A stretch of 64,000 bases of DNA from the NCBI GenBank assembly GCA_017554305.1, contig JAFZIN010000032.1, forward strand, positions 1 to 64,000, read 5' to 3'. Position numbers and translations under genes: made by a program. Below the pieces are notes generated by a model. That model searched no databases and was not told the origin of the DNA. It was given only the letters and a program-made list of their open reading frames with translations. Below are positions 1-64,000 of the stretch, piece after piece; position 1 is the first letter of the stretch, and every line of letters begins with the position of its first letter. The stretch comes from Bacteroidales bacterium (GTDB taxonomy: Bacteria; Bacteroidota; Bacteroidia; Bacteroidales; UBA932).

Positions 1-6
1 ACCCGC

Positions 7-2643
7 TTATGCTTCTTTTGTGACGGACCTCTTCTTTATGGAAAGAGCAATTGCTCCTGCTATTAGGATTAGCAGAAGCAGTGATGCGTAGAGTGAGTAT
101 TTCTCTCCTTTGATGAAGCTCTCCGGCTGGAAGGTAAAGGTTATATCTCCCTCTCCCGCAGGAACCACTGCTCCTCTTAAAACCCAGTTAGCCTGGAAGA
201 TATCCAGTTCACTCTCTTTGCCGTCTGCCTCTTTTACAACAGCTTTCCAACCCGGATAGTAAACCTCACTGAACAGTGCAACGCTTGGTTTTCCTACAGA
301 GTAATGGTAGACAAGTTTATTAGGGGCGTAGCTTGTAAGGCTTATCATTTTCACCTCTCCGCTATTCTCGGAATCTTTTGCGGCATCTGTGTTATCTTTT
401 GGTTTATTGCCATTTGCGGCAGTTGCACCTGATGCGGCTTCTGCAGTAGCACCTGAAAAGGCTTCTGTGCCGGCCCTCTTCTCTGCTGCAAAGCCCTTCA
501 GAGCTCCCTCAAATTTCTTGTTAACGATTGCAGTGCTGTGCGGATCAATTTCTCCAAGTTTTTCAATCTCTTCGTTTGCATTTTCCACAACAGCAACACT
601 GTCTGCAAACCAGCAATTACCTAAAGCGTAAGAGTTTACAATTGGTGCGCTCTCTCCATTTACAATAATATAACGGGTGTTGAGCATACTCAAAACAGGA
701 TGGTATGTAATGGCTGAGGCGGCCTCGTCCAACGTTGTTACACCCTGGAGTTCAGAGCCCATCTGAGTTATCTCCTTTCTGATGTAACGGTCTATCAAAT
801 CCTGGTAACGCTGCAGCTTTGCAGGCGAGTATCCGCCAATGGTCTTATGATGATAAGAGATGTATGCGTTGTTGAAAGGATCTACCGTAAGATCCAGAAC
901 CCTGTAGTTTGGATCCTTGTCAGATTCTTTAAGGAATGTATCTACCGGACGGGCATTTAGAACGCTTGTAAACTCCTGCTGTGTAACAAAATGTGAAGAA
1001 TTAAGATAACGCTTGTCTGCGCTCCACAAATCTATTCCAACAAGCAGAATAAGAGCCGCCGTAGCGTAGCAAACTTTCATCTTCTTGTTAAATGATAACC
1101 ATATTACAAGAGCTGCAAGAAGTATGAAAGCAAGAGAACGGAAAGCATCTGCTTTAAGCAGCGCCGCTCTGTCTTGAGTTAATGTTGCAACAAGTTCCTT
1201 AGGAAGTTGAGCGTCTGCACCTCCGGAAAAGTTTCCTGCAAGTGACGGTACAAGGCAGAAAATCAGAGAGAAACCGCCTGTTATACCCAAAGCCCAAAGC
1301 AGAGATTTCTTTGCCGCCGCTTTCTCTAAAGTGTAAAACTTATCCAGTGCCAGTATGGCAAGAATAGGAACCGTTACCTGCAAAATCACAAGAATCATAG
1401 ATACGGTTCTGAACTTGTTGTACAGCGGCATATAGTTGAAAAAGAAGCGTGTAGGAGCCATAAAATGATAACCCCAGGAGAGCACAACAGCAAGCAGTGA
1501 TACAAATACAATCCACCATTTTACTCCGCCCTTAACCACAAAAAGTCCTAATACAAAGAGAAATATGCAGATTGCACCAAGATACATAGGGCCTGCGGTA
1601 AAAGCCTGCGGTCCCCAGTAGAGCGGCATCTGTGATAAAAACTTCTCCGCCTCGTATGAAGGATAGTTGTACTGCTCCGTAAGCAACTTGTAGGTTGCGG
1701 AAGATGAGGAGAGCTTGCCTGCAGATGCACCTCCGTTAAAGTTAGGAATCAGAAGGTTAGGAGTCTCCTCCACTCCGTAAGACCACTGGGTTGCATACTC
1801 CAGATCCAAACCGGAGCGGCTCTTTTCTCCCGTTGTTGCAGCACTGTTATCTGTAAGTTCCGTACCGCCTCTCATTGTGTACTTGCCGTACTCGTATGTT
1901 GGCCAGAGATGGTTGATGTTTGCAGCAACACCCAAAAGTCCGGCCACCAGAACCACAAGAGAAATTTTAAAGAACTTGCCAAAGCCCTTCTCTTTAATTG
2001 CCTTAATAAGTTGCCAGATTACATAGCCCGCAACTATAATTGCCAGGTAGTAAGTGATTTGCGGATGGTTAGCCTTAACCTGAAAACTCAGCGCAAGACC
2101 AAACAGCGCAGCACCCAAATATGACCCCTTCCTGTATGCATAAACCAGCGCCGCAATAACCCAAGGCATAAAGGCAATAGCCATCATTTTGGTGTTGTGC
2201 CCCACCTGAATAATCTGCATATTGTACGAACAGAAGGCCACCGCAATTGCACCAAGTATTGCAAGATATATGTTCACCCCAAAAGCAAGGAACATTAAGA
2301 AGGCTCCTATCATACAGACAATCAGATAACTGGCAGGGCGCTGTCCTATAAAGAGAACATCATAAAGATACTTTGTAAAATCTCCGTGATACTTTACAGA
2401 GATGGTAGTTGCCGGCATTCCGGAGAACATGGAGTTGGTCCAATAGGTAGGATCATTCGGATGAGCGTCATTCCAATCTACAATCTCATGGCTCATACCC
2501 TTCCAACTGGATATATCTGACTGATTTACAACCTTTCCGCTCAGTGTATACGGTGCATACGCATACCCAATTACTATAAATCCAACAATTGCAAGTACAT
2601 ACGGAATCAACTTCCTAAAAACATTGCTTTTCCTTTCCTCCAT
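7..2643 (-). CDS. YfhO-family integral membrane protein
   Basis: A polytopic inner-membrane protein of 878 residues. It has an N-terminal membrane helix, a first extracytoplasmic loop with the family-typical WTNSMFSGMPA stretch near residue 70, then about ten further hydrophobic segments, a soluble C-terminal part and a last helix before a basic tail. YfhO proteins are thought to act in cell-surface glycosylation (in Firmicutes, lipoteichoic acid glycosylation); the substrate in Bacteroidota is not known. An Ala/Gly/Asn/Lys/Asp-rich linker near residues 730-765 looks like a low-complexity insertion. The next gene on the same strand encodes a glycosyltransferase, which fits a surface-glycan role. 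Family call is firm; function is inferred. Confidence 0.85.
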   Translation of the reverse strand: MEERKSNVFRKLIPYVLAIVGFIVIGYAYAPYTLSGKVVNQSDISSWKGMSHEIVDWNDAHPNDPTYWTNSMFSGMPATTISVKYHGDFTKYLYDVLFIGQRPASYLIVCMIGAFLMFLAFGVNIYLAILGAIAVAFCSYNMQIIQVGHNTKMMAIAFMPWVIAALVYAYRKGSYLGAALFGLALSFQVKANHPQITYYLAIIVAGYVIWQLIKAIKEKGFGKFFKISLVVLVAGLLGVAANINHLWPTYEYGKYTMRGGTELTDNSAATTGEKSRSGLDLEYATQWSYGVEETPNLLIPNFNGGASAGKLSSSSATYKLLTEQYNYPSYEAEKFLSQMPLYWGPQAFTAGPMYLGAICIFLFVLGLFVVKGGVKWWIVFVSLLAVVLSWGYHFMAPTRFFFNYMPLYNKFRTVSMILVILQVTVPILAILALDKFYTLEKAAAKKSLLWALGITGGFSLIFCLVPSLAGNFSGGADAQLPKELVATLTQDRAALLKADAFRSLAFILLAALVIWLSFNKKMKVCYATAALILLVGIDLWSADKRYLNSSHFVTQQEFTSVLNARPVDTFLKESDKDPNYRVLDLTVDPFNNAYISYHHKTIGGYSPAKLQRYQDLIDRYIRKEITQMGSELQGVTTLDEAASAITYHPVLSMLNTRYIIVNGESAPIVNSYALGNCWFADSVAVVENANEEIEKLGEIDPHSTAIVNKKFEGALKGFAAEKRAGTEAFSGATAEAASGATAANGNKPKDNTDAAKDSENSGEVKMISLTSYAPNKLVYHYSVGKPSVALFSEVYYPGWKAVVKEADGKESELDIFQANWVLRGAVVPAGEGDITFTFQPESFIKGEKYSLYASLLLLILIAGAIALSIKKRSVTKEA

Positions 2644-2762
2644 ATTCTCAAATTTTACTCTTTAACTATAACTTTCTTTCTATCAGTTATTTTAGTTTAT
2701 CTTATCTTTCTCCCGACAGATTTCTTACTTAACCCTTTTCTCTTTTTCCGCAATCCTACTTC

Positions 2763-4151
2763 TTATTTTCTGCTTATTTCATCAAGCAGTTTTGCCAACT
2801 GTTCCGTGGTCTTTACACGTGAATACTTTTCAACTGCAGAGTTATTGCCGGCCTCTGCAGAACCCATCTCTGAGCCCTCGGCAGCAGGCTTGGAAACAGC
2901 TGAGCAATAATCCTTTACAAAGCCCCTCATAATGGCCTCTATTGCCTCTCCGTCATCAAACTCCGCCATCTTTCCGCGGCCGGTTTCTTTAAGTATCCGT
3001 CCCAAATCTCCGTTAACCGGACCAAAGGCAAATATCTCTCCCTTGCAGGCAATATACTCGTAAAATTTACCCGTTAAAATTGCAGCGGACTCCTTCTCTT
3101 TTCTAAGCGGAAGCAGAAGAACATTGGCCCTCATCTGCCATCCAATACTCTCAAGATGCGGAACATATCCATACTGCGTGTAGTAACTCTCAAGCCCTGA
3201 GGCCTTAATCTCCTCAGCTACGCAACTATCTGTCTGGCCCATAGTTACAATCTTGAGTCTGGAAGCAAACTCGCTGTTCTCAGTAACCATCTTTCCCAGA
3301 ACCGGCCACAAAAGATCAGGGTCTGCACTCTTTGGAAGAAGCCCAGTGTGAACAATTACAAATTTACCCTCACACTCTCTGTCTATTCTCTCTTTAATCT
3401 CTTTTAAGGCCGGACGTTTTTCAGTTGAAAAATCATCCGGATCAAAACCGTTGGTAACAACCTCAACCTTCCCGGCAAACTCCGCATACTCTCCCGTTGA
3501 AAACTCTTCCTTCATCTTGTCAGAAACCACCACAACTTTATCTGCACAACTCAGCACACCTCTTTCCAAAGTCTGATGCTTCTTTAAAGAGGAGGCGCTA
3601 AGCCCAAGATGTTTGAAGTAGAATATTTTTGTCCACGGATCTCTGAAGTCTGCCAGATGGGGGATGTTGAACTTTTTGTGCAGAGCCTGAGCAATCAGGT
3701 GCATTGAATGGGGCGGGCCGGTGCTCACCACCGCATCAAACCGCTCCCCCTCCTTAATCAAGCCGGAAAGGAACCTTACGGACGGTCTAACCCACCACAC
3801 TCTTGGGTCCGGAATGAACCAGTTGCCCCTAATGTGCATGGAGAGTTTCTTAAGGAAGCCGCCCCCATCGGAAGAGATAATGTTGGCCTCAATCTTCTCT
3901 CCCTTTTTCTTTCCAGACAGTATCTTGTAGAACTTATAAGGTTCTGTAATTTTGCGCTTTATAACTTTTATGTCCGCCCTTATGTCCGCCTCCAGGGAGG
4001 GGTCAATGGAGTTGACATCGGGGTTCAGAGGGGTATATATTACCGGCTCCCAACCGTACATTGAGAGATACTTGGAGGCCTTGAGCCACCTCTGCACTCC
4101 GCTTCCTCCGGAAGGTGGCCAGTAATATGTAATTATCAGAACCCTCTTCAT
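2763..4151 (-). CDS. Glycosyltransferase, GT4-like, cytoplasmic
   Basis: A protein of 462 residues with a GT-B style layout. The start, MKRVLIITYYWPPSGGSGVQR, holds the glycine-rich N-terminal loop seen in family 4 glycosyltransferases. The middle has an acceptor-side VSTGPPHSMH stretch and the donor half has VIVHTGLLPKSADPD and LTGKFYEYIACKG, the latter matching the usual sugar-nucleotide binding region. A Glu/Ser/Gly/Ala-rich insertion (about residues 415-440) lies just before the C-terminal helix. It lies 2 nt from the downstream lipoprotein gene and 119 bp from yfhO, all on the same strand. The likely role is transfer of a sugar to a lipid-linked or surface glycan; donor and acceptor cannot be told from sequence. 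Confidence 0.82.
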   Translation of the reverse strand: MKRVLIITYYWPPSGGSGVQRWLKASKYLSMYGWEPVIYTPLNPDVNSIDPSLEADIRADIKVIKRKITEPYKFYKILSGKKKGEKIEANIISSDGGGFLKKLSMHIRGNWFIPDPRVWWVRPSVRFLSGLIKEGERFDAVVSTGPPHSMHLIAQALHKKFNIPHLADFRDPWTKIFYFKHLGLSASSLKKHQTLERGVLSCADKVVVVSDKMKEEFSTGEYAEFAGKVEVVTNGFDPDDFSTEKRPALKEIKERIDRECEGKFVIVHTGLLPKSADPDLLWPVLGKMVTENSEFASRLKIVTMGQTDSCVAEEIKASGLESYYTQYGYVPHLESIGWQMRANVLLLPLRKEKESAAILTGKFYEYIACKGEIFAFGPVNGDLGRILKETGRGKMAEFDDGEAIEAIMRGFVKDYCSAVSKPAAEGSEMGSAEAGNNSAVEKYSRVKTTEQLAKLLDEISRK

Positions 4152-4152
4152 T

Positions 4153-5400
4153 CTATTTGTCTGCCTCTGTACCCTTAATCAAGTTCTGATAGAGGCAATT
4201 TACAACGCGGTTATGAACAGCCATAAAGCCACGCTCACGCTTGCCTGAGCAGCCGTTGGTCATAGAGACAATACCAAAGGTTCTCTCCTTATTCCAGAGC
4301 ATAATAGTATAAACTCCGTACGCGCCGCCGGTGTGGCCAACCATTGTTTTGCCAGGGATAATATCCTTGTTGTTCCAGAGAGCAAATCCGTAGTAAACAG
4401 GCTCGCCGCCCTCAAATCCCTCTTCCGTGCCGGTCTCAGTAAAGCGGCTCTGCATAAGGAGGGCGCTCTGGCTTCCCAGAACCTTTGCTCCGTTGGCAGC
4501 GGTTCCCAATCCCATGTGCATCTGCATAACCTTAGCTAATCCAACCGGATTAATCTTCATTCCGCCGGTAGGTGAGAAGATAGGGGTTGAGTAACCAAAC
4601 TCGTACTCTGCAATCTCCTTTGTTCTAGGAGCGTAAGCCTCTTTCTGCTCTTCCCATTTACCCTCACTGTCTTTCTCATAGAGAGATACAAACTTTGTAG
4701 AATCCAAACTTGCAACCCAGTAACCTGCATAGTCAATGCCTACAGGTTTAAGAACGTTGTTAACAACATACTGGTCAAAACGGATTTTGCTGACTCTCTC
4801 TATAATAGTTCCCAGGGTGTTGTAACCCAGGTTGCAGTACTCGTACTGAGTACCAGGACGGTAATCGTTATAAGACTTTGCAAAGTCTGCATTCTTCTCC
4901 GGATTAATAACATCCAGCTTAAAGTATCCGCCCGCATCGTTCAAAGATGAGGTGTGTGAAAGCAGCATGTAAGGAGTAATCTTTACATCCGGAAACTTAG
5001 GGTTTCTTACCTTAAATCCAACAAGATCACTTACATCCGCATCCAAATCCAGAGCGCCCTTCTCCACCAGCTGCATAATAGATGTAGCGGTAAAAGATTT
5101 TGAGATGGAAGCAATGCGGAAGAGATCATCCTCTGCCAGAGGAGTCTGATTCTCAAGGTTTTTGTAACCCCAACTGTTTTTGTATACAATCTCGTCTCCC
5201 TTTACAACGGCAACGCCCAATCCAATGACGTCCAAATCTGCCATAATTTTCTCTATACCCTTGTCTATACCCTCTGTGTAGAGGACCTCTTCAACGGGCT
5301 GAGTTTCTTTGTTTTCCTTAGCAGTGTTGCAGGAAACAAGAGCCGTCATTCCAATAGCCAAAGCTATGACGGCAACTGATGAATAAGTAGAAATTTTCAT
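4153..5400 (-). CDS. Serine beta-lactamase/esterase-like lipoprotein (class C fold)
   Basis: A 415-residue exported lipoprotein: signal peptide with lipobox LVSC near residue 24. The penicillin-binding/beta-lactamase-like fold is shown by the SxxK motif (SISK, about residue 98), the second motif YCN in YEYCNLGYN (usually YxN) and the third motif HTGG near residue 355. The family covers D-aminopeptidases, esterases and class C beta-lactamases. The length and the domain mix do not point to a resistance enzyme, so a peptidoglycan-related or esterase role is more likely. Its start lies 53 bp from the divergent mutS, and a TATATTTG -7 box on this strand (5419-5426) precedes it. Confidence 0.83.
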   Translation of the reverse strand: MKISTYSSVAVIALAIGMTALVSCNTAKENKETQPVEEVLYTEGIDKGIEKIMADLDVIGLGVAVVKGDEIVYKNSWGYKNLENQTPLAEDDLFRIASISKSFTATSIMQLVEKGALDLDADVSDLVGFKVRNPKFPDVKITPYMLLSHTSSLNDAGGYFKLDVINPEKNADFAKSYNDYRPGTQYEYCNLGYNTLGTIIERVSKIRFDQYVVNNVLKPVGIDYAGYWVASLDSTKFVSLYEKDSEGKWEEQKEAYAPRTKEIAEYEFGYSTPIFSPTGGMKINPVGLAKVMQMHMGLGTAANGAKVLGSQSALLMQSRFTETGTEEGFEGGEPVYYGFALWNNKDIIPGKTMVGHTGGAYGVYTIMLWNKERTFGIVSMTNGCSGKRERGFMAVHNRVVNCLYQNLIKGTEADK

Positions 5401-5418
5401 ACAAATTGTGAATTTTTA

Positions 5419-5426
5419 CAAATATA
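5419..5426 (-). promoter_or_regulatory. -7 promoter box of the beta-lactamase-like gene
   Basis: The reverse strand reads TATATTTG, matching the Bacteroidota -7 consensus TAnnTTTG, about 20 nt before the start at 5400. No good -33 TTTG is seen at the expected distance. Confidence 0.5.
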
Positions 5427-5441
5427 GGAAAAGATAAATGC

Positions 5442-5449
5442 TAATTTTG
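5442..5449 (+). promoter_or_regulatory. -7 promoter box of mutS, near-leaderless
   Basis: TAATTTTG matches TAnnTTTG and ends only 4 nt before the mutS ATG at 5454. If used, the transcript would begin at or beside the start codon. The -33 element is weak. Confidence 0.5.
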
Positions 5450-5453
5450 CATT

Positions 5454-8117
5454 ATGGGAGAGAGAAATCTTAATACACCGTTAATGAAGCAGTATGTGCA
5501 GTTCAAAGCACAGTACCCGGAGGCACTCCTGCTAATGAGAGTGGGAGACTTTTATGAGGCCTACGGGGAGGATGCCCTTACGGTGAGTAAGGTCCTTGGA
5601 ATAGTTCTTACCAAACGTTCCAACGGAGTGCCGGACTCCGTAGAACTTTGCGGATTTCCTCACCACTCTCTGGAAAACTATCTTCCACGGTTGGTCCGTG
5701 CCGGTTACAAGGTTGCAGTGTGTGACCAGCTGGAAGACCCCAAGATGACCAAAACCATTGTAAAGCGCGGAGTTACAGAACTCGTTACCCCGGGCGTTGC
5801 CTACAACAACGATATTCTGGAGCAGGGCCGCAACAACTATCTGGCATCCTTTGTCTTTGAGGGCAAGGAGGCCGGCGCCGCCTTTTTGGATGTCTCCACC
5901 GGAAGTTTCAAAGTTGCACAGGGCGGGCTGGATTTTATGGATCTGCTGCTTACGGATATGGCTCCCGGTGAGATTCTCATTTCCAAGGGCTTTGAACCCG
6001 GCTTCAAGAAACAGTTTGGAGAGAAATGGTACCTCACCCCAATGGACGAGTGGGCTTTTGTGGAGGAGGCCTGCTTTGATAAACTTGAGAAACAGTTTGG
6101 TGCAAAGGCACTTAAGGGGTTTGGTATTGAGAAGATGCGCCTTGCAAAAATTGCCGCCGGCGCCATACTCTTCTACCTCCAGCAGAATAGAATATCAGAT
6201 ATTGCCAGCTTTGACGCCGTCACCATCAAAGGCCAGAGCGGCACATTCCATATCAACTCCATTTCCCGCATAGACCGAGGCAACTTTGTCTGGTTAGACC
6301 GCTTCACTATCAAGAATTTGGAGATTTTTAACTCTTTTTCTCCCGATGGTGTATCTCTTATGGATGTGGTAAATCACACCTCTTCACCAATGGGCGAGCG
6401 TATGCTCCGTTCGTGGCTTGCAATGCCGCTTATAGATGCGGAGCAGATAGAGAAAAGATATGATGCGGTTGAGTTCTTTGCAAAGGATGATGAACTCCGC
6501 TCTCAACTGATGGAACATATTGACAGCGTGGGAGATGTGGAGAGAATACTTGCGCGCTGCTCAACCGGAAAGATAATGCCGAGAGAGATGGTGCAGCTGA
6601 GGCGTTCTCTTTCAAATATGCAACCTATCGCGGAGTTAATAAGAGAGAAAGGCGGTGAGCAGCAGCTAGTTGCAAAGGTTCCGGCAATGAGCGGGTTCTT
6701 TAAAGACCTTGCAGAATATAGCGCTTTGGATAAGCTGATTGGGAGTAAGCTGATAGATAATCCGGCAGCGCAATTCGGTAAGGGTGATATAATTGCAGCG
6801 GATGTAGATGAGCAGTTGGATTCGCTCAGAAAAATTTCCAGAGAGGGAAAAGATTACCTTCTGGAGCTGCAACAAAGGGAGAGCCAGAAGACCGGAATTC
6901 CTTCACTCAAAGTTAGTTACAATAACGTATTCGGTTACTATCTTGAGGTCAGAAATACCTACAAAGCCAACGTTCCAGGTGACTGGATCAGAAAGCAGAC
7001 GCTTGTTTCTGCAGAGAGATATATAACTCCGGAACTCAAAGAGTATGAGGAGAAAATACTGGGTGCAGAGGAGAAGATTGTTCAACTGGAACAGAAGATT
7101 TTCTTAGATCTTGTTCTTGAGATTCAGAAGAGAATTCCTCTCATCCAAAAGTGCTGCATTGCAGTTTCCAATCTTGATTGTCTTGTTGGCTTTGCACACC
7201 TTGCCAAGAAGAACCATTACTGCCGTCCAAAGATGGACAACTCGCTTGAGATTGATATTAAAGAGGGGCGGCATCCGGTGCTTGAAACAAGGATGGCTCC
7301 GGGTGAAGAGTATGTTGCCAATGACCTGTTCTTATCTAATGAGGCTCAGCAGATTATAATACTTACCGGTCCTAATATGGCAGGTAAATCTGCACTGCTG
7401 CGTCAGACTGCTCTCATTGTTCTTCTGGCTCAGTGCGGCTCCTTTGTTCCGGCAAAGAGTGCGCGTATTGGAGTGGTTGATAAGATCTTCACAAGAGTGG
7501 GTGCATCAGATAACATTTCACAGGGTGAATCTACCTTTATGGTTGAGATGTTGGAGAGTGCCTCCATACTTCACAACCTCTCAGAGAGAAGCCTTGTTCT
7601 TTTGGATGAAATAGGAAGAGGAACCAGCACATTTGACGGTATGTCAATAGCATGGGCCATTGTGGAGTATCTGCACAACAACAGAAAGGCTCCCGCAAAG
7701 ACCATCTTTGCAACTCACTATCATGAACTTAACGAGCTTGAGAGTATATACCCAAGAGTTAAAAACTTCCATATTGAGGTTAAGGAATCGGGCAAGAATA
7801 TTGTCTTCCTCCGCAAGATGAAACGCGGCGGCGTTGCCCACAGTTTTGGTATTCACGTTGCCCGTCTGGCCGGTATGCCGGAAGAGGTATTAAACTCCGC
7901 AGAGAAGACGCTCCTAAAACTGGAAAAGCAGGAGAAACAGCGCCAGGCTTCCAATCCAAAAACGGAAGATCAGATGCAACTCTCCTTCTTCCAGTTGGAT
8001 GATCCAACCCTCTCCGCCATCAAGGCCAAACTTGAGGCCGCAGACCTCAACTCCATGACCCCGCTCTCCGCCTTTGACCTCCTCCGCTCCATGAAATCCG
8101 AACTCGGCCTGGATTAA
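5454..8117 (+). CDS. mutS: DNA mismatch repair protein MutS
   Basis: Full-length MutS1 of 887 residues; recognises mismatches and starts repair with MutL. The N-terminal mismatch-binding motif F-Y-E is at residues 33-35. The ABC-type ATPase at the C-terminal side has Walker A GPNMAGKSA (about residue 639, the Bacteroidota variant of GPNMGGKST), DEIGRGTSTFDG (about 718) and the TIFATHYHEL switch. The composite lever and clamp domains fill the middle, and the C-terminal tail follows the usual helix-turn-helix. It is transcribed alone, away from the beta-lactamase-like gene, and ends 14 bp before the convergent accessory lipoprotein gene, which marks the left edge of the accessory island. Confidence 0.98.
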   Translation: MGERNLNTPLMKQYVQFKAQYPEALLLMRVGDFYEAYGEDALTVSKVLGIVLTKRSNGVPDSVELCGFPHHSLENYLPRLVRAGYKVAVCDQLEDPKMTKTIVKRGVTELVTPGVAYNNDILEQGRNNYLASFVFEGKEAGAAFLDVSTGSFKVAQGGLDFMDLLLTDMAPGEILISKGFEPGFKKQFGEKWYLTPMDEWAFVEEACFDKLEKQFGAKALKGFGIEKMRLAKIAAGAILFYLQQNRISDIASFDAVTIKGQSGTFHINSISRIDRGNFVWLDRFTIKNLEIFNSFSPDGVSLMDVVNHTSSPMGERMLRSWLAMPLIDAEQIEKRYDAVEFFAKDDELRSQLMEHIDSVGDVERILARCSTGKIMPREMVQLRRSLSNMQPIAELIREKGGEQQLVAKVPAMSGFFKDLAEYSALDKLIGSKLIDNPAAQFGKGDIIAADVDEQLDSLRKISREGKDYLLELQQRESQKTGIPSLKVSYNNVFGYYLEVRNTYKANVPGDWIRKQTLVSAERYITPELKEYEEKILGAEEKIVQLEQKIFLDLVLEIQKRIPLIQKCCIAVSNLDCLVGFAHLAKKNHYCRPKMDNSLEIDIKEGRHPVLETRMAPGEEYVANDLFLSNEAQQIIILTGPNMAGKSALLRQTALIVLLAQCGSFVPAKSARIGVVDKIFTRVGASDNISQGESTFMVEMLESASILHNLSERSLVLLDEIGRGTSTFDGMSIAWAIVEYLHNNRKAPAKTIFATHYHELNELESIYPRVKNFHIEVKESGKNIVFLRKMKRGGVAHSFGIHVARLAGMPEEVLNSAEKTLLKLEKQEKQRQASNPKTEDQMQLSFFQLDDPTLSAIKAKLEAADLNSMTPLSAFDLLRSMKSELGLD

Positions 8118-8131
8118 GGCGTTCGATTGAG

Positions 8132-9529
8132 TTAGAAGCCGAGCACTGGCCTGACACTATGTATGTCCCCATTCGGGTCGTAGCTCCAATAGTCTTTGTA
8201 GAAGTACCACGAGCGGTAATCAGTATTCCACGTAGCAGACCAATATCGGCTTTGGCTAAATGCCGCGCCTCCGGCACCGGTGATATAGGCATTCACGTTG
8301 TCATCGTAAGTCTGGCCGTCCCAATAAGGAGCAGTCGAGCCGAGGTTGGTGAATATCACCTCGTAGTCGCTCTTCGGCGCCACGGCCCAGTTCGACACGG
8401 CGGTTGCGCCCAGCGCGGTGTAGCTCGTCAGCTTAACGCCGCGTGCGGCATCGTCTGGCAGCACCCTCAGCCTGGTGCCGGCGTAGGTGGGCCAGGCCCA
8501 GCTGAAGATGGCGTCCCACGTCTGCGGCGTAGCGTCCTGCAGGGCGAGAATAAGGCCGTGGCCTGTCTCGGTTACCTTACCCAGAATACCCACGGCGGTG
8601 CAGCCTGCGGGTACGGCGGTCTTAGCAGTGTGCAGATGGCCTGCGGCGCACACCACCTTGCCATAGTCAGACGAAGTGGCAGCACTCAGCAGCGGGTAGC
8701 TCGGAGCAGCACTCCTTGTTATGTTATAGATGTGGCCAGCTTCGAGCACTTTGCTGCTATTGACGAGGGTGATGGCATTGCCACCCACCGTCAAGGTGCA
8801 GTTGTTTAAGTCTTCTCCATAACTCAGGCCTATCGCAAATGTAGCATTGCCCGAACCGTCGGTTGTTACATTCTTATTAACCGTAGTTGTCGAATAACTA
8901 AACACCACAGCGACCTCAGTACTGGCCGATAAACCGGTGATGGTGAAGTTGAGGATGGCATTGCACGGAGTCAGGGTAAAGCCACTAGAATACGTATAAC
9001 AATACTCATAGCTGAGCTGCTCTACTCCAGCAGCCTTTGAAGTGGCAAAAGCGTTGTTATAATCGGAGCCTACGTATGCTGAATATGTACCTTCGTTTTC
9101 TAAAGTCAAAAAGTCATAGCTTTCGTAGCCGGCAGGCAGCAGCGTAGCTTGAGCACCACCATCTTGAGAGAGAAGTTCATCGACGGTGCCTGTCCACTCA
9201 GTTTGGGTAGTAATGGTGCCGCTGAATGTTCCGTCGGACACCCATGTCAGCGTGCCGGCAAAATTGTAATCACCTTCATGATATGAGCCCTCCACAAACA
9301 GCTTGTCTCCAGCGCTGAATTCAAGTTTCTTGGTTCCTTCGTTATACGAGGCGCGAGTGGTGCCGCCGTTGCCCTGACGGGTCACGTTGACGGTTACGGG
9401 CAGTTCATAGCCTTTCTTTACTATGTCCTCTTCTTGGACGGTGCTTTCTTTCTGGCAAGCGGTAGAGAAAAGCATGGCGGGCACGAGCATAGCCAGCGCC
9501 AATGCTTTGAAGATATTCTTTGTTTTCAT
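8132..9529 (-). CDS. Fimbrillin-like surface lipoprotein with C-terminal FISUMP/DUF1566-like domain
   Basis: A 465-residue predicted surface lipoprotein. The start at 9529 is chosen because it begins a clean signal peptide with lipobox STAC (about residue 25) 13 nt after the upstream microprotein stop; longer starts overlap that gene. The N-terminal half resembles fimbrillin-like proteins (repeated beta-strand segments, KLEFSAGDKLFV, LSASTEVAVVF). The last 40 residues (RYWSAT, then aromatic/Asp/Asn-rich residues, then SVRPVLGF) match the end of C-type-lectin-like FISUMP or DUF1566 domains. GC content and codon choice (GTC, CCG, GGC) appear to differ from neighbouring housekeeping genes, suggesting transfer. 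Likely role: pilus or surface-binding component; the ligand is unknown. It is translationally close to the microprotein at 9543. Confidence 0.75.
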   Translation of the reverse strand: MKTKNIFKALALAMLVPAMLFSTACQKESTVQEEDIVKKGYELPVTVNVTRQGNGGTTRASYNEGTKKLEFSAGDKLFVEGSYHEGDYNFAGTLTWVSDGTFSGTITTQTEWTGTVDELLSQDGGAQATLLPAGYESYDFLTLENEGTYSAYVGSDYNNAFATSKAAGVEQLSYEYCYTYSSGFTLTPCNAILNFTITGLSASTEVAVVFSYSTTTVNKNVTTDGSGNATFAIGLSYGEDLNNCTLTVGGNAITLVNSSKVLEAGHIYNITRSAAPSYPLLSAATSSDYGKVVCAAGHLHTAKTAVPAGCTAVGILGKVTETGHGLILALQDATPQTWDAIFSWAWPTYAGTRLRVLPDDAARGVKLTSYTALGATAVSNWAVAPKSDYEVIFTNLGSTAPYWDGQTYDDNVNAYITGAGGAAFSQSRYWSATWNTDYRSWYFYKDYWSYDPNGDIHSVRPVLGF

Positions 9530-9542
9530 TGCTCTTCTGTTT

Positions 9543-9677
9543 TTAAATGTCCTCTTCATCCCAAGTTCCATCCATTGTGGCATCCACATCGCCACTTATA
9601 CAAATAATACATTCAGTCTCCACCCCAAAAACTCTTGTTAAGGGAGCATCATAGAGTTCTTTTTGTTTTGTTTCCAT
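9543..9677 (-). CDS. Microprotein A (44 aa), partner of the fimbrillin-like lipoprotein
   Basis: A 44-residue ORF starting METKQKELYDAP and ending in a very acidic tail (DGTWDEEDI). It is supported as a gene by its likeness to microprotein B at 12331-12492: both share ETKxKE, a Y-x-AP element, alternating hydrophobics, then I-[IV]-C-x-S-GDVD, and both sit directly upstream of a fimbrillin-like lipoprotein gene and about 120 bp downstream of the same kind of leader. There is no signal peptide or membrane helix. The single Cys is at residue 26. The function is unknown; a leader peptide, chaperone-like partner or precursor of a processed peptide are all possible. Confidence 0.65.
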   Translation of the reverse strand: METKQKELYDAPLTRVFGVETECIICISGDVDATMDGTWDEEDI

Positions 9678-9843
9678 AAGCTTATGTATTTGTATGATTA
9701 GATTCGAGTTAACGTATGGGCACACGAAAAGCGGCGGCACTTCTCTCGAAGGTCGCGACTATCGTTATGTAAGCTATTGATTAAAAGATGGTTATACCCC
9801 CCCCTAAATGCGGAAGGAGCTTTAGAAGAAAGGATGTCTTTAA
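9678..9843 (-). promoter_or_regulatory. Leader A: 5' leader with G8 tract, related to leader B
   Basis: Three blocks resemble leader B in the same order: 9701-9732 next to the microprotein (about 25 of 32 positions alike, including GGGCACA), 9772-9804 ending in a C8 run (plus strand 9797-9804), and a looser block at 9805-9842. On the transcript strand the G8 can pair with an upstream CUCCUUCC (8 bp with wobbles, 7-nt loop). The non-conserved middle (9733-9771) contains the small inverted repeat CTTC-TCTC-GAAG at 9740-9751 and the palindrome GTCGCGAC at 9752-9759. No clear TAnnTTTG box is seen upstream, so it may be read through from the DUF4160/DUF2442 pair. Confidence 0.55.
9797..9804. repeat. 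Homopolymer C8 tract in leader A
   Basis: A run of eight C on the plus strand (G8 on the transcript strand), 120 nt upstream of microprotein A. The same length of run stands at the matching place in leader B. Confidence 0.9.
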
Positions 9844-9871
9844 CTAACATATGAATGTACGATTCTTCCGA

Positions 9872-10282
9872 CTAACTTGCAATGGATAGGTATTCGTTGC
9901 CAAGCTTTTCTATGCAACGCATAATCTCCTGCTCACGTTCTGGAGAAGGTGTTTTGAAGCCATTGATATAGCTTCGCATCAGCGAGGCGCTGAAGCCGAA
10001 CTTCTGGGCAAAGCCGCTCACGTTGATTTCCGGGTGCGTGAGGAAAAAGTGTTGGAGGCGGGTGGGCTCGGCATCGGGATAAAGGAAGCTCTCAAAACTG
10101 ATGTCTTCGTCCAGATCGTGCCAATGGATACCGATGGTACTCATCTCGTAGCGGGCCCGCTGCTCATCCGTCGCCTTACGGAGATGGGAATACCACAGAA
10201 GGGATTGGCGATAGGTTTTCCCATCGTCCCCCAGGCCGTAGATCCAGTCCCTGTCAAACCATATTTTACTGATTGTCTTCAT
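9872..10282 (-). CDS. DUF2442 protein with C-terminal HTH, putative antitoxin-like partner
   Basis: A 136-residue protein. The start MKTISKIWFDRDW at 10282 is chosen because it gives the DUF2442-type N-terminus and overlaps the upstream DUF4160 gene by 17 nt, typical of coupled translation. Residues 1-75 resemble DUF2442 (WIYGLGDDGKTY, then aromatic-rich stretch ending SFESFLYP). Residues about 90-130 resemble an XRE-like helix-turn-helix (VSGFAQKFGFSASLMRSYING). DUF4160-DUF2442 pairs have been predicted to be toxin-antitoxin-like modules, but direct function is not established as far as I know. The gene ends about 30 nt before leader A, so both may share a transcript. Confidence 0.7.
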   Translation of the reverse strand: MKTISKIWFDRDWIYGLGDDGKTYRQSLLWYSHLRKATDEQRARYEMSTIGIHWHDLDEDISFESFLYPDAEPTRLQHFFLTHPEINVSGFAQKFGFSASLMRSYINGFKTPSPEREQEIMRCIEKLGNEYLSIAS

Positions 10283-10523
10283 TGTCGGTCTTGAACAGTT
10301 CATACCAACGATTGATGATGATGTCCGTATTCTCGGCAATCATCCGCTCGATGCGCTTGAGGTCGTTGGCTTTGATGTTATGCACATATTCCATCACGAA
10401 ACCCTCACCGTCCCAATTGAACTTGGCATCCCCGTTATGTCCCCGCACGTGAACGTGGATGGGCTCATGCTCCCGGGAGAAGAACATGAAGATGAAACCG
10501 TATTGTCTGAATAACTCGGGCAT
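10266..10523 (-). CDS. DUF4160 family protein, putative toxin-like partner
   Basis: An 85-residue protein. It begins MPELFRQYGFIFMFFSREHE and carries the conserved HEPIHVHVRG element near residue 20, which is the hallmark of DUF4160. The start at 10523 is chosen since the family begins with MPxxF and a strong promoter box (10539-10546) lies 15 nt upstream; the longer reading would start inside the promoter region. It overlaps the DUF2442-HTH gene downstream. No catalytic site is known for the family. Codon use resembles the adjacent accessory genes rather than the housekeeping genes. Confidence 0.75.
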   Translation of the reverse strand: MPELFRQYGFIFMFFSREHEPIHVHVRGHNGDAKFNWDGEGFVMEYVHNIKANDLKRIERMIAENTDIIINRWYELFKTDNEDNQ

Positions 10524-10538
10524 AGTACTATCTTTTTG

Positions 10539-10569
10539 CAAATATAGGTAACAAAAATGAAACCTGCAA
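10539..10569 (-). promoter_or_regulatory. Promoter of the DUF4160/DUF2442 pair
   Basis: The reverse strand has TTG (10567-10569), a 20-bp spacer and TATATTTG (10539-10546), a full match to the Bacteroidota -33/-7 arrangement. The predicted transcript start is about 10 nt before the ATG at 10523. Confidence 0.7.
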
Positions 10570-10824
10570 GAGTTTGGGCTAAATAATTACCTAAACAATG
10601 AAACACGGAACTTTGCGGGTGAGCCGTTTTTTCTCTTTTGTTTTCATGTGTTGTTATTTATAGATTGCGTTTAATTGAAAATCCCTGAAAAATGGTAAGA
10701 AAAATTATATTAACATTTAGGACTCAACATTAAGACAAATATATTAAAAAATCCATAAAGTCCTATACTATTCGGGTATTACCACTCTTTCAAATTTAAA
10801 CTCTGCCTCAATTACCCCCGTTTC

Positions 10825-10863
10825 TACTCCACAATTTTCTATAAAAATCTGGAGTATACTCCA
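10825..10863. repeat. Three-armed inverted repeat TACTCCA / TGGAGTA / TACTCCA
   Basis: TACTCCA (10825-10831) is followed after 18 nt by the perfect 14-bp palindrome TGGAGTATACTCCA (10850-10863). The middle arm can pair with either neighbour, allowing two exclusive hairpins, or the arms can be half-sites of a dimeric DNA-binding protein. Confidence 0.7.
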
Positions 10864-10910
10864 TAAATTTACAGGAAAATCAGGACCATACTTACAATTT
10901 CAAAAGGAGG

Positions 10911-10925
10911 GGTACAAATTGTACC
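10911..10925. repeat. Palindrome GGTACAAATTGTACC
   Basis: A perfect 15-bp inverted repeat with 7-bp arms around a central A. Operator-like; the cognate protein is unknown. Confidence 0.75.
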
Positions 10926-10957
10926 TACCCTTTGCTTTTCTGTAGAAATGGCGGTTA

Positions 10958-10975
10958 TCCTCGGTAGGCCGAGGA
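10958..10975. repeat. Hairpin TCCTCGG-TAGG-CCGAGGA
   Basis: A perfect 7-bp stem with 4-nt loop, just upstream of the tandem operators of the HTH gene. There is no T-run, so it is not a clear terminator. Confidence 0.7.
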
Positions 10976-10984
10976 GAGCCCAAT

Positions 10985-11016
10985 ACAATATAAATATTGT
11001 ACAATACAAATATTGT
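10985..11016. promoter_or_regulatory. Tandem 16-bp operators of the HTH repressor
   Basis: Two abutting copies of ACAATAYAAATATTGT (10985-11000 and 11001-11016). Each is an inverted repeat with ACAATA/TATTGT arms around 4 nt. They cover the -33 element and the whole spacer of the downstream promoter, as expected for autorepression by the encoded HTH protein. Confidence 0.75.
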
Positions 11017-11026
11017 TATAACTTTG
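10996..11026 (+). promoter_or_regulatory. Promoter of the HTH gene
   Basis: TTG (10997-10999), 19 bp, then TAACTTTG (11019-11026). The predicted transcript start falls within a few nt of the ATG at 11034, so the mRNA may be leaderless. Both operators overlap it. Confidence 0.72.
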
Positions 11027-11033
11027 TAAAAGA

Positions 11034-11336
11034 ATGAGTAAAGCAACAAAATATTTAGAGGCGCATCAATCATCTACGCCATCACATTGGCGTGAAGATG
11101 CGCAGTGGCGCAGAGACAATGATTATTGGCTCAAGTATGCACAACAGATTACCATACAGGTAATGCGCGCTATGGATGAACAATCTGTAACTCAGACAGA
11201 ATTAGCCAAACGTATTGGCTGCACACAACAATATGTTTCCAACCTGTTAAAAGGCAGTTCCAATATGACACTGGAAACCATAGCACGTTTAGAGAAAGCA
11301 CTGAAACTAGATATCCTTAAAACAGCACTTCAATAA
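11034..11336 (+). CDS. XRE-family HTH regulator (HigA-like), orphan
   Basis: A 100-residue cytoplasmic DNA-binding protein. The helix-turn-helix spans about residues 50-90: VTQTELAKRIGCTQQYVSNL then NMTLETIARLEKAL. The first 45 residues are charged and Trp-rich. It looks like the antitoxin of HigBA-type systems, but no toxin gene is found upstream or downstream, where the neighbours are non-coding DNA and a terminator. The start ATG is the only in-frame one before the HTH core and fits the promoter. The tandem operators upstream suggest that it represses itself. It may be a remnant antitoxin or a stand-alone regulator of the neighbouring surface loci; that link is inference. Confidence 0.8.
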   Translation: MSKATKYLEAHQSSTPSHWREDAQWRRDNDYWLKYAQQITIQVMRAMDEQSVTQTELAKRIGCTQQYVSNLLKGSSNMTLETIARLEKALKLDILKTALQ

Positions 11337-11368
11337 AAATCCGGGGCGTATAACAGCCCCGGATTTTT
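11335..11368. terminator. Bidirectional terminator after the HTH gene
   Basis: A perfect 13-bp stem AAAAATCCGGGGC / GCCCCGGATTTTT with an 8-nt loop, flanked by A and T runs. It serves the HTH gene and probably the convergent lipoprotein gene ending at 11404. Confidence 0.9.
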
Positions 11369-11403
11369 AATTGCTGTATAGAGTTGTTATTAATAATCTA
11401 CGA

Positions 11404-12318
11404 TTAGTCCAAAGGATGAGATGCTGTTATGTCTGTGAATTTGGATATATCAACCTTTACACCATGGTAAGATGTGTATGAGGTTGGTATAGCTGTTGTC
11501 TTAGTGAAACTATATACCTTCTTAGCGGTTTTGTCAACCAAATAGATGGTATAATCGTGAGAATCATTGTCTACCGAATAATAAAAATTAAATGCAATAC
11601 CATCTGGATTACTTACGCCATTAGACCAATTATTGGAAGAAGTAATACCAGAGCAATTGCCTACACTGGAAACATCGAAATACGATCCACTCCAATATAA
11701 AGCTTCACCAACCCAAACGTTATTTCCAAAAGTTAAGGCGTAGCGGTCTGGTGTAGCCTCCAATCCGGTAACCACAACCTGAAGTCTGCTCATAAACTCC
11801 CATCCGCTAATGGTTCCGGTAATCTTTTTTGTTCCAGTGTTATAACCGTATGCAGAAGACATTTTAAAGCAGACGGTTGGCACTGTTCTAGGAAAGCAGT
11901 TATAAGGCCACTCGCTTAATTTAAAACTTGTCCCATTTGGAGCGTAAGCATAAGAATTGTCCTTTGCAGAAGCAAACCAAGAGTTGGTGCTCTCGTAAAT
12001 AGCATTGAACGTTCCGCTTAAGCCAAGCAAACTTTCATCAACTTCTGAAGAAGACCATCCACCTGCAGTTTTGGTGAGAACTAAATGAGGAGCCTCTTTC
12101 CAATAAGAATAGTGACCTGCCGGAACGCTGTTAAACCATATATTAATTTTATCACCAACACTCCAACCAGTCTTAATAGCCTTAGAATCTACATAAGGAT
12201 CATTTACTGTGATATCAACTGTAACCTTAGTTGTTTTCTTAGGAGCTTGTTCTTTGCTGCAAGATGCAAAGAGTGAGAGAGCCGCAATGGCTGCTGTAAA
12301 CAATATAATCTTTTTCAT
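11404..12318 (-). CDS. Fimbrillin-like surface lipoprotein
   Basis: A 304-residue predicted lipoprotein with signal peptide MKKIILFTAAIAALSLFASC (lipobox FASC). The mature part follows the pattern of fimbrillin-like proteins of Bacteroidales: KVTVDITVNDPYVDSKAIKT, WSVGDKINIWF, then beta-strand-rich sequence with many Ser, Thr, Asn and Tyr. It is shorter than the lipoprotein at 8132 and lacks the FISUMP-like C-terminal domain. The start at 12318 lies 12 nt after the microprotein B stop; an alternative ATG two codons upstream is possible. It forms a two-gene unit with microprotein B behind leader B. Probably a surface adhesin or pilus-related subunit; not proven. Confidence 0.72.
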   Translation of the reverse strand: MKKIILFTAAIAALSLFASCSKEQAPKKTTKVTVDITVNDPYVDSKAIKTGWSVGDKINIWFNSVPAGHYSYWKEAPHLVLTKTAGGWSSSEVDESLLGLSGTFNAIYESTNSWFASAKDNSYAYAPNGTSFKLSEWPYNCFPRTVPTVCFKMSSAYGYNTGTKKITGTISGWEFMSRLQVVVTGLEATPDRYALTFGNNVWVGEALYWSGSYFDVSSVGNCSGITSSNNWSNGVSNPDGIAFNFYYSVDNDSHDYTIYLVDKTAKKVYSFTKTTAIPTSYTSYHGVKVDISKFTDITASHPLD

Positions 12319-12330
12319 AATCATCTAGTT

Positions 12331-12492
12331 TTAAAAGAAAAAGGTCCATGAATCTTCAGTTGCTCCGTCAAACGGATTGTTAGGATCAACATCGCCGCTG
12401 GCGCATACAATACCTTCAGAGGAGATTTCCCAAACGGAAATATCCGGGGCGAGGTAAATTGCCTCTTTGTTTTTTGTTTCCAATTTCTTCAT
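12331..12492 (-). CDS. Microprotein B (53 aa), partner of the fimbrillin-like lipoprotein
   Basis: A 53-residue ORF starting MKKLETKNKEAIYLAPDISV with an IVCASGDVD core at residues 28-36 and an aromatic end (SWTFFF). It aligns with microprotein A across ETKxKE, the Y-x-AP segment and C-x-SGDVD, with divergent tails. There is no signal peptide and no membrane helix. The start at 12492 agrees with the A/B alignment and with the leader distance (117 nt from the C8 run versus 120 nt in A); a longer in-frame reading runs into the leader and is rejected. Function unknown. Short ORFs of this style appear common before surface-protein genes in Bacteroidales, from memory only. Confidence 0.68.
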   Translation of the reverse strand: MKKLETKNKEAIYLAPDISVWEISSEGIVCASGDVDPNNPFDGATEDSWTFFF

Positions 12493-12548
12493 AGTAATTT
12501 TTGATTTATTGTGTTTGATTTGATTTAACAAAAGGGCACAAAAAAGCA

Positions 12549-12568
12549 GATGATGTGGAAACATCATC
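12549..12568 (-). terminator. Possible attenuator hairpin in leader B
   Basis: Perfect 8-bp stem GATGATGT / ACATCATC with a 4-nt loop, followed on the transcript after TGC by a run of six T. The AT-rich stem makes it a weak terminator, so regulation by attenuation is a guess. Confidence 0.4.
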
Positions 12569-12608
12569 GATGGAATAATATAAAGCTCTGATTATAAGAT
12601 GATTATCA

Positions 12609-12616
12609 CCCCCCCC
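12609..12616. repeat. Homopolymer C8 tract in leader B
   Basis: Eight C on the plus strand, preceded by AAGATGATTATCA; leader A has AAGATGGTTATA before its own C8. Both runs have identical length in this assembly. Confidence 0.9.
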
Positions 12617-12689
12617 AGAGAGGCTGGAGAGCGTGTCAGAAAAAGATGTGTTCTTTATCCACCCAATCATTTCTGACTCATTAACCAAG

Positions 12690-12718
12690 CAAATATACAA
12701 AAATGCTCTTAATTTCAA
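12690..12718 (-). promoter_or_regulatory. Promoter of the microprotein B / lipoprotein unit
   Basis: The reverse strand has TTG (12716-12718), an 18-bp spacer and TATATTTG (12690-12697). The predicted transcript would carry a leader of nearly 200 nt before the microprotein start at 12492. Confidence 0.55.
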
Positions 12719-12722
12719 ATAG

Positions 12723-14039
12723 TTATTTGGAGTTCATGGCGGTGACGGGGTTGAGATTGGCGGCGGTCCAGGCTGGGAGGACTCCGCTGAGGACGCCTAT
12801 GGCTGAGGCAATCAAAACTCCGGCTATGACATTTTGGAAGGAGAGGTGAACATCATATTCTGCAGGAATTGGGGCGGCGGTGATGATAATCCAGACAAGG
12901 AGGACTCCAACTAGAGCACCCGCTACGGCTAAGATAAGGGCCTCTGTAAGGAACTGGGTCATAATGAAGTACCTCTTTGCACCCAAAGCCTTTTGAATAC
13001 CGATAATCTTGGTTCTCTCCTTAACGGAAACAAACATTATGTTGGCAATTCCAAAGCCGCCAATCAGAAGGGAGAAGGCGGCAATTATCCATCCAACTTT
13101 CTGAATTACACCCATTATCTGACCCAGCATGTTTTCCAGCACATTGATGGAGTTAATGGAGAAGTTATTTTTCTGTCCAACCCTCAGCCTGCGGCACTGT
13201 CTCATAAGGTGTTTGATTTCTGCGGTAAAATCTTCTACAGATACATCCTCTTTTGGAACGGCGTAGAGTTCTCCGTTCATATTTCTGAAATGGAAGATGT
13301 TTTTGCCTGTGTTATAAGGGAGTATACAGTTGCCGTCTGTCTCCATCATATTTACCATACTCTCTCCCTGTTTGGCAATTACACCTATAACCGTTACGCT
13401 GTATCCGTTTACTTTTATCACTTTACCCACAGGGTTTTCCTCTCCGAATATAGACTCCGCCAACCCCTTTCCAAGAATTGCAATAGGCTGGGCACTCTCA
13501 AGTTCCGTTGGAGAGAAAACTCTTCCGCTCTCCATATCCAGGTTGATAACTTTATCCAATCCGCCAATAACGTTCATTACCCAAACTCCGGAAGATGAAC
13601 TGCGGTTGTATTTTACTGTGGCACTGTTCATTACGGAGTAAAGAAAATCATCTCCCTTCTTCGAATTGTGCTTCAGATATTTGTAATCATCTAAAGAAAC
13701 GTTAGGTCTTTTTATGTACTCCCACCACTTATACTCCGTTCCAACACTTCCGTCCAGAGCAATGTTTCCCTCATCATCTTCCACCCCCATTGGCCAGGAA
13801 GAAACCTGCAGCATCTTGCTGGACCCCAGCGTCTCAAAGCCCCTCTTTACATTGGAGCGCAGTGCATCTACCGCTGTAAAGATTGCTATGATTGTAAAGA
13901 TACCAATGCTCACACCCAGCAATGATAAGAAGGTGCGCAACTTGTTGCCCTTCAGTTCGTTAAAAGTAAAAGTCACACCTTCCTTCAACTGCACTGAAAC
14001 AACCCTCAATCTCCCTGTTAAGCTCTTCTTTCCGTCCAT
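12723..14039 (-). CDS. ABC transporter permease, MacB/FtsX type
   Basis: A 438-residue inner-membrane permease. A first helix near residues 35-58 is followed by a large periplasmic MacB-type domain (about 60-310) and three C-terminal helices (about 315-430); the FtsX-family end contains KERTKIIGIQKALGAKR. Such permeases work with a LolD/MacB-like ATPase in lipoprotein release or export; no ATPase gene is adjacent, and the nearest candidate is the one at 24221. It follows rsmA on the same strand with an 8-bp gap, and marks the right edge of the accessory island. Confidence 0.88.
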   Translation of the reverse strand: MDGKKSLTGRLRVVSVQLKEGVTFTFNELKGNKLRTFLSLLGVSIGIFTIIAIFTAVDALRSNVKRGFETLGSSKMLQVSSWPMGVEDDEGNIALDGSVGTEYKWWEYIKRPNVSLDDYKYLKHNSKKGDDFLYSVMNSATVKYNRSSSSGVWVMNVIGGLDKVINLDMESGRVFSPTELESAQPIAILGKGLAESIFGEENPVGKVIKVNGYSVTVIGVIAKQGESMVNMMETDGNCILPYNTGKNIFHFRNMNGELYAVPKEDVSVEDFTAEIKHLMRQCRRLRVGQKNNFSINSINVLENMLGQIMGVIQKVGWIIAAFSLLIGGFGIANIMFVSVKERTKIIGIQKALGAKRYFIMTQFLTEALILAVAGALVGVLLVWIIITAAPIPAEYDVHLSFQNVIAGVLIASAIGVLSGVLPAWTAANLNPVTAMNSK

Positions 14040-14047
14040 CTTCTCTT

Positions 14048-14950
14048 CTACTTTTGTTCCAATAATTTGGTGAGTTCTATAAAATCTTCTACGCTTAGCT
14101 GCTCCGGTCTCTTATCAAGATAAGGTGATTTTTCCAGCGCCTCTTTTGCCGCAGAGTTGAGGTTTACAGCAAGCGGTTTTATTGAGTTTCTTACGGTCTT
14201 TCTTCTCTGCCCGAATGTTGTTTTTACAACGCTCTTAAAGAGCTGCTCATCACAACCAAGAGACTCTCTGGTATTTCTCCAAAGCCTTATTACTCCGCTC
14301 TTTACCTTTGGCGGCGGAACAAATGCACTCTCATCTACGGTAAAGAGATACTCTATGTCATACCAGCACTGAAGCAGCACGGAGAGTATGCCGTAATCTT
14401 TTCCGCCCGCATCTGAAGCAAGGCGCTCTGCAACCTCTTTCTGCAGCATGCAGACAACTTGAGTTACTCTATCTCTGTCTTCCAGAATTTTGAAGAAAAT
14501 TTGAGATGAGATGTTGTATGGGAAGTTGCCTATGATATAGACCTCATTGCCGTTTGTTCCCTCTTTAACCATTGCGGAGGAAGGGAAGATTTCTTCCAGA
14601 TTGCTCTTAAGAAAATCTCTCTGCTGGAGAGTATAAAGAAACTGCGGAAAGCGGTCTCTAAGTTTGTCTATAGACTCCTGGTCTATCTCGCAGAGGGAGA
14701 GGTTAATTCTCTTATCCATAAGGAGATAGTTGGTGAGCACTCCCGTTCCAGGGCCAATCTCCAGAACATTCACACCGCCCTGGGCGGTAGGGTTTTCATC
14801 CAGGCCGGTTTCCGGTATAAGGAGGGAGTCTACAATCTCTATGGCAATATCTTCATTGCGGAGAAAATGCTGCCCCAGAGCCTTTTTGGCCCTCACTCCG
14901 TCATACCTTACAGGATGCGGCACTCTCTTATGTTGGGTGTTCCTTCCCAT
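14048..14950 (-). CDS. rsmA: 16S rRNA dimethyladenosine transferase RsmA (KsgA)
   Basis: A 300-residue enzyme that dimethylates the two adjacent adenines near the 3' end of 16S rRNA during small-subunit maturation. Visible motifs: KKALGQHFLRN near the N-terminus, the SAM-binding VLEIGPGTGVLT, and the catalytic IGNFPYNISSQ (NxPY type). The C-terminal PPPKVKSGVIRL is also typical. The length is slightly above the usual 270-280, with a short insertion after the first helix. It heads a two-gene unit with the ABC permease and is divergent from aspS. Confidence 0.97.
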   Translation of the reverse strand: MGRNTQHKRVPHPVRYDGVRAKKALGQHFLRNEDIAIEIVDSLLIPETGLDENPTAQGGVNVLEIGPGTGVLTNYLLMDKRINLSLCEIDQESIDKLRDRFPQFLYTLQQRDFLKSNLEEIFPSSAMVKEGTNGNEVYIIGNFPYNISSQIFFKILEDRDRVTQVVCMLQKEVAERLASDAGGKDYGILSVLLQCWYDIEYLFTVDESAFVPPPKVKSGVIRLWRNTRESLGCDEQLFKSVVKTTFGQRRKTVRNSIKPLAVNLNSAAKEALEKSPYLDKRPEQLSVEDFIELTKLLEQK

Positions 14951-14958
14951 AGCGCAGA

Positions 14959-14988
14959 CAAAATTAGAAAAATACTGTTACCTGACAA
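14959..14988 (-). promoter_or_regulatory. Promoter of rsmA
   Basis: On the reverse strand: TTG (14986-14988), 19 bp, TAATTTTG (14959-14966), about 9 nt before the ATG. Confidence 0.65.
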
Positions 14989-15006
14989 TCATTACCTAAT
15001 TTTCAG

Positions 15007-15014
15007 TACCTTTG
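15007..15014 (+). promoter_or_regulatory. -7 box of aspS
   Basis: TACCTTTG fits TAnnTTTG, 20 nt before the aspS start. No strong -33 TTG at the right spacing. Confidence 0.5.
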
Positions 15015-15033
15015 GACGCTTAAATACAAGAAT

Positions 15034-16800
15034 ATGTACAGAACAAATACTTGCGGAGAACTCCGCTTAGAAGATGCCGGGAAAAAAGTAACGCTCGCCG
15101 GATGGGTTCAGAGAATCAGAAAAATGGGAAGTCTCAACTTTGTAGACCTCAGAGACAGATACGGTATTACTCAGCTTGTTGCAGATGACAGCGCAGACAA
15201 GGCGGTGATAGATACCATCAACTCTCTTGGACGTGAGTATGTTATTCAGGCAGAGGGTGTTGTATCTGAGAGACAGAGCAAGAATCCAAAGATGCCAACC
15301 GGAGATATTGAGATTAAGTTGGACAAAATCAACATACTGAACGCTGCGGCAACTCCTCCGTTCACAATTGAAGATCAGAGTGACGGCGGTGATGATTTGC
15401 GTGCAAAGTATCGTTACCTTGATTTAAGACGCGGTCCGCTTCAGAGAGCGCTGGCTTTGCGTCACAGAATGGCTATTGAAACCCGTAAGTATTTGGACGG
15501 CAATAACTTTATGGAGATTGAAACTCCGTTCCTCATTAAGTCTACTCCGGAGGGTGCAAGAGATTTTGTGGTTCCGTCTAGAATGAATCCCGGTGAGTTT
15601 TACGCTCTCCCTCAGAGCCCTCAGACATTCAAGCAGCTTCTTATGGTTGCGGGTTATGACCGTTACTTCCAGATTGTAAGATGCTTTAGAGATGAGGACC
15701 TCAGAGCAGACCGTCAGCCTGAGTTTACTCAGATAGACTGTGAGATGTCTTTTGTTGAGCGTGAGGATATTCTGAAGATGTTTGAAGGCCTTGTTAAACA
15801 TCTCTTTAAAAACGTGTTAGGAAAGACCTTTAATGAGCCGTTTGAGAGAATTTCTTATGATGAGGCAATGAGCTTCTACGGAAGTGACAAACCGGATCTC
15901 CGCTTTGGAATGCAGATGCATGACATCACCTCTTTGGTTCAGGGCAAAGGCTTCTCCGTATTTGATTCATCTGAGTATGTAGGAGCAATTGCAGTTCCTG
16001 GTTGCGCTAACTATTCACGCAAGCAGACAGATGAACTTACCGAATGGGTAAAACGTCCTCAGGTTGGTGCTAAGGGTCTTGTATTCATTAAGTTGGGAGA
16101 TGAGGTTAAATCTACAATAGATAAGTTCTATACACCTGAACAGATTGCAGAGATTGCAAAGAATACAGGTGCAGAGAAGGGAGATCTTGTTCTTATTCTC
16201 TGTGGTCCTAAACATAAAACTCAGGTTGCACTGGGAACTCTCCGTTTGGAGATGGGCAGCCGCCTTGGTCTTCGTAAACCGGATGTATTCAAGCCGTTAT
16301 GGGTTTATGACTTCCCTCTTTTGGAGTGGGATGATGAGACTCAGCGCTTCTATGCAATGCACCATCCGTTCACCTCTCCAAAGCCTGAAGACTTGGATAA
16401 GTTCTATTCAAACAAGCAGGAAGACCTTGCGGACGTAAAGGCTAACGCTTACGATATTGTCCTCAACGGCAATGAGATAGGAGGAGGCTCCATCAGAATA
16501 TTTGACCGTAAGATTCAGGAGCGTATGTTTGAGATTCTGGGCTTCAGTCATGAGCAGGCAGAGTACCGCTTTGGCTTCCTTATGAACGCCTTCAAGTTTG
16601 GCGCTCCGCCTCACGGAGGAATTGCCTTTGGCTTTGACCGTCTGTGCGCACTCTTTGGCGGACAGGAAACTATCAGAGATTACATTGCATTCCCTAAGAA
16701 CAACATGGGACGTGACGTAATGGCTGAGGCTCCGTCTGTTATAGATGATGCACAGATGGAAGAACTCTTCCTAAGGAGCACAGTTAAGAAAGAGCAATAG
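15034..16800 (+). CDS. aspS: Aspartyl-tRNA synthetase
   Basis: A 588-residue class II synthetase of the bacterial type. The N-terminal OB-fold anticodon-binding domain includes [12 protein letters not shown]. The catalytic domain begins with motif 1 ([10 protein letters not shown]), followed by [13 protein letters not shown] and motif 2 with [16 protein letters not shown]. The bacterial GAD insertion lies in the middle, and motif 3 is [12 protein letters not shown] near residue 535. It charges tRNA-Asp. Whether it is discriminating or also charges tRNA-Asn cannot be judged here, as no gatCAB genes are in the window. rnhB follows 6 bp downstream. Confidence 0.98.
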
Positions 16801-16806
16801 TTGTAG

Positions 16807-17466
16807 ATGCTTAAAAAAGAGAGGGTTCCGCTTCTTCCTTTTTTCACCGAGGGAATAATTGAGGCCGGTTGTGATGAAGCCGGGCGCGGTCCTTTGGCCG
16901 GTCCGGTTGTAGCCGCCGCCGTTGTGCTTCCAAAGTATGACCCTTGTAACCCGCTCTTTTCCAACCCGCTGCTAACGGACTCCAAAAAACTTACGGAAAA
17001 ACAGAGAGAGGCGTTGCGTCCTTTAATTATGGAACACGCTCTCTCCTGGGCAATTGCACGTGTTGAGGCAGATGAGATAGACCGCATAAATATTCTCAAC
17101 GCCTCCATACTTGCTATGCACAAGGCACTTGCATCTGTTGAAGAAAAGTTGAAAAGGAACGGGTTGCGGTTGGAGCATATCATTATTGATGGAAACAGAT
17201 TTCATCTGTACAACTCCGCTTTGCAACAAAAAGCAATCCCCCATCACACCATTGTGAAAGGGGATTCCAAGTATATCTCAATTGCGGCAGCATCTATTCT
17301 TGCCAAGACGGAGCGGGACCACATAATGACCTCACTTGGAGAGCTTTACCCGCAATACAACTGGAAGAAGAACAAGGCCTATCCAACCAAAGACCACCGT
17401 GATGCCATAGCCAAATACGGCCCTTGTCCTTACCACCGCCTCTCCTTCAGACTACTTCCTGAATAA
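16807..17466 (+). CDS. rnhB: Ribonuclease HII
   Basis: A 219-residue nuclease that removes ribonucleotides from DNA. The active-site motif GCDEAGRGPLAGPV has the catalytic D23-E24 pair, LLTDSKKL follows, and a third acidic residue lies in HIIIDGN (about residue 124). The length is normal. It is probably co-transcribed with aspS. A strong hairpin terminator lies directly after it. Confidence 0.97.
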   Translation: MLKKERVPLLPFFTEGIIEAGCDEAGRGPLAGPVVAAAVVLPKYDPCNPLFSNPLLTDSKKLTEKQREALRPLIMEHALSWAIARVEADEIDRINILNASILAMHKALASVEEKLKRNGLRLEHIIIDGNRFHLYNSALQQKAIPHHTIVKGDSKYISIAAASILAKTERDHIMTSLGELYPQYNWKKNKAYPTKDHRDAIAKYGPCPYHRLSFRLLPE

Positions 17467-17470
17467 ACAA

Positions 17471-17494
17471 AAAAGGATGGTTGCCCATCCTTTT
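17471..17494. terminator. Bidirectional terminator between rnhB and mrp
   Basis: Perfect 10-bp stem AAAAGGATGG / CCATCCTTTT with a 4-nt loop between convergent genes. Confidence 0.9.
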
Positions 17495-17496
17495 AT

Positions 17497-18585
17497 CTAT
17501 AAGTTCTCAGCTATTTCCAGGAAGCGGGATTGTATTTCTCCCTCATCCAAGGCGGCAGGACGGCCGTTATCTCCACCCTCCATAACTCCCATTACTATAG
17601 GGATTTGTCCAAGCAGCGGAACATTGTATTTCTCCGCCATCTTCTCTCCGCCGTTCTTTCCAAAGAGGTAATATTTGTTGTTAGGAAGTTCCTTTGGAGT
17701 GAACCAGCTCATATTCTCAACAATACCGTAGATTGGAGTGTGAACATCCTTGTTGCGGAACATATTTATACCCTTCTCCACATCTGCCAGCGCAATCTGC
17801 TGAGGTGTGGTAACAATGATTGCACCGGTAAGCGGAATCTCCTGAATCATAGTAATATGGATGTCTCCCGTTCCCGGAGGAAGATCTATAAGGAGGTAAT
17901 CCAACTCACCCCACAGCACCTCAAAAGTAAGCTGCTTTAAAGCCCCGCACGCCATTGGTCCCCTCCAAATCAGAGCCTGCTCCGGCTTTGCAAAGTAACC
18001 AATAGACATCCACTTAACTCCGTATTTTTCAATAGGAACAATGAACTGTTTTTTCTCTCCGTTTACCTCTTTCTCCGCGATAGGTGGCAGGTAGTCTTCC
18101 GTTGCAGTCATCTTTGGAACGGAAGGGCCGTAAACATCCGCATCAAGCAGTCCAACCTTGTAACCGCTTTGTGCCAAGGCTATTGCAAGGTTCACTGCAA
18201 CCGTAGATTTTCCCACACCGCCCTTGCCGGAAGCAACGGCAATAATGTTCTGAATCTTTTCAAGTTCCTCTTTGCCTGCATCTCCTCTGCCCAGTTCTCC
18301 TTTGTTATGACCGGTTGCCTTGTTGGTATCTATAAGAACAAGAATGCTTGTCTTGGCCTTTGGAAAGGCCTCGTTTAAAGCCTTTTGGCAAGCCTCCTTA
18401 ATGGAGTTGGCCATAGGATCGTTACGGTGGAAAACAAGCCGGAACTTAATTGTTCCGGCGTTGTCTTCTCCACTGTCATTCTGGTAAGCAAGGTTCTGAA
18501 CAAGCGAAAGTTCTATTACGCTCTTCTCATATTCCGGATGAATAACGGAGCCAAGAACCTTTTCTATATCAGATAGTTGAATCAT
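17497..18585 (-). CDS. mrp: Mrp/ApbC-family P-loop ATPase, Fe-S cluster carrier-like
   Basis: A 362-residue protein with an N-terminal MIP18 (DUF59) domain (about 1-85) and a ParA/MinD-type ATPase domain. The deviant Walker [12 protein letters not shown] is at residues 118-128, followed by [13 protein letters not shown] and [10 protein letters not shown]. Family members carry or insert Fe-S clusters. The usual CxxC after the ENMS stretch is absent: the protein reads [20 protein letters not shown], as I recall for other Bacteroidota homologues. Cluster binding by the usual cysteines is therefore doubtful. It sits 1 nt after the S46 peptidase stop in the opposite gene order, on the same strand. 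Confidence 0.92.
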
Positions 18586-18586
18586 C

Positions 18587-20701
18587 TTATTCTTTTATAT
18601 CCATTTCATTGAGAAGATATCCTGCACCTCCGAACTTATCTATAATAAAGAGGACGTAACGAATATCTACGTTAATACATCTCTGAAGGTTTGGTTCAAA
18701 GAGAATATCACTGCAGAGACTCTCCCAGTTGCCGTCAAAAGCAAGACCAATGAGTTCGCCCTTTGCATTAAGAACATCGCTTCCGGAGTTACCGCCTGTG
18801 ATGTCATTGTTGGTAAGGAAGCAGGTTGGCATCTCTCCGTTCTTCATTGCATAACGTCCAAAATCCTTAGCCTCATAAAGCTCTTTGAGTTTTGCAGGAA
18901 CAATGAACTCAGGGTTGTTGGGATCCTCTTTCTGCATTACACCCTCAAGGGTTGTATAGTACTTATAATCAACGCCGTCTTTAGGTGAGTATCCGCCAAC
19001 TTTTCCGTAGGTAAGTCTCATTGTAGAGTTAGCATCCGGGTAGATTGGCTTATTGCCGTTCATCTCCATAAGGCCCTTCATAAATTTCTTATTTGCATCT
19101 CCTGCATCACCGGCGGCTCTGTACTCTGCAATCATTTTAGGGTAAGATGTAGCAAACTCACTCATATACTGGAATGCAGGATCCTCATTGAGCTTGAACT
19201 CTTTGTTATTGAGAGCACCCATTGCACCCTCTAAGGTTGTAAATACGGAGTTGTCAAAAATATGGTCTACATATTTATCTATGCTGCCATCGTAAAGAGA
19301 ATCTATAGTCTTGTAAACCTTTGGAATATAGGTTGGTTCAGTAACGTTCTCCTTGTAGGTTTTCAAAAGAACCTTAGTAGTTGCGCGGTCTACGGTTGGG
19401 TTGTAATCTTTGTAGAAACTCTCAATAGACTTCTTTGCAGCCTCCGGATTTCTCATACGAGCAAGCTGAGAAGCAGGACGCATAATCTCAACATTGTTTA
19501 GAGTCTCCATAAGGAACTCAAGCGCTTTCATTGGCTTAACGGATTTCTTCGCCGCCTCGTTAATCTTAGCTACGCAATCTCCGTATTCTGCCTGGCGCTG
19601 AGGATCTTGTGCAACCCACTCGTTAAACTCCTGCTCCATCTGTCTCTTCTTTTCTACGGTGTTTAGTTTTGCAAAACTCTCATTCATTCCAATGCTGTTC
19701 TTACGGTAGTTGGAAGAACTTGCAAACTTGTTTGCATACTGGAGGTTAATCTTAGGATCCTTTCTCATAAAGGATTTCCAAACATCCTCTTTAGCAGTTC
19801 TTCCAATAATCATAGGAACGTTCTGAGCGTCTCTTCTTTGAATAATCTCCTCACTTGTAAGGTAACGTGAAGTACGTCCAGGGAAACCAATAACCATTGC
19901 AAAATCTCCTGGCTTGTAACCCTTTAGAGAGATGCTCAGGAACTTCTTCGGAGTGTAAGGAACATTGTCTGCACTGTAGTCTGCAGGGTTGTTGTCCTTG
20001 TCTGCATAGATTCTGAAAACGGAAAAGTCTCCGGTATGACGAGGCCACTCCCAGTTATCTGTCTCACCTCCGAACTTTCCAATTGAGGAAGGCGGTGCGC
20101 CTACAAAGCGGATATCCTTAAAGGTCTTTGTAATAACAAGATAGTAAGCGTTGCCTTCATACATTGTAGCAAGGCGTGAACCAAGATATTTGTCATCTCC
20201 AATATATGCTTTGCTGAGTGAATCCTGGAAATCCTTCATAAACTTCTGAGAAGCTCTTGGGTCCATTCCCTTTGCCTTATTCTCTGCCTCTGTAACAGCA
20301 TCTGTTACATCTATGAAGCGGTCTATAAAGGTAACGGTGAGGCCCGGTGCAGGAAGTTCCTGGCTCTGGTTCATTGCCCAGTATCCGTCTTTAAGGTAAT
20401 CATGCTCTGTGGTGGAAAGCTTCTGAATGCTGCCGTATCCGCAGTGATGATTGGTAAGCACAAGTCCCTGGTTAGAAACAACTTCTGCAGTACATCCGCC
20501 GCCAAAAATCATAATGGCGTCTTTGAGTGAAGAGTTGTTCACATCATAAATCTGCTTTGCGGTAAGCTTGCAGCCGGCAGCCTTCATATCCTTAATGTTC
20601 ATCTTCTCAAGGAGCTGGAGGAGCCACATTCCCTCATCTGCTTTGGCTCCAAATGGAAGAGCCATCAGAAGGGCAAGAATCATTACTCTGATTTTTTTCA
20701 T
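18587..20701 (-). CDS. S46 family dipeptidyl peptidase, DPP7-like
   Basis: A 704-residue exported serine exopeptidase that removes dipeptides from peptide N-termini in the periplasm. A signal peptide ends near ALPFGAKA. The chymotrypsin-like catalytic His lies in [10 protein letters not shown] (about residue 86) and the nucleophile in TGGNSGSD (Ser639). The residue that separates the specificities, Arg in DPP11 and Gly in DPP7, appears to be Gly657 in AFDGNWE, so a preference for hydrophobic or broad P1 residues is likely rather than Asp/Glu. S46 enzymes support peptide use in asaccharolytic and gut Bacteroidota. The gene is divergent from glycerate kinase. Confidence 0.93.
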
Positions 20702-20707
20702 AATCTA

Positions 20708-20737
20708 TTTGTTTGATGTTAATTTTCCGTAATTTTG
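20708..20737 (+). promoter_or_regulatory. Promoter of glycerate kinase
   Basis: TTTG (20708-20711), 18 bp, TAATTTTG (20730-20737). It overlaps a possible TTG start at 20735 and so supports the ATG at 20762 as the real start. Confidence 0.6.
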
Positions 20738-20761
20738 AAATCGCTGGTAAAATTATCAAAA

Positions 20762-22003
20762 ATGGAGTCACAAAACAACCCAATCTCTAAAGTTGTAATA
20801 TGTTCAGATAAGTTCAAGGGCGGCCTCTCTTCTCTTCAGGTGGCGGAGGCGGTAAAGGCGGGCCTGCTCCGTTACGGCGAATTCAAAAAAGGAGAGCCCT
20901 CCTTTTTGAGTTACGCTCCGGAGTTTGAACTTGTGGAGATGGCAGACGGAGGAGACGGCAGCGCTGCTCTCTTTGGCCGCATCTGCAAGGCGGAAAGGGT
21001 TGAGACAAAGGTTATTGGGCCGCTTGGAAAAGAGACGGACTCCTATTATTTCTTCTCCGGGAATCTTCCAACGGGAGAGGAAGTGCCGTGCGCCTTCATA
21101 GAATGCGCAACCGCCTGCGGCCTTGCAATGGTTCCCCTTAAAGAGAGGAATCCTCTAAAGACCACCACCTACGGAGTAGGACAACTTATCCGTCACGCCG
21201 TTGAAAAGGGAGCAAAAAAAATCTGGATTGGAATTGGCGGAAGCGCAACCAATGACTGCGGCCTGGGTATGGCGCAGGCGTTAGGCTTTGAAATGGAGGG
21301 AGTTGGGGAGTTTGCTTGCGGCGGAAACCTGGGCCGCATAACGCAAATCTCTGAAATAAAGGACTCTGCGTGGAGAGAACAACTCTGCTCCACGGAGTTT
21401 GTAATGGTTAACGATGTAGATAACCCGCTGCTGGGACCAACCGGCGCAACCTACATATACTCACCGCAAAAGGGAGCCACAAAGTGGGCAATGGAGCAGA
21501 TGGAAGAGGGGTTCAAAAAGGTTCTCTCCACGCTGCCAACGTTTGCAAAATCACGCGTAACAGCCCGGGAGTCAGCGCTTTTCAAAGGCGCCGGGGCCGC
21601 AGGCGGTTTGGGCTTTGCCCTGCGGCACTTCCTTGGCGCAGATGCCGTCAGCGGCTTTGAGTTCTTTGGAAACTATCTCCAGAACCTGAGCCAAAAAATA
21701 GAGGAGGCAGAGTTCATCATTACCGGTGAAGGAAGAGTAGACATTCAAAGTCTTATGGGAAAAGTGGTTGGCGGAGTTACCCAAACTCTGGGCAAAATGA
21801 AGGAGCACAAAAGGTTATGGGTGGTTTGCGGAAAGTCATCTATCGCGGAGGAAGAGATTGCAAAAAATTGTGGCAATGCAGATGTGAAGATTTATCAACT
21901 TGCAGATATTGAGCCTAATATGGCAGCCAGAATGAAAAGGGAGGCGCCGCTGCTCTCCCAGCTGGCCTACTTTGCCGCAATGGAAACGGACGCCTTCCTG
22001 TAG
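20762..22003 (+). CDS. Glycerate kinase (GarK/GlxK family)
   Basis: A 413-residue kinase converting D-glycerate to phosphoglycerate. Family motifs: VVICSDKFKGGLSSLQVAEA at the start, EMADGGDGSAALF, the glycine-rich KKIWIGIGGSATNDCGLGMAQ and GAGAAGGLGFALRHFLGA, and ITGEGRVDIQSLMGK near the end. The ATG at 20762 is preferred over an upstream TTG because the latter falls in the -7 promoter box. It is followed by a terminator. It is a single-gene unit; no glyoxylate or tartronate genes lie beside it. Confidence 0.93.
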   Translation: MESQNNPISKVVICSDKFKGGLSSLQVAEAVKAGLLRYGEFKKGEPSFLSYAPEFELVEMADGGDGSAALFGRICKAERVETKVIGPLGKETDSYYFFSGNLPTGEEVPCAFIECATACGLAMVPLKERNPLKTTTYGVGQLIRHAVEKGAKKIWIGIGGSATNDCGLGMAQALGFEMEGVGEFACGGNLGRITQISEIKDSAWREQLCSTEFVMVNDVDNPLLGPTGATYIYSPQKGATKWAMEQMEEGFKKVLSTLPTFAKSRVTARESALFKGAGAAGGLGFALRHFLGADAVSGFEFFGNYLQNLSQKIEEAEFIITGEGRVDIQSLMGKVVGGVTQTLGKMKEHKRLWVVCGKSSIAEEEIAKNCGNADVKIYQLADIEPNMAARMKREAPLLSQLAYFAAMETDAFL

Positions 22004-22022
22004 GAAAGGGGCGTTTTTTTTC
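21990..22022 (+). terminator. Terminator after glycerate kinase
   Basis: Imperfect hairpin ACGCC-TTCC / GGAA-AGGGGCGT, overlapping the stop codon and followed by at least seven T. Confidence 0.75.
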
Positions 22023-22023
22023 T

Positions 22024-22031
22024 TATATTTG
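22024..22031 (+). promoter_or_regulatory. -7 box of the EF-G2-like gene
   Basis: TATATTTG, 39 nt before the start at 22071, immediately after the preceding terminator. Confidence 0.5.
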
Positions 22032-22070
22032 ACACCTTAAAATCAAGAAAAAGTAAATATTTAAAATAAA

Positions 22071-24221
22071 ATGAAGACTTACGAAACCAAAAACATTAGG
22101 AACGTCGTACTTCTAGGAAGCCCTAAATCGGGCAAAACTACTTTTGTAGAGAGTATGATGTTTGAGGGCAAGGTTATAGACCGCCGCGGCTCCGTTGAGG
22201 GCAAAAACACAATGAGTGATAACACGGAGATTGAACAGATTTATCAGAGATCTATTTACTCAACTCTCTTGTACACAGAGTTTATGGACACCAAGTTCAA
22301 CATTATTGATACTCCGGGTTCAGATGACTTTGTTGGCGGTGTTTATTCAGCATTCTCAGTTTGTGACAGCGGTATTGTTCTGGTTAACGCAACTCAGGGC
22401 GTTGAGGTTGGAACAGAGATTTTCATCCGTCAGGCTCAGAAGCACAACAAACCTCTCGTAATAGCTGTAAACCAGTTAGATAGCGAGAAGGCAGATTGGC
22501 ATCAGGCAATTGATTCCCTCAAGAACGTTTACGGCGGTAAGATTGTTTTGGTTCAGTTCCCGGTATCTGTTGGCACAGAGTTCAATGCATTTGTAGACGT
22601 GCTCAAGATGAAGATGTACCGCTTTAAGGATGACAACGGTACAAGAGAGGAACTTGAGATTCCTGCAGACCTTATGGATGAGGCACAGACTCTCCAGCAG
22701 GAACTTATTGAGAAGGCTGCAGAGAATGACGAGCAGCTGATGGAGATTTTCTTTGACAAGGGTTCACTTACAGAGGACGAGGTTCGTTCAGGTCTTAAGG
22801 CCGGAATGCTTAAAGATGAAATCTTCCCTGTATTCTGCCTCTCTGCAAAGAAAGACATTGGCGTTAAGAGAGTTATGGAGTTTGTTATTAACACTCTTCC
22901 AGATCCTGGTCAGCATGAGAGCGAACTCAAAGAGGGCGGCAGCGTAAAGGTAGACGCTAACGGTCCTACTTCATTGTTCTTCTACAAGACCGCTTTGGAG
23001 CAGCACCTGGGAGACGTTGCTTACTTCAAAGTTATGACCGGTACACTCAAAGAGGGTATGGATCTTTACAACCCTGAGACCGGTGATAAAGAGAGAGTTA
23101 CCATTATCTATGCAGCTGCCGGCAAGAAGAGAGAGAAGGTTTCTGAGATGAAGGCAGGTGATATTGGATGCACCGTTAAACTTAAGAGCGTTAAGGTTGG
23201 TCAGACTCTCTGCGCAGGTTGCGAGTACTCATTTGCACCTACCAAATTCCCTGAGCCTAAGTTCCGTACAGCAATCAAGGCTAAGGAGGAAAAAGACGAG
23301 GAGAAACTTGGAGAACTTCTCAACCGCGCATCTGCAGAGGATCCTACAATTGTTGTAGAGTACTCTAAGGAGCTCAAACAGACCATCTTAAGCGGACAGG
23401 GCGAGCACCATATCAATATCCTCAAGTGGAAACTCAACAACGTAGATAAACTTGAGATTGACCTTATGGCTCCAAAAATCCCTTACAGAGAGACTATTAC
23501 AAAGGTTGCTATTGCAGACTACCGTCACAAGAAACAGTCCGGCGGTGCAGGTCAGTTTGGTGAGGTTCATCTTCTCATTGAGCCTTACTATGAGGGCAAA
23601 CCGGAGCAGAACAAGTTTAAGGTAGACGGCCAGGAGATGGTTCTCAACGTTAAAGGCAAAGAGGAGTATCCACTGGAGTGGGGCGGTAAGTTGGAGTACT
23701 ACAACTGTATAGTTGGAGGTGCTATTGACGCACGCTTCATGCCTGCTATCCTTAAGGGAGTTATGGAGAAGATGACAGAGGGTCCTCTCACCGGTTCATA
23801 CGCAAGAGATATCCGCGTTTATGTATTTGACGGTAAGATGCACCCGGTAGATTCTAACGAGCTTTCCTTCAAACTTGCTGCACGTAACGCATTTAAGGAG
23901 GCCTTCAAGAAGGCGGGTCCAAAGATTATGGAGCCTATCTACAACATTGAGGTAATGGTTCCATCTGACTGCATGGGAGATGTAATGAGTGATCTCCAGA
24001 ACCGTCGCGCACTCATAGAGGGTATGCAGAGCGAGAACGGCTTTGAGGTTCTTAAGGCCAGAATTCCTCTTGCAGAGCTCTACAGATATTCTACAACCCT
24101 CAGCTCACTCACTTCAGGTAGAGCTACCTTCTCTCAGAGATTTGCTGAATATCAGCAAGTTCCTGCAGATGTACAGGAGAAACTCCTGAAGGCATACGAG
24201 GAGAGCGAAAAGGACGAATAA
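22071..24221 (+). CDS. fusA2: EF-G paralogue (EF-G2-like) with altered GTPase site
   Basis: A 716-residue elongation factor G homologue with all five EF-G domains in order. The P-loop GSPKSGKT is at residues 17-24. The G3 motif is DTPGS (80-84) where canonical factors have DTPGH, so the histidine needed for GTP hydrolysis is missing; G4 is NQLD (134-137) instead of NKxD. In Bacteroides thetaiotaomicron a second EF-G lacking GTPase activity supports translation during carbon limitation and gut colonisation; this protein has the hallmarks of that type. The canonical fusA must lie elsewhere. Its stop overlaps the lolD-like start by 1 nt (TAATG), so translation is probably coupled. Confidence 0.88.
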   Translation: MKTYETKNIRNVVLLGSPKSGKTTFVESMMFEGKVIDRRGSVEGKNTMSDNTEIEQIYQRSIYSTLLYTEFMDTKFNIIDTPGSDDFVGGVYSAFSVCDSGIVLVNATQGVEVGTEIFIRQAQKHNKPLVIAVNQLDSEKADWHQAIDSLKNVYGGKIVLVQFPVSVGTEFNAFVDVLKMKMYRFKDDNGTREELEIPADLMDEAQTLQQELIEKAAENDEQLMEIFFDKGSLTEDEVRSGLKAGMLKDEIFPVFCLSAKKDIGVKRVMEFVINTLPDPGQHESELKEGGSVKVDANGPTSLFFYKTALEQHLGDVAYFKVMTGTLKEGMDLYNPETGDKERVTIIYAAAGKKREKVSEMKAGDIGCTVKLKSVKVGQTLCAGCEYSFAPTKFPEPKFRTAIKAKEEKDEEKLGELLNRASAEDPTIVVEYSKELKQTILSGQGEHHINILKWKLNNVDKLEIDLMAPKIPYRETITKVAIADYRHKKQSGGAGQFGEVHLLIEPYYEGKPEQNKFKVDGQEMVLNVKGKEEYPLEWGGKLEYYNCIVGGAIDARFMPAILKGVMEKMTEGPLTGSYARDIRVYVFDGKMHPVDSNELSFKLAARNAFKEAFKKAGPKIMEPIYNIEVMVPSDCMGDVMSDLQNRRALIEGMQSENGFEVLKARIPLAELYRYSTTLSSLTSGRATFSQRFAEYQQVPADVQEKLLKAYEESEKDE

Positions 24222-24907
24222 TGATAATTGAGTGCAAAGATATTACTAAGGCCTTTGGGACCCAGCGGGTTCTCAAGGGCCTTAATTTTTCTGCCAACAA
24301 GGGAGAAATCCTCAGCATCGTAGGTGCGAGCGGTGCGGGAAAAACCACTCTGCTCCAGATACTTGGAACTATTCTTACTCCCGATAGCGGAGAGGTAATA
24401 ATAGACAACACCAATGTATTCCATCTCTCACCAAAGGAGCTTTCAACCTTCCGCAACCAACAGATTGGCTTTGTCTTTCAGTTCCACCATCTGCTCCCGG
24501 AATTCACTGCGCTTGAGAATGTTATGATGCCTGCTCTTATTGGCCGTTATGAACATGCTGCAGCATCCGGCAGTACAAAATTAACGGACAAACAGATAAA
24601 AGAGCACGCACAGCAGCTTCTTAATGAGCTGGGCCTCAGTGGAAAAGAGAACTCACGCCCGGCAGAACTCAGCGGCGGAGAACAGCAGCGTGTTGCCATT
24701 GCCAGAGCAATGATAAACTCCCCAAAAATTATCTTTGCAGACGAACCAAGCGGCAATCTGGATAGCAAAACCAAACAGGAACTGCATGATCTCTTCTTCA
24801 AGACCAGAGAGAAGTACAATCAAACCATCATCATTGTAACTCACGATGTTGACCTTGCCCGCCGCTGTGACCGCTCCCTTGAACTAAAAGACGGAGTGTT
24901 TGTGTAA
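24221..24907 (+). CDS. lolD: LolD-like ABC transporter ATPase
   Basis: A 228-residue ATP-binding subunit of the lipoprotein-release (LolCDE) or MacB class. Walker A GASGAGKT is at residues 35-42, the Q-loop in [19 protein letters not shown], the signature LSGGEQQR near 149, Walker [14 protein letters not shown], and the switch His in [20 protein letters not shown] is typical for LolD. It overlaps the EF-G2 gene; no permease is adjacent. It could power the permease at 12723, but that is a guess. Confidence 0.9.
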
Positions 24908-24948
24908 CCGCAGCCGGCCACCCTTCCGCCTCCTTTAAGTTAACATGT

Positions 24949-25995
24949 ATGAGTAACAGTTACTTTCAATTTAAGCAGTTCCTTGTTAATCAGGAGAACG
25001 TTTCCATGCGTGTAAACACAGATGGAGTTTTGCTCGGCGCCTGGGCAACCCTTCCATCCGCCACAATTGCACAACAAAATCTCACATCAAAGAATTATTC
25101 CATAAAAGTTCTTGATGTTGGAACCGGAACCGGAGTCATTGCTCTAATGATGGCACAACGCCTTGCAGATAATTGTGAAAGTTGTACACTATCAACAAAC
25201 AGTGAGGGTTTTCAACAACCAAATTGTCAAATAGTTGCAATAGATGTTGATAACGCCTCCTGCAGGCAGGCGCAGGAAAATTTTCAACAGTCAAAATGGA
25301 GCAAATCCCTTATTGCAAAACACATCTCACTGCAAGACTTCACAAAGGATTTTTTGCAAGCATCAGAAGCCTCAAAAATTAAAACTCTGCAAACATCAAC
25401 CCAGGATACCCAACCGCTACAAACCACAGCAACTCAATGCAATACAGAACAGCGTTTTGATCTCATAATCTCAAACCCTCCGTACTTTAACAACGCCCTC
25501 AAAAATCCAAGTGAAGCAAAACGCACCGCCCGCCATACAGATACCCTTTCATATCAAGACCTTACAGACGCCGCCTCAAAACTCCTAAAACCCAACGGAA
25601 TCTTCAGCGTCATCATCCCCTTTGATGAATACCCCACAATGCAATCTGCAATCATTGCCACTAATAAGAACTTATTATGTGTTGAAGGACCACAAGACTC
25701 TGACAACCCTGCCGCCTCATCAGAAGAAAAATCTTCATTTGCGCTTCATCTCTCACGCCTCTGCAAGGTCTTCACCCTCAGGCAAGACCCAACCCCCAAA
25801 CGCCTGCTCTTAGAGTTTACTAAAGAACAAAGGAATGCAAGGATAAGTCCTAAAAAAGAACTTGTTACAGGAGGAACAGCAGCAACACAAACCCATTCAT
25901 TCGTTCAGGAAGAATCCCTCTGCATAATGGAAAACCCAACCACCTTCACCTCAGCCTACAAATCCCTCACAAAAGATTTTTACTTAAAGTTTTAG
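24949..25995 (+). CDS. trmN6: tRNA1(Val) adenine-37 N6-methyltransferase (TrmN6/YfiC)
   Basis: A 348-residue SAM-dependent methyltransferase. Key features: [20 protein letters not shown] at the start, SAM-binding [17 protein letters not shown] (about 54-70) and the catalytic NPPY at 176-179. It is some 100 residues longer than usual: Gln/Ser/Thr/Asn-rich insertions appear at about 38-51, 76-93 and 139-168 and near the C-terminus, and the DNA here is rich in A and C. The 3' end overlaps the convergent lepA by 12 bp. Confidence 0.9.
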
Positions 25996-27768
25996 GACGG
26001 CCATGAAGGCGGATTGAGGGACTTGGACCTGGCCTACCTGGCGCATGCGTTTCTTTCCCTTCTTCTGCTTTTCCAGAAGCTTTCTCTTACGGGAGATGTC
26101 TCCTCCGTAGCACTTGGCTGTTACGTCTTTACGGACCTGGCGGACAGTTTCTCTTGCAATGATTTTTGCACCTATTGCTGCCTGGATTGCAATGTCAAAC
26201 TGCTGGCGCGGGATGAGTTCTTTCAGCTTCTCACACATACGTCTTCCAAAGTCGTATGCGTGGTCTCTGTGTATGAGTGAGGAGAGGGCGTCTACCTGCT
26301 CTCCGTTGAGAAGAATATCCAGTTTTACAAGAGCCGCCTCTCTGTAGTCTGTAATGTGGTAATCAAATGAGGCATAGCCCTTTGAGATGCTCTTAAGTTT
26401 GTCATAGAAGTCAAAGACAATCTCTGAAAGCGGAAGATCAAAGTTGAGTTCAACTCTGTCTGTTGTAATGTAGTGCTGGCTTATGAGTATGCCTCGCTTA
26501 TCCAGACAGAGTTTCATAATAGGACCAAAGAAGTCTGCCTTTGAAATTACCTGCGCTCTTATGTACGGCTCCTCAATATGGTCTATCATTGTAACCTCCG
26601 GAAGGCCGGAAGGGTTGTGAACATCTAGCACCTGCCCGTCTGTGGTATAGACTTTAAATGAGACGTTTGGAACGGTGGTGATGCAGTCCATATCAAACTC
26701 GCGGAAGAGTCTCTCCTGCACAATCTCCAGGTGAAGAAGTCCCAAGAATCCGCAGCGGAAACCAAAGCCCAATGCAAGTGAACTCTCCGGTTCAAAGACC
26801 AGTGATGCATCATTGAGCTGCAACTTTTCCAGTGAAACTTTTAACTGGTCATACTCATCTGTCTCTACCGGATATACGCCGGCAAAGACCATTGGCTTAA
26901 CCTCTTCAAAGCCTGCAATTGCTTCCGTACAAGGGTTTTGCACAGATGTGATGGTATCACCCACCTTTACCTCAACAGCACTCTTTATTCCGCTTATGAT
27001 ATATCCTACATTACCGCAGCCTATCTCCTGATGGGGCTGGAGTTTCATACCCATAACACCCACCTCATCTGCAACGTACTCCATTCCGGTGTTGAAGAAC
27101 TTTACCTTTTCCCCCTTGTGGATTGAGCCGGCTTCTACTTTATAGTAGGCTATGATTCCTCGGAACGGATTGAATACGGAGTCAAAAATGAGGGCCTGAA
27201 GCGGAGCGTTAGGGTCTCCTGTTGGGGCCGGAATTCTGTCAACTATGGCATCCAGAATCTCAGGAACGCCCTGGCCCGTTTTGGCGCTGCACATAAGAAC
27301 CTCCTCAGGAGCGCAGCCAATAAGGTCACACACCTGGTCTCTTATAAGTTCCGGCTCTGCAGCCTCCATATCTATTTTATTGAGAACCGGTATTATGGTA
27401 AGATCATGATCTAAAGCAAGATAAAGGTTGGAAATGGTCTGAGCCTGAACGCCCTGAGTTGCATCTACAACCAGCAGTGCTCCCTCCGATGAGGCAATGG
27501 AACGTGAAACTTCGTAGGAGAAATCCACATGGCCCGGGGTATCAAGAAGGTTGAGGGTGTACTCCTGCCCATCCTTCTGGTATTTCATCTGAACGGCGTG
27601 GCTTTTAATGGTAATACCCTTCTCTTTCTCCAAATCCATAGAGTCCAGCACCTGGTTCTCCATCTCACGGCTGGTTACGGTGTTGGTCACCTCCAGCATC
27701 CTGTCTGCCAAGGTGCTCTTACCGTGGTCTATATGGGCTATTATGCAAAAGTTTCTTATGTTCTTCAT
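25984..27768 (-). CDS. lepA: Elongation factor 4 (LepA)
   Basis: A 594-residue translational GTPase, standard length. G1 AHIDHGKST is near residue 12, G3 DTPGHVDF, G4 NKID. The C-terminal LepA-specific domain ends with the tail [20 protein letters not shown] and a following [14 protein letters not shown]. It acts on the ribosome in initiation or 30S assembly and in back-translocation under stress. It is monocistronic, convergent with trmN6 and divergent from the transketolase genes. Confidence 0.98.
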
Positions 27769-27775
27769 TACGGTG

Positions 27776-27783
27776 CAAAAATA
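27776..27783 (-). promoter_or_regulatory. -7 box of lepA
   Basis: TATTTTTG on the reverse strand, 7 nt before the start codon; a near-leaderless arrangement. No -33 at the usual distance. Confidence 0.45.
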
Positions 27784-27873
27784 AGAAAACCATTGGACAA
27801 ATCTCTACTCTTGCTAAATCAAAGCAAATAAGTTAATTTTACAACAATAACAAAAAGAGTTCTTTTTAGCTAT

Positions 27874-28725
27874 ATGTCTGATATTCAAAAACTAAAGGAT
27901 ACGGCTACCCAAATTCGCAGAGATATCTTACGAATGGTAACGGGTGCCGCAAGCGGGCATCCGGGAGGAAGCCTCAGTTCTACAGATGTTGTAACTGCAC
28001 TGATGTTCAGTGTAATGAATCACAATCCACAAACATGGGAGCGCTCCGGAAAGGGTGCGGATATGTTCTTCCTCTCCTGCGGCCATGAATCTCCGCTTCT
28101 TTACAGTGCCCTTGCAAGAAGAGGCTACTTTGACGTTAAGGAGTTGGGAACTTTCAGAAAACTGGGTTCAAGGCTTCAGGGCCACCCTGCAACAGATACC
28201 GGCCTAAAGGGTATTCATATTGCCAGCGGCTCTCTGGGTCAGGGACTTAGCGCTGCGGTAGGTGCTGCTTTGGGAAAAAGACTTGACGGTGATCCTAACT
28301 TTGTTTACGTTCTTGTTGGAGACGGTGAGAGCCAGGAGGGACAGATTTGGGAGGCTGCAGAATTTGCTTCACATCACAAAGTAGATAATCTTATTGCCTT
28401 TACAGATTGGAACGGACAGCAGATAGACGGAACAACGGAAGAGGTGATTGGTCCCGATCATTTAGACCAGCGCTGGAGAGCATTCGGATGGAACGTTGTG
28501 GTTGTTAAAGACGGCAACGATATGGAGCAGATTCTCTCTGCAATAAAACTTGCAAAGGAACTCTTGGCGGCTGATCACAAGCCTGTTATGGTGATGCTCA
28601 AAACCGTTATGGGCAAGGGTGTAGACTTTATGGAGGGCACCTGCAAATGGCACGGCAAAGCACCAAAACCGGAGGAGTGTGAAAAGGCGCTCGCTCAGCT
28701 GAAAGAGACATTGGGAGATTACTAA
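27874..28725 (+). CDS. Transketolase, N-terminal subunit
   Basis: A 283-residue thiamine-diphosphate-binding half of a split transketolase (pentose phosphate pathway). Visible: SGHPGGSLSSTDVVTALMF, HIASGSLGQGLSAAVGAALG and the ThDP-binding GDGESQEGQIWEAAEFA. Split transketolases are common in anaerobes and archaea. The C-terminal subunit follows 19 bp downstream. Confidence 0.96.
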   Translation: MSDIQKLKDTATQIRRDILRMVTGAASGHPGGSLSSTDVVTALMFSVMNHNPQTWERSGKGADMFFLSCGHESPLLYSALARRGYFDVKELGTFRKLGSRLQGHPATDTGLKGIHIASGSLGQGLSAAVGAALGKRLDGDPNFVYVLVGDGESQEGQIWEAAEFASHHKVDNLIAFTDWNGQQIDGTTEEVIGPDHLDQRWRAFGWNVVVVKDGNDMEQILSAIKLAKELLAADHKPVMVMLKTVMGKGVDFMEGTCKWHGKAPKPEECEKALAQLKETLGDY

Positions 28726-28744
28726 ACTAAAAGAAACTATCGCG

Positions 28745-29698
28745 ATGAAAAAATATATAGATACCGGTAAAAAAGATACCCGCTCAGGTTTTGGAGAGGG
28801 GCTGTTAGAGCTTGGTAAACAGATGGATAACGTTGTTGCCCTTACTGCAGATCTTAAGGGTAGCGTAAAGATGGATGCTTTTGCAAAGGAGTTTCCTCAG
28901 AGGTTTTTCCAATGCGGTATTGCTGAGGCAAATATGATTAACACGGCGGCCGGCCTCTCATTAAGCGGCAAGATTCCGTTTGTGGGAACGTTTGCGGCCT
29001 TTGCAACGGGCAGAGTTTATGACCAGGTTAGAATGTGCGTAAGTTACTCTGAAACAAACGTTAAGATTGCTGCTTCACACGCGGGAATCACCCTTGGAGA
29101 AGACGGTGCAACTCACCAGATTCTGGAAGATATTGGTCTTATGAGAATGCTCCCGAGTATGGTTGTGATTAACCCTTGTGACTTTAATCAGACTAAGGCT
29201 GCAACCATTGCTGCGGGTAAGCACAACGGTCCTGTTTACTTGAGATTCGGCCGCCCTTCCGTTCCTAACTTTACACCTGAGAATCAGGAGTTTGTAATAG
29301 GTAAGGCAATTCTTCTGAATGAAGGAAAAGATGTTTCAATCTTTGCAACGGGCCACCTGGTTTGGGAGGCGCTCAATGCTGCAGAGGAGTTGGAAAAGGA
29401 GGGAATTTCTGCAGAGGTTATAAACATTGCTACAATAAAACCTCTTGACGTTAAGGCTGTTATGGAGTCTGTAAATAAGACCGGATGTGCGGTTACGGCA
29501 GAGGAGCACTTTATTGCAGGCGGTATGGGGGAGATGATTGCGGGAGTTCTTGCGGCAGAAAAACCTGTTCCGGTTGAGTATGTTGCTATCAATGACCGCT
29601 TTGGTCAGAGCGGAACTCCGGCAGAACTGATGAAGGCCTACGGTCTTGATGCAGAGCATATTGTAGCTGCCGCTAAGAAAGCCATCAAAAGAAAGTAA
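28745..29698 (+). CDS. Transketolase, C-terminal subunit
   Basis: A 317-residue pyrimidine-binding and C-terminal half of the split transketolase. It carries RFFQCGIAEANMINTAAGLS (with the catalytic Glu), ITLGEDGATHQ and the C-terminal domain ending at VAAAKKAIKRK. It is co-transcribed with the N-terminal subunit, and the ECF sigma gene begins only 6 bp after its stop, which suggests readthrough into the sigma operon. Confidence 0.96.
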   Translation: MKKYIDTGKKDTRSGFGEGLLELGKQMDNVVALTADLKGSVKMDAFAKEFPQRFFQCGIAEANMINTAAGLSLSGKIPFVGTFAAFATGRVYDQVRMCVSYSETNVKIAASHAGITLGEDGATHQILEDIGLMRMLPSMVVINPCDFNQTKAATIAAGKHNGPVYLRFGRPSVPNFTPENQEFVIGKAILLNEGKDVSIFATGHLVWEALNAAEELEKEGISAEVINIATIKPLDVKAVMESVNKTGCAVTAEEHFIAGGMGEMIAGVLAAEKPVPVEYVAINDRFGQSGTPAELMKAYGLDAEHIVAAAKKAIKRK

Positions 29699-29704
29699 CA
29701 CAAT

Positions 29705-30247
29705 ATGACAGACAAAGAGATCCTAGAGCTGTACCATTCTCCGGATGGATCTCAGCAAGCCTTCAATCTTATTGTAAGGCAGTACTCTTCACGTCTGTAC
29801 TGGCACCTCAGAGAAATGGTTCTTAACCATGAGGATGCCAACGATTTGCTTCAGGATACTTTTATAAAAGCGTGGAACGCTCTTCCTAACTTCCGTGGAG
29901 AGAGCGGTTTATACACGTGGCTTTACAGGATTGCAACCAATGAGGCTTTAACGTTTTTGAAGAAGGAGAGAATTAACAGCAAGTTCTCTCTTACATCGTT
30001 TGAGCATAAACTCATTAAGCGTCTGGAAGATGATATGTACTTTTCCGGAGATACTATGCAGATGATGCTTCAGCGTGAGATTGCAAAACTTCCGGACCGC
30101 CAGCGTGCAATCTTTTCTATGCGCTACTTCCAGAATATGTCATACGCAGATATAGGGGAGATTCTCGGTAGCAACGGAGACGCTGTAAAGGCCTCCTATT
30201 CAATTGCCTACAAAAAGATAAGCTCAAATCTTAAGAAATTAATTTAA
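29705..30247 (+). CDS. ECF-type RNA polymerase sigma factor
   Basis: A 180-residue sigma-70 family regulator. Region 2 (about residues 10-85) holds the core-binding EDANDLLQDTFIKAWNAL and the -10 contact WLYRIATNEAL; region 4 (about 125-178) has LPDRQRAIFSMRYFQNMSYA and the recognition helix. It is followed by a single-helix membrane protein and a small periplasmic protein, the typical order of an ECF/anti-sigma/sensor envelope stress unit. Its regulon is unknown. Confidence 0.92.
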   Translation: MTDKEILELYHSPDGSQQAFNLIVRQYSSRLYWHLREMVLNHEDANDLLQDTFIKAWNALPNFRGESGLYTWLYRIATNEALTFLKKERINSKFSLTSFEHKLIKRLEDDMYFSGDTMQMMLQREIAKLPDRQRAIFSMRYFQNMSYADIGEILGSNGDAVKASYSIAYKKISSNLKKLI

Positions 30248-30332
30248 TGTCTCATATCATTTTTTTAGGGCGCTATTTTACTTTTTTTAACGAATACACT
30301 CTAAATAATGGTTTTTGAAAGAAAACTGAGAG

Positions 30333-30812
30333 ATGAACGAAAAGGAAAACAATAAGACATTTTTTAATGATCCGCTGGATGAGAACAAGTTGCATCAGAT
30401 ACCCTTTTCTGTCCCCGATGGTTATTTTGAGGAGTTTGAAGAGAGGCTCAATGCAACCTTAAGCGGACAGAAGCAGGACGGCAAGTGGGGTGCACTTCTT
30501 AGAACTATGAAGGCATCACTGGCACTGGCCGCCTCCTTCCTTATTATATTCGGCCTGGGCTGGGGCGTTATGCATCTTACAAAGAATGTTCAGAATAGAG
30601 CGGAACTTGCTGCAAGCACTGCGGAAGATGCTGTAATAGACAGTCTTATGCAGGAGTACGGTGCTATAGAGATAGCAAAATTTTATGAGTCTGATGAGGA
30701 GATAGATGAGAGGGAGCTCTATTTGGACGATGATTATTTAGACGCTATAGGTGAATATGTGGAGTCTGCCTCCGCCTCCTATAACGGCGTTTTGGCAGAA
30801 GATTTTAAATAG
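30333..30812 (+). CDS. Putative anti-sigma-like single-pass membrane protein
   Basis: A 159-residue protein with an acidic cytoplasmic N-terminus holding PFSVPDGYFEEFEERL (about residues 24-39), a motif I associate with proteins encoded after ECF sigma factors in Bacteroidota. One membrane helix lies at about 65-83 and an acidic C-terminal tail follows in the periplasm. No zinc-binding anti-sigma HxxxCxxC motif is visible. Its position after the sigma gene suggests that it holds the sigma factor in check; this is inferred from context. Confidence 0.65.
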   Translation: MNEKENNKTFFNDPLDENKLHQIPFSVPDGYFEEFEERLNATLSGQKQDGKWGALLRTMKASLALAASFLIIFGLGWGVMHLTKNVQNRAELAASTAEDAVIDSLMQEYGAIEIAKFYESDEEIDERELYLDDDYLDAIGEYVESASASYNGVLAEDFK

Positions 30813-30830
30813 TAAAAGGAGAGTAAGAAT

Positions 30831-31367
30831 ATGAAAAGAAATTTGATTTTTTCCTTGGCTTTAATGATGTTTTTGCTGGGTTCTCTTTCTCTGTCTGCAC
30901 AGGATACAGAGAAGAAGAAAGGGCCTCAGAGACCAATGTTTAACAAGGATCAGATTATTACTCAAAAGATTGCCTTCTTTACAAAATTCCTTGATCTCAC
31001 CCCAGATGAGGCTCAGAAGTTTTGGCCCGTATACAACGCTTGCCAGGATGAGATGGAGAAAGCCAGAAAGGAGACAAGAAAGAGTGCCTTTGGGCTTTCA
31101 AAGGCTATAAAAGAGGGAAACAAAACGGATGAAGAGATTCGTTCCCTTGCAGAGACCTACTACGGCAACCTGGATAGAGAAAACGCCCTTCAAAAATTGC
31201 ACTACGCTGAGTACCAGAAGGTTTTGCCTATTAAAAAGGCAGCTCACGTAAGACTTTTGGAGGAGCAGTTCACCCGCAACCTTGTTATGCAGCTGAGAGG
31301 AAACTATCGCGGAGGAAAACCGGGCGGTCCAAAACAGCCGCAGCCTCAGCAAAAGGAGAACAAATAG
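30831..31367 (+). CDS. Periplasmic Spy/CpxP-like stress protein
   Basis: A 178-residue exported protein with a signal peptide ending SLSLSA-Q. The mature part is helical and charged; the LTPDEAQKFWPVYNACQDEM stretch near residue 56 resembles the helical hairpins of Spy/CpxP or zinc-resistance-sensor-like proteins of Bacteroidota. The C-terminus is Pro/Gly/Gln/Lys-rich. It is the third gene of the ECF sigma unit, so it may sense or buffer periplasmic damage. Exact function unknown. Confidence 0.65.
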   Translation: MKRNLIFSLALMMFLLGSLSLSAQDTEKKKGPQRPMFNKDQIITQKIAFFTKFLDLTPDEAQKFWPVYNACQDEMEKARKETRKSAFGLSKAIKEGNKTDEEIRSLAETYYGNLDRENALQKLHYAEYQKVLPIKKAAHVRLLEEQFTRNLVMQLRGNYRGGKPGGPKQPQPQQKENK

Positions 31368-31420
31368 AGGCAGGGCAAAAAGAGACACTTCAATTATTGT
31401 TATAATGATGTGTTCGCAGG

Positions 31421-31452
31421 GAGGGCGGCAGCAATGCAGCCCTCTTTTTTTA
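31421..31452 (+). terminator. Terminator after the ECF sigma operon
   Basis: GAGGGC / GCCCTC 6-bp stem with a 12-nt loop, followed by eight T. It lies 54 nt after the stop codon of the last gene. Confidence 0.7.
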
Positions 31453-31509
31453 CGAAATCTTTAACTATGAAACGTTTGTGCGGGCGGGTAAAAAGGCGTA
31501 TCAGCGCCC

Positions 31510-31562
31510 GGCCCGGATGGGCCGCATGCCCCCTTCAGGGGGCCGCGAGGCTTTAGCCTCGC
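31510..31562. repeat. Cluster of three GC-rich hairpins
   Basis: Three perfect stem-loops in 53 nt: GGCCC-GGAT-GGGCC (31510-31523), CCCCC-TTCA-GGGGG (31529-31542) and GCGAGGC-TTTA-GCCTCGC (31545-31562). The GC content is well above the surroundings. It looks like a dispersed intergenic palindromic element rather than a simple terminator. Confidence 0.7.
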
Positions 31563-31577
31563 AGGGGTTAATAGCTT

Positions 31578-31628
31578 ATTATTAAATAATTTAGGGTGGC
31601 CTTGCCACCCTAAAAATTATTTAATAAT
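31578..31628. terminator. Large inverted repeat, bidirectional terminator
   Basis: Arms 31578-31600 and 31604-31628 are complementary over 23 bp with a 2-nt bulge and a 3-nt loop (core AGGGTGGC-CTT-GCCACCCT, flanked by AT-rich arms). The right arm overlaps the last codons of the PspC gene. It is suitable to stop transcription from both sides. Confidence 0.8.
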
Positions 31629-33239
31629 CACAACGCTACTATCAGGTAAGAACAGTTTTGTGGACACCAGCGCCCCATCAAACTTTCGTTTCTTGCTTGC
31701 AAAATTCGGGTGCAGAATAATTAAGGAATCCTTAATCTCTACAAGTTTCTCTGCAGCCTCTTCATCATCTCCCTCCTTAAAGAACTTCTTGCTGCTGAGG
31801 AGTTTCTCTACTGTTACCTCAAGATCCGGCGTGATGGTCTCATCCTTTACAATCTTTGTTGTAATGTTTCCAAGGCTGTCTTCCTCTGTTACAATAGATG
31901 AGGAGTTTTTGAACAGCACGTGAATTTTTGGATAGAGAGCATACTTCTTGTTCTTCTTGCCTTCCGTGGTGTAGAGAAGGTAATCTCTGTCGTATGGACT
32001 CTCGTCATTTACAAGAACTTCATCCTCATCATCCGTCTTCACATCCCAATCCACAACATAGTTGGAGGCACGGTTCTTTCCAACAACCTCATCAAGATAA
32101 TCTGCCATCTTCATCCACTTGACCGGCTCACCGTCCATAGTATCAGGCAGTTTGGCGTACTCAACATAGAGAGTGTCATACGGTTTTACAAACTCCTTCT
32201 TAAAGGTGGAGGTTGAAGATGCCAGGTTGAACACCTTATCTGATGAGAATACGGAGAGGCCTATGATGGAGAGAATCCAGAGTGCAAACATAATGAGTCC
32301 CGGATGCCATTTTGGTCTCTTGAGGTTGAAAATGAGCCAGATACCGGCGTATGTGAGGGCAAGGATAGGGAGAACTATAAAGAGAACAGCACTTACCTTA
32401 CCAAGTATTCCCCACCACCAAGGCATCTGCAGATAATCCATAATGCTTACCGGGGTAACTCCAAAGAATTTGTTGGAACCCAGGAAGGCAAACCAGCCGG
32501 CTCCCAGAAGTCCGAATGCAATGAGCAGCAGAAACAGACCTATAAAGATCTTAATAAGACGGCCCAGCCATCTTCCGTGTGGCTGCTGAGGGTTATTGTA
32601 CTCATCCTCAACACCTTTCACGCCCGGATCTCTGCCAAACATCTGGCTCTTCTGAATGCGGGTCTTAGCCTCCGGAATAACAATCCACAGAATAATGTAG
32701 GTAAGAATCATAAGTGAACTTATGCCTCCTGCAAATGAGTGGAAGTGTATGAAGAAGCCAAACTTTACAAACTTGAATACCAAAAAGATGGCAAAGAAAA
32801 GTCTGACCCATACGGGGCTGATATTAAAGTAGTGGGCCAAACCGCTGCAGACTCCTCCCAACACTCTGTCTGTGGTATCTCTGAAGAGACGCCTTCTAAT
32901 GGTATCGGAGCTTGTTGCGGGCTCTTCCGGTTTTGCCTGGAAGGTGCTCTTTGCTTCTGAGCCCTTCTCCCCCTCCTCTTCTTCATCAAAATCTGCCGGA
33001 CGTCCCATAATTTTAATCACCTCATCCACTCTTTCCGCGCTAACAACCTCATCTGTAGTGTGGCACTCCAGAAGAAGCTCCGCAATTCTGCTCTCAATAT
33101 CGTTAATAATCTCCTTGCCTTCAGGCTTGGTGCTGTAGTGACTCTCTAAATCTTTGAGATAGAGCTCCAAACGTTGATATGCATCTTTGTTTACCGCAAA
33201 GGAGATACCGCCTATGCTAACTTTTATTGTCTCTTCCAT
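31617..33239 (-). CDS. PspC-domain membrane protein (540 aa)
   Basis: The N-terminal about 85 residues form a helical HAAS-like segment also present in the paralogue at 33641 (IKVSIGGISFAVNKDAYQRL versus INVAIGNKSFTLEKDAYEAL). A PspC domain (about 112-195) follows, with RRLFRDTTDRVLGGVCSGLA and two hydrophobic stretches. Three or so more membrane helices (about 225-330) lead to a long extracytoplasmic C-terminal part (about 345-540). PspC proteins sense inner-membrane stress. It is the last gene of an operon with PadR and the smaller PspC protein. The C-terminal half has no assignable domain. Confidence 0.85.
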   Translation of the reverse strand: MEETIKVSIGGISFAVNKDAYQRLELYLKDLESHYSTKPEGKEIINDIESRIAELLLECHTTDEVVSAERVDEVIKIMGRPADFDEEEEGEKGSEAKSTFQAKPEEPATSSDTIRRRLFRDTTDRVLGGVCSGLAHYFNISPVWVRLFFAIFLVFKFVKFGFFIHFHSFAGGISSLMILTYIILWIVIPEAKTRIQKSQMFGRDPGVKGVEDEYNNPQQPHGRWLGRLIKIFIGLFLLLIAFGLLGAGWFAFLGSNKFFGVTPVSIMDYLQMPWWWGILGKVSAVLFIVLPILALTYAGIWLIFNLKRPKWHPGLIMFALWILSIIGLSVFSSDKVFNLASSTSTFKKEFVKPYDTLYVEYAKLPDTMDGEPVKWMKMADYLDEVVGKNRASNYVVDWDVKTDDEDEVLVNDESPYDRDYLLYTTEGKKNKKYALYPKIHVLFKNSSSIVTEEDSLGNITTKIVKDETITPDLEVTVEKLLSSKKFFKEGDDEEAAEKLVEIKDSLIILHPNFASKKRKFDGALVSTKLFLPDSSVVIIK

Positions 33240-33241
33240 AA

Positions 33242-33628
33242 CTAAATCTCCTTAGAAAGTGCAGTTGTTCCGTTCTTAATGAAATCTACGGTTTTGATCA
33301 CATCTCCCCAGGCCTCATCCATCACCTCAAGAGCCTTATGTCCCTTCTCTGTAAGCGAATAGTACTTGCGAGGAGGACCTGCCGGACTCTCTTCCCATCT
33401 GTAGGAGAGCAATCCCTGATTCTTCTGACGGGCCAACAGAGGATAAAGCGTACCTTCTACCACAATCATTTTTGCCTCTTTAAGCTCCGCGATAAGTGGA
33501 GAGACATAGGAATCTCCCTTTCTGAGGATGCTCAGAATACAGTATTCCAACACACCCTTTCTCATTTGAGCCTTAATGTTCTCCGCATTAAGGTCAAAGT
33601 TCATCTCATTCTGATCCTTAATTTCCAT
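33242..33628 (-). CDS. PadR-family transcriptional regulator
   Basis: A 128-residue winged-helix regulator: MRKGVLEYCILSILRKGDSY, then VEGTLYPLLARQKNQGLLSY and RKYYSLTEKGHKAL, the canonical PadR core. It lies between two PspC genes with gaps of 2 and 12 bp, an arrangement frequent in Bacteroidota and Firmicutes in which PadR controls a membrane-stress operon including its own gene. Confidence 0.93.
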   Translation of the reverse strand: MEIKDQNEMNFDLNAENIKAQMRKGVLEYCILSILRKGDSYVSPLIAELKEAKMIVVEGTLYPLLARQKNQGLLSYRWEESPAGPPRKYYSLTEKGHKALEVMDEAWGDVIKTVDFIKNGTTALSKEI

Positions 33629-33640
33629 AACACTCCTGTT

Positions 33641-34234
33641 TTATCTCTTTGTTCTGAATTTATCCAAGTTCTCCGCCGTCTTTGGCCATCCCCTCATCTC
33701 ACACTTCTGTGCCGGAGTAGTTGCCTTAGGTACTACAATCCAGAGGATTATGTAGATAAGAAGGCCAGAGCAACCGGCCAGAAAGAGCAGCACGAACGCA
33801 ATCTTAATAAGAGTAGGGTCTACGTTGAGGTAATAACCCAATCCCATGCAGACTCCGCCAAGTGAAGCGTTGTCTGAATCTCTGTAAACTCTCTTTACTA
33901 CTGGTTCGTCATAAGACTCTGCTCTGTTGTAGTTATTGTTGTTAAAGTTTGCGCTCTCTCCACCGCTTCTTCTGTAACGCTCCCCGTCCGGCATACCCAA
34001 CTGGTCTATGATCTCATTAATCATATTTATATCTACAACGTTCTTAACGGGACCAACCTTGTAAGTGAGAATCTCTGCTATTCTCTCCTCTATGTCCCGC
34101 ATGGTCTCCTCAGACTGGACGCCCAAAGATGATTTTCTCTTAAAGGCATCCAGGTACTCTTTCAGAGCCTCGTATGCATCTTTTTCCAAAGTGAAGCTCT
34201 TGTTTCCGATTGCAACATTGATTACTTCTTTCAT
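33641..34234 (-). CDS. PspC-domain membrane protein (197 aa)
   Basis: First gene of the PspC-PadR-PspC operon. The start MKEVINVAIGNKSFTLEKDA at 34234 is chosen from the match to the paralogue at 31617 and the promoter upstream; a longer reading would include the promoter box. The helical N-terminal segment spans about 1-80, an Asn/Ser-rich linker follows, then PspC (KRVYRDSDNASLGGVCMGLG, about 120-185) with one or two membrane segments ending in IILWIVVPKA. Confidence 0.88.
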   Translation of the reverse strand: MKEVINVAIGNKSFTLEKDAYEALKEYLDAFKRKSSLGVQSEETMRDIEERIAEILTYKVGPVKNVVDINMINEIIDQLGMPDGERYRRSGGESANFNNNNYNRAESYDEPVVKRVYRDSDNASLGGVCMGLGYYLNVDPTLIKIAFVLLFLAGCSGLLIYIILWIVVPKATTPAQKCEMRGWPKTAENLDKFRTKR

Positions 34235-34282
34235 GGTCGTATAATTTTTAAAGTTCTTTGTATTCGCTGGTATTTTGCAATG

Positions 34283-34314
34283 CAAATATATGACAATTCT
34301 TAAGTACTATGCAA
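34283..34314 (-). promoter_or_regulatory. Promoter of the PspC-PadR-PspC operon
   Basis: On the reverse strand: TTG (34312-34314), 21 bp, TATATTTG (34283-34290), 49 nt before the start codon. Confidence 0.65.
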
Positions 34315-34337
34315 CACAAGGTAGTATATTTAAAAAG

Positions 34338-34382
34338 ATATCCTGATATTTTTGACGCGTTCTTGCGTGAATATCAGGATAT
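34338..34382 (-). terminator. Terminator of the secG operon
   Basis: A 13-bp perfect stem ATATCCTGATATT / AATATCAGGATAT encloses a smaller ACGC / GCGT stem; on the reverse strand it is followed by CTTTTTAAA. It separates the secG operon from the PspC promoter. Confidence 0.78.
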
Positions 34383-34417
34383 TAGGCGCTTGTTACGTTT
34401 TTGTTACAAAACGCGGT

Positions 34418-34768
34418 TTAGTTAGCCGGAGTCTCCTCTGCCGGAGTCTGAGCAGCCTGATTCTCTATAGGGAATGTAGGGATGCTGTTTGCCGGTGCGC
34501 TCTTCTGAAGCTCCTTGGTAAGGTCTGACTTCTTAGTCTGGTTTCTGCTTGAAACAGCTCCTGAAGCAGCAATGCAGCAAACTATAATAATTCCGGCAAG
34601 CCACCATGTAGCTCTCTCCAGAAAATCCGCCGTCTGTCTAACGCCAAATGTCTGATTACCAGCAGCAAAGTTAGCAGCCAATCCGCCGCCCTTTGAATTC
34701 TGGAGCAATACTGCTATAGTCAGAAAAATGCTCGCAATCACAATAATAACTACAAATACTCCGTACAT
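34418..34768 (-). CDS. secG: Preprotein translocase subunit SecG
   Basis: A 116-residue inner-membrane protein with two hydrophobic helices (about 1-22 and 55-75) joined by the typical VLLQNSKGGGLAANFAAGNQ loop. A soluble Pro/Ala/Glu/Thr-rich C-terminal tail is present, as in other Bacteroidota. It is part of SecYEG and the last gene of the operon that starts with the sigma-54 activator. Confidence 0.95.
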   Translation of the reverse strand: MYGVFVVIIVIASIFLTIAVLLQNSKGGGLAANFAAGNQTFGVRQTADFLERATWWLAGIIIVCCIAASGAVSSRNQTKKSDLTKELQKSAPANSIPTFPIENQAAQTPAEETPAN

Positions 34769-34769
34769 A

Positions 34770-35402
34770 TTATTCTTTATTTTTTGTCTTCAAATCGTTT
34801 ACAAGGGCTGCAAAGTAAGCACTTTTTTGTGGATATAACAAAATTAGTTTAGAGAAGACCTCTATAGCTTGCTCATTGTAACCTTGTTGTGCATATATGT
34901 GTCCAAGCGTTTCCGTGCAGAAAGCCAGATCATCAAAGTTTACTTTGCCCTCTGAATCTATAACGGTAGATTTATCTGCCTGCTTCTTTACAAACGGACT
35001 GTTTCTAAGCTTGAGCTCCATATCATCCTCAGGAGCAATGGATTTCAGATCTTCCTTGGAGAAGAAATCTCCGCCGGCAACAATAACTTTTCTCTTAGGA
35101 GCCTGTTCAACCTTCTCATCTGCAGTAACATTTTCACTCTTATCTGATGCGTCAAGAACAATAGTCTCCTCTTCAGAAAAGTTTCTGTCCGGATTATTGA
35201 TGTTTCTGTAAAGAGTTGAACGTGAGGCTAGAAAAACAGCACACTCTTTAAGTTTCTGAGTGAAGGCCTCCTTGTCTATGCGGTAGAGTTTTTCCAAAAG
35301 TATCTGACGTGCGTAGGAGTACCACGGACTCTCCTTAACAAGAGACTCCAACTCCATAACATCCATAGATGATAACTTTTTATGTTTCTCTTCTACCTCC
35401 AC
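34770..35402 (-). CDS. TPR-like protein of the lptE-secG operon
   Basis: A 210-residue soluble protein without signal peptide. The N-terminal half is helical (MDVMELESLVKESPWYSYAR and LLEKLYRIDKEAFTQKLKEC); an acidic middle and a C-terminal TPR-like pair (TLGHIYAQQGYNEQAIEVFS) follow. The position between lptE and secG appears conserved in Bacteroidales, from memory. It overlaps lptE by 10 nt. Function is unknown; a helper in envelope biogenesis is possible. Confidence 0.7.
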   Translation of the reverse strand: MEVEEKHKKLSSMDVMELESLVKESPWYSYARQILLEKLYRIDKEAFTQKLKECAVFLASRSTLYRNINNPDRNFSEEETIVLDASDKSENVTADEKVEQAPKRKVIVAGGDFFSKEDLKSIAPEDDMELKLRNSPFVKKQADKSTVIDSEGKVNFDDLAFCTETLGHIYAQQGYNEQAIEVFSKLILLYPQKSAYFAALVNDLKTKNKE

Positions 35403-35917
35403 TCTGCAACTGTAGCGTTAAAAATATCTTCCACCAATGTCTCTATAATTTGCTGGCACAAAACATCTTGCACGGCATCTAAGGAGTTGGTGGAGTCATA
35501 GTCCTGGTATGCGGCAAAGGAGCGTCCTTCCGGGAATGCCTCATCCGGGTATTTATTGTTCTTGTAAACAATTCTTACGGCAATGGTAAGACGGTTGCGT
35601 GATGCAATTTCATCTGCCGTTACCGCGGTTGGCGTAACCTCGTAACTTGTTATGTATCCGGTCACTTCCAAATCTGCATCCTGGCCGTCATAAACCATCT
35701 CCAGTTTTGTAAGACGGCGGTACTTGTCCTGAAGTGCCTGGGTGAGATTGTTGGAGAGTGAAGGGTTTATCTGCATAGCCTTGTTCTCTATGTTTGCAAC
35801 ATAGATTGTCTTAATATCTGGCTGCAGAGAAGTTCCGGAGAATGAGTAAATTCCGCAACCACTCAAAAGCATGGTTCCAAATAGTGCAATAAGCAGATGT
35901 ATAGATTTGAATTTCAT
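35393..35917 (-). CDS. lptE: LPS assembly lipoprotein LptE family
   Basis: A 174-residue lipoprotein, lipobox LLSGC near residue 21. The start of the mature part, GIYSFSGTSLQPDIKTIYVA, is typical of the LptE/LptE-like family of Bacteroidota; later parts have alternating strands and RLTIAVRIVYKNNK. It would act with LptD in placing lipopolysaccharide in the outer membrane. The gene lies 5 bp from the sigma-54 activator and overlaps the TPR-like gene. Confidence 0.88.
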   Translation of the reverse strand: MKFKSIHLLIALFGTMLLSGCGIYSFSGTSLQPDIKTIYVANIENKAMQINPSLSNNLTQALQDKYRRLTKLEMVYDGQDADLEVTGYITSYEVTPTAVTADEIASRNRLTIAVRIVYKNNKYPDEAFPEGRSFAAYQDYDSTNSLDAVQDVLCQQIIETLVEDIFNATVAEWR

Positions 35918-35922
35918 GGTTG

Positions 35923-37092
35923 CTATTTCTTTATATCAAAATCCTTAATCTTTCTGTATAGGGTTCTTTCAGAAATTCCCAACTCCTTTGCCGCAGCCTT
36001 GCGGTTACGCGGATACTTGCGGAGAGCGGAGAGAATCTTCTGTTTGTACACAGAATTTATTGAGAGGTCTTCCTGTTCGCTCTTTGATTCTCCCTCCGGA
36101 GAAACAACAATAACCTTCTCATCATTGCCTCCCTGCGGTACGGTTATGTTCTGAACGCCGCCCTGTGAAAAGGCTCCGGAAGCGGCCGCCTGCTTAAGGC
36201 TGTCTACATCCTGCTTAAGAGCGTATATCATCTTGTAAATTACCTCTTTATCATTAATGAAAGAGGTGTCCTGATATGCAGACTGCGGGGTTGCAAGTAC
36301 CGGATGAATATCATCTTTAGGAAGATACTTGCTCATAGTCTCCGCATCTATCTGACGTGAAGATTCCAATACAGCAATCTGCTCAACCACATTCTTCAGC
36401 TGGCGGATATTGCCCGGCCAGCGGTAGGTCATAAGAAGAACCTGCGCATCTCTTGTAAGTTCTATGCAAGGCATATTGTAGCGGTCTGCACAGTCCAGAG
36501 CAAACTTGCGGAAGAGCATTGGAATATCTCCCTTGCGCTCACGCAGCGGAGGAAGTTCTATTGGAATCTGATTGAGACGGTAAAAAAGATCCTCCCTGAA
36601 TTTTTTCTGTGAGATGGCCTGCATAAGGTTTACGTTGGTTGCTGCAATTACCCTTACATCAGTCTTTTGCACGGTTGAAGAACCAACCTTGTAAAACTCT
36701 CCGCTCTCCAAAACTCTTAAAAGTCTCTTCTGTGATTCTGCAGAGAGTTCTCCCACCTCATCCAGGAAAATGGTGCCGCCGTCTGCCACCTCAAAGTAAC
36801 CTTTGCGGGTCTCATTGGCGCCGGTGAAGGAGCCCTTTATGTGGCCGAATAGTTCGCTCTCCATTGTTCCCTCCGGAATGGCGCCGCAGTTTACGGCTAC
36901 ATATTTCTTATGTTTTCTTGGACTGTTGCTGTGAATAATTTGAGGAATAGACTCCTTTCCAACACCGCTCTCTCCGCTTACCAGAACAGAGAGATCTGTC
37001 TGCGCCACCTGCTCTGCAATCTCAAGAGCCCTGTTGAACTTAGGGTCATCTCCTATAAGATCAAATCTGTTTTTTAAACTCTGTAATTCCAT
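35923..37092 (-). CDS. Sigma-54 interacting transcriptional activator (no receiver domain)
   Basis: A 389-residue bacterial enhancer-binding protein made of an AAA+ domain and a Fis-type HTH only. The start MELQSLKNRFDLIGDDPKF at 37092 is used because the reading further upstream is not conserved-looking and passes the promoter box. Walker A GESGVGKE lies near residue 38; the sigma-54 contact loop reads GSFTGA rather than GAFTGA; Walker B is GGTIFLDEVGEL; the HTH is NRKAAAKELGISERTLYRKI at the end. With no sensor domain, control is probably by level or by partners. It leads the lptE-TPR-secG operon. Confidence 0.9.
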   Translation of the reverse strand: MELQSLKNRFDLIGDDPKFNRALEIAEQVAQTDLSVLVSGESGVGKESIPQIIHSNSPRKHKKYVAVNCGAIPEGTMESELFGHIKGSFTGANETRKGYFEVADGGTIFLDEVGELSAESQKRLLRVLESGEFYKVGSSTVQKTDVRVIAATNVNLMQAISQKKFREDLFYRLNQIPIELPPLRERKGDIPMLFRKFALDCADRYNMPCIELTRDAQVLLMTYRWPGNIRQLKNVVEQIAVLESSRQIDAETMSKYLPKDDIHPVLATPQSAYQDTSFINDKEVIYKMIYALKQDVDSLKQAAASGAFSQGGVQNITVPQGGNDEKVIVVSPEGESKSEQEDLSINSVYKQKILSALRKYPRNRKAAAKELGISERTLYRKIKDFDIKK

Positions 37093-37119
37093 TTTCCCTC
37101 CATTTTGAGTCTGTAGGCA

Positions 37120-37127
37120 CAAAGATA
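37120..37127 (-). promoter_or_regulatory. -7 box of the sigma-54 activator operon
   Basis: TATCTTTG on the reverse strand, 28 nt before the start at 37092. Confidence 0.5.
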
Positions 37128-37149
37128 CATAAAACTGACATTTTTTCAG

Positions 37150-37157
37150 TATTTTTG
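37150..37157 (+). promoter_or_regulatory. -7 box of kdsB
   Basis: TATTTTTG, 50 nt before the ATG at 37207; divergent from the box at 37120. No good -33. Confidence 0.45.
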
Positions 37158-37206
37158 TCTGTGGCAAAAGAAACCCTTGCCCGATTATTGTATAGAAGCT
37201 ATTCTG

Positions 37207-37980
37207 ATGAAAGAGATTTTGGCAATAATACCCTCCAGATACGCCTCAACAAGGCTTCCGGGAAAACCGTTGGCTCTTGTAGGGGGAATACCTATGGTTG
37301 TTCGTACTCTCCGCCAGGCTGCAAAGGTCTTTTCAGACGTATGTGTGGCCACAGACGATGAGCGAATTAAGGAGACGGTAGAAAAATGGGGCGGAGTTGC
37401 CGTTATGACCTCTGCCAGCCACCCTAGTGGAACAGACCGTTGCCTGGAGGCAATGAAGAAGTATTCTGCTCAAACGGGCCGCAGGTTTGATGTTGTTGTG
37501 AACGTTCAGGGAGATGAGCCGTTTATAAGCACAAACCAGTTGGAGAAACTTGCCAAATGCTTTGAAGATGAGAGCGTTTGCCTGGCTACTATTGTAAAGA
37601 GGGCAACATCCGTCTCAGAACTGGAAGATCCTAACCGCCCTAAGGTGGTCATTGACAAGGATAACAATGCGCTCTACTTTTCACGCAACAGAATACCGTA
37701 TGACCGCAGCGGAAAGATTACAGATGAGGATTTGGTAAAGAGCCCTTACTATTTGCACGTTGGACTTTACGGTTACAGAAGCCGGACGCTGGAGAAGATT
37801 TGCAGCATGAAGGAGAGTTCATTGGAGAAAACGGAGAAGCTGGAGCAGCTGCGCTGGCTGGAGAACGGGCTCAAAATCAGAGTGGCAGAGTCAAATGACA
37901 AATCTTACGGAGTAGATACTCCTGAGGATCTGGAGCGTTTGAACAGAATGATAGAGAGTGGGGAACTTAAAACAGATTAA
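37207..37980 (+). CDS. kdsB: 3-deoxy-manno-octulosonate cytidylyltransferase (KdsB)
   Basis: A 257-residue cytoplasmic enzyme that makes CMP-Kdo for lipopolysaccharide. The start MKEILAIIPSRYASTRLPGK (ATG at 37207) matches the family; an upstream TTG adds a non-family segment. Other motifs: VCVATDDERI, VVNVQGDEPFI, and LYFSRNRIPY with the substrate-contacting arginine. It fits the lptE gene on the other side of the divergent promoter region. Confidence 0.97.
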   Translation: MKEILAIIPSRYASTRLPGKPLALVGGIPMVVRTLRQAAKVFSDVCVATDDERIKETVEKWGGVAVMTSASHPSGTDRCLEAMKKYSAQTGRRFDVVVNVQGDEPFISTNQLEKLAKCFEDESVCLATIVKRATSVSELEDPNRPKVVIDKDNNALYFSRNRIPYDRSGKITDEDLVKSPYYLHVGLYGYRSRTLEKICSMKESSLEKTEKLEQLRWLENGLKIRVAESNDKSYGVDTPEDLERLNRMIESGELKTD

Positions 37981-37998
37981 CATTTTAACTTATTTTAT

Positions 37999-39678
37999 AT
38001 GAAGAAATTATCTAGTTGTCTCCTTGCAGGAGCAGTTATGTTGCTGGTAACTTTTTGTGCCAATCCACAGCAGATGGCAAAGTTGGCGGCGTTGGTTAAG
38101 ACGGAGTGCAACCCTCAGATTCTTGAGTGCGTAGGTGGAGAAATTAAAGCCACATACACCATCCATTTTCCGGAGAAGTATTTTGTGCAAACAGCTTATT
38201 TAAAGGTTACTCCGGTATTGGTTTATGAAGGCGGACAGGCTGTTGGCCCAGATTTTTGGATGCAGGGAGAGAAGATAAGAGATAACTACAAAGTTGTTCC
38301 TTACAAGAGTGCATCTACCGTTAGCAGAGATGTTGTCTTTGCTTACAAACCTGGTATGGAGAAGGCAACCCTCCAGCTTGTGGCAACGGTTTACAATAAC
38401 TCAAAATCAAAGAGTTATGAGTATCCTATTCCGTTCAAGATTGCAGAGGGAACCAATTGCACCTATATGCTTGCAAAGACTTCCGGCGCAGTTTATGAGA
38501 TGGAAGACACTTACCAGAAGGAAGTTACAGAGGAGGTAGAGACGGAGATTCTCTATGACGTAAACAAGGCAGACGTTAAGAACACCCGCCTGAACTCAAA
38601 GGAGATTAAGGCTTTTGAGGAGTTTATAAAGAAGGCTCAGAAAGATAAGAGCAAGACTGTAAACAGCAGTAAAATAATTGGATACGCTTCTCCTGAAGGA
38701 CCTCAGGATAAGAACAACACACTCTCAAATCAGAGAGCAAAGTCTGCAAAGACTGCATACGATAAGACAATATCCAAGAAAGCAAATCTTGATGTTCCTG
38801 TAACCATTGAGGAGAAGGGAGAAGATTGGGAAGGATTCCAGAAGATTGTAAAGGCCTCTAACATAGAGGATAAAGACCTTATCTTAAGAGTTCTTTCAAT
38901 GTACTCAGATCCTGTAATACGTGAGAGGGAAATCAGAAATATGTCTCAGGTATTCCAGACTCTCTCAACAAAAGTTCTTCCTCAGCTCCGCAGAAGCCGC
39001 ATTGTAACAAGCGTTACAAAGAAGAACTTTACAGATGATGAGATTGCTCAAATGCTCTCAAATTCAGACGAGAACCTTACAGAGGAGGCAATGGTTTACT
39101 ATGCAGCAAAAGTTGCAAAGAACAATGATGAAAAGATTTCTGTTCTGAAGAAAGCTGCAGAGAGATTTGGAACAACCCGTGCACTGAATAATCTTGCTGC
39201 CGCATATCTTACTGCCGGCCAGACAGATAAGGCTGCAGAGGCTCTTTCAAAGATTAAGGAGGAGAGCGCAGGTTACTACAACAACCTTGGTGTTGTTCAG
39301 ATGCAGAAGGGTGAGTATGACAAGGCTGCCGAATACTTCTATATGGCAAAGGGTGAGAATGACGAACTCATAGATCAGGCTAAGGAAAACATTGGTGCAC
39401 TGCTTATTATGGACGGTGATTACAAAGGCGCTCTTGAGGCTTTGAATGAGAGCAAAGGATTCAACCACGCTCTTGTACTTGTTCTTACGGGCAATCTTGA
39501 TAAGGCAAAATCTCTTCTCACAAATGAAGAGGATCCTGATGAGTCTTACTTAAGAGCAATCATTGCAGCCCGCAAGGGTGAGGCCGGCAACTGTGAGAGA
39601 GAGCTTGCAAAGGCTTATGTGAACAGCAAATACGAGGCTCGCGCAGACAACGATATAGAGTTTGCTGCATTACAGTAA
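37999..39678 (+). CDS. OmpA/TPR-domain outer-envelope lipoprotein
   Basis: A 559-residue exported protein. The N-terminus has a hydrophobic signal with a possible lipobox VTFC near residue 20. Residues about 30-180 are beta-rich (KATYTIHFPEKYFVQTAYL). Residues about 185-270 resemble an OmpA C-terminal peptidoglycan-binding region (ILYDVNKADVKNTRLNSKEI, then IIGYASPEGPQDKNNTLSNQ and RAKSAKTAY). The C-terminal third has TPR repeats (ALNNLAAAYLTAGQTDKAAE, YYNNLGVVQMQKGEYDKAAE). Probably links outer membrane and cell wall. The glycosyltransferase starts 1 nt downstream. Confidence 0.78.
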   Translation: MKKLSSCLLAGAVMLLVTFCANPQQMAKLAALVKTECNPQILECVGGEIKATYTIHFPEKYFVQTAYLKVTPVLVYEGGQAVGPDFWMQGEKIRDNYKVVPYKSASTVSRDVVFAYKPGMEKATLQLVATVYNNSKSKSYEYPIPFKIAEGTNCTYMLAKTSGAVYEMEDTYQKEVTEEVETEILYDVNKADVKNTRLNSKEIKAFEEFIKKAQKDKSKTVNSSKIIGYASPEGPQDKNNTLSNQRAKSAKTAYDKTISKKANLDVPVTIEEKGEDWEGFQKIVKASNIEDKDLILRVLSMYSDPVIREREIRNMSQVFQTLSTKVLPQLRRSRIVTSVTKKNFTDDEIAQMLSNSDENLTEEAMVYYAAKVAKNNDEKISVLKKAAERFGTTRALNNLAAAYLTAGQTDKAAEALSKIKEESAGYYNNLGVVQMQKGEYDKAAEYFYMAKGENDELIDQAKENIGALLIMDGDYKGALEALNESKGFNHALVLVLTGNLDKAKSLLTNEEDPDESYLRAIIAARKGEAGNCERELAKAYVNSKYEARADNDIEFAALQ

Positions 39679-39679
39679 A

Positions 39680-41056
39680 ATGCATGATGCCTATAAAAAT
39701 AGACTGATTCTTTTTACCAATACCTTTCCGTATGGGATGGGTGAGACATTCCTTGCGGAAGAGTTGCCATACCTGGCAAAAGAGTTTTCTGAAATAGTAA
39801 TCTATCCTCTTTATGAGGAGCTTGGATTAGTTAGAGAGGTGCCCTCAAACACACGGTTTTGCAGGGCGCTTCTCACTTTTGATCACAAAGACAAATTAGG
39901 ATTTCTTACAAAGGGAATCTTTAATACGGCACCTTTTTTCTTTGCTTTTAAAGAGTTCTTTTCCAGAACTTTATTGGGGAGTGACATAAAACTTGAAAAG
40001 GGTAAGAAAAAGGCTCCCCTCTTTAAACGTTTAAGAATATTCTTCAACTATTTTCTTATGCTCAGAGCAATGCTTGGAGATAAGAAACACGTTGAACGTA
40101 TAATAGGTGATATCTCTTTTGCAGATAAGGTTTATTTCTACTGGGGAGACAAATCTGCAATGCTGATTCCTTTTTTGAGAAAGAGGTTGGAGGGAAAGGT
40201 AGAGTTTCTTCCAAAGTTCTGTGTAAGATTCCACGGGTCAGATCTTTATGAGGGAGCAAAAGGTTATCTTCCTTTCAGAAAAGAGATCTTTTCAAATACA
40301 GATTTTGCAATAACAGTCTCCAACAACGGAGCCTCTTACATTAAAAAGAACTACAGCCCCGCACCTAAACTTATAGAGACCTGGCACCTGGGAAGTTCCC
40401 GCAACGGAAGAGAGTGTGCAAACATTTCCTCAGAGCCATCTCAATCCAAAGTCTTTAACATTGTGAGCTGCTCCAACGTTATAGAACTTAAGCGCGTTGG
40501 TCTGATACTCAATGCGTTGAAACAGCTTGTGCACGATTCGGACGCTCTTAAAGTTTTGAAGGATGCGGGTTATGAATCTGTAAGCTGGACCCACTTTGGA
40601 GGAGGAGTTTTGTTGCCGGCTCTTAAGAAAGATGCAGATGAATTTTTGCTCTCACTCTCACAAGGCTCTGATTTTAACGTTAATATAGAACTCAAAGGAG
40701 CAACTCCGCATAAGGAAGTTTTGGAGTTCTATCAAAACAGGGGAGCAGATCTTTTTATTCTTGTTAGCAGAAGTGAAGGAGTTCCTGTATCAATAATGGA
40801 GGCCTTCTCCTACGGAATTCCGGTTATTGCAACCAACGTTGGTGGAGTTAGCGAACTCTTCCGCAACTGTCCTATTGGCTATCTTGTAAATTCAGATATA
40901 ACCGCCCAGGAGCTTAAAAATCAGATAACTGCGTTTATAGAACTCCCTTCTGAAATCAAAAGTCAGATGAGAGAAAACGCATTTGAAAACTGGGCGGAAA
41001 ATTGGGATGCAAAGAAAAATTACTCTTCTTTTGCTGAGGAGTTGGCCGCTCTATAA
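39680..41056 (+). CDS. Glycosyltransferase, GT4 family
   Basis: A 458-residue cytoplasmic or membrane-associated GT-B enzyme. The start at 39680 (MHDAYKNRLILFTNTFPYGM) directly follows the OmpA-like stop; an earlier start would overlap that gene. The donor-binding half shows SCSNVIELKRVGLILNALKQ, ELKGATPHKEVLEFY, and SRSEGVPVSIMEAFSYGIPV with the usual E-x7-E pattern, then ATNVGGVSEL. A role in capsule or surface glycan synthesis is likely. The stop overlaps the convergent thioesterase by 6 nt. Confidence 0.88.
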   Translation: MHDAYKNRLILFTNTFPYGMGETFLAEELPYLAKEFSEIVIYPLYEELGLVREVPSNTRFCRALLTFDHKDKLGFLTKGIFNTAPFFFAFKEFFSRTLLGSDIKLEKGKKKAPLFKRLRIFFNYFLMLRAMLGDKKHVERIIGDISFADKVYFYWGDKSAMLIPFLRKRLEGKVEFLPKFCVRFHGSDLYEGAKGYLPFRKEIFSNTDFAITVSNNGASYIKKNYSPAPKLIETWHLGSSRNGRECANISSEPSQSKVFNIVSCSNVIELKRVGLILNALKQLVHDSDALKVLKDAGYESVSWTHFGGGVLLPALKKDADEFLLSLSQGSDFNVNIELKGATPHKEVLEFYQNRGADLFILVSRSEGVPVSIMEAFSYGIPVIATNVGGVSELFRNCPIGYLVNSDITAQELKNQITAFIELPSEIKSQMRENAFENWAENWDAKKNYSSFAEELAAL

Positions 41057-41878
41057 CTCTGCTCCCACAAGCGGAATTGTACGAAGCCTCAAACGGCAGG
41101 CTTCACTCTCTTCAGAGTTTTCAGGAAGATCCTGCATTATCTTAAAGAGATAATCTGTATGGTTGTCTTCACCAACTGCAACGGCATTGGTGTGGTTTGT
41201 TGTTCCGTAAATTTTTATTGGAACCTCAGGCCTTCCCTCTGCAATGAAGGCTATGTCTAACCTTTTGATATTGTTCTTTTTATGCCAGGAGAGAGGGAAG
41301 ATGTCAAGCACGTGGTCTACATAACGCATACTGTTTATGTGGCCGTTAAAATCTACATCTGAAAAGTATGTGTTGTCTATTCTGAATAGCGAAGGTTCAT
41401 CCAGTTGAATCTTTGCAGGGCGGTCTATTGGAACATTCAAAAACTCTTTGTCATCCTCATTCACAATAAAGGTTGTGATGAGTCCGTTGTGAATCTCCAT
41501 CAAATCTACCGGATGGCGTGTGGTAGTGTCTATCATTGCCCAAACGCTTCTGCCCCAGCCTAATACCTCACCCTCCTTTGAGAGTGCACGAAAGTTTCTG
41601 CTGGTAAAGAGCGGATGAACTTTATCTATCCAGGTCTCTATGGTTATCTCCTGGTGGCGTGAAGGAATCCGCTCCATCTCAACAGCAAGACGGGAGAGAA
41701 CCCAGGTCTTTCCCATCTCATTAAGATAGATTGTTCCAAAGCCACGCTCTGTGGAGTGATAATCTGCCGCAGAAAGCATAATGTTCACAAGAGAACTGAA
41801 ACGCAGCATCTTGCGAACATTACACTGATATTGCTCTACTCGGAAACTGTATCTTCCTATCTTTGGCAACTGGCTCAT
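41051..41878 (-). CDS. Acyl-ACP thioesterase (FatA/FatB family)
   Basis: A 275-residue hotdog-fold enzyme with two hotdog repeats, releasing fatty acids from acyl carrier protein. Visible: WVLSRLAVEMERIPSRHQEI in the first repeat, VLGWGRSVWAMIDTTTRHPV, and the conserved active-site region DVDFNGHINSMRYVDHVLD in the second (Asn/His of the D-x-N-x-H type). It overlaps the frr start by 1 nt; the combination with frr and pyrH is not functionally obvious. Confidence 0.9.
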   Translation of the reverse strand: MSQLPKIGRYSFRVEQYQCNVRKMLRFSSLVNIMLSAADYHSTERGFGTIYLNEMGKTWVLSRLAVEMERIPSRHQEITIETWIDKVHPLFTSRNFRALSKEGEVLGWGRSVWAMIDTTTRHPVDLMEIHNGLITTFIVNEDDKEFLNVPIDRPAKIQLDEPSLFRIDNTYFSDVDFNGHINSMRYVDHVLDIFPLSWHKKNNIKRLDIAFIAEGRPEVPIKIYGTTNHTNAVAVGEDNHTDYLFKIMQDLPENSEESEACRLRLRTIPLVGAEL

Positions 41879-42444
41879 TAGACGGTCATTATCTCCTTCT
41901 CTTTAGCAGCCACCATCTCGTCTACTTTCTTTACAAAGGTATCTGTCTTCTTCTGAATCTCAACCTCTGCATCTTTGCAGACATCCTCCTCAAGACCATC
42001 TTTCTTGAACTTCTTGTGAGCCTCAACAACATCTCTTCTGGCGTTGCGGATACTCATCTTTGCACTCTCTCCTGCAGCGCGTGCCTGCTTGCAGAGTTCC
42101 TTACGTCTCTCCTCTGTCAAAGGCGGAATGTTTATTCTGATGTTTTCACCGTTGTTGATTGGGGTGAAGCCCAGGTTGGCATCCATAATAGCCTTAACAA
42201 TAGCGGCTACCATCTTCTTCTCCCAAGGCTGAACAATCATGCTTTTAGGATCCGGAACAGATACGGAAGCTACTTTTGGAACAGGGGTAGGTGAACCGTA
42301 GTAGTCTACCATTACGCTATTCAAAACTGCCGGATTAGCCTTGCCGGCGCGGAAGGTTTTAAGTTCTTCCTCCAGGTGTTCAATGGCATGTTCCATTTTG
42401 GAAACGCCCTGAGCAATGTTCTCTTTAGAATCTTTAATTTCCAT
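41878..42444 (-). CDS. frr: Ribosome recycling factor
   Basis: A 188-residue factor that splits the post-termination ribosome together with EF-G. Typical stretches: LKTFRAGKANPAVLNSVMVD, YYGSPTPVPKVASVSVPDPK, GENIRINIPPLTEERRKEL, and the C-terminal long helices. Length is normal. It lies between pyrH (17 bp upstream) and the thioesterase, in the widespread pyrH-frr order. Confidence 0.98.
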   Translation of the reverse strand: MEIKDSKENIAQGVSKMEHAIEHLEEELKTFRAGKANPAVLNSVMVDYYGSPTPVPKVASVSVPDPKSMIVQPWEKKMVAAIVKAIMDANLGFTPINNGENIRINIPPLTEERRKELCKQARAAGESAKMSIRNARRDVVEAHKKFKKDGLEEDVCKDAEVEIQKKTDTFVKKVDEMVAAKEKEIMTV

Positions 42445-42461
42445 ATAATTGTTTTTTTTAA

Positions 42462-43175
42462 CTATTCTTTATTACTTACAACCGTTCCAACATTCTCTCC
42501 TGCAAGGAGTTTGGTAAGGTTTTCCGGGTTTGTCATATCAAAGACAATGATTGGCATATTGTTGTCTTTACAGAGAGCGAATGCGGTTTGATCCATAACC
42601 TTGAGATTGTCTGCAAGGGCTTTTGTAAAACTCAGGCTCTCATATCTCTTGGCGTTAGGGTTCTTTTTAGGGTCACTGTCATAAACGCCGTCTACCTTGG
42701 TTCCCTTCAAAAGAGCATCTGCTCCAATCTCGCAGGCACGCAGGCTTGCGGCAGAATCTGTGGTAAAGAACGGATTTCCGGTTCCTCCTGCAATGATTGC
42801 CACTCCGCCGCCGTTAAGAACCTCCATGGCCTTCTCTTTGGCGTAGTATCTTGCAACCGGCTCCATGGGGAGTGAGGTGAAAACCTCTGCTTTAACTCCG
42901 CAATCCTTAAGGAAGGAGGAGAGGGCCATGCTGTTGATAACCGTGGCAAGCATTCCCATCTGGTCTCCCTTTACGCGGTCATAACCGGCATCCACTCCGC
43001 TCAAACCGCGGAAGATGTTACCTCCGCCCACTACTATTGCCACCTGAACGCCCCCCTTAACGGCCTTTGCAATCTCTTTGGAGTAAGATTTAATGACATC
43101 TGCATTCAGACCTATTCCGTCTGCTCCGCCCATTGCCTCACCGCTGAGCTTGAGCAATACTCTCTTTAATTCCAT
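42462..43175 (-). CDS. pyrH: UMP kinase
   Basis: A 237-residue hexameric amino-acid-kinase-fold enzyme converting UMP to UDP. Visible: RVLLKLSGEAMGG at the start, VVGGGNIFRG, DRVKGDQMGMLATVINSMAL and GGTGNPFFTTDSAASLRACE. It heads the pyrH-frr-thioesterase operon. Confidence 0.98.
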   Translation of the reverse strand: MELKRVLLKLSGEAMGGADGIGLNADVIKSYSKEIAKAVKGGVQVAIVVGGGNIFRGLSGVDAGYDRVKGDQMGMLATVINSMALSSFLKDCGVKAEVFTSLPMEPVARYYAKEKAMEVLNGGGVAIIAGGTGNPFFTTDSAASLRACEIGADALLKGTKVDGVYDSDPKKNPNAKRYESLSFTKALADNLKVMDQTAFALCKDNNMPIIVFDMTNPENLTKLLAGENVGTVVSNKE

Positions 43176-43198
43176 CTTTTAATTGTTTAATTGAGCAA

Positions 43199-43229
43199 CG
43201 AAATTAGCCAATTATTGTAAAAATTGCAA
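43199..43229 (-). promoter_or_regulatory. Promoter of the pyrH operon
   Basis: On the reverse strand: TTG (43227-43229), 20 bp, TAATTTCG (43199-43206; one mismatch to TAnnTTTG). It overlaps the divergent sdhC promoter. Confidence 0.5.
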
Positions 43230-43245
43230 CTAAATGGTATCTTTG
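43215..43245 (+). promoter_or_regulatory. Promoter of sdhC
   Basis: TTG (43215-43217), 20 bp, TATCTTTG (43238-43245), 29 nt before the start codon. Confidence 0.65.
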
Positions 43246-43273
43246 CTAATCGAAATTAAAAACAGATATCTAT

Positions 43274-43933
43274 ATGGCAAACATATTTACTACATCTATT
43301 GGCAAAAAGGTGATAATGAGCCTTAGCGGTTTCTTCCTAATTCTCTTTATCACTTTGCACGCAGTTTTGAACGGTGCTTATCTGCTGGATAAAACCGGTG
43401 AGGCCTTTAACGCAGTTTGCGAGTTTATGGCTCTTCCGGTTGTTACCGTAATGGTACCGGTTCTGGCACTGGGATTCATTATCCACATCATTTATGCCTT
43501 TATCCTTTATATTCAGGATTATAAGGCTCGTGGAAAGGAGCGTTACGCCGTTTCCAACAAAACCAAGGCAGACGGTTGGGCTTCCAAGAATATGGTTATC
43601 CTTGGCCTGCTGGTTCTCATAGGAATAGCTCTTCACCTTACAGATTTCTGGGCTAAGATGCAGCTTCAGGACTTCATTGGCGGAGAGGTTGCAACAGGTG
43701 CTGCGGCAATGGTGGCAACCTTTAAGGGTCGCTATTGCATTTATGCTCTTTACATTGTATGGTTTGTTTGCCTCTGGCTTCACCTTAATCACGGCTTCTG
43801 GAGCGCATTCCAGTCTATGGGTTGGAACAATCAGAAATGGATAGACAGATTGAGAATTATAGGTTACTTCTACTCAACCATTGTTATCCTGCTCTTCATT
43901 GCAGTTGCAACAAAGGCTACTTTTATTGGCTAA
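43274..43933 (+). CDS. sdhC: Succinate dehydrogenase/fumarate reductase cytochrome b subunit
   Basis: A 219-residue membrane anchor with five hydrophobic helices. The Bacteroidota B-type family is shown by TSIGKKVIMSLSGFFLILFI and LHAVLNGAYLL near the start and WLHLNHGFWSAFQSMGWNN later; histidines in helices can hold the two hemes. In this family the flavoprotein and iron-sulfur genes usually follow at once, but here the next gene is the convergent hemW, so this is an orphan subunit in this window. Confidence 0.93.
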   Translation: MANIFTTSIGKKVIMSLSGFFLILFITLHAVLNGAYLLDKTGEAFNAVCEFMALPVVTVMVPVLALGFIIHIIYAFILYIQDYKARGKERYAVSNKTKADGWASKNMVILGLLVLIGIALHLTDFWAKMQLQDFIGGEVATGAAAMVATFKGRYCIYALYIVWFVCLWLHLNHGFWSAFQSMGWNNQKWIDRLRIIGYFYSTIVILLFIAVATKATFIG

Positions 43934-43936
43934 AAG

Positions 43937-45229
43937 TCAGACGAATAGATCTCTAATTATACCGTCCGAGACAAAGAATTTCCCGGGCGGTATTTTTATA
44001 TTGTCACCCTCCTTAACAAGAATCCCGGATGAGAGGTAACGGTTAAAAATTTCCCGTGACTCTTCAAAGAATCTTGGAGCGCTGCTGCAGCTCTTAAGCA
44101 GTTTTTCAATGGCTACTCCCTCACTTTTTCTAAGTCCCAGCATAAGGGTCTCATTGTAAATATCACTCTCTGTAAGTCTTTCACCCTGACGGATTTCATA
44201 CACTCCCTCTTTACAGTAATCTTCCACTGAATTAAAGTTCCATTCTCTCTTATTACCAATGAATGAATGGGCACCCGGCCCCAATCCCAGGTAGGGAACT
44301 CTCTCCCAGTAACTGCTGTTGTGGCGGGAGCGGAATCCTCTCTTTGCAAAGTTGGATATCTCATACTGCTCATATCCCGCATCCTTTAGAATGCTCTGGA
44401 GCATAGAGTATTGCAAAGAGCAGGCAGCCTCATCTAAAGGAGTGAAAAGCCCCTTTGATGCAAGCCGTTCAAGTGCGGTGTTTTCATCTATTGAAAGCTG
44501 GTAAGCGGAGATATGTTCCGGTGAGAGTGCGGTAAGTTTTTTAAGATTGCTCTCCCACTCTGCCATACTCAAAAGCGGAAATCCAAAGATTAAATCTGCA
44601 CTTATATTTTCAAAGCCGGCATCTCTCAAAATTGCAAAGGCCTCCTCCGCCTGCTTTGCGCTGTGACGTCTTGCCATCCACCTTAAGTGCGTATCTTCAA
44701 AGGATTGTACGCCCATACTTACCCTGTTGACTCCCAGCCCCTTAAGAGCCTCTGCATACTCCTTTGTAACATCATCCGGATTCACCTCAACGGTAAATTC
44801 AAACCCATCCGCAAGCATCACCGCATCCTCATCTTTCCAATTCTCCAAACCAATTTTTTCTTCTTTCAAAGATTCTCCTTTTTCCTTTTCTTTGCTTCCC
44901 CGCTTGTTTGAAGATTGAACGGGCAAAGTTGTAGCTGCCGGTTGTGTAGCAAATGCACTATCGGGGAAGAAAAAAGATTCCTTTAAAAGGGCAACAATTT
45001 CAGCAAGGGTAGCAACGGGCAGAACGGATGGTGTGCCGCCTCCAATGTAGAGGGTTTTTATGGCCTGCTGCTCACGGGGGAGGGTATCAAAAAAGTTCCT
45101 GCGCAAGGAGATTTCTCTTCTTAACGCAGGAACGAATTTCTCTCTAATCTCTCTGCCTACAACAGAATAGAAGCCGCAATAAATGCACTTAGAGTTGCAA
45201 AACGGAATATGCAGATATATTCCGGCCAT
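43937..45229 (-). CDS. hemW: Radical SAM protein HemW (coproporphyrinogen oxidase-like, heme chaperone)
   Basis: A 430-residue radical SAM protein. The cluster motif is C11-x3-C15-x2-C18 (PFCNSKCIYCGF); a GGGTPS motif follows near residue 63, and SRHNSSYWERVPYLGLGPGA matches the HemW signature. HemW carries heme rather than oxidising coproporphyrinogen. A low-complexity charged insertion (about residues 87-142, rich in Ser, Lys, Glu) breaks the domain before VEVNPDD. The other strand at its 3' end holds a hairpin that can end sdhC transcription. Confidence 0.92.
   Translation of the reverse strand: MAGIYLHIPFCNSKCIYCGFYSVVGREIREKFVPALRREISLRRNFFDTLPREQQAIKTLYIGGGTPSVLPVATLAEIVALLKESFFFPDSAFATQPAATTLPVQSSNKRGSKEKEKGESLKEEKIGLENWKDEDAVMLADGFEFTVEVNPDDVTKEYAEALKGLGVNRVSMGVQSFEDTHLRWMARRHSAKQAEEAFAILRDAGFENISADLIFGFPLLSMAEWESNLKKLTALSPEHISAYQLSIDENTALERLASKGLFTPLDEAACSLQYSMLQSILKDAGYEQYEISNFAKRGFRSRHNSSYWERVPYLGLGPGAHSFIGNKREWNFNSVEDYCKEGVYEIRQGERLTESDIYNETLMLGLRKSEGVAIEKLLKSCSSAPRFFEESREIFNRYLSSGILVKEGDNIKIPPGKFFVSDGIIRDLFV
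43959..43996 (+). terminator. Terminator of sdhC inside the hemW 3' end
   Basis: ATACCGTCC pairs with GGGCGGTAT (9 bp with one wobble), followed by TTTTTA. It lies within the coding region of the convergent hemW. Confidence 0.55.
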
Positions 45230-45234
45230 CCAAA

Positions 45235-46104
45235 CTATTTCAGATAGAGTTCTGCTGTTCCAATCTTGCCTCTGCTTGTGTAAACCTCAACGGTGTAGGT
45301 GCCTCTTGAGAGTTCAACTCCAGGGGTGAAGTAGATGCTTACATCCAACTCTTCTCCCTGATAATCAACCTCACGGGCTGCGGAGTAAATGAGCTGCTGA
45401 CCGCCACAGGTGAATACCTGCTGGCTGCCGTCTGTCATAAGGATATCCTCCGGATCTTTAATTCTCACATACACCGTCATTGCACCGGTCTGGGCAATGG
45501 AATTCTCTATGAGTGAGAGATTTGTGCGGAACTGATTAACTCTTGAAGAGCGGTTGGTTTCACTGCCTCTGCCGTTAAGACCCACCAGCGTAATGCCGCG
45601 TCCCTTAACTGCAGCGCCCTCGTCCAACTTCTTTGCCTGCTCCTCAATCTGCTTCTTCTGCTTAACGTTCTCTGCTGTGGTCTGCTCCACCTTCTTTCTT
45701 ACCTCTGTAACCTCCTCCTTCAGAGCAACGTTCATCTGGTTGAGAGAGTCTATCTGTTTGATGTAACTCTTCATAATTGCACGCAGGGTTCCCAACTCTT
45801 TTTCATATTTACGCAATTGAGCCTGGTTGGAAGCTTCCGTACGTTTAACCTTCTCAATAAGGTCTGCAACCTTCTGTCTTTCAATCTGAAGCTGAGTGTT
45901 TATGGTATCGTTGGTAGATGACAGGTTAGCATAATCCTGCTGAAGCTGAGTCATCTGCTCCGTGAGAGCCTGCTTGTCTATGGTAAGCACCTGAACCTCC
46001 TCTTTAAAGGCGGTCTTCTTGCTTAGCTGAGCAATCAACAGACCGGCAAGAATAACAATGACGCCGGCCATAACTCCGATTATTATCTTTAGTTTCTTTT
46101 CCAT
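45235..46104 (-). CDS. Coiled-coil single-pass membrane protein
   Basis: A 289-residue protein. The start MEKKLKIIIGVMAGVIVILA at 46104 places a membrane helix at about residues 6-28; a 12-residue longer start is less likely. A coiled coil follows from about 30 to 165 (runs such as ALTEQMTQLQQDYANLSSTN), then a compact beta-rich domain (about 175-289, with TGAMTVYVRIKDPEDILMTD and a YTVEVYTSRGKIGTAELYLK end). No known enzyme motif. It is 5 bp upstream of hemW on the same strand. A scaffold or envelope role is possible; not known. Confidence 0.75.
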   Translation of the reverse strand: MEKKLKIIIGVMAGVIVILAGLLIAQLSKKTAFKEEVQVLTIDKQALTEQMTQLQQDYANLSSTNDTINTQLQIERQKVADLIEKVKRTEASNQAQLRKYEKELGTLRAIMKSYIKQIDSLNQMNVALKEEVTEVRKKVEQTTAENVKQKKQIEEQAKKLDEGAAVKGRGITLVGLNGRGSETNRSSRVNQFRTNLSLIENSIAQTGAMTVYVRIKDPEDILMTDGSQQVFTCGGQQLIYSAAREVDYQGEELDVSIYFTPGVELSRGTYTVEVYTSRGKIGTAELYLK

Positions 46105-46128
46105 ATCTATTTGTTTTATCGGTTTATA

Positions 46129-46136
46129 CAAAAATA
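46129..46136 (-). promoter_or_regulatory. -7 box of the coiled-coil/hemW unit
   Basis: TATTTTTG on the reverse strand, 24 nt before the start at 46104. Confidence 0.45.
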
Positions 46137-46150
46137 GCAATTAATTTGAT

Positions 46151-46158
46151 TAAATTTG
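46151..46158 (+). promoter_or_regulatory. -7 box of the 166-aa membrane protein gene
   Basis: TAAATTTG, 34 nt before the start at 46193; divergent to the box at 46129. Confidence 0.45.
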
Positions 46159-46192
46159 CCATCTGAAATTTTAACGTAACATTTGTAACAAT

Positions 46193-46693
46193 ATGGGAGT
46201 TGGAAAATATATTGTACGTGCCCTTAAGTGCATGATATTGGTGCTGATAATGTTCTGTATAGTTATCACGATAGTTTTCTATACATCTGAGCACGATGCC
46301 GCAATGAAACCGTGGAACCTCTTTGACCAAAGCAGTCTCACCAAAATACTAATCTTCTTTTTGGCGTATTCATTTGTCTATCCTTTAATTGGTTACGGCA
46401 AGAGAGAACTGGCTCTGGGCGGAGAACTGGAAACAAGAAGACAGGAGATTGCAAATCTTCTGGCGGAGATGAACTTTGTTCCGGTTTACAAGGAGCCAAC
46501 GGAGAGTGAGTTCAACGTTTTTAAGTTCCAGAACAAGAGCGCATTTATAAGGGCTTTGAGATTGGGAGAGGATAAGGTAACTTTCACTCAGAAGGACGGA
46601 ATTGTTGAGGTTGAAGGGCAGAGAAAAGATGTTATGAGAGTTGTTCGCAGAATTGAGTGGTACCTGCAGCAAAAAGCTGAAAATGAGGAGTAA
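46193..46693 (+). CDS. Small two-helix membrane protein
   Basis: A 166-residue protein not assigned to a named family. Two membrane helices (about 12-32 and 48-66) precede a cytoplasmic domain of about 95 residues with FVPVYKEPTESEFNVFKFQN and DKVTFTQKDGIVEVEGQRKD. The stop overlaps the start of the DUF2007 gene by 1 nt, so they are probably translated together. Function unknown. Confidence 0.75.
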   Translation: MGVGKYIVRALKCMILVLIMFCIVITIVFYTSEHDAAMKPWNLFDQSSLTKILIFFLAYSFVYPLIGYGKRELALGGELETRRQEIANLLAEMNFVPVYKEPTESEFNVFKFQNKSAFIRALRLGEDKVTFTQKDGIVEVEGQRKDVMRVVRRIEWYLQQKAENEE

Positions 46694-46941
46694 TGAAGAC
46701 CGTTAAAAAATATCTAAACGCCTTTTCTGCAGACATTGCAAAGGGAATGCTTGAGAACGAGGGTATTCAGGCGGAGGTGCTTCACCGCAATATGCCCTAC
46801 CTGGGAATCTCCTATAAGATGGCCGTGGAACTCATTGTAAATGATGAGGATTATGACCGCGCGCTGGAACTGATTAAGAAGATGGAGAGCGAGGGCGGTC
46901 ATTTCACAGAGACTCCCGATGGGGAACTCGAAGAAAGGTAG
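46693..46941 (+). CDS. DUF2007-type small protein
   Basis: An 82-residue soluble protein. AFSADIAKGMLENEGIQAEV and the following hydrophobic strand, then VNDEDYDRALELIKK, match the ferredoxin-like DUF2007 (putative signal-transducing) fold. It is coupled to the membrane protein gene before it, which may mean that the two interact. No active site is visible. Confidence 0.8.
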   Translation: MKTVKKYLNAFSADIAKGMLENEGIQAEVLHRNMPYLGISYKMAVELIVNDEDYDRALELIKKMESEGGHFTETPDGELEER

Positions 46942-46944
46942 TCT

Positions 46945-47529
46945 TTATTGCTGTTCGTTTAACAGTTTCTCTGCTTCCGTTAACTCGTTGTAAAATTCTA
47001 CGCCGTAGCGTTTTATAATGGGTTCCTTTAGGAACTCGTAAGCTTTTATTCCCTGCTCTTTTCCCTTTTCAAACGCCTCTTTGCAGAGGTGCTCTCTGCT
47101 TAGTGTAAGTGCTTCAACTCCTGTTGAGAGCATCTTTATTCTGATTGGAAAGATCCAGCAGGATAGTGGCTTTCTTAGTCCCCGATGGTTTTTGCAATAA
47201 CCCCTTTCTACCGCACAGTAAGTATAACCTCTCTCATCTGTAACCGAATAGGCGCACCGGCCGTCTGAAGGAATGAGCGGAGTAACCTCATCTCCGTCAA
47301 TATCTATTACAAACCTTCCCTGTTTTTCAATGGCTTCTTTGCCGTCCCGGGCAAGGAACTCTTCATACTCTTTTGCCTGCTCTGTAAGCTGTTCCTTCTC
47401 TCCCTTTTCCAAAGGAGCGCCGCTGTCTCCCACAATGCAGCAGATACCCTTGCACCTGTCATAGTCACAGCAGAAATACTCCGTGAGTATCTCCGTGCTT
47501 ACCAGACAGTTACCAATCTCAATAACCAT
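46945..47529 (-). CDS. DUF3109 family cysteine-rich protein
   Basis: A 194-residue protein with many conserved cysteines: CCDYDRCKGICCIVGDSGAP in the N-terminal part and CAYSVTDERGYTYCAVERGY with SCWIFPIR later. The pattern is like the YkgJ/DUF3109 group, thought to bind a metal or Fe-S cluster. Function not established. It is 3 bp from the M16-like gene on the same strand. Confidence 0.88.
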   Translation of the reverse strand: MVIEIGNCLVSTEILTEYFCCDYDRCKGICCIVGDSGAPLEKGEKEQLTEQAKEYEEFLARDGKEAIEKQGRFVIDIDGDEVTPLIPSDGRCAYSVTDERGYTYCAVERGYCKNHRGLRKPLSCWIFPIRIKMLSTGVEALTLSREHLCKEAFEKGKEQGIKAYEFLKEPIIKRYGVEFYNELTEAEKLLNEQQ

Positions 47530-47532
47530 AGA

Positions 47533-50400
47533 TTAATCTACGTTGAAGAAGTTTCTTATGAACTCGTTCTCCTGCAGCAGTTTCTGAGTTGGAATATCGG
47601 CCGTTGTACCGTCCATAATAACTGTAATTCTGTTGGAGGAGATAAGGTCTTTAATAAACTTGGAGAGCTCTTTCTTTGTTACCGGAGTAAGCAGAGCCTT
47701 GGCATCTGTAGGAACCGTATTGGAAGCCATATATCTGCTCTCCAGCATATCCAGCCAGTAACTGCCGTTTGCAACCCTTGCAGAGAACTGCTCTTTCAGA
47801 GATTTTTCCAGCATTGCAAACTCAGAATCTGTAATGTTCTTTGATGCCTTCTCCAAAGATTTTATAAGTTGGTCTATGCAGCCGTGAGCCTCGGAAGAGT
47901 CTGTCTCAAAGATAGTTTTGAGGGTGAAGATGTTCTCCGGATAGTAACTCAGAGCGGTGTTTACATTAAAGAGCGGAACCTTGTTGTGCAGAACATCCTT
48001 AAAGATATTCTCCACGTAAATCTTTGTAAGCTGGGAGAGTACGTAGTTGTTCATATCTGCCTTCTTAGCACAGGAGAGGGTAAGTGAAACATACGTTCTT
48101 GGTACGTTCATCTTTGCAAGGAACCTCTTCTCTTTGTGTCCCTTGGTTGGATAGTTAGGAACAACAAGCCAGTTCTCCTTCTTGTCCTTATCTGAAGGAA
48201 TGGCTCCTATGTATTTAACGGCCAAGTCTTTATAGGAGAGAGCACTCTTTCCTGCAAAGACAAACACAAAGTCTGCCGCATTGGAGAAACGCTCCTTAAG
48301 CTGGGAGTGAATCTTAGAGTAATCATACGCCTCAATCTGCTCCTCTGTTAGCGGAGCAACAAACTGCTTGTTGGAGTTGTTGTAGAATGTGACGGAATCT
48401 TTGAAGATTTCCTGAGGAGAGAGCGAGTTGAATTTAAGGTCATTCAAAACCTTCATCTTGTAAACCTGATATGAGGCGTCATCCGGCCTTAAATCTGTCA
48501 TATTCAGATAGATTGCCTGCATCAGTTTCTCTGCGCTTGTTGGAATTGCAAAGCCATCCATCCTCTCCGTATTCTGGTTTATGCGAGACTCAAGATTCAT
48601 GTGGTTGTAAGAGTAGAGCCTGTCCATATTTGCGTATGAGACATCTGCAATGCTGCTTAAATCCAGCACATCATTAAAGAACTCCTGGTTTCCTATGTTA
48701 ACACCCTTCATAAGAGAGAAGCCACCCTTGCTGAATGCTCTGAAATAGAGCGTGTCTGAAGGAGATGCGGTCTCTTTGAAGAGAAGCGTTGCGCCGTTGG
48801 AAAGAAGCAGTGTGTGAACTCCGGTTCTTGCATCTTCAGTTTCTGAAACAACGGTTGCAACCTTGTTGATTTCTACGTTTGGCCATACCGGAAGAGTGCT
48901 CTCTCCGGCAACCAAAGATTTATCAAGCGGCTGAGAGAATGCGCTCAGCAGACGCTCTTTGGAAATCTGGTTAACTCCATCTGCCTTAGGAAGATAGCAG
49001 GAAATGACAATGTTGTCTTCCTGGCTCAGCAGAGCGGAGATATAACTGTTGAGCTGCTTTAGATTGAGAGAGAAGAGAACCTGCTTCATTATCTCAAAAT
49101 GCATCTCTGTACTTGCAAGTGAGTAGCCGTCATAGTAGGCCTCCAATGCTCTTTCAAGATAGAGGTCATTGCCTGCAACGGCGCGGGTATCATAGAGGTT
49201 TTCCAGACTCTTCCAGTAAAGATCTACAGCCTTTGTAAACTCCTGCTGGTAAGCTCCCTGGTCAAAGAGTTTCTTAAGCACTCCGCCCACAAAAGTGGTT
49301 GCGGAATAGACTGTTGAAGGGAGGGTTTCAAAGCGGATGGTATAGGCATTGCTCTTTTCTATTCCCATAAATTTTCCCTCACCCACCTCAAGGTTATAGA
49401 GCGGCAGATTTTCACGTACCACTCCCTCATTTATTCTGTCTACAAGAATTTTTATTGTTGCAAAGTCTAAAAAGTCCTGTATGTAAGGGAGATTGGTGTT
49501 CTTGTACTCATCCTTTAAAGGTTGCTTCAGATAGTTTATTGAGACGGAGGTTTTGCCGTACTCGTCATCCTGCATAATGAGGGTCTTTACACCCTTAAAC
49601 TCTTTAGGCGTGTAATAGGTTCTCTTGCTGCCGTTAAGAGGTTTTGGTATGGTGGAGAAGACAGACTTTATCTGGGTTTCTGTTTTTGCAAGGTCTACAT
49701 CTCCAACTACAATAACGCACTGCAGTTCCGGGCGGCACCAGTCATAGTAGAAGTTTCTCAAATCTCTTGAGTTGATGGCATTTACGCTCCGCCTTACTTC
49801 AGAAGGCTGTATCTCATTTATGTATGGACTGTCTGGATAAAGATCTCTCAAAAGCGCATAATCCATTCTGTGCAGAGGGCTCCATCCGTTGAGGATTCGG
49901 CCGGCCAGAGTTGAGCGCTCCGCAGCAATGTCTTCCTCATCTACGTTAATGGAACTCATCCAGTTGTAGAGTATAAGGAGTGCAGAGTCTATGGTGTTTG
50001 AGCGGGAGATTGGAAGATCATTTATGGCGTAGGTTACTCTGTCCTGCCCCGTTTGAAAAGTTACCGCATCACTTGTAAGACCCAAAGATTTCAGATAGTC
50101 TGGTATGGCGCTGCCTGCAAAATTCCTTGTTCCCTTAGTAGCAAGCTGTTGCAGCAGCATAAAAGAGCCGCGGTTGCCGCCTGTTTCCAGTGATGTACCC
50201 ACTTTTTGAGCAACGCAGAAGGTGGCTGTAGCCTTTTGGGCCTGATTTTTGACTATGATGTAGGAAAGGCCGTTGGTGAGCTTTCCGTTTTTGACCCGTG
50301 GGTCTAAAGGAAGAGTGGCGGAAGTTTTGGTTTGAGACAGAAGAGCCCCGGCGGGCAGCAGCAACAAAACCAAAGAGAGTATATATGAGAACTTTTTCAT
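47533..50400 (-). CDS. M16 family protein, zinc motif lost (likely inactive)
   Basis: A 955-residue exported protein with a tandem M16 (pitrilysin) architecture, two half-barrels in one chain. A signal peptide ends near LLPAGALLSQ. The family layout is clear (LDPRVKNGKLTNGLSYIIVK, ATKGTRNFAGSAIPDYLKSL, LRNFYYDWCRPELQCVIVVG), but the inverted zinc motif HxxEH, expected just before ATKGTRNF, is replaced by MLLQQ at residues 81-85. No other HxxEH is visible. It is thus probably a non-catalytic partner or binding protein; an active M16 partner is not in the window. Confidence 0.88.
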   Translation of the reverse strand: MKKFSYILSLVLLLLPAGALLSQTKTSATLPLDPRVKNGKLTNGLSYIIVKNQAQKATATFCVAQKVGTSLETGGNRGSFMLLQQLATKGTRNFAGSAIPDYLKSLGLTSDAVTFQTGQDRVTYAINDLPISRSNTIDSALLILYNWMSSINVDEEDIAAERSTLAGRILNGWSPLHRMDYALLRDLYPDSPYINEIQPSEVRRSVNAINSRDLRNFYYDWCRPELQCVIVVGDVDLAKTETQIKSVFSTIPKPLNGSKRTYYTPKEFKGVKTLIMQDDEYGKTSVSINYLKQPLKDEYKNTNLPYIQDFLDFATIKILVDRINEGVVRENLPLYNLEVGEGKFMGIEKSNAYTIRFETLPSTVYSATTFVGGVLKKLFDQGAYQQEFTKAVDLYWKSLENLYDTRAVAGNDLYLERALEAYYDGYSLASTEMHFEIMKQVLFSLNLKQLNSYISALLSQEDNIVISCYLPKADGVNQISKERLLSAFSQPLDKSLVAGESTLPVWPNVEINKVATVVSETEDARTGVHTLLLSNGATLLFKETASPSDTLYFRAFSKGGFSLMKGVNIGNQEFFNDVLDLSSIADVSYANMDRLYSYNHMNLESRINQNTERMDGFAIPTSAEKLMQAIYLNMTDLRPDDASYQVYKMKVLNDLKFNSLSPQEIFKDSVTFYNNSNKQFVAPLTEEQIEAYDYSKIHSQLKERFSNAADFVFVFAGKSALSYKDLAVKYIGAIPSDKDKKENWLVVPNYPTKGHKEKRFLAKMNVPRTYVSLTLSCAKKADMNNYVLSQLTKIYVENIFKDVLHNKVPLFNVNTALSYYPENIFTLKTIFETDSSEAHGCIDQLIKSLEKASKNITDSEFAMLEKSLKEQFSARVANGSYWLDMLESRYMASNTVPTDAKALLTPVTKKELSKFIKDLISSNRITVIMDGTTADIPTQKLLQENEFIRNFFNVD

Positions 50401-50420
50401 AGCATTCTTTTTTGTTTCGA

Positions 50421-50428
50421 CAAAATTA
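50421..50428 (-). promoter_or_regulatory. -7 box of the M16-like gene
   Basis: TAATTTTG on the reverse strand, 21 nt before the start at 50400. Confidence 0.5.
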
Positions 50429-50443
50429 AGAATAAATATGTTG

Positions 50444-50475
50444 TTTGCGTGGTACGGGAGTTTTTTTTAATTTTG
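50444..50475 (+). promoter_or_regulatory. Promoter of the TPR/U32 unit
   Basis: TTTG (50444-50447), 20 bp, TAATTTTG (50468-50475); a full match. It supports the start at 50523 over an earlier in-frame reading. Confidence 0.7.
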
Positions 50476-50522
50476 TCTCCGCTGTTTTACAGAAGAATAC
50501 AAACTTTAAAAACTTTATACAG

Positions 50523-51440
50523 ATGAAAAGGATCACAAAACTTTTTTTAGTTGCAGCAATCGTTCTGTTTGCTGGAAGCGCTTTTGCTCAGGATATGACC
50601 AAGGCCGGCGAGGTTTACCAGAAGGCTACCGAGGCATACCAGGCAGGAAATGAAATGGAGGCGGTAGCGGGCTTCAAAGAGGCTCTCAGTATTGCTAAAG
50701 AGGCTGGAGATGAGGGAATTGAAATGGTTGAGGGTTGCAAGGACATGATTCCTAAGATCCTTCTCTCTGCAGCGGGCAAATTTGTTGCCGCTAAAGATTA
50801 TGTAAAGGCAGAAGAGACTTATAACAGCGCACTTGCAGCAGCAAAGGAGTACGGAAAGGATGCTCTTGCAAAGAGTGCAGAGGATAACCTTGCAAAACTT
50901 CCTATGCAGCAGGGTGCAGACGCTCTGAATGCCGGTGACTTTGCAGGCGCAGCAGCCCTCTTCCAGAAGGCTACAGAGAAGAATCCTGAGAATGCAAACG
51001 CATTCCTCTATCTTGCAATGGCCAATGAGAAGGCCGGCAATTTGGATGCCGCAGAGGCTGCTTACAAGAAGGCTGGAGAACTCGGAAACGAGAAGGCTAA
51101 TGCCGCTATGAGTCAGATGTTTGTATCAAATGCAAACAAGGCTCTTAAGGAGAACAAACTTAAGGATGCCATCACATTGGCAGAGAAGGCCCTGGCTATT
51201 GGAGCAAATCCTACCGCAAGTCAGATTGCAGGTATGGCTGCTTACAAATCAAACAGTTGGGCTAAGGCTGCAAACCACCTTAAGAACGCACCTTCTTCTT
51301 CACAGACCACCTACATCATTGCTTCCTGCTATGAGAAGGCCGGTAACAAGGGTCAGGCATGTGTTTTCTACAAGAAGATTCAGAACGATGCCAAGTTTGG
51401 CCCAACCGCAAAGGCAAAGATTAAGAATCTTGGTTGCTAA
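50523..51440 (+). CDS. Exported TPR protein
   Basis: A 305-residue periplasmic protein with signal peptide MKRITKLFLVAAIVLFAGSA ending AFA-Q. It then consists of tetratricopeptide-like helical repeats (VYQKATEAYQAGNEMEAVAG, AFLYLAMANEKAGNLDAAEA, YIIASCYEKAGNKGQACVFY), rich in Ala and Lys. The start at 50523 gives the signal peptide. A protein-binding scaffold role is likely; partner unknown. Its stop overlaps the U32 start (TAATG). Confidence 0.82.
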   Translation: MKRITKLFLVAAIVLFAGSAFAQDMTKAGEVYQKATEAYQAGNEMEAVAGFKEALSIAKEAGDEGIEMVEGCKDMIPKILLSAAGKFVAAKDYVKAEETYNSALAAAKEYGKDALAKSAEDNLAKLPMQQGADALNAGDFAGAAALFQKATEKNPENANAFLYLAMANEKAGNLDAAEAAYKKAGELGNEKANAAMSQMFVSNANKALKENKLKDAITLAEKALAIGANPTASQIAGMAAYKSNSWAKAANHLKNAPSSSQTTYIIASCYEKAGNKGQACVFYKKIQNDAKFGPTAKAKIKNLGC

Positions 51441-53290
51441 TGCTTGAGGTTGAACTGCTGGCTCCTGCCAGAGATTTGGAAATCGGTACTGCGGCAATAG
51501 ACTGCGGTGCCGATTCCGTTTATATTGCCGCTCCAAAATATGGGGCGCGCTCCCAGGCGGGCAACAGTTTTGACCATATCAAAAGCCTTTGTTCTTACGC
51601 CCACAAATACAGGGCTAAAATTTATCTGACACTCAATACCATACTCTATAACAACGAGTTAACGGAGGCGGAAGAATTTATGTGGAGGGCTTACGAAGCG
51701 GGAGTGGACGCACTAATTGTTCAGGATCTTGGAATCCTTAAGATGAACCGCCCGCCCATTCCGCTCTTTGCCTCAACCCAGACAGACATCCGCACTCCGG
51801 AAAAGGCTGCCCTTTTGGAATCTCTTGGCTTTGAAAGGCTTATACTTGCCAGAGAACTCTCTTTAAAACAGATACGGGAGATTCGCCGGGCAGTAAGCTG
51901 CCAGTTGGAGACCTTTGTTCACGGAGCGCTCTGCGTCTGCTACAGCGGGCAGTGCTATCTCTCTCAGTACCTTACCGGAAGAAGCGCCAACCGCGGAGAG
52001 TGCGCCCAGCCTTGCCGTGCAGACTACACCCTGGTAAACGAGAAAGGGGAAGTGCTTATAAAAGATTTTCCGCTGCTCTCACTTAAGGATATGGACCGCT
52101 CTGAAAACCTTGAGGCACTGATAGATGCCGGCGTTACCTCCTTTAAGATTGAGGGGCGTCTTAAGGGTGCATCATACGTGAAGAACATTGTTAAAAAATA
52201 TGACAATGCTCTAAATGCCGTTATAGAGAAGAAGCGTCAAAGCGGAGAAGAAATCTGCCGCCTCTCTCTGGGTGATAGTATCTCTTCTTTTACTCCCGAT
52301 AGTTCTAAAACCTTTACCCGCGGCACAACCTCTTTCAACATTGACGGAAGGCGCGGAGACTGGGCAAGCGGAGCTGCTGCCAAGGCGGTGGGAGAATTTA
52401 TAGGAGAAGTGGAGAGCGTTAAAATAAATGCCAAGGGCTTTGTAACCTTCTCCTATAAAGGAGATAAGAAGATAAATAACGGAGACGGGCTCTGCTTTAT
52501 TTCAAAAGGGGGAGAGATTCTGGGCCAGAGGGCAAGCAGTTGCAGCGGCTCTGTGGTTGAACTTTTTACCCGCCGTTTGGAGATTCAAAAAGGAGACAAA
52601 ATCTACCGCAACTATGACGCTCTCTTTGAGAAGGAGTTAGAAAAACCGGTGCGCAGAGTTATTTCTCTCCCTTTGGACTTAACACTTTCTGCTAAAGGTA
52701 TTTTGGTTTCCTGCGAATTTTTGAAGGAGCCGCTCTTTTTTGATATTGAGGGAGATACGCCGCAAAACAGAGAGAAGGCGGAGGAGATTATAAGAGGGCA
52801 GATTGGAAAGAGTGCGCTGCACTTTAAGTTTACGGTAAGAAACATTGAGGGAGAGATAAGGTTCTATAAAACAGCCGCTCTCAATGCAATAAGAAACTCT
52901 CTGGCTGAGGCTTTAAGCAGAGAGATTGAAGTGCTTGACAACAATGTGAGGGCTGAGGATGCAAAGATGGTTAGCGCTGAGGGGGCCGCGGAAAAGCTGG
53001 CGTTAGCGGCAGAAGAGTGGAGGAAGAGAGTGCCGGCAGACTACCGTCTCAACTGCTCTAACCGTCTATCCTGCAGCGCTTACAAAGAGTTGGGAGTTGC
53101 CGCTCCCGCATCCGCTTTTGAACTGGAGCAGCCCAGGGGTGCGGAACTTATGAGAACAAAATATTGCATTCGTCATCAGTTGGGACTCTGCCCGAATGAC
53201 GGAGTAAAATTATACCTTCTAAACGGCAAAAACCGTCTGGCGCTGGAGTTCGATTGCGCCAAATGTGAAATGGTTATTAAAGCTCTCTGA
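51440..53290 (+). CDS. U32 family protein, RlhA-like (23S rRNA hydroxylation)
   Basis: A 616-residue protein of the U32 'collagenase-like' family plus the C-terminal DUF3656 region. ELLAPARDLEIGTAAIDCGA at the start, then CYSGQCYLSQYLTGRSANRG with ECAQPCR, and a C-terminal CIRHQLGLCP-CAKCEM cysteine set, match the RlhA type, which makes 5-hydroxycytidine in 23S rRNA in E. coli. Family members are now seen as Fe-S tRNA/rRNA or quinone hydroxylases, not peptidases. The ATG start at 51440 overlaps the TPR stop by 1 nt. Confidence 0.85.
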   Translation: MLEVELLAPARDLEIGTAAIDCGADSVYIAAPKYGARSQAGNSFDHIKSLCSYAHKYRAKIYLTLNTILYNNELTEAEEFMWRAYEAGVDALIVQDLGILKMNRPPIPLFASTQTDIRTPEKAALLESLGFERLILARELSLKQIREIRRAVSCQLETFVHGALCVCYSGQCYLSQYLTGRSANRGECAQPCRADYTLVNEKGEVLIKDFPLLSLKDMDRSENLEALIDAGVTSFKIEGRLKGASYVKNIVKKYDNALNAVIEKKRQSGEEICRLSLGDSISSFTPDSSKTFTRGTTSFNIDGRRGDWASGAAAKAVGEFIGEVESVKINAKGFVTFSYKGDKKINNGDGLCFISKGGEILGQRASSCSGSVVELFTRRLEIQKGDKIYRNYDALFEKELEKPVRRVISLPLDLTLSAKGILVSCEFLKEPLFFDIEGDTPQNREKAEEIIRGQIGKSALHFKFTVRNIEGEIRFYKTAALNAIRNSLAEALSREIEVLDNNVRAEDAKMVSAEGAAEKLALAAEEWRKRVPADYRLNCSNRLSCSAYKELGVAAPASAFELEQPRGAELMRTKYCIRHQLGLCPNDGVKLYLLNGKNRLALEFDCAKCEMVIKAL

Positions 53291-53312
53291 TTTTTCGTAA
53301 TTTTGTACGGTT

Positions 53313-54512
53313 ATGATTTTTTCAGAAGTTGCAGGTCATAAAGAGCTTAAGGAATCCCTCAAGAAAATGGTTCAGGGGGGAAAGATGCCGCACGCGCTTC
53401 TCTTTTCTGAGCAGAGCGGATGCGGGGCACTCCCTCTGGTTCTGGCACTTACACAGTTCATCTTCTGTAAGACCCGCCGTGCTCTTGCAAGCGGAGATGA
53501 TACCTGGGTTGTTAAGGGACTCTTTGGAGACGAGCCGGACTCTCTTCCTACTGACGATTCCTGTCAGGTCTGCTCCTCCTGCATAAAGATCAGAAACCTG
53601 GCCCACCCGGATTTCCATTTCTTGTTCCCAATCAACACCACTCCGCTGGTAGACAAGGGCAAGAAGGCCCCAATGGATATGTACTATGAAATCTTCCGCA
53701 AAATTGTGGAGGAGAACCCGTACTTCTCTGAGCAAGACCTCTATAGAGAGATGGGGCTTGAAAATAAGATGGGTCTTATTGGCGTAAACGAGGCCTCCTG
53801 GCTTATAGACAAACTGAGCTTTACCGCATACGAGGGCGGAAGCAAAGTGGTGTTGATTCTCTACCCGGAGAGGATGAATCTTGAGGCGGCTAATAAACTG
53901 TTAAAGAGCATAGAGGAGCCAACTGAAGATACCTTCTTCTTCCTTATAACAACAGATCCTGAGAAGATTATAAAGACCATCCGCTCACGCTGCAGGTTAA
54001 TAGAAGTTCCGCCAATAGAAAAGGAAGATTTACAAAAAGCTATCGCAGAGAAATATAAGATGAGTTCAGAAGAGGCGCTTAAGTGGGCCCTCTGCGCTCA
54101 GGGTAGTTTTGGCAGGGCAATGGAGATGATTGAAGAGAGCCAGCAGGAGAAGGAAGATTTTGAAGATTTTATCTCACTGTTCCGCCTGGTAGACGAGCGT
54201 GACCTTACGGGCTTACTAGCTCTGGGCCAGGAGCTTGCAAGGAAGGGAAAGGAGGAGCAGAAACTCTTCTGCCGCAACGCTTTAAAGAGTCTGCGCACTA
54301 TGTTTATGATAAAGATGGGGCAGGAGAATATCTCTTACTCATCTCCAAATCACATTGAGCAGATGAAGACTCTGGCGGAGAGGCTTAAGGAGGATTTCTT
54401 CCAGAAAGGATATGACATTTTTAACAATTCAATAGAGTGCATAGAGAGAAACGTGAACGCAAAATTTATCTTCTGTGACTTGTGTAATGCGCTCTACATA
54501 AACATAATATAA
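53313..54512 (+). CDS. holB: DNA polymerase III delta-prime subunit-like protein
   Basis: A 399-residue clamp-loader subunit. It has the zinc-binding segment CQVCSSCIKIRNLAHPDFHF (with a further Cys earlier, CKTRR), the sensor 1 region, and a SIEEPTEDTFFFLITTDPEK stretch with arginine finger TIRSRCRLIEVPP. The Walker A site is degenerate (SEQSGCGALPL), as is normal for delta-prime. Its stop overlaps the ricT start by 1 nt. Confidence 0.93.
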   Translation: MIFSEVAGHKELKESLKKMVQGGKMPHALLFSEQSGCGALPLVLALTQFIFCKTRRALASGDDTWVVKGLFGDEPDSLPTDDSCQVCSSCIKIRNLAHPDFHFLFPINTTPLVDKGKKAPMDMYYEIFRKIVEENPYFSEQDLYREMGLENKMGLIGVNEASWLIDKLSFTAYEGGSKVVLILYPERMNLEAANKLLKSIEEPTEDTFFFLITTDPEKIIKTIRSRCRLIEVPPIEKEDLQKAIAEKYKMSSEEALKWALCAQGSFGRAMEMIEESQQEKEDFEDFISLFRLVDERDLTGLLALGQELARKGKEEQKLFCRNALKSLRTMFMIKMGQENISYSSPNHIEQMKTLAERLKEDFFQKGYDIFNNSIECIERNVNAKFIFCDLCNALYINII

Positions 54513-55651
54513 TGGATGCAGAAAAACTGACATACGATTGTCACCGTGGTTGTGAAGTTACCTCAAACCCAGACGGTTCCCCTTGTGCCAGATACAATAT
54601 GGGGTGCTGCAAGAGAGCGGTCTTTGACTGGCTTACCGGCATTCCTGACGATGAGATGGAGAAGCTCTTTGAGGTGCGTTTTAAGAATACTCACAAAGGA
54701 ATCTATATTAATGATTCTCAGCTGGTTCTAAGGGAGGGAGATATTGTTGTTACCGAGGCTCAGAACGGATATGACGTAGGAATTATTACTCTTGCGGGTG
54801 CGGTTATTGCCCATCAGCTTAAGAGAAACAAAATTGAGCATAAGTCTTACGAGTTTAAGAAGATATACCGCAAAGCGCGTCCGGCCGATATTCAAAAGTG
54901 GCAGGAGGCAATTGCAAGAGAGCATCAGACAATGATCCGCAGCCGTGTTCTGGCGGCCAACCTGGGGCTTGAGATGAAGATTGGAGACGTTGAGTTTCAG
55001 GGAGATGGAACAAAGGCTATCTTCTATTACATTGCAGACGGCAGAGTAGATTTCCGTCAGCTGATTAAAGATTTTGCAGAGGAGTTTCACATCAGAGTGG
55101 AGATGCGTCAGATTGGTGCGCGCCAGGAGGCGGGCCTGATTGGAGGCATTGGCGTTTGCGGACAGGCTCTCTGCTGCTCAAGGTATATAAATGATTTCCA
55201 ATCTATTACCACAGCGGCGGCAAGATGCCAGGATCTCTCGCTCAACCCTCAGAAACTTGCGGGCCAGTGCGGCAAACTCAAATGCTGCATAAACTACGAG
55301 GCTCCTGTTTACATAGACGCCAAAGAGAAACTGCCTCAGATTAACGAGCCGCTCCACCTGGAAGACGGTGATGTTAACGTTGTGAAAACAGATGTCTTAA
55401 AGGGAGTTATGTGGTTCTCCTATCTGGATAAGGAGGGAGATGATGCTTACCCGCTCAAGGTGGATAAGGTGAATGAGATTCTCTCTCTGAACCGTGAGGG
55501 AAAGAAGGCCGCCTCCATTGCAAGAGAGCCAAAGGAGAAGGTGATAGACTTTAAGAGCGCGGCAGGAGAAGACAGCATCACCAGATTTGATGAGGTTAAA
55601 CGCAAGAAGAATAATTCCCGCAACCGCTTTAAGCAAAGAAGATCAAAATGA
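54512..55651 (+). CDS. ricT: PSP1/RicT family protein
   Basis: A 379-residue cytoplasmic protein of the PSP1 (YaaT/RicT) family. It shows the Cys-rich set (YNMGCCKRAVFDWL, GVCGQALCCSRYI, LAGQCGKLKCCINYE) that in Bacillus RicT binds Fe-S clusters in the RicAFT complex. The C-terminal tail is basic (KKNNSRNRFKQRRSK). RicA and RicF homologues are not seen. In Bacteroidota the ricT-gldH order recurs, from memory. Function here is not known. The stop overlaps gldH by 4 nt. Confidence 0.9.
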   Translation: MDAEKLTYDCHRGCEVTSNPDGSPCARYNMGCCKRAVFDWLTGIPDDEMEKLFEVRFKNTHKGIYINDSQLVLREGDIVVTEAQNGYDVGIITLAGAVIAHQLKRNKIEHKSYEFKKIYRKARPADIQKWQEAIAREHQTMIRSRVLAANLGLEMKIGDVEFQGDGTKAIFYYIADGRVDFRQLIKDFAEEFHIRVEMRQIGARQEAGLIGGIGVCGQALCCSRYINDFQSITTAAARCQDLSLNPQKLAGQCGKLKCCINYEAPVYIDAKEKLPQINEPLHLEDGDVNVVKTDVLKGVMWFSYLDKEGDDAYPLKVDKVNEILSLNREGKKAASIAREPKEKVIDFKSAAGEDSITRFDEVKRKKNNSRNRFKQRRSK

Positions 55652-56133
55652 TCTCCAAACGCAGAGCCCTTATATTATCTTCTCTTATTATCTTTCTTGC
55701 GGCAGGTTGCCGCGAGCCGCTTAAACACTTCACCTTCAGGAGCCTGGACGGTAACGGCTGGCTGCCGGAAGATACGCTCTCCTTTGAGCTGGATTTAAGA
55801 AAAACAGATGAGGGAAAGAACATCTACATCTCCTCCTCCTTCAGAGAGTTTGAGGGGAAGCAGGTGATGAAAGAGGGGCCGTTTTCTTTTTTCATCACGA
55901 TGGTTTCACCTTCCGGAACGGTTCTGCGTGATACTCTCTCTCTGCCTTTTAACTCCCTGCAGATGAAGAGCAAAAAAGAGGGAAAGATTGTTCAGCTGCA
56001 GTGGCCGTACCTGTTGGATGTTAAACCTGCGGAGGAGGGAATTTGGAAGATAGAACTCACCCGCCCCAAGGGAGATAGTCCTGTTTACGAGAGAGTGAGG
56101 GGCGTTGGAATAAGCTGTAAGGCAACACCTTAA
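55648..56133 (+). CDS. gldH: Gliding motility lipoprotein GldH
   Basis: A 161-residue lipoprotein, lipobox LAAGC near residue 21. The mature part starts with a short Arg/Phe-rich stretch and GWLPEDTLSFELDLRKTDEG, followed by an immunoglobulin-like beta pattern (GPFSFFITMVSPSGTVLRDT). GldH is needed for gliding in Flavobacterium, but is present in non-gliding Bacteroidales too; an envelope role is likely here. No other gld genes in the window. Confidence 0.85.
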   Translation: MISKRRALILSSLIIFLAAGCREPLKHFTFRSLDGNGWLPEDTLSFELDLRKTDEGKNIYISSSFREFEGKQVMKEGPFSFFITMVSPSGTVLRDTLSLPFNSLQMKSKKEGKIVQLQWPYLLDVKPAEEGIWKIELTRPKGDSPVYERVRGVGISCKATP

Positions 56134-56139
56134 AAGAAG

Positions 56140-56910
56140 ATGAGCACAGTAAATAAATTAGAGAAATTCCGTCAGAACGAGACCTTTGCCTCTCTTCTCC
56201 AACCAAAAAAGGAGGAGCTTTTCCGCAAAGATTTCCGCCTTAAGGGCAGGTGGCAGAGTGAAGAGTTTAAGAACTCCAATCCTATCACCTTGGAACTTGG
56301 TTGCGGTAAAGGAGAGTATACAGTTTCTCTGGCCAAACTCTTTCCTAATAGGAATTTCATAGGAATGGATATTAAGGGTGCCCGTCTTTGGAAGGGGGCT
56401 AAAGAGGTGGAAGAGAGCGGAATAAAGAATGTGAGGTTCCTCCGCACAAACATAGATTTCATTGAGTGGATTTACGGGCAGGATGAGGTTAGTGAAATCT
56501 GGATAACCTTTGCAGATCCGCAGCTGCGCTCTCCGCGCAAAAGACTCTCAGGTTCTATGTTTTTGGAAAGGTACCGCAAGTTTCTGAAGCCGGGCGGTGT
56601 TATTCATCTTAAGACAGACAGCCGTTATCTGCACGAGTATACAAAAGCTGTCGCGGAGCAAAATAAACTTAATATAATTTGCTGCAGCACAGATGTTTAT
56701 AAAGAGGCGGAGAATACATCACAGCCGTTTCCAAAGGAGCTTACAACCGTTCAGACTTTTTACGAACAGTACTTTTTGAAGATGGGTCTTCCAATTACCT
56801 ATCTCTCATTTCAGTTAAACAACAGCGAGCCAATTAAAGAGCCGGTTTGGGATTCAGATTACTGGCTGGGCAAAGAGAATGAAGGCCGCATTTTAGGTAG
56901 AATCAGATAG
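56140..56910 (+). CDS. trmB: tRNA (guanine-N7)-methyltransferase TrmB
   Basis: A 256-residue SAM-dependent enzyme making m7G46 in tRNA. Motifs: PITLELGCGKGEYTVSLAKL (SAM binding), NRNFIGMDIKGARLWKGAKE, and the catalytic ITFADPQLRSPRKRLSG. Length is slightly above average. It lies 6 bp after gldH. Confidence 0.95.
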   Translation: MSTVNKLEKFRQNETFASLLQPKKEELFRKDFRLKGRWQSEEFKNSNPITLELGCGKGEYTVSLAKLFPNRNFIGMDIKGARLWKGAKEVEESGIKNVRFLRTNIDFIEWIYGQDEVSEIWITFADPQLRSPRKRLSGSMFLERYRKFLKPGGVIHLKTDSRYLHEYTKAVAEQNKLNIICCSTDVYKEAENTSQPFPKELTTVQTFYEQYFLKMGLPITYLSFQLNNSEPIKEPVWDSDYWLGKENEGRILGRIR

Positions 56911-56911
56911 T

Positions 56912-58036
56912 ATGAAAGAAATTACAGAGCTGCGTCATAAGATACACAGCAGGCCGTGTTTATCCGGAGAAGAAAAAGAGACGGCAGAAATTGTATGCTC
57001 TTTTTTAAGAGAGTGCAAGCCTGATGTGTTGTTGGAAAATGTTGGCGGATACGGTGTTGTTGCAACATTCAAAGGTGGAGAGAACGGTCCTAAAATTCTT
57101 CTGAGATGTGAACTGGATGCTCTTCCAATAACGGAGACAAGCGGAAAGGAATATTGCTCTCAAAAGAGCGGTGTTGCCCACTCCTGCGGTCATGATGGTC
57201 ACATTGCCGTACTTTGTGCTATTGCCCGCGCTATCTCACTCAACCGCAGCCTTTTAGGCAGCGGAGAGATAACCCTTCTTTTCCAGCCGGAAGAGGAGAC
57301 GGGAAGAGGTGCACTTCGTATGGCGGAGGTGTTAAAAAAGAGGGGAGTTCACTTTGATTACGCCATTGCATTTCACAACTGGCCGGGCAAAAAATATAAG
57401 AGCGTGGTTCTCTATCCGGAGTGCTACGCCTGGGCATCCACCGGAATGAAGATTGAATTTTTAGGAAAACAATCTCACGCAAGTGATCCGCAACTGGCTC
57501 TTAATCCAACAGTTGCAATAATGCGCCTTATAGAGAAAGTTCTCTCTGTAAACCAGACGCTCTCCTATTCAACCATTGTAAATGTAAACATTGGAAGTGA
57601 AGATTACGGCATTACTCCGGGTGAGGGATATGTTGCTCTGACTGCAAGAAGCCAAACAGACAGTGGGCTGCAAATGCTTGTATCTCAAATAGAAGATGAT
57701 GCCCGCAAACTTGCCGCAGAAAACTCTCTTGCTGTAAATATCTCTTATACAGACTCTTTCCCGGCAACGGTAAACAGCCCTAAACTTACTCAGATGATAG
57801 AAGAGACGGCAGAGCAGCTTGGTTACACCACGGAAAAAGATTTTGAGGGAACTCACGGAAGTGATGATTTTGTGCACTTTACAAAGATGAGCACCCAGTC
57901 CTCTTTCTTTGATATAGGTGCAGGAGAAGAGCACCCGCAGCTTCACAACTCTGCGTTTGACTTTGATGATTCTCTGATTCCTGTATTTGTAGAGATTATT
58001 TCTTGCGTTTGCAGACGAATTCTGCAAACTCTTTAA
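56912..58036 (+). CDS. M20 family amidohydrolase
   Basis: A 374-residue metal-dependent amidohydrolase of the N-acyl-amino-acid/IAA-amino-acid hydrolase type. Metal-binding features: HSCGHDGHIAVLCAIARAIS, the catalytic FQPEEETGRGALRMAEVL, and EGTHGSDDFVHF near the end. The dimerisation domain is in the middle. The natural substrate (N-acetyl-diaminopimelate, N-acyl amino acid or other) cannot be chosen. The last 41 nt overlap the convergent polyprenyl synthase gene. Confidence 0.9.
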   Translation: MKEITELRHKIHSRPCLSGEEKETAEIVCSFLRECKPDVLLENVGGYGVVATFKGGENGPKILLRCELDALPITETSGKEYCSQKSGVAHSCGHDGHIAVLCAIARAISLNRSLLGSGEITLLFQPEEETGRGALRMAEVLKKRGVHFDYAIAFHNWPGKKYKSVVLYPECYAWASTGMKIEFLGKQSHASDPQLALNPTVAIMRLIEKVLSVNQTLSYSTIVNVNIGSEDYGITPGEGYVALTARSQTDSGLQMLVSQIEDDARKLAAENSLAVNISYTDSFPATVNSPKLTQMIEETAEQLGYTTEKDFEGTHGSDDFVHFTKMSTQSSFFDIGAGEEHPQLHNSAFDFDDSLIPVFVEIISCVCRRILQTL

Positions 58037-58988
58037 GCATCTGCTTATCCGGAGAATCGGGCAGTACGTCCAGACCCTTTATTCCCATTGTAAGGTATTG
58101 GTTTGCAACATTCTGTGCATACTCCAATCCTCCGCTTTCATTAACAAAGTTAAAGACCTCTTCTACTATCTGCTTCTCACGTTCAGGTGTGCAGACGGTT
58201 TCTGAGAGTTCTTTAATCTTGGCAATGACCTCTCCTCTCTTTTCCGGTGCGTTTTTGAATGCGCCCAAAAGAGGGAGCGTTATCTTTCTCTCTTTTAAGT
58301 CTATACCAAAGTTCTTGCCTGTCTCCATAGATGGAGAGTAATCAAAAATATCGTCTCTTATCTGAAAGGCAAGACCCAGATATTTTGCAAATGAAGCCAC
58401 TCCGTCTACAACAGGCTGAGGGGCGTTAACTGCGTATGCTGCAGCCTTTACCGTTGCTTCAAATAGAACAGCCGTTTTACCGTAGATGATAATAAAATAA
58501 TCCTCCTCCGTGGTATCCATCTCGTCTGCCTTGTCTATCTGGAGAAGTTCTCCCTCGCTCAGTTTTTTGGTGGCATCCGTAAAGAGGTTTATAATCTTTC
58601 TGTCACACTTGCTTGCAAGAACGGCAAGCACTACGCTCAGCCAGAAATCGCCGGTAAGAACAGCAACGTAAGGGGTAAACAACGCTCCCACGGTTGGGGC
58701 GTTTCTTCTTTTTGAGGCCTGGTCTACAACGTCATCGTGAAGCAGAGTGGCTGTGTGCAGCATCTCGGAAACAGCTGCACAGCAGTAACTTGCCTCTGTA
58801 AGAGTACCGCAGCATCTACCCACCAGCAGGGAGAGGAGAGGTCTCATCTCCTTTCCCCTGTTGCCGAGTATATACTTATTGACGCTGTTCAGGTAAGAAC
58901 GGTCTGTTTTGAGAGCTTCATAGAGTACTCCGCGATACTTGTCTACATCATCTCCCAGAAAGGCCCTTACCCCCTCAATGTCTGCCAT
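57996..58988 (-). CDS. Polyprenyl diphosphate synthase
   Basis: A 330-residue trans-isoprenyl synthase. First Asp-rich motif LLHDDVVD near residue 84 and second IRDDIFDY near residue 212; RGKEMRPLLSLLVGRCCGTL is the substrate-binding basic stretch. The chain-length-setting residues before the first motif (LHTATLLHDD) fit an octaprenyl or longer product for menaquinone. Its 3' end overlaps the M20 gene by 41 nt. Confidence 0.92.
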   Translation of the reverse strand: MADIEGVRAFLGDDVDKYRGVLYEALKTDRSYLNSVNKYILGNRGKEMRPLLSLLVGRCCGTLTEASYCCAAVSEMLHTATLLHDDVVDQASKRRNAPTVGALFTPYVAVLTGDFWLSVVLAVLASKCDRKIINLFTDATKKLSEGELLQIDKADEMDTTEEDYFIIIYGKTAVLFEATVKAAAYAVNAPQPVVDGVASFAKYLGLAFQIRDDIFDYSPSMETGKNFGIDLKERKITLPLLGAFKNAPEKRGEVIAKIKELSETVCTPEREKQIVEEVFNFVNESGGLEYAQNVANQYLTMGIKGLDVLPDSPDKQMLKEFAEFVCKRKK

Positions 58989-58994
58989 TTCTCT

Positions 58995-59594
58995 TTAGAA
59001 TATGAAGGCAAGTGAAACCTCCAGACCTTTCTGCTTGGAAGTCTTCCAACCATCGTAGGTGCCTTTTTCTCCCTCTCCAACCTTAGAAATATCCCAGTTG
59101 TATCTTACGTTTACCTGGAACTTCCAAAGATCTGCACCAACTCCTAAACCCACACCGCCGGTGAATCTGTTAAGATCATCCCAGGAACCGGCATTGTGGT
59201 TCTTACCAATGGCGTAGCTGATGTACGGAACAGCCTGAACGTAAGGCCTTACCACAACCAGGTTGAATCCGTACTGGATGCTGAGAGGTATCTGCAGATA
59301 CTGCAGTTCAATCTTCTCATTGGTTGCGCCCGGCATGCTCTCTCTTGGAGCAATGGTTGCCGTTCTGTTAATGAAGAGCAACTCAGGCTGAACTACAAAG
59401 CCAGGAGTAACGTGGTGGCTGTAAAGGATACCGGCTTGGTAACCAATGTTATCCTTAAATTTAAAATCTTTGTTGATGTTTGATAGTTTGGTGGTATAGA
59501 TACCGCCCTTAATACCAAACTGTGCCTTAGCAACATTGGCAGTTGCTGCAAATGCAAAAGCTGCAATAAGTGCTATTGCTAAAATTCTTTTCAT
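58995..59594 (-). CDS. Outer-membrane beta-barrel protein (porin-like)
   Basis: A 199-residue exported protein with a signal peptide ending VAKA-Q. The mature part has the alternating aromatic strands of an 8-stranded barrel (FGIKGGIYTTKLSNINKDFK, VVQPELLFINRTATIAPRES, GVGLGVGADLWKFQVNVRYN) and ends in Phe (SLAFIF), the outer-membrane sorting signal. Typical of PorT/OmpA-like barrels of Bacteroidota. 6 bp from the polyprenyl synthase gene; function unknown. Confidence 0.85.
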   Translation of the reverse strand: MKRILAIALIAAFAFAATANVAKAQFGIKGGIYTTKLSNINKDFKFKDNIGYQAGILYSHHVTPGFVVQPELLFINRTATIAPRESMPGATNEKIELQYLQIPLSIQYGFNLVVVRPYVQAVPYISYAIGKNHNAGSWDDLNRFTGGVGLGVGADLWKFQVNVRYNWDISKVGEGEKGTYDGWKTSKQKGLEVSLAFIF

Positions 59595-59606
59595 AATATG
59601 TTTAGT

Positions 59607-59924
59607 TTATAATAATGCTTTCAATTTTTCCTCAATTGCCTCTTTTGTGTTGGAACCCACCATCTTATCCTTTAACTCTCCGTCTTTGAAGAAGAGAAGG
59701 GTTGGGATATTTCTGATGCCGTAATTTACAGGAGCCTCTTCCGCCTCCTCTACGTTACACTTAGCAATTACTGCACGTCCTTCATACTCTGCAGCAAGCT
59801 GTTCTACAATTGGGGCAATCATGCGGCAGGGACCGCACCAGGTAGCCCAAAAATCTACCATAACAGGAAGTTTGCTCTCAAGAACAACCTCTTTGAAATT
59901 GGAATCAACAACGGTAATCTCCAT
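59607..59924 (-). CDS. trxA: Thioredoxin
   Basis: A 105-residue thioredoxin with active site WCGPC near residue 30 (VDFWATWCGPCRMIAPIVEQ), the cis-Pro segment GIRNIPTLLFFKDGELKDKM, and no signal peptide. A cytoplasmic disulfide reductase. It is first in the unit with the beta-barrel and polyprenyl synthase genes. Confidence 0.97.
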   Translation of the reverse strand: MEITVVDSNFKEVVLESKLPVMVDFWATWCGPCRMIAPIVEQLAAEYEGRAVIAKCNVEEAEEAPVNYGIRNIPTLLFFKDGELKDKMVGSNTKEAIEEKLKALL

Positions 59925-59994
59925 ATCAGTAACTTTAATTGAAAAAAACTTTAATTATCAGGTTGCTAAATTAGCATTTATTTTTCAGAAATCG

Positions 59995-60002
59995 TATTTT
60001 TG
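59995..60002 (+). promoter_or_regulatory. -7 box of the kbl-like gene
   Basis: TATTTTTG, 34 nt before the start at 60037; no good -33. Confidence 0.45.
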
Positions 60003-60036
60003 TTAAAGCCAAACGGAAACTCAAAAACAAATCAAT

Positions 60037-61227
60037 ATGTATAAAGATTTTCAATCATACCTAAAAACAGAGCTCGGCTCAATTAAAAAGGCCGGCCTGT
60101 ACAAAGAGGAGAGAGTTATTGTTTCCCCTCAGAGAGCAGATATAAAAGTTGCAGGCGGAAAAGAGGTTCTGAACTTCTGTGCCAACAACTACCTGGGTCT
60201 TTCAGACAATCCACGTCTTATTAAGGCCGCTAAAAAGGCCTTGGATACAAGAGGTTACGGAATGAGTTCCGTAAGATTCATCTGCGGAACCGGAGATCTT
60301 CAGAAAGAGTTGGAGAAGAAAATCTCCGAATTCTTTGGTACGGAAGATACCATCCTTTACACCTCCTGCTTTGATGCAAACGGCGGAGTGTTTGAACCTC
60401 TCTTTAACGAGGAGGATGCCATTATCTCCGATGCCCTCAACCACGCTTCCATCATAGACGGCGTAAGACTCTGCAAGGCTGTTCGTTACAGATATGCCAA
60501 TGCAGATATGAAGGAGCTTGAGGAGTGCCTTAAGAAGGCTCAGAAACAGCGCTACAGAATTATAGTTACAGACGGTGTCTTCTCAATGGACGGCAACGTT
60601 GCTCCTGTAGATAAAATCTACGCTCTTGCAAAGAAGTACAATGCAATGGTAATGGTAGACGAGTCTCACTCTGCAGGCGTTGTTGGAAAGACCGGAAGAG
60701 GTACAACGGAACTCTATAAACTCAGAGGCAAGATTGAGATTCTCACCGGTACGCTCGGTAAATCCTTTGGCGGTGCAGTTGGCGGATTTACAACGGGTAA
60801 GAAGGAGATTATTGCAATGTTAAGACAGCGCTCACGTCCTTACCTCTTCTCCAACTCTATTCCTCCAATGGTTGCAGCCGCAGGTATTGAGATGTTCAAT
60901 ATGATGAGCCAGACCAACAAGCTGCAGGATAAGCTTCACGCAAATACTGCATACTTTGTAGATAAGATGAAGAAGGCCGGCTTTGACATTAAACCTACCC
61001 AGAGTGCAATATGTGCCGTAATGCTCTATGATGCAAAACTCTCACAGCAGATGGCCGCAAAACTTCTGGATGAGGGAATCTATGTAGTTGGTTTCTACTA
61101 TCCTGTTGTGCCTAAGGATCTTGCAAGAATCCGTGTTCAGGTTTCCGCAGGCCACTCCAAGAAACAGTTAGACAAGGCCGTTGCCGCCTTCACCAAGATA
61201 GCCAAGGAACTCAAGGTTCTTAAATAA
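60037..61227 (+). CDS. kbl: Glycine C-acetyltransferase (Kbl) / alpha-oxoamine synthase
   Basis: A 396-residue PLP enzyme of the 2-amino-3-ketobutyrate CoA ligase family. Visible: NFCANNYLGLSDNPRLIKAA, SSVRFICGTGDLQKELEKKI, VMVDESHSAGVVGKTGRGTT and the PLP-binding lysine in TGTLGKSFGGAVGGFTTGKK. It may cleave 2-amino-3-ketobutyrate to glycine and acetyl-CoA; a serine palmitoyltransferase-like or KAPA synthase activity is less likely from the motifs. lgt follows 8 bp downstream. Confidence 0.9.
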   Translation: MYKDFQSYLKTELGSIKKAGLYKEERVIVSPQRADIKVAGGKEVLNFCANNYLGLSDNPRLIKAAKKALDTRGYGMSSVRFICGTGDLQKELEKKISEFFGTEDTILYTSCFDANGGVFEPLFNEEDAIISDALNHASIIDGVRLCKAVRYRYANADMKELEECLKKAQKQRYRIIVTDGVFSMDGNVAPVDKIYALAKKYNAMVMVDESHSAGVVGKTGRGTTELYKLRGKIEILTGTLGKSFGGAVGGFTTGKKEIIAMLRQRSRPYLFSNSIPPMVAAAGIEMFNMMSQTNKLQDKLHANTAYFVDKMKKAGFDIKPTQSAICAVMLYDAKLSQQMAAKLLDEGIYVVGFYYPVVPKDLARIRVQVSAGHSKKQLDKAVAAFTKIAKELKVLK

Positions 61228-61235
61228 AACGCACT

Positions 61236-62105
61236 ATGACAGCATTACTTCAAAGCATATTATTCGTAAGATGGGACGTAAGCCCCTACATCTTTTCCGT
61301 TGGACACTTCCAGGTAAGATGGTACGGCCTTCTCTTTGTGAGCGGCTTCATCTTTGGCTACTGGCTCTTTTCAAAGTTCTACAAGAGAGAGGGTATGCCG
61401 GCAAAACTCCTGGATCCAATGCTTTATATGCTTTTGATCTGTGCTTTGGTTGGTGCCCGCTTAGGACACGTTCTATTTTATGACTTGGATTTCTACCTTG
61501 CCAATCCTTCTGAGATTCTGAAGGTTTGGCATGGTGGACTTGCCAGCCACGGAGGTGCAATTGCAATCCTTTTTGGAGTATGGTGGTATGTTCACAAGTA
61601 TGGCAAGAAGTACAATATAGACTACATCTGGATTGTAGACCGCCTGGCAATAGCAATACCGTTTGCGGGAATGGCTATCCGCTTAGGAAATCTCATGAAT
61701 TCAGAGATTTACGGCTTTGAGACAACTGTTCCATGGGGCTTTATCTTTGTTCGTGACGGCCAAACGGCAGCACATCATCCAACTCAGCTTTATGAGGCTC
61801 TCTCATATCTTTTGATAGGAATCATAATGGTTGTGCTCTACTATAAAAAGAAGGAGAGCGAGCCCAAAAAACCGCTCTACCGCGGCTTTCTGTTCGGCCT
61901 CTTTTTAGTCCTTCTTTTTGGAGCAAGATTCTTTATTGAGTACTTCAAACTTCCTCAGGAAGGGAGTGATGCAGTTGCAATGAGTGCCGGCAGACTGCTA
62001 AACAACGGCCAGCTTTTAAGCATCCCGTTTGTTGTTGCAGGCATCATAATCATCATCTGGAGTTACGTAGCCAGGAAACCTCTTTTACGCCAAGAAAAGA
62101 AGTAA
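61236..62105 (+). CDS. lgt: Prolipoprotein diacylglyceryl transferase
   Basis: A 289-residue inner-membrane enzyme that adds the diacylglyceryl group to the lipobox cysteine of lipoproteins such as those encoded in this window. About seven membrane helices; the signature is HGGLASHGGAIAILFGVWWY, with GNLMNSEIYG and HPTQLYEALSYLL also seen. The methyltransferase gene begins at the next base. Confidence 0.97.
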   Translation: MTALLQSILFVRWDVSPYIFSVGHFQVRWYGLLFVSGFIFGYWLFSKFYKREGMPAKLLDPMLYMLLICALVGARLGHVLFYDLDFYLANPSEILKVWHGGLASHGGAIAILFGVWWYVHKYGKKYNIDYIWIVDRLAIAIPFAGMAIRLGNLMNSEIYGFETTVPWGFIFVRDGQTAAHHPTQLYEALSYLLIGIIMVVLYYKKKESEPKKPLYRGFLFGLFLVLLFGARFFIEYFKLPQEGSDAVAMSAGRLLNNGQLLSIPFVVAGIIIIIWSYVARKPLLRQEKK

Positions 62106-63143
62106 ATGGAGAAACAGAATCACAACATATCAATAGAAACCCCTTCCGGGTGGAAAGATTATGAAATCATAGACTCCGGAGACGGCTACAAGCTGGAGAG
62201 ATTCGGCTCCTTCATACTTTCCCGTCCTGAGCCCAAAGCTCTATGGTCTAAAAGTTTGTCTGAGGCCAAGTGGAGAGAGAGGGCTCACACGGTTTTTCAT
62301 CCAGGTGCAGGATTCGGCAAGGCGGGCAAAGAGGATGTTGGTACCTGGGAGATGCTCAAAAAGATGCCGGAGGGGTGGACTGTTGAGTACAAAGGCAAAG
62401 AGAGAAAGGCTGCCGAGTGGAGCCGGATGCGCCACGGAAGATTCTCAAACAACGGACTTTACATAAAACTCCGCCTGGGACTTACCTCCTTCAAACACGT
62501 TGGCGTATTCCCGGAGCAGGCCTCCAACTGGGATTGGATTTATGATACCGTCCGCACGCTAAAGGTGCAGCAGGATGGCGGGTCTTCAGAGAATGGGAAA
62601 CCGTTTAAGGTTCTCAACCTGTTTGCATACACCGGAGCGGCTTCACTTGCAGCACGTTGCGCGGGTGCAGAGGTTACTCACGTAGATTCCGTAAAGCAGG
62701 TTGTAAACTGGGCAAAAGAGAATATGACCCTCAGCAACCTGGAGAATATCAGATGGATAATAGATGACGCTCTCAAATTTGTGAAGCGTGAGATAAGACG
62801 CGGCAACACCTACAACGGTCTTATTCTGGATCCTCCCGCTTACGGACACGGCCCGGACGGCGAGCGCTGGAAGCTGGATGAGCTTCTCTTTGAGATGCTT
62901 ACGGAGTGTTCAAAGATTGTGGCTAAGGAACATTCCTTTGTTGTTCTGAACCTCTACTCCAACGGTTATTCCGCACTTCTTGCAGAGACAATTCTGAAGA
63001 AGGCTTTTAACGCACTTCCTTCAAATACCTCTAATACAGACATTTCCAATCAACCCGCTTTTGAATGCGGAGAGCTGGCACTGAAAGACAGCTTTGGTAA
63101 AGTAATACCACTCAGCGTCTTTGCCAGAATGACAAATCAATAA
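62106..63143 (+). CDS. Class I SAM-dependent RNA methyltransferase, RlmI/RlmK-like
   Basis: A 345-residue protein. An N-terminal part with a [19 protein letters not shown] stretch precedes the methyltransferase core: [20 protein letters not shown] (SAM binding), [18 protein letters not shown], and the catalytic-side motif [16 protein letters not shown]. This fits 23S rRNA methyltransferases of the RlmI/RlmK type; the target base is uncertain. It is the third gene of the kbl-lgt unit, beginning right after lgt. Confidence 0.85.
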
Positions 63144-63149
63144 AATTAT

Positions 63150-63157
63150 TATTTTTG
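63150..63157 (+). promoter_or_regulatory. -7 box of pgk
   Basis: TATTTTTG, 23 nt before the start at 63181. Confidence 0.5.
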
Positions 63158-63180
63158 CGCATCCAATTTGTGATTTAATT

Positions 63181-64000
63181 ATGCAGAAGTTTATTGACAC
63201 TTACAACTTTGAGGGCAAGAAAGTTATTGCCAGAGTAGATTTCAACGTTCCGTTGGACAAGGATTTTAAAGTTACGGATGCTACAAGAATTAAAGCAGCC
63301 GTTCCTACAATAAAGAAAGTGTTGGATGGCGGCGGAGCCATTATCCTTATGTCTCACCTGGGAAGACCAAAGGGAGTAGATGAGAAGTTCTCCCTTAAAC
63401 ATATCATTTACAAGGTAGAAGAGCTGCTGGGCGTAAAGGTTCTCTTCTGCTCTGATTGCATGAAGGCAGATCAGATGGCCAAAGATCTTAAGATGGGAGA
63501 GGTTCTTCTTCTTGAGAACTTAAGATTCTATGCAGAGGAGGAGGGAAAACCAAGAGGATTGGCAGAGGATGCTTCAGATGAGGAGAAGAAGGCTGCCAAG
63601 GCAAAGGTTAAGGAGAGCCAGAAGGAGTTTACAAAGCACCTGGCATCATACGCAGACTGCTACATCAATGACGCCTTTGGTACTGCACACCGTGCACACG
63701 CTTCTACTGCTCTTATAGCAAGCTACTTCCCGGAGGATAAGATGTTCGGTTACATTATGGAGGGAGAGATTAAGGCTATAGATAAAGTTGTTAAGAATCC
63801 GCAGCATCCTGTTACCGCAATCATTGGCGGTTCCAAGGTTTCTTCCAAGATTGGAATTCTTCAGAACCTTGTAGAAAAGGTAGACAATATGGTAATTGGC
63901 GGAGGTATGGCATTCACCTTTGTAAAGGCAAAGGGCGGAAAAATTGGTAACTCAATCTGTGAAGATGATCAGCTGCAGGTTGCTTTGGACATTCTTAAGG
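63181..64000 (+). CDS. pgk: Phosphoglycerate kinase, 5' part (cut by window end)
   Basis: The reading frame from the ATG stays open to the window end (273 codons); the 3' part, about a third of the gene, lies outside. Visible: [20 protein letters not shown] with the substrate-binding Arg, [28 protein letters not shown], and the [20 protein letters not shown] stretch, then [18 protein letters not shown] charged insertion before the AFG region ([20 protein letters not shown]) is common in Bacteroidota. It makes ATP and 3-phosphoglycerate in glycolysis. A short A/T-rich gap separates it from the methyltransferase. Confidence 0.96.

What the first reader, a model, noticed from the sequence alone, without database searches (positions are those of the whole stretch)
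8132..12660. Twin modules: leader, microprotein and fimbrillin-like lipoprotein, each present twice
Two loci on the minus strand share the same layout: a leader of about 170 nt with a C8/G8 tract, a microprotein of 44 or 53 residues with an ETKxKE and C-x-SGDVD pattern, and a fimbrillin-like lipoprotein beginning within about 14 nt. Distances from the tract to the microprotein start are 120 and 117 nt. The lipoproteins themselves have diverged, while leader and microprotein have stayed alike, which suggests that these parts share a function that is separate from the adhesin sequence. This is the strongest candidate for an undescribed system in the window.
Basis: partly seen in the sequence, partly recalled or inferred. 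Interest (0 to 1): 0.8.

Follow-up and report, generated by a model that had tools for sequence, protein, structure and literature searches.

The report
Slippery G-run switch for surface proteins
A run of about eight Gs inside a tiny leader gene probably works as a random on/off switch in front of a family of surface-protein genes in rumen bacteria, a trick so far shown for pili of a Streptococcus.

Summary
The twin loci are real and belong to a larger family: 8 canonical leaders in the window's genome (1.82 Mb Bacteroidales MAG), 4 in relative G019 and 5 in G423. In all 17 a start codon (ATG or GTG) lies 46-54 nt before the G run and reads into it. After the run one frame usually stays open 80 nt or more, across a hairpin, while the other two stop within 20 nt (13 of 17; shuffles mean 1.4, max 6). 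The G run thus sets the length of a leader ORF: 7 of 17 read on, 10 stop early. At 3 of 4 matched loci the run differs between genomes. Best explanation: slipped-strand phase variation coupled to transcription attenuation, as shown for Streptococcus gallolyticus Pil1 (PMC3894217), here with a homopolymer, in Bacteroidales, at many loci. At 3 of 4 matched loci the lipoprotein gene is replaced or strongly diverged behind a conserved leader, which explains 'leader alike, adhesin diverged'. The microprotein belongs to a large, mostly leader-free family. There are no expression data; leader B lacks a promoter box at the usual place and a U-rich hairpin tail; 4 of 12 hairpins are no stronger than shuffles.

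The parts
12690..12697 (-). leader A: Bacteroidota-type -7 box TATATTTG, 27 nt before the leader ORF start
   Evidence: same distance class in 10 of 12 leaders; TSS not mapped
12506..12670 (-). leader ORF A (54 aa, ATG), in the reading-on frame in this assembly
12609..12616 (-). G8 run A, inside leader ORF A
   Evidence: G9 in the G423 ortholog
12549..12568 (-). hairpin A with T-rich tail (terminator-like)
12331..12492 (-). microprotein A (53 aa)
11404..12324 (-). lipoprotein A (306 aa)
   Evidence: 85% identical ortholog in G423
9698..9850 (-). leader ORF B (50 aa, ATG), in the reading-on frame in this assembly
   Evidence: no -7 box at the usual distance
9797..9804 (-). G8 run B, inside leader ORF B
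9724..9765 (-). hairpin B (stable, tail not U-rich)
   Evidence: not flagged
9543..9677 (-). microprotein B (44 aa)
8132..9529 (-). lipoprotein B (465 aa); N-terminal 280 aa related to that of locus C18, C-terminus not

Best explanation
Each leader is a phase-variable attenuator. Transcription starts just upstream of a short leader ORF whose start codon lies about 52 nt before a G run. Slipped-strand mispairing changes the number of Gs and so sets the frame in which the ribosome leaves the run. In one frame it reads on, usually for 80-130 nt, across a hairpin that acts as a premature terminator; the hairpin is kept open and the microprotein-lipoprotein operon is transcribed. In the other two frames it meets a stop within about 20 nt, the hairpin forms and transcription ends early. 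Shown by sequence: leader ORF geometry, frame logic, run differences between genomes at matched loci, the multi-locus family, and diverged or replaced lipoprotein genes behind conserved leaders. Inferred: the transcription start, termination at the hairpin, the polarity (long = ON), and slippage as the cause of the length changes.
For: Start codon 46-54 nt before the run and open to it: own genome 8 of 8 (shuffles mean 0.6, max 4), G019 4 of 4 (mean 0.3, max 2), G423 5 of 5 (no shuffles; two of these five loci were already in my set as L245 and L257). Frame logic: 13 of 17, shuffles mean 1.44, max 6. States mixed: 7 of 17 read on, 10 of 17 stop early. Run differs at 3 of 4 matched loci: winA G8 vs G423 G9 (flanks 99/109 and 117/118 identical); G019 C16 G9 vs G423 G8 (96/110, 115/118); G019 C9 interrupted GGTGGGGGC, still three Gly codons in the long frame, vs G423 G7; same length (G7) in G000 C28a vs G019 C13a. 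Variable columns of the leader ORF fall about equally on codon positions 1, 2 and 3, so its being translated rather than its peptide seems kept. Promoter box at fixed distance 10 of 12, shuffles mean 0.57, max 4. Hairpin at rank 2 of 40 or better against shuffles in 8 of 12. Same logic demonstrated for pil1 and reported for pil3 of S. gallolyticus (PMC3894217: abstract, passages, discussion).
Against: No expression, TSS or read-level data. C27a, C28a, H13a and H13b hairpins are no stronger than shuffles. Only 5 of 31 hairpins have 6 or more T in the first 8 tail bases. Leaders B and C18 have no -7 box at the usual place. Frame logic fails in 4 of 17: in C28b and G423 C11b a second frame is open across the hairpin, and in G019 C9 and its G423 ortholog the long frame ends 55 nt after the run. 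The block after the run is strongly conserved, which the model does not require, and order-wide it also occurs with in-frame stops. Run lengths are MAG consensus values. The 17 leaders are related to each other, so counts are not independent.
Confidence: 0.6

Rival explanations
1. Translational coupling: the long leader ORF delivers ribosomes close to the next start codon, so the switch acts on translation of the microprotein rather than on transcription.
For: In 16 of 17 leaders the long frame (or the better of two) ends 8-44 nt before the next start; C18 overlaps it; in order-wide hit L283 the long frame runs straight into a microprotein.
Against: Gaps vary from -29 to 46 nt, and a conserved-position hairpin lies in between; the T-run terminators in A and C15a are then unexplained.
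Confidence: 0.15
2. RNA or DNA element: the run pairs with a pyrimidine stretch just upstream, or the IHF-like block after it binds a protein; the leader ORF is incidental.
For: Upstream arm pairs with the run slightly better than shuffles (mean z -0.87, n=14 leaders; -1.03, n=80 order-wide); consensus fold finds 7 pairs there; IHF-like consensus exact in 5 of 8 own leaders, shuffles mean 0.04; G-run plus block found across Bacteroidales, 0 in the reversed control of 393 genomes.
Against: Does not explain the start codon at a fixed distance, the stops in the two other frames, or the mixed frames.
Confidence: 0.12
3. The leader is kept alike only because it is the homology arm for exchange of lipoprotein cassettes; it has no switch function.
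For: At 3 of 4 matched loci leader and flanks match while the lipoprotein is diverged or replaced; G019 C13a joins the upstream context of C28a to the cassette of C27a.
Against: Upstream leader ORF sequences are unlike between subfamilies, yet keep start position and open frame.
Confidence: 0.07
4. The run works by RNA polymerase or ribosome slippage, giving a mixed output from every allele, rather than by heritable DNA slippage.
For: G7-G10 runs inside an ORF; the interrupted tract of G019 C9 is fixed in the long frame.
Against: Run length differs at 3 of 4 matched loci.
Confidence: 0.06

Closest known systems
Pil1/Pil3 attenuation-like phase variation of Streptococcus gallolyticus (Danne et al. 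2014, PMC3894217)
   Same: [quoted passage not shown] repeat number sets frame and length; the short form stops well before a stem-loop (at least 28 nt in the paper), the long form ends close to it, within it or beyond; controls surface adhesins
   Different: GCAGA pentamers there, a G homopolymer here; Firmicutes there, Bacteroidota-type promoter box here; two pilus loci there, 8 canonical leaders in one genome here; a microprotein and varying lipoproteins follow; untested experimentally
Homopolymer contingency loci (Neisseria, Campylobacter, Helicobacter)
   Same: Runs that change length in genes for surface structures (search listings only)
   Different: Typically in the regulated gene or its promoter (recalled); here in a separate leader ORF
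Invertible promoters and genes of Bacteroides
   Same: Stochastic surface variation in the same order (passages of PMC11868660)
   Different: DNA inversion, not run length
trp-type translation-mediated attenuation
   Same: Ribosome position on a leader ORF controls a terminator (as discussed in PMC3894217)
   Different: Driven by tRNA charging, not by mutation of the leader

Membership tests
Phase-variable attenuator (S. [quoted passage not shown]
   ORF start 17 of 17; -7 box at fixed distance 10 of 12, not for leader B; TSS not mapped
Phase-variable attenuator (S. gallolyticus Pil1 type) | Simple repeat inside the leader ORF that sets its frame and length | tested here: met
   13 of 17 by strict frame logic, shuffles max 6
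Phase-variable attenuator (S. gallolyticus Pil1 type) | Repeat number differs between strains at one locus | tested here: inconclusive
   3 of 4 matched loci differ between genomes of different species; 9 of the 14 pairs compared differ, not all matched loci; no strain or read data
Phase-variable attenuator (S. gallolyticus Pil1 type) | Short form stops before, long form reaches, a premature intrinsic terminator | tested here: inconclusive
   Stop positions fit; hairpin beyond shuffles 8 of 12; T-rich tail 5 of 31; A flagged as terminator-like, B not
Phase-variable attenuator (S. gallolyticus Pil1 type) | Expression depends on repeat number, leader translation and terminator | not testable with these tools
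   Needs experiment
Rfam leader or riboswitch families | Match at gathering score | tested here: not met
   None in the window; only sub-threshold hits in 9400-12760
Fimbrillin families (lipoproteins) | Match to a fimbrillin model or solved fimbrillin | tested here: not met
IHF binding site | WATCAANNNNTTR (consensus recalled) bound by IHF | tested here: inconclusive
   Exact in 5 of 8 own leaders, 9 of 17 in all; binding untested

The most novel reading that the evidence does not exclude
A combinatorial surface switch in Bacteroidales: eight or more loci per genome share one phase-variable attenuator leader, each set independently by its G run, and the same conserved leader lets new lipoprotein cassettes be placed behind an existing switch by recombination. 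A related G-run element stands before secreted-protein genes in other Bacteroidales families.
Probability: 0.45. Interest if true: 0.82.

Novelty: new variant of a known kind. Interest (0 to 1): 0.7.

Why it matters
Phase variation in Bacteroidales is known mainly from DNA inversion (passages of PMC11868660). A run-length switch in a separate leader ORF, repeated over many loci, would mean that cells of one population carry different surface-protein sets without inverting DNA. Frame state could be read straight from metagenomes, so the idea is testable at scale. It would also show that the attenuation logic found in one Streptococcus arose, or spread, far outside Firmicutes.

Tried and rejected
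Rejected or set aside: (1) a known RNA family: none. (2) A conserved leader peptide: the motif NxLIINxL after the run looked coding in the own genome, but across 81 order-wide hits the frame often holds stops (8 of them directly after the first N) and the upstream half shows no third-position excess. (3) The G9TAA tract as a general marker: 62 of 198 genomes have it, but many of the 30 loci read and of the 20 fetched are unlike the leader; some have the run just upstream of a -7 box, a different arrangement. (4) Codon-aware motif, 393 genomes: 9 genomes positive, reversed control 0; of 12 loci read several are other things: poly-C (opposite strand) or poly-G inside signal peptides. (5) The 16 order-wide leaders added were picked by eye, so I do not use their 15 of 16; the wider count is 16 of 40 hits with a same-strand gene or contig end (list made by hand; 3.4 expected) and 2 of 39 of the rest (2.6 expected), 2 of 81 dropped for short upstream sequence; three of the 16 duplicate G019 or G423 loci. 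(6) Structure of the lipoproteins: not obtainable. (7) sigma-70 scan: no excess (10 found, shuffle mean 9.0), as expected for Bacteroidota. (8) Hairpin scores used only part of the window sizes, the same for real and shuffled sequence.

No print record found of this element in Bacteroidota in eight full-text searches; open-access papers only.

Full report
Observation. The window lies in a 1.82 Mb, 32-contig Bacteroidales genome, 89.5% complete. The genome has 13 G7+ tracts. Reading them shows 8 canonical leaders (winA, winB, C15a, C18, C27a, C28a, C28b, C29a) and one short variant, C29b. The other four tracts (C3, C15b, C27b, C30) are unrelated.

Microprotein. An 8-row profile gives 13 hits in the own genome, 16 in G019, 17 in G011, and hits in 15 of 41 genomes searched. 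In the fetched loci 12 of 53 hits at E<=0.01 have a G run of 6 or more within 330 nt upstream. The leader can lack a microprotein (C15a). So the two parts are separable.

Leader ORF. In 8 of 8 own and 4 of 4 G019 leaders an ATG or GTG lies 46-54 nt before the run with an open frame up to it; shuffles give mean 0.6, max 4 and mean 0.3, max 2. All 5 leaders of G423 have it at 54 nt. The model that found G423 (R1) was built from 23 leaders that include two of these five (as L245 and L257) and all G000 and G019 leaders, so only three G423 loci were new. In 39 same-genus genomes strong matches (E<1e-10) occur only in G000 (8), G019 (4) and G423 (5); 13 further genomes have weak partial matches that I did not read, apart from one G004 leader without G run. 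Variable columns of the leader ORF are spread over codon positions (A: 7/8/5, B: 9/6/8, C: 14/11/12, D: 15/15/16 for positions 1/2/3).

Frame logic. After the run two frames stop within 20 nt and the third stays open 80 nt or more in 13 of 17 leaders (shuffles mean 1.44, max 6). The start codon's frame reads on in 7 of 17 (winA, winB, C28b, C29a, H13b, H9, G423 C8) and stops early in 10 of 17. The long frame crosses a hairpin that lies about 30-75 nt after the run. Against shuffles the hairpin ranks 2 of 40 or better in 8 of 12, and is unremarkable in C27a, C28a, H13a and H13b. T-rich tails are a minority (5 of 31).

Promoter. TAnnTTTG with at most one mismatch lies 25-29 nt before the leader ORF start in 10 of 12 leaders (shuffles mean 0.57, max 4) and in 23 of 28 of a set partly chosen by eye. 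Leaders B and C18 lack it.

Variability. Four loci can be matched between genomes by their flanks: winA/G423 C18, G019 C16/G423 C8, G019 C9/G423 C20 and G000 C28a/G019 C13a. The run differs in the first three, and is G7 in both members of the fourth. In G019 C9 the run is interrupted (GGTGGGGGC) but still encodes three glycines in the long frame.

Cassettes. At winA/G423 C18 the lipoproteins are 85% identical. At the other three matched loci they are not: G019 C16/G423 C8 match only over the first 70 residues, G019 C9/G423 C20 at 28%, C28a/G019 C13a at 30%. G019 C13a carries the upstream context of C28a (91%) and the cassette of C27a (87% DNA), a direct sign of exchange within the shared leader. 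Some lipoproteins end in Lcl_C-like (below cut-off) or Laminin_G_3 domains.

Wider occurrence. A codon-aware motif of run plus following block found 9 of 393 order genomes, reversed control 0. The GTDB collection gave 84 stretches, 80 listed; 79 of the 80 bear Bacteroidota names and one, L226, is Texcoconibacillus. I parsed 81 hits in these 80 loci. They are mixed: some stand on the same strand before secreted-protein genes, others in reverse orientation. The leader-ORF start is enriched only in the same-strand group (16 of 40 vs 3.4 expected; rest 2 of 39 vs 2.6). The block fits the IHF consensus exactly in 5 of 8 own leaders; its role is unknown.

Comparison. Danne et al. 2014 (PMC3894217) showed in S. 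gallolyticus that GCAGA repeats in a leader ORF set its length and that the longer peptide opens a premature terminator before pil1; pil3 has the same layout (abstract, passages and discussion read). The parts and distances here fit that logic. Membership is not claimed beyond the sequence features, because terminator function and expression are untested.

Verdict. A phase-variable leader is well supported by sequence; the attenuation step is the likeliest mechanism but inferred. I score it a new variant of a known kind.

Noticed in passing
window 5454-8117 (+): A mutS gene (five MutS domains) ends 14 nt from the 3' end of lipoprotein B; MutS-type repair can affect run slippage in other bacteria (recalled).
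   Followed up: partly
window 9872-10541 (-): DUF4160 and DUF2442 genes, resembling a DhiT-type toxin-antitoxin pair (weak), stand directly upstream of leader B; a similar C-terminus precedes leaders C28a and G019 C13a.
   Followed up: partly
L177, L185, L191, L197 (G180), L178 (G070): Poly-C run (other strand) that appears to lie in the signal-peptide region of secreted-protein genes: possible ordinary contingency loci.
   Followed up: no
L174, L183 (G285), L175 (G087): Poly-G run inside the apparent signal peptide of related secreted proteins, with frame differing between copies.
   Followed up: no
L207, L208, L209, L220: G9 runs just upstream of a likely -7 promoter box before secreted-protein genes: a possible promoter-spacing switch, different from the leader.
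   Followed up: no
L242 (Heminiphilus faecis AM35), positions around 4512: G9 run in a leader 63 nt before a SusC-like gene, with an upstream ATG ORF reading into the run out of the long frame.
   Followed up: partly
L132 (G029), two copies; L216, L217 (G168): Paralogous leaders with G9-G11 runs and ORFs entering the run; in G168 an apparent terminator follows.
   Followed up: partly
block 14-28 nt after the run in leaders, e.g. window 9770-9784: Conserved block fitting WATCAANNNNTTR in 5 of 8 own leaders; also in reverse orientation before genes elsewhere. Unexplained.
   Followed up: partly
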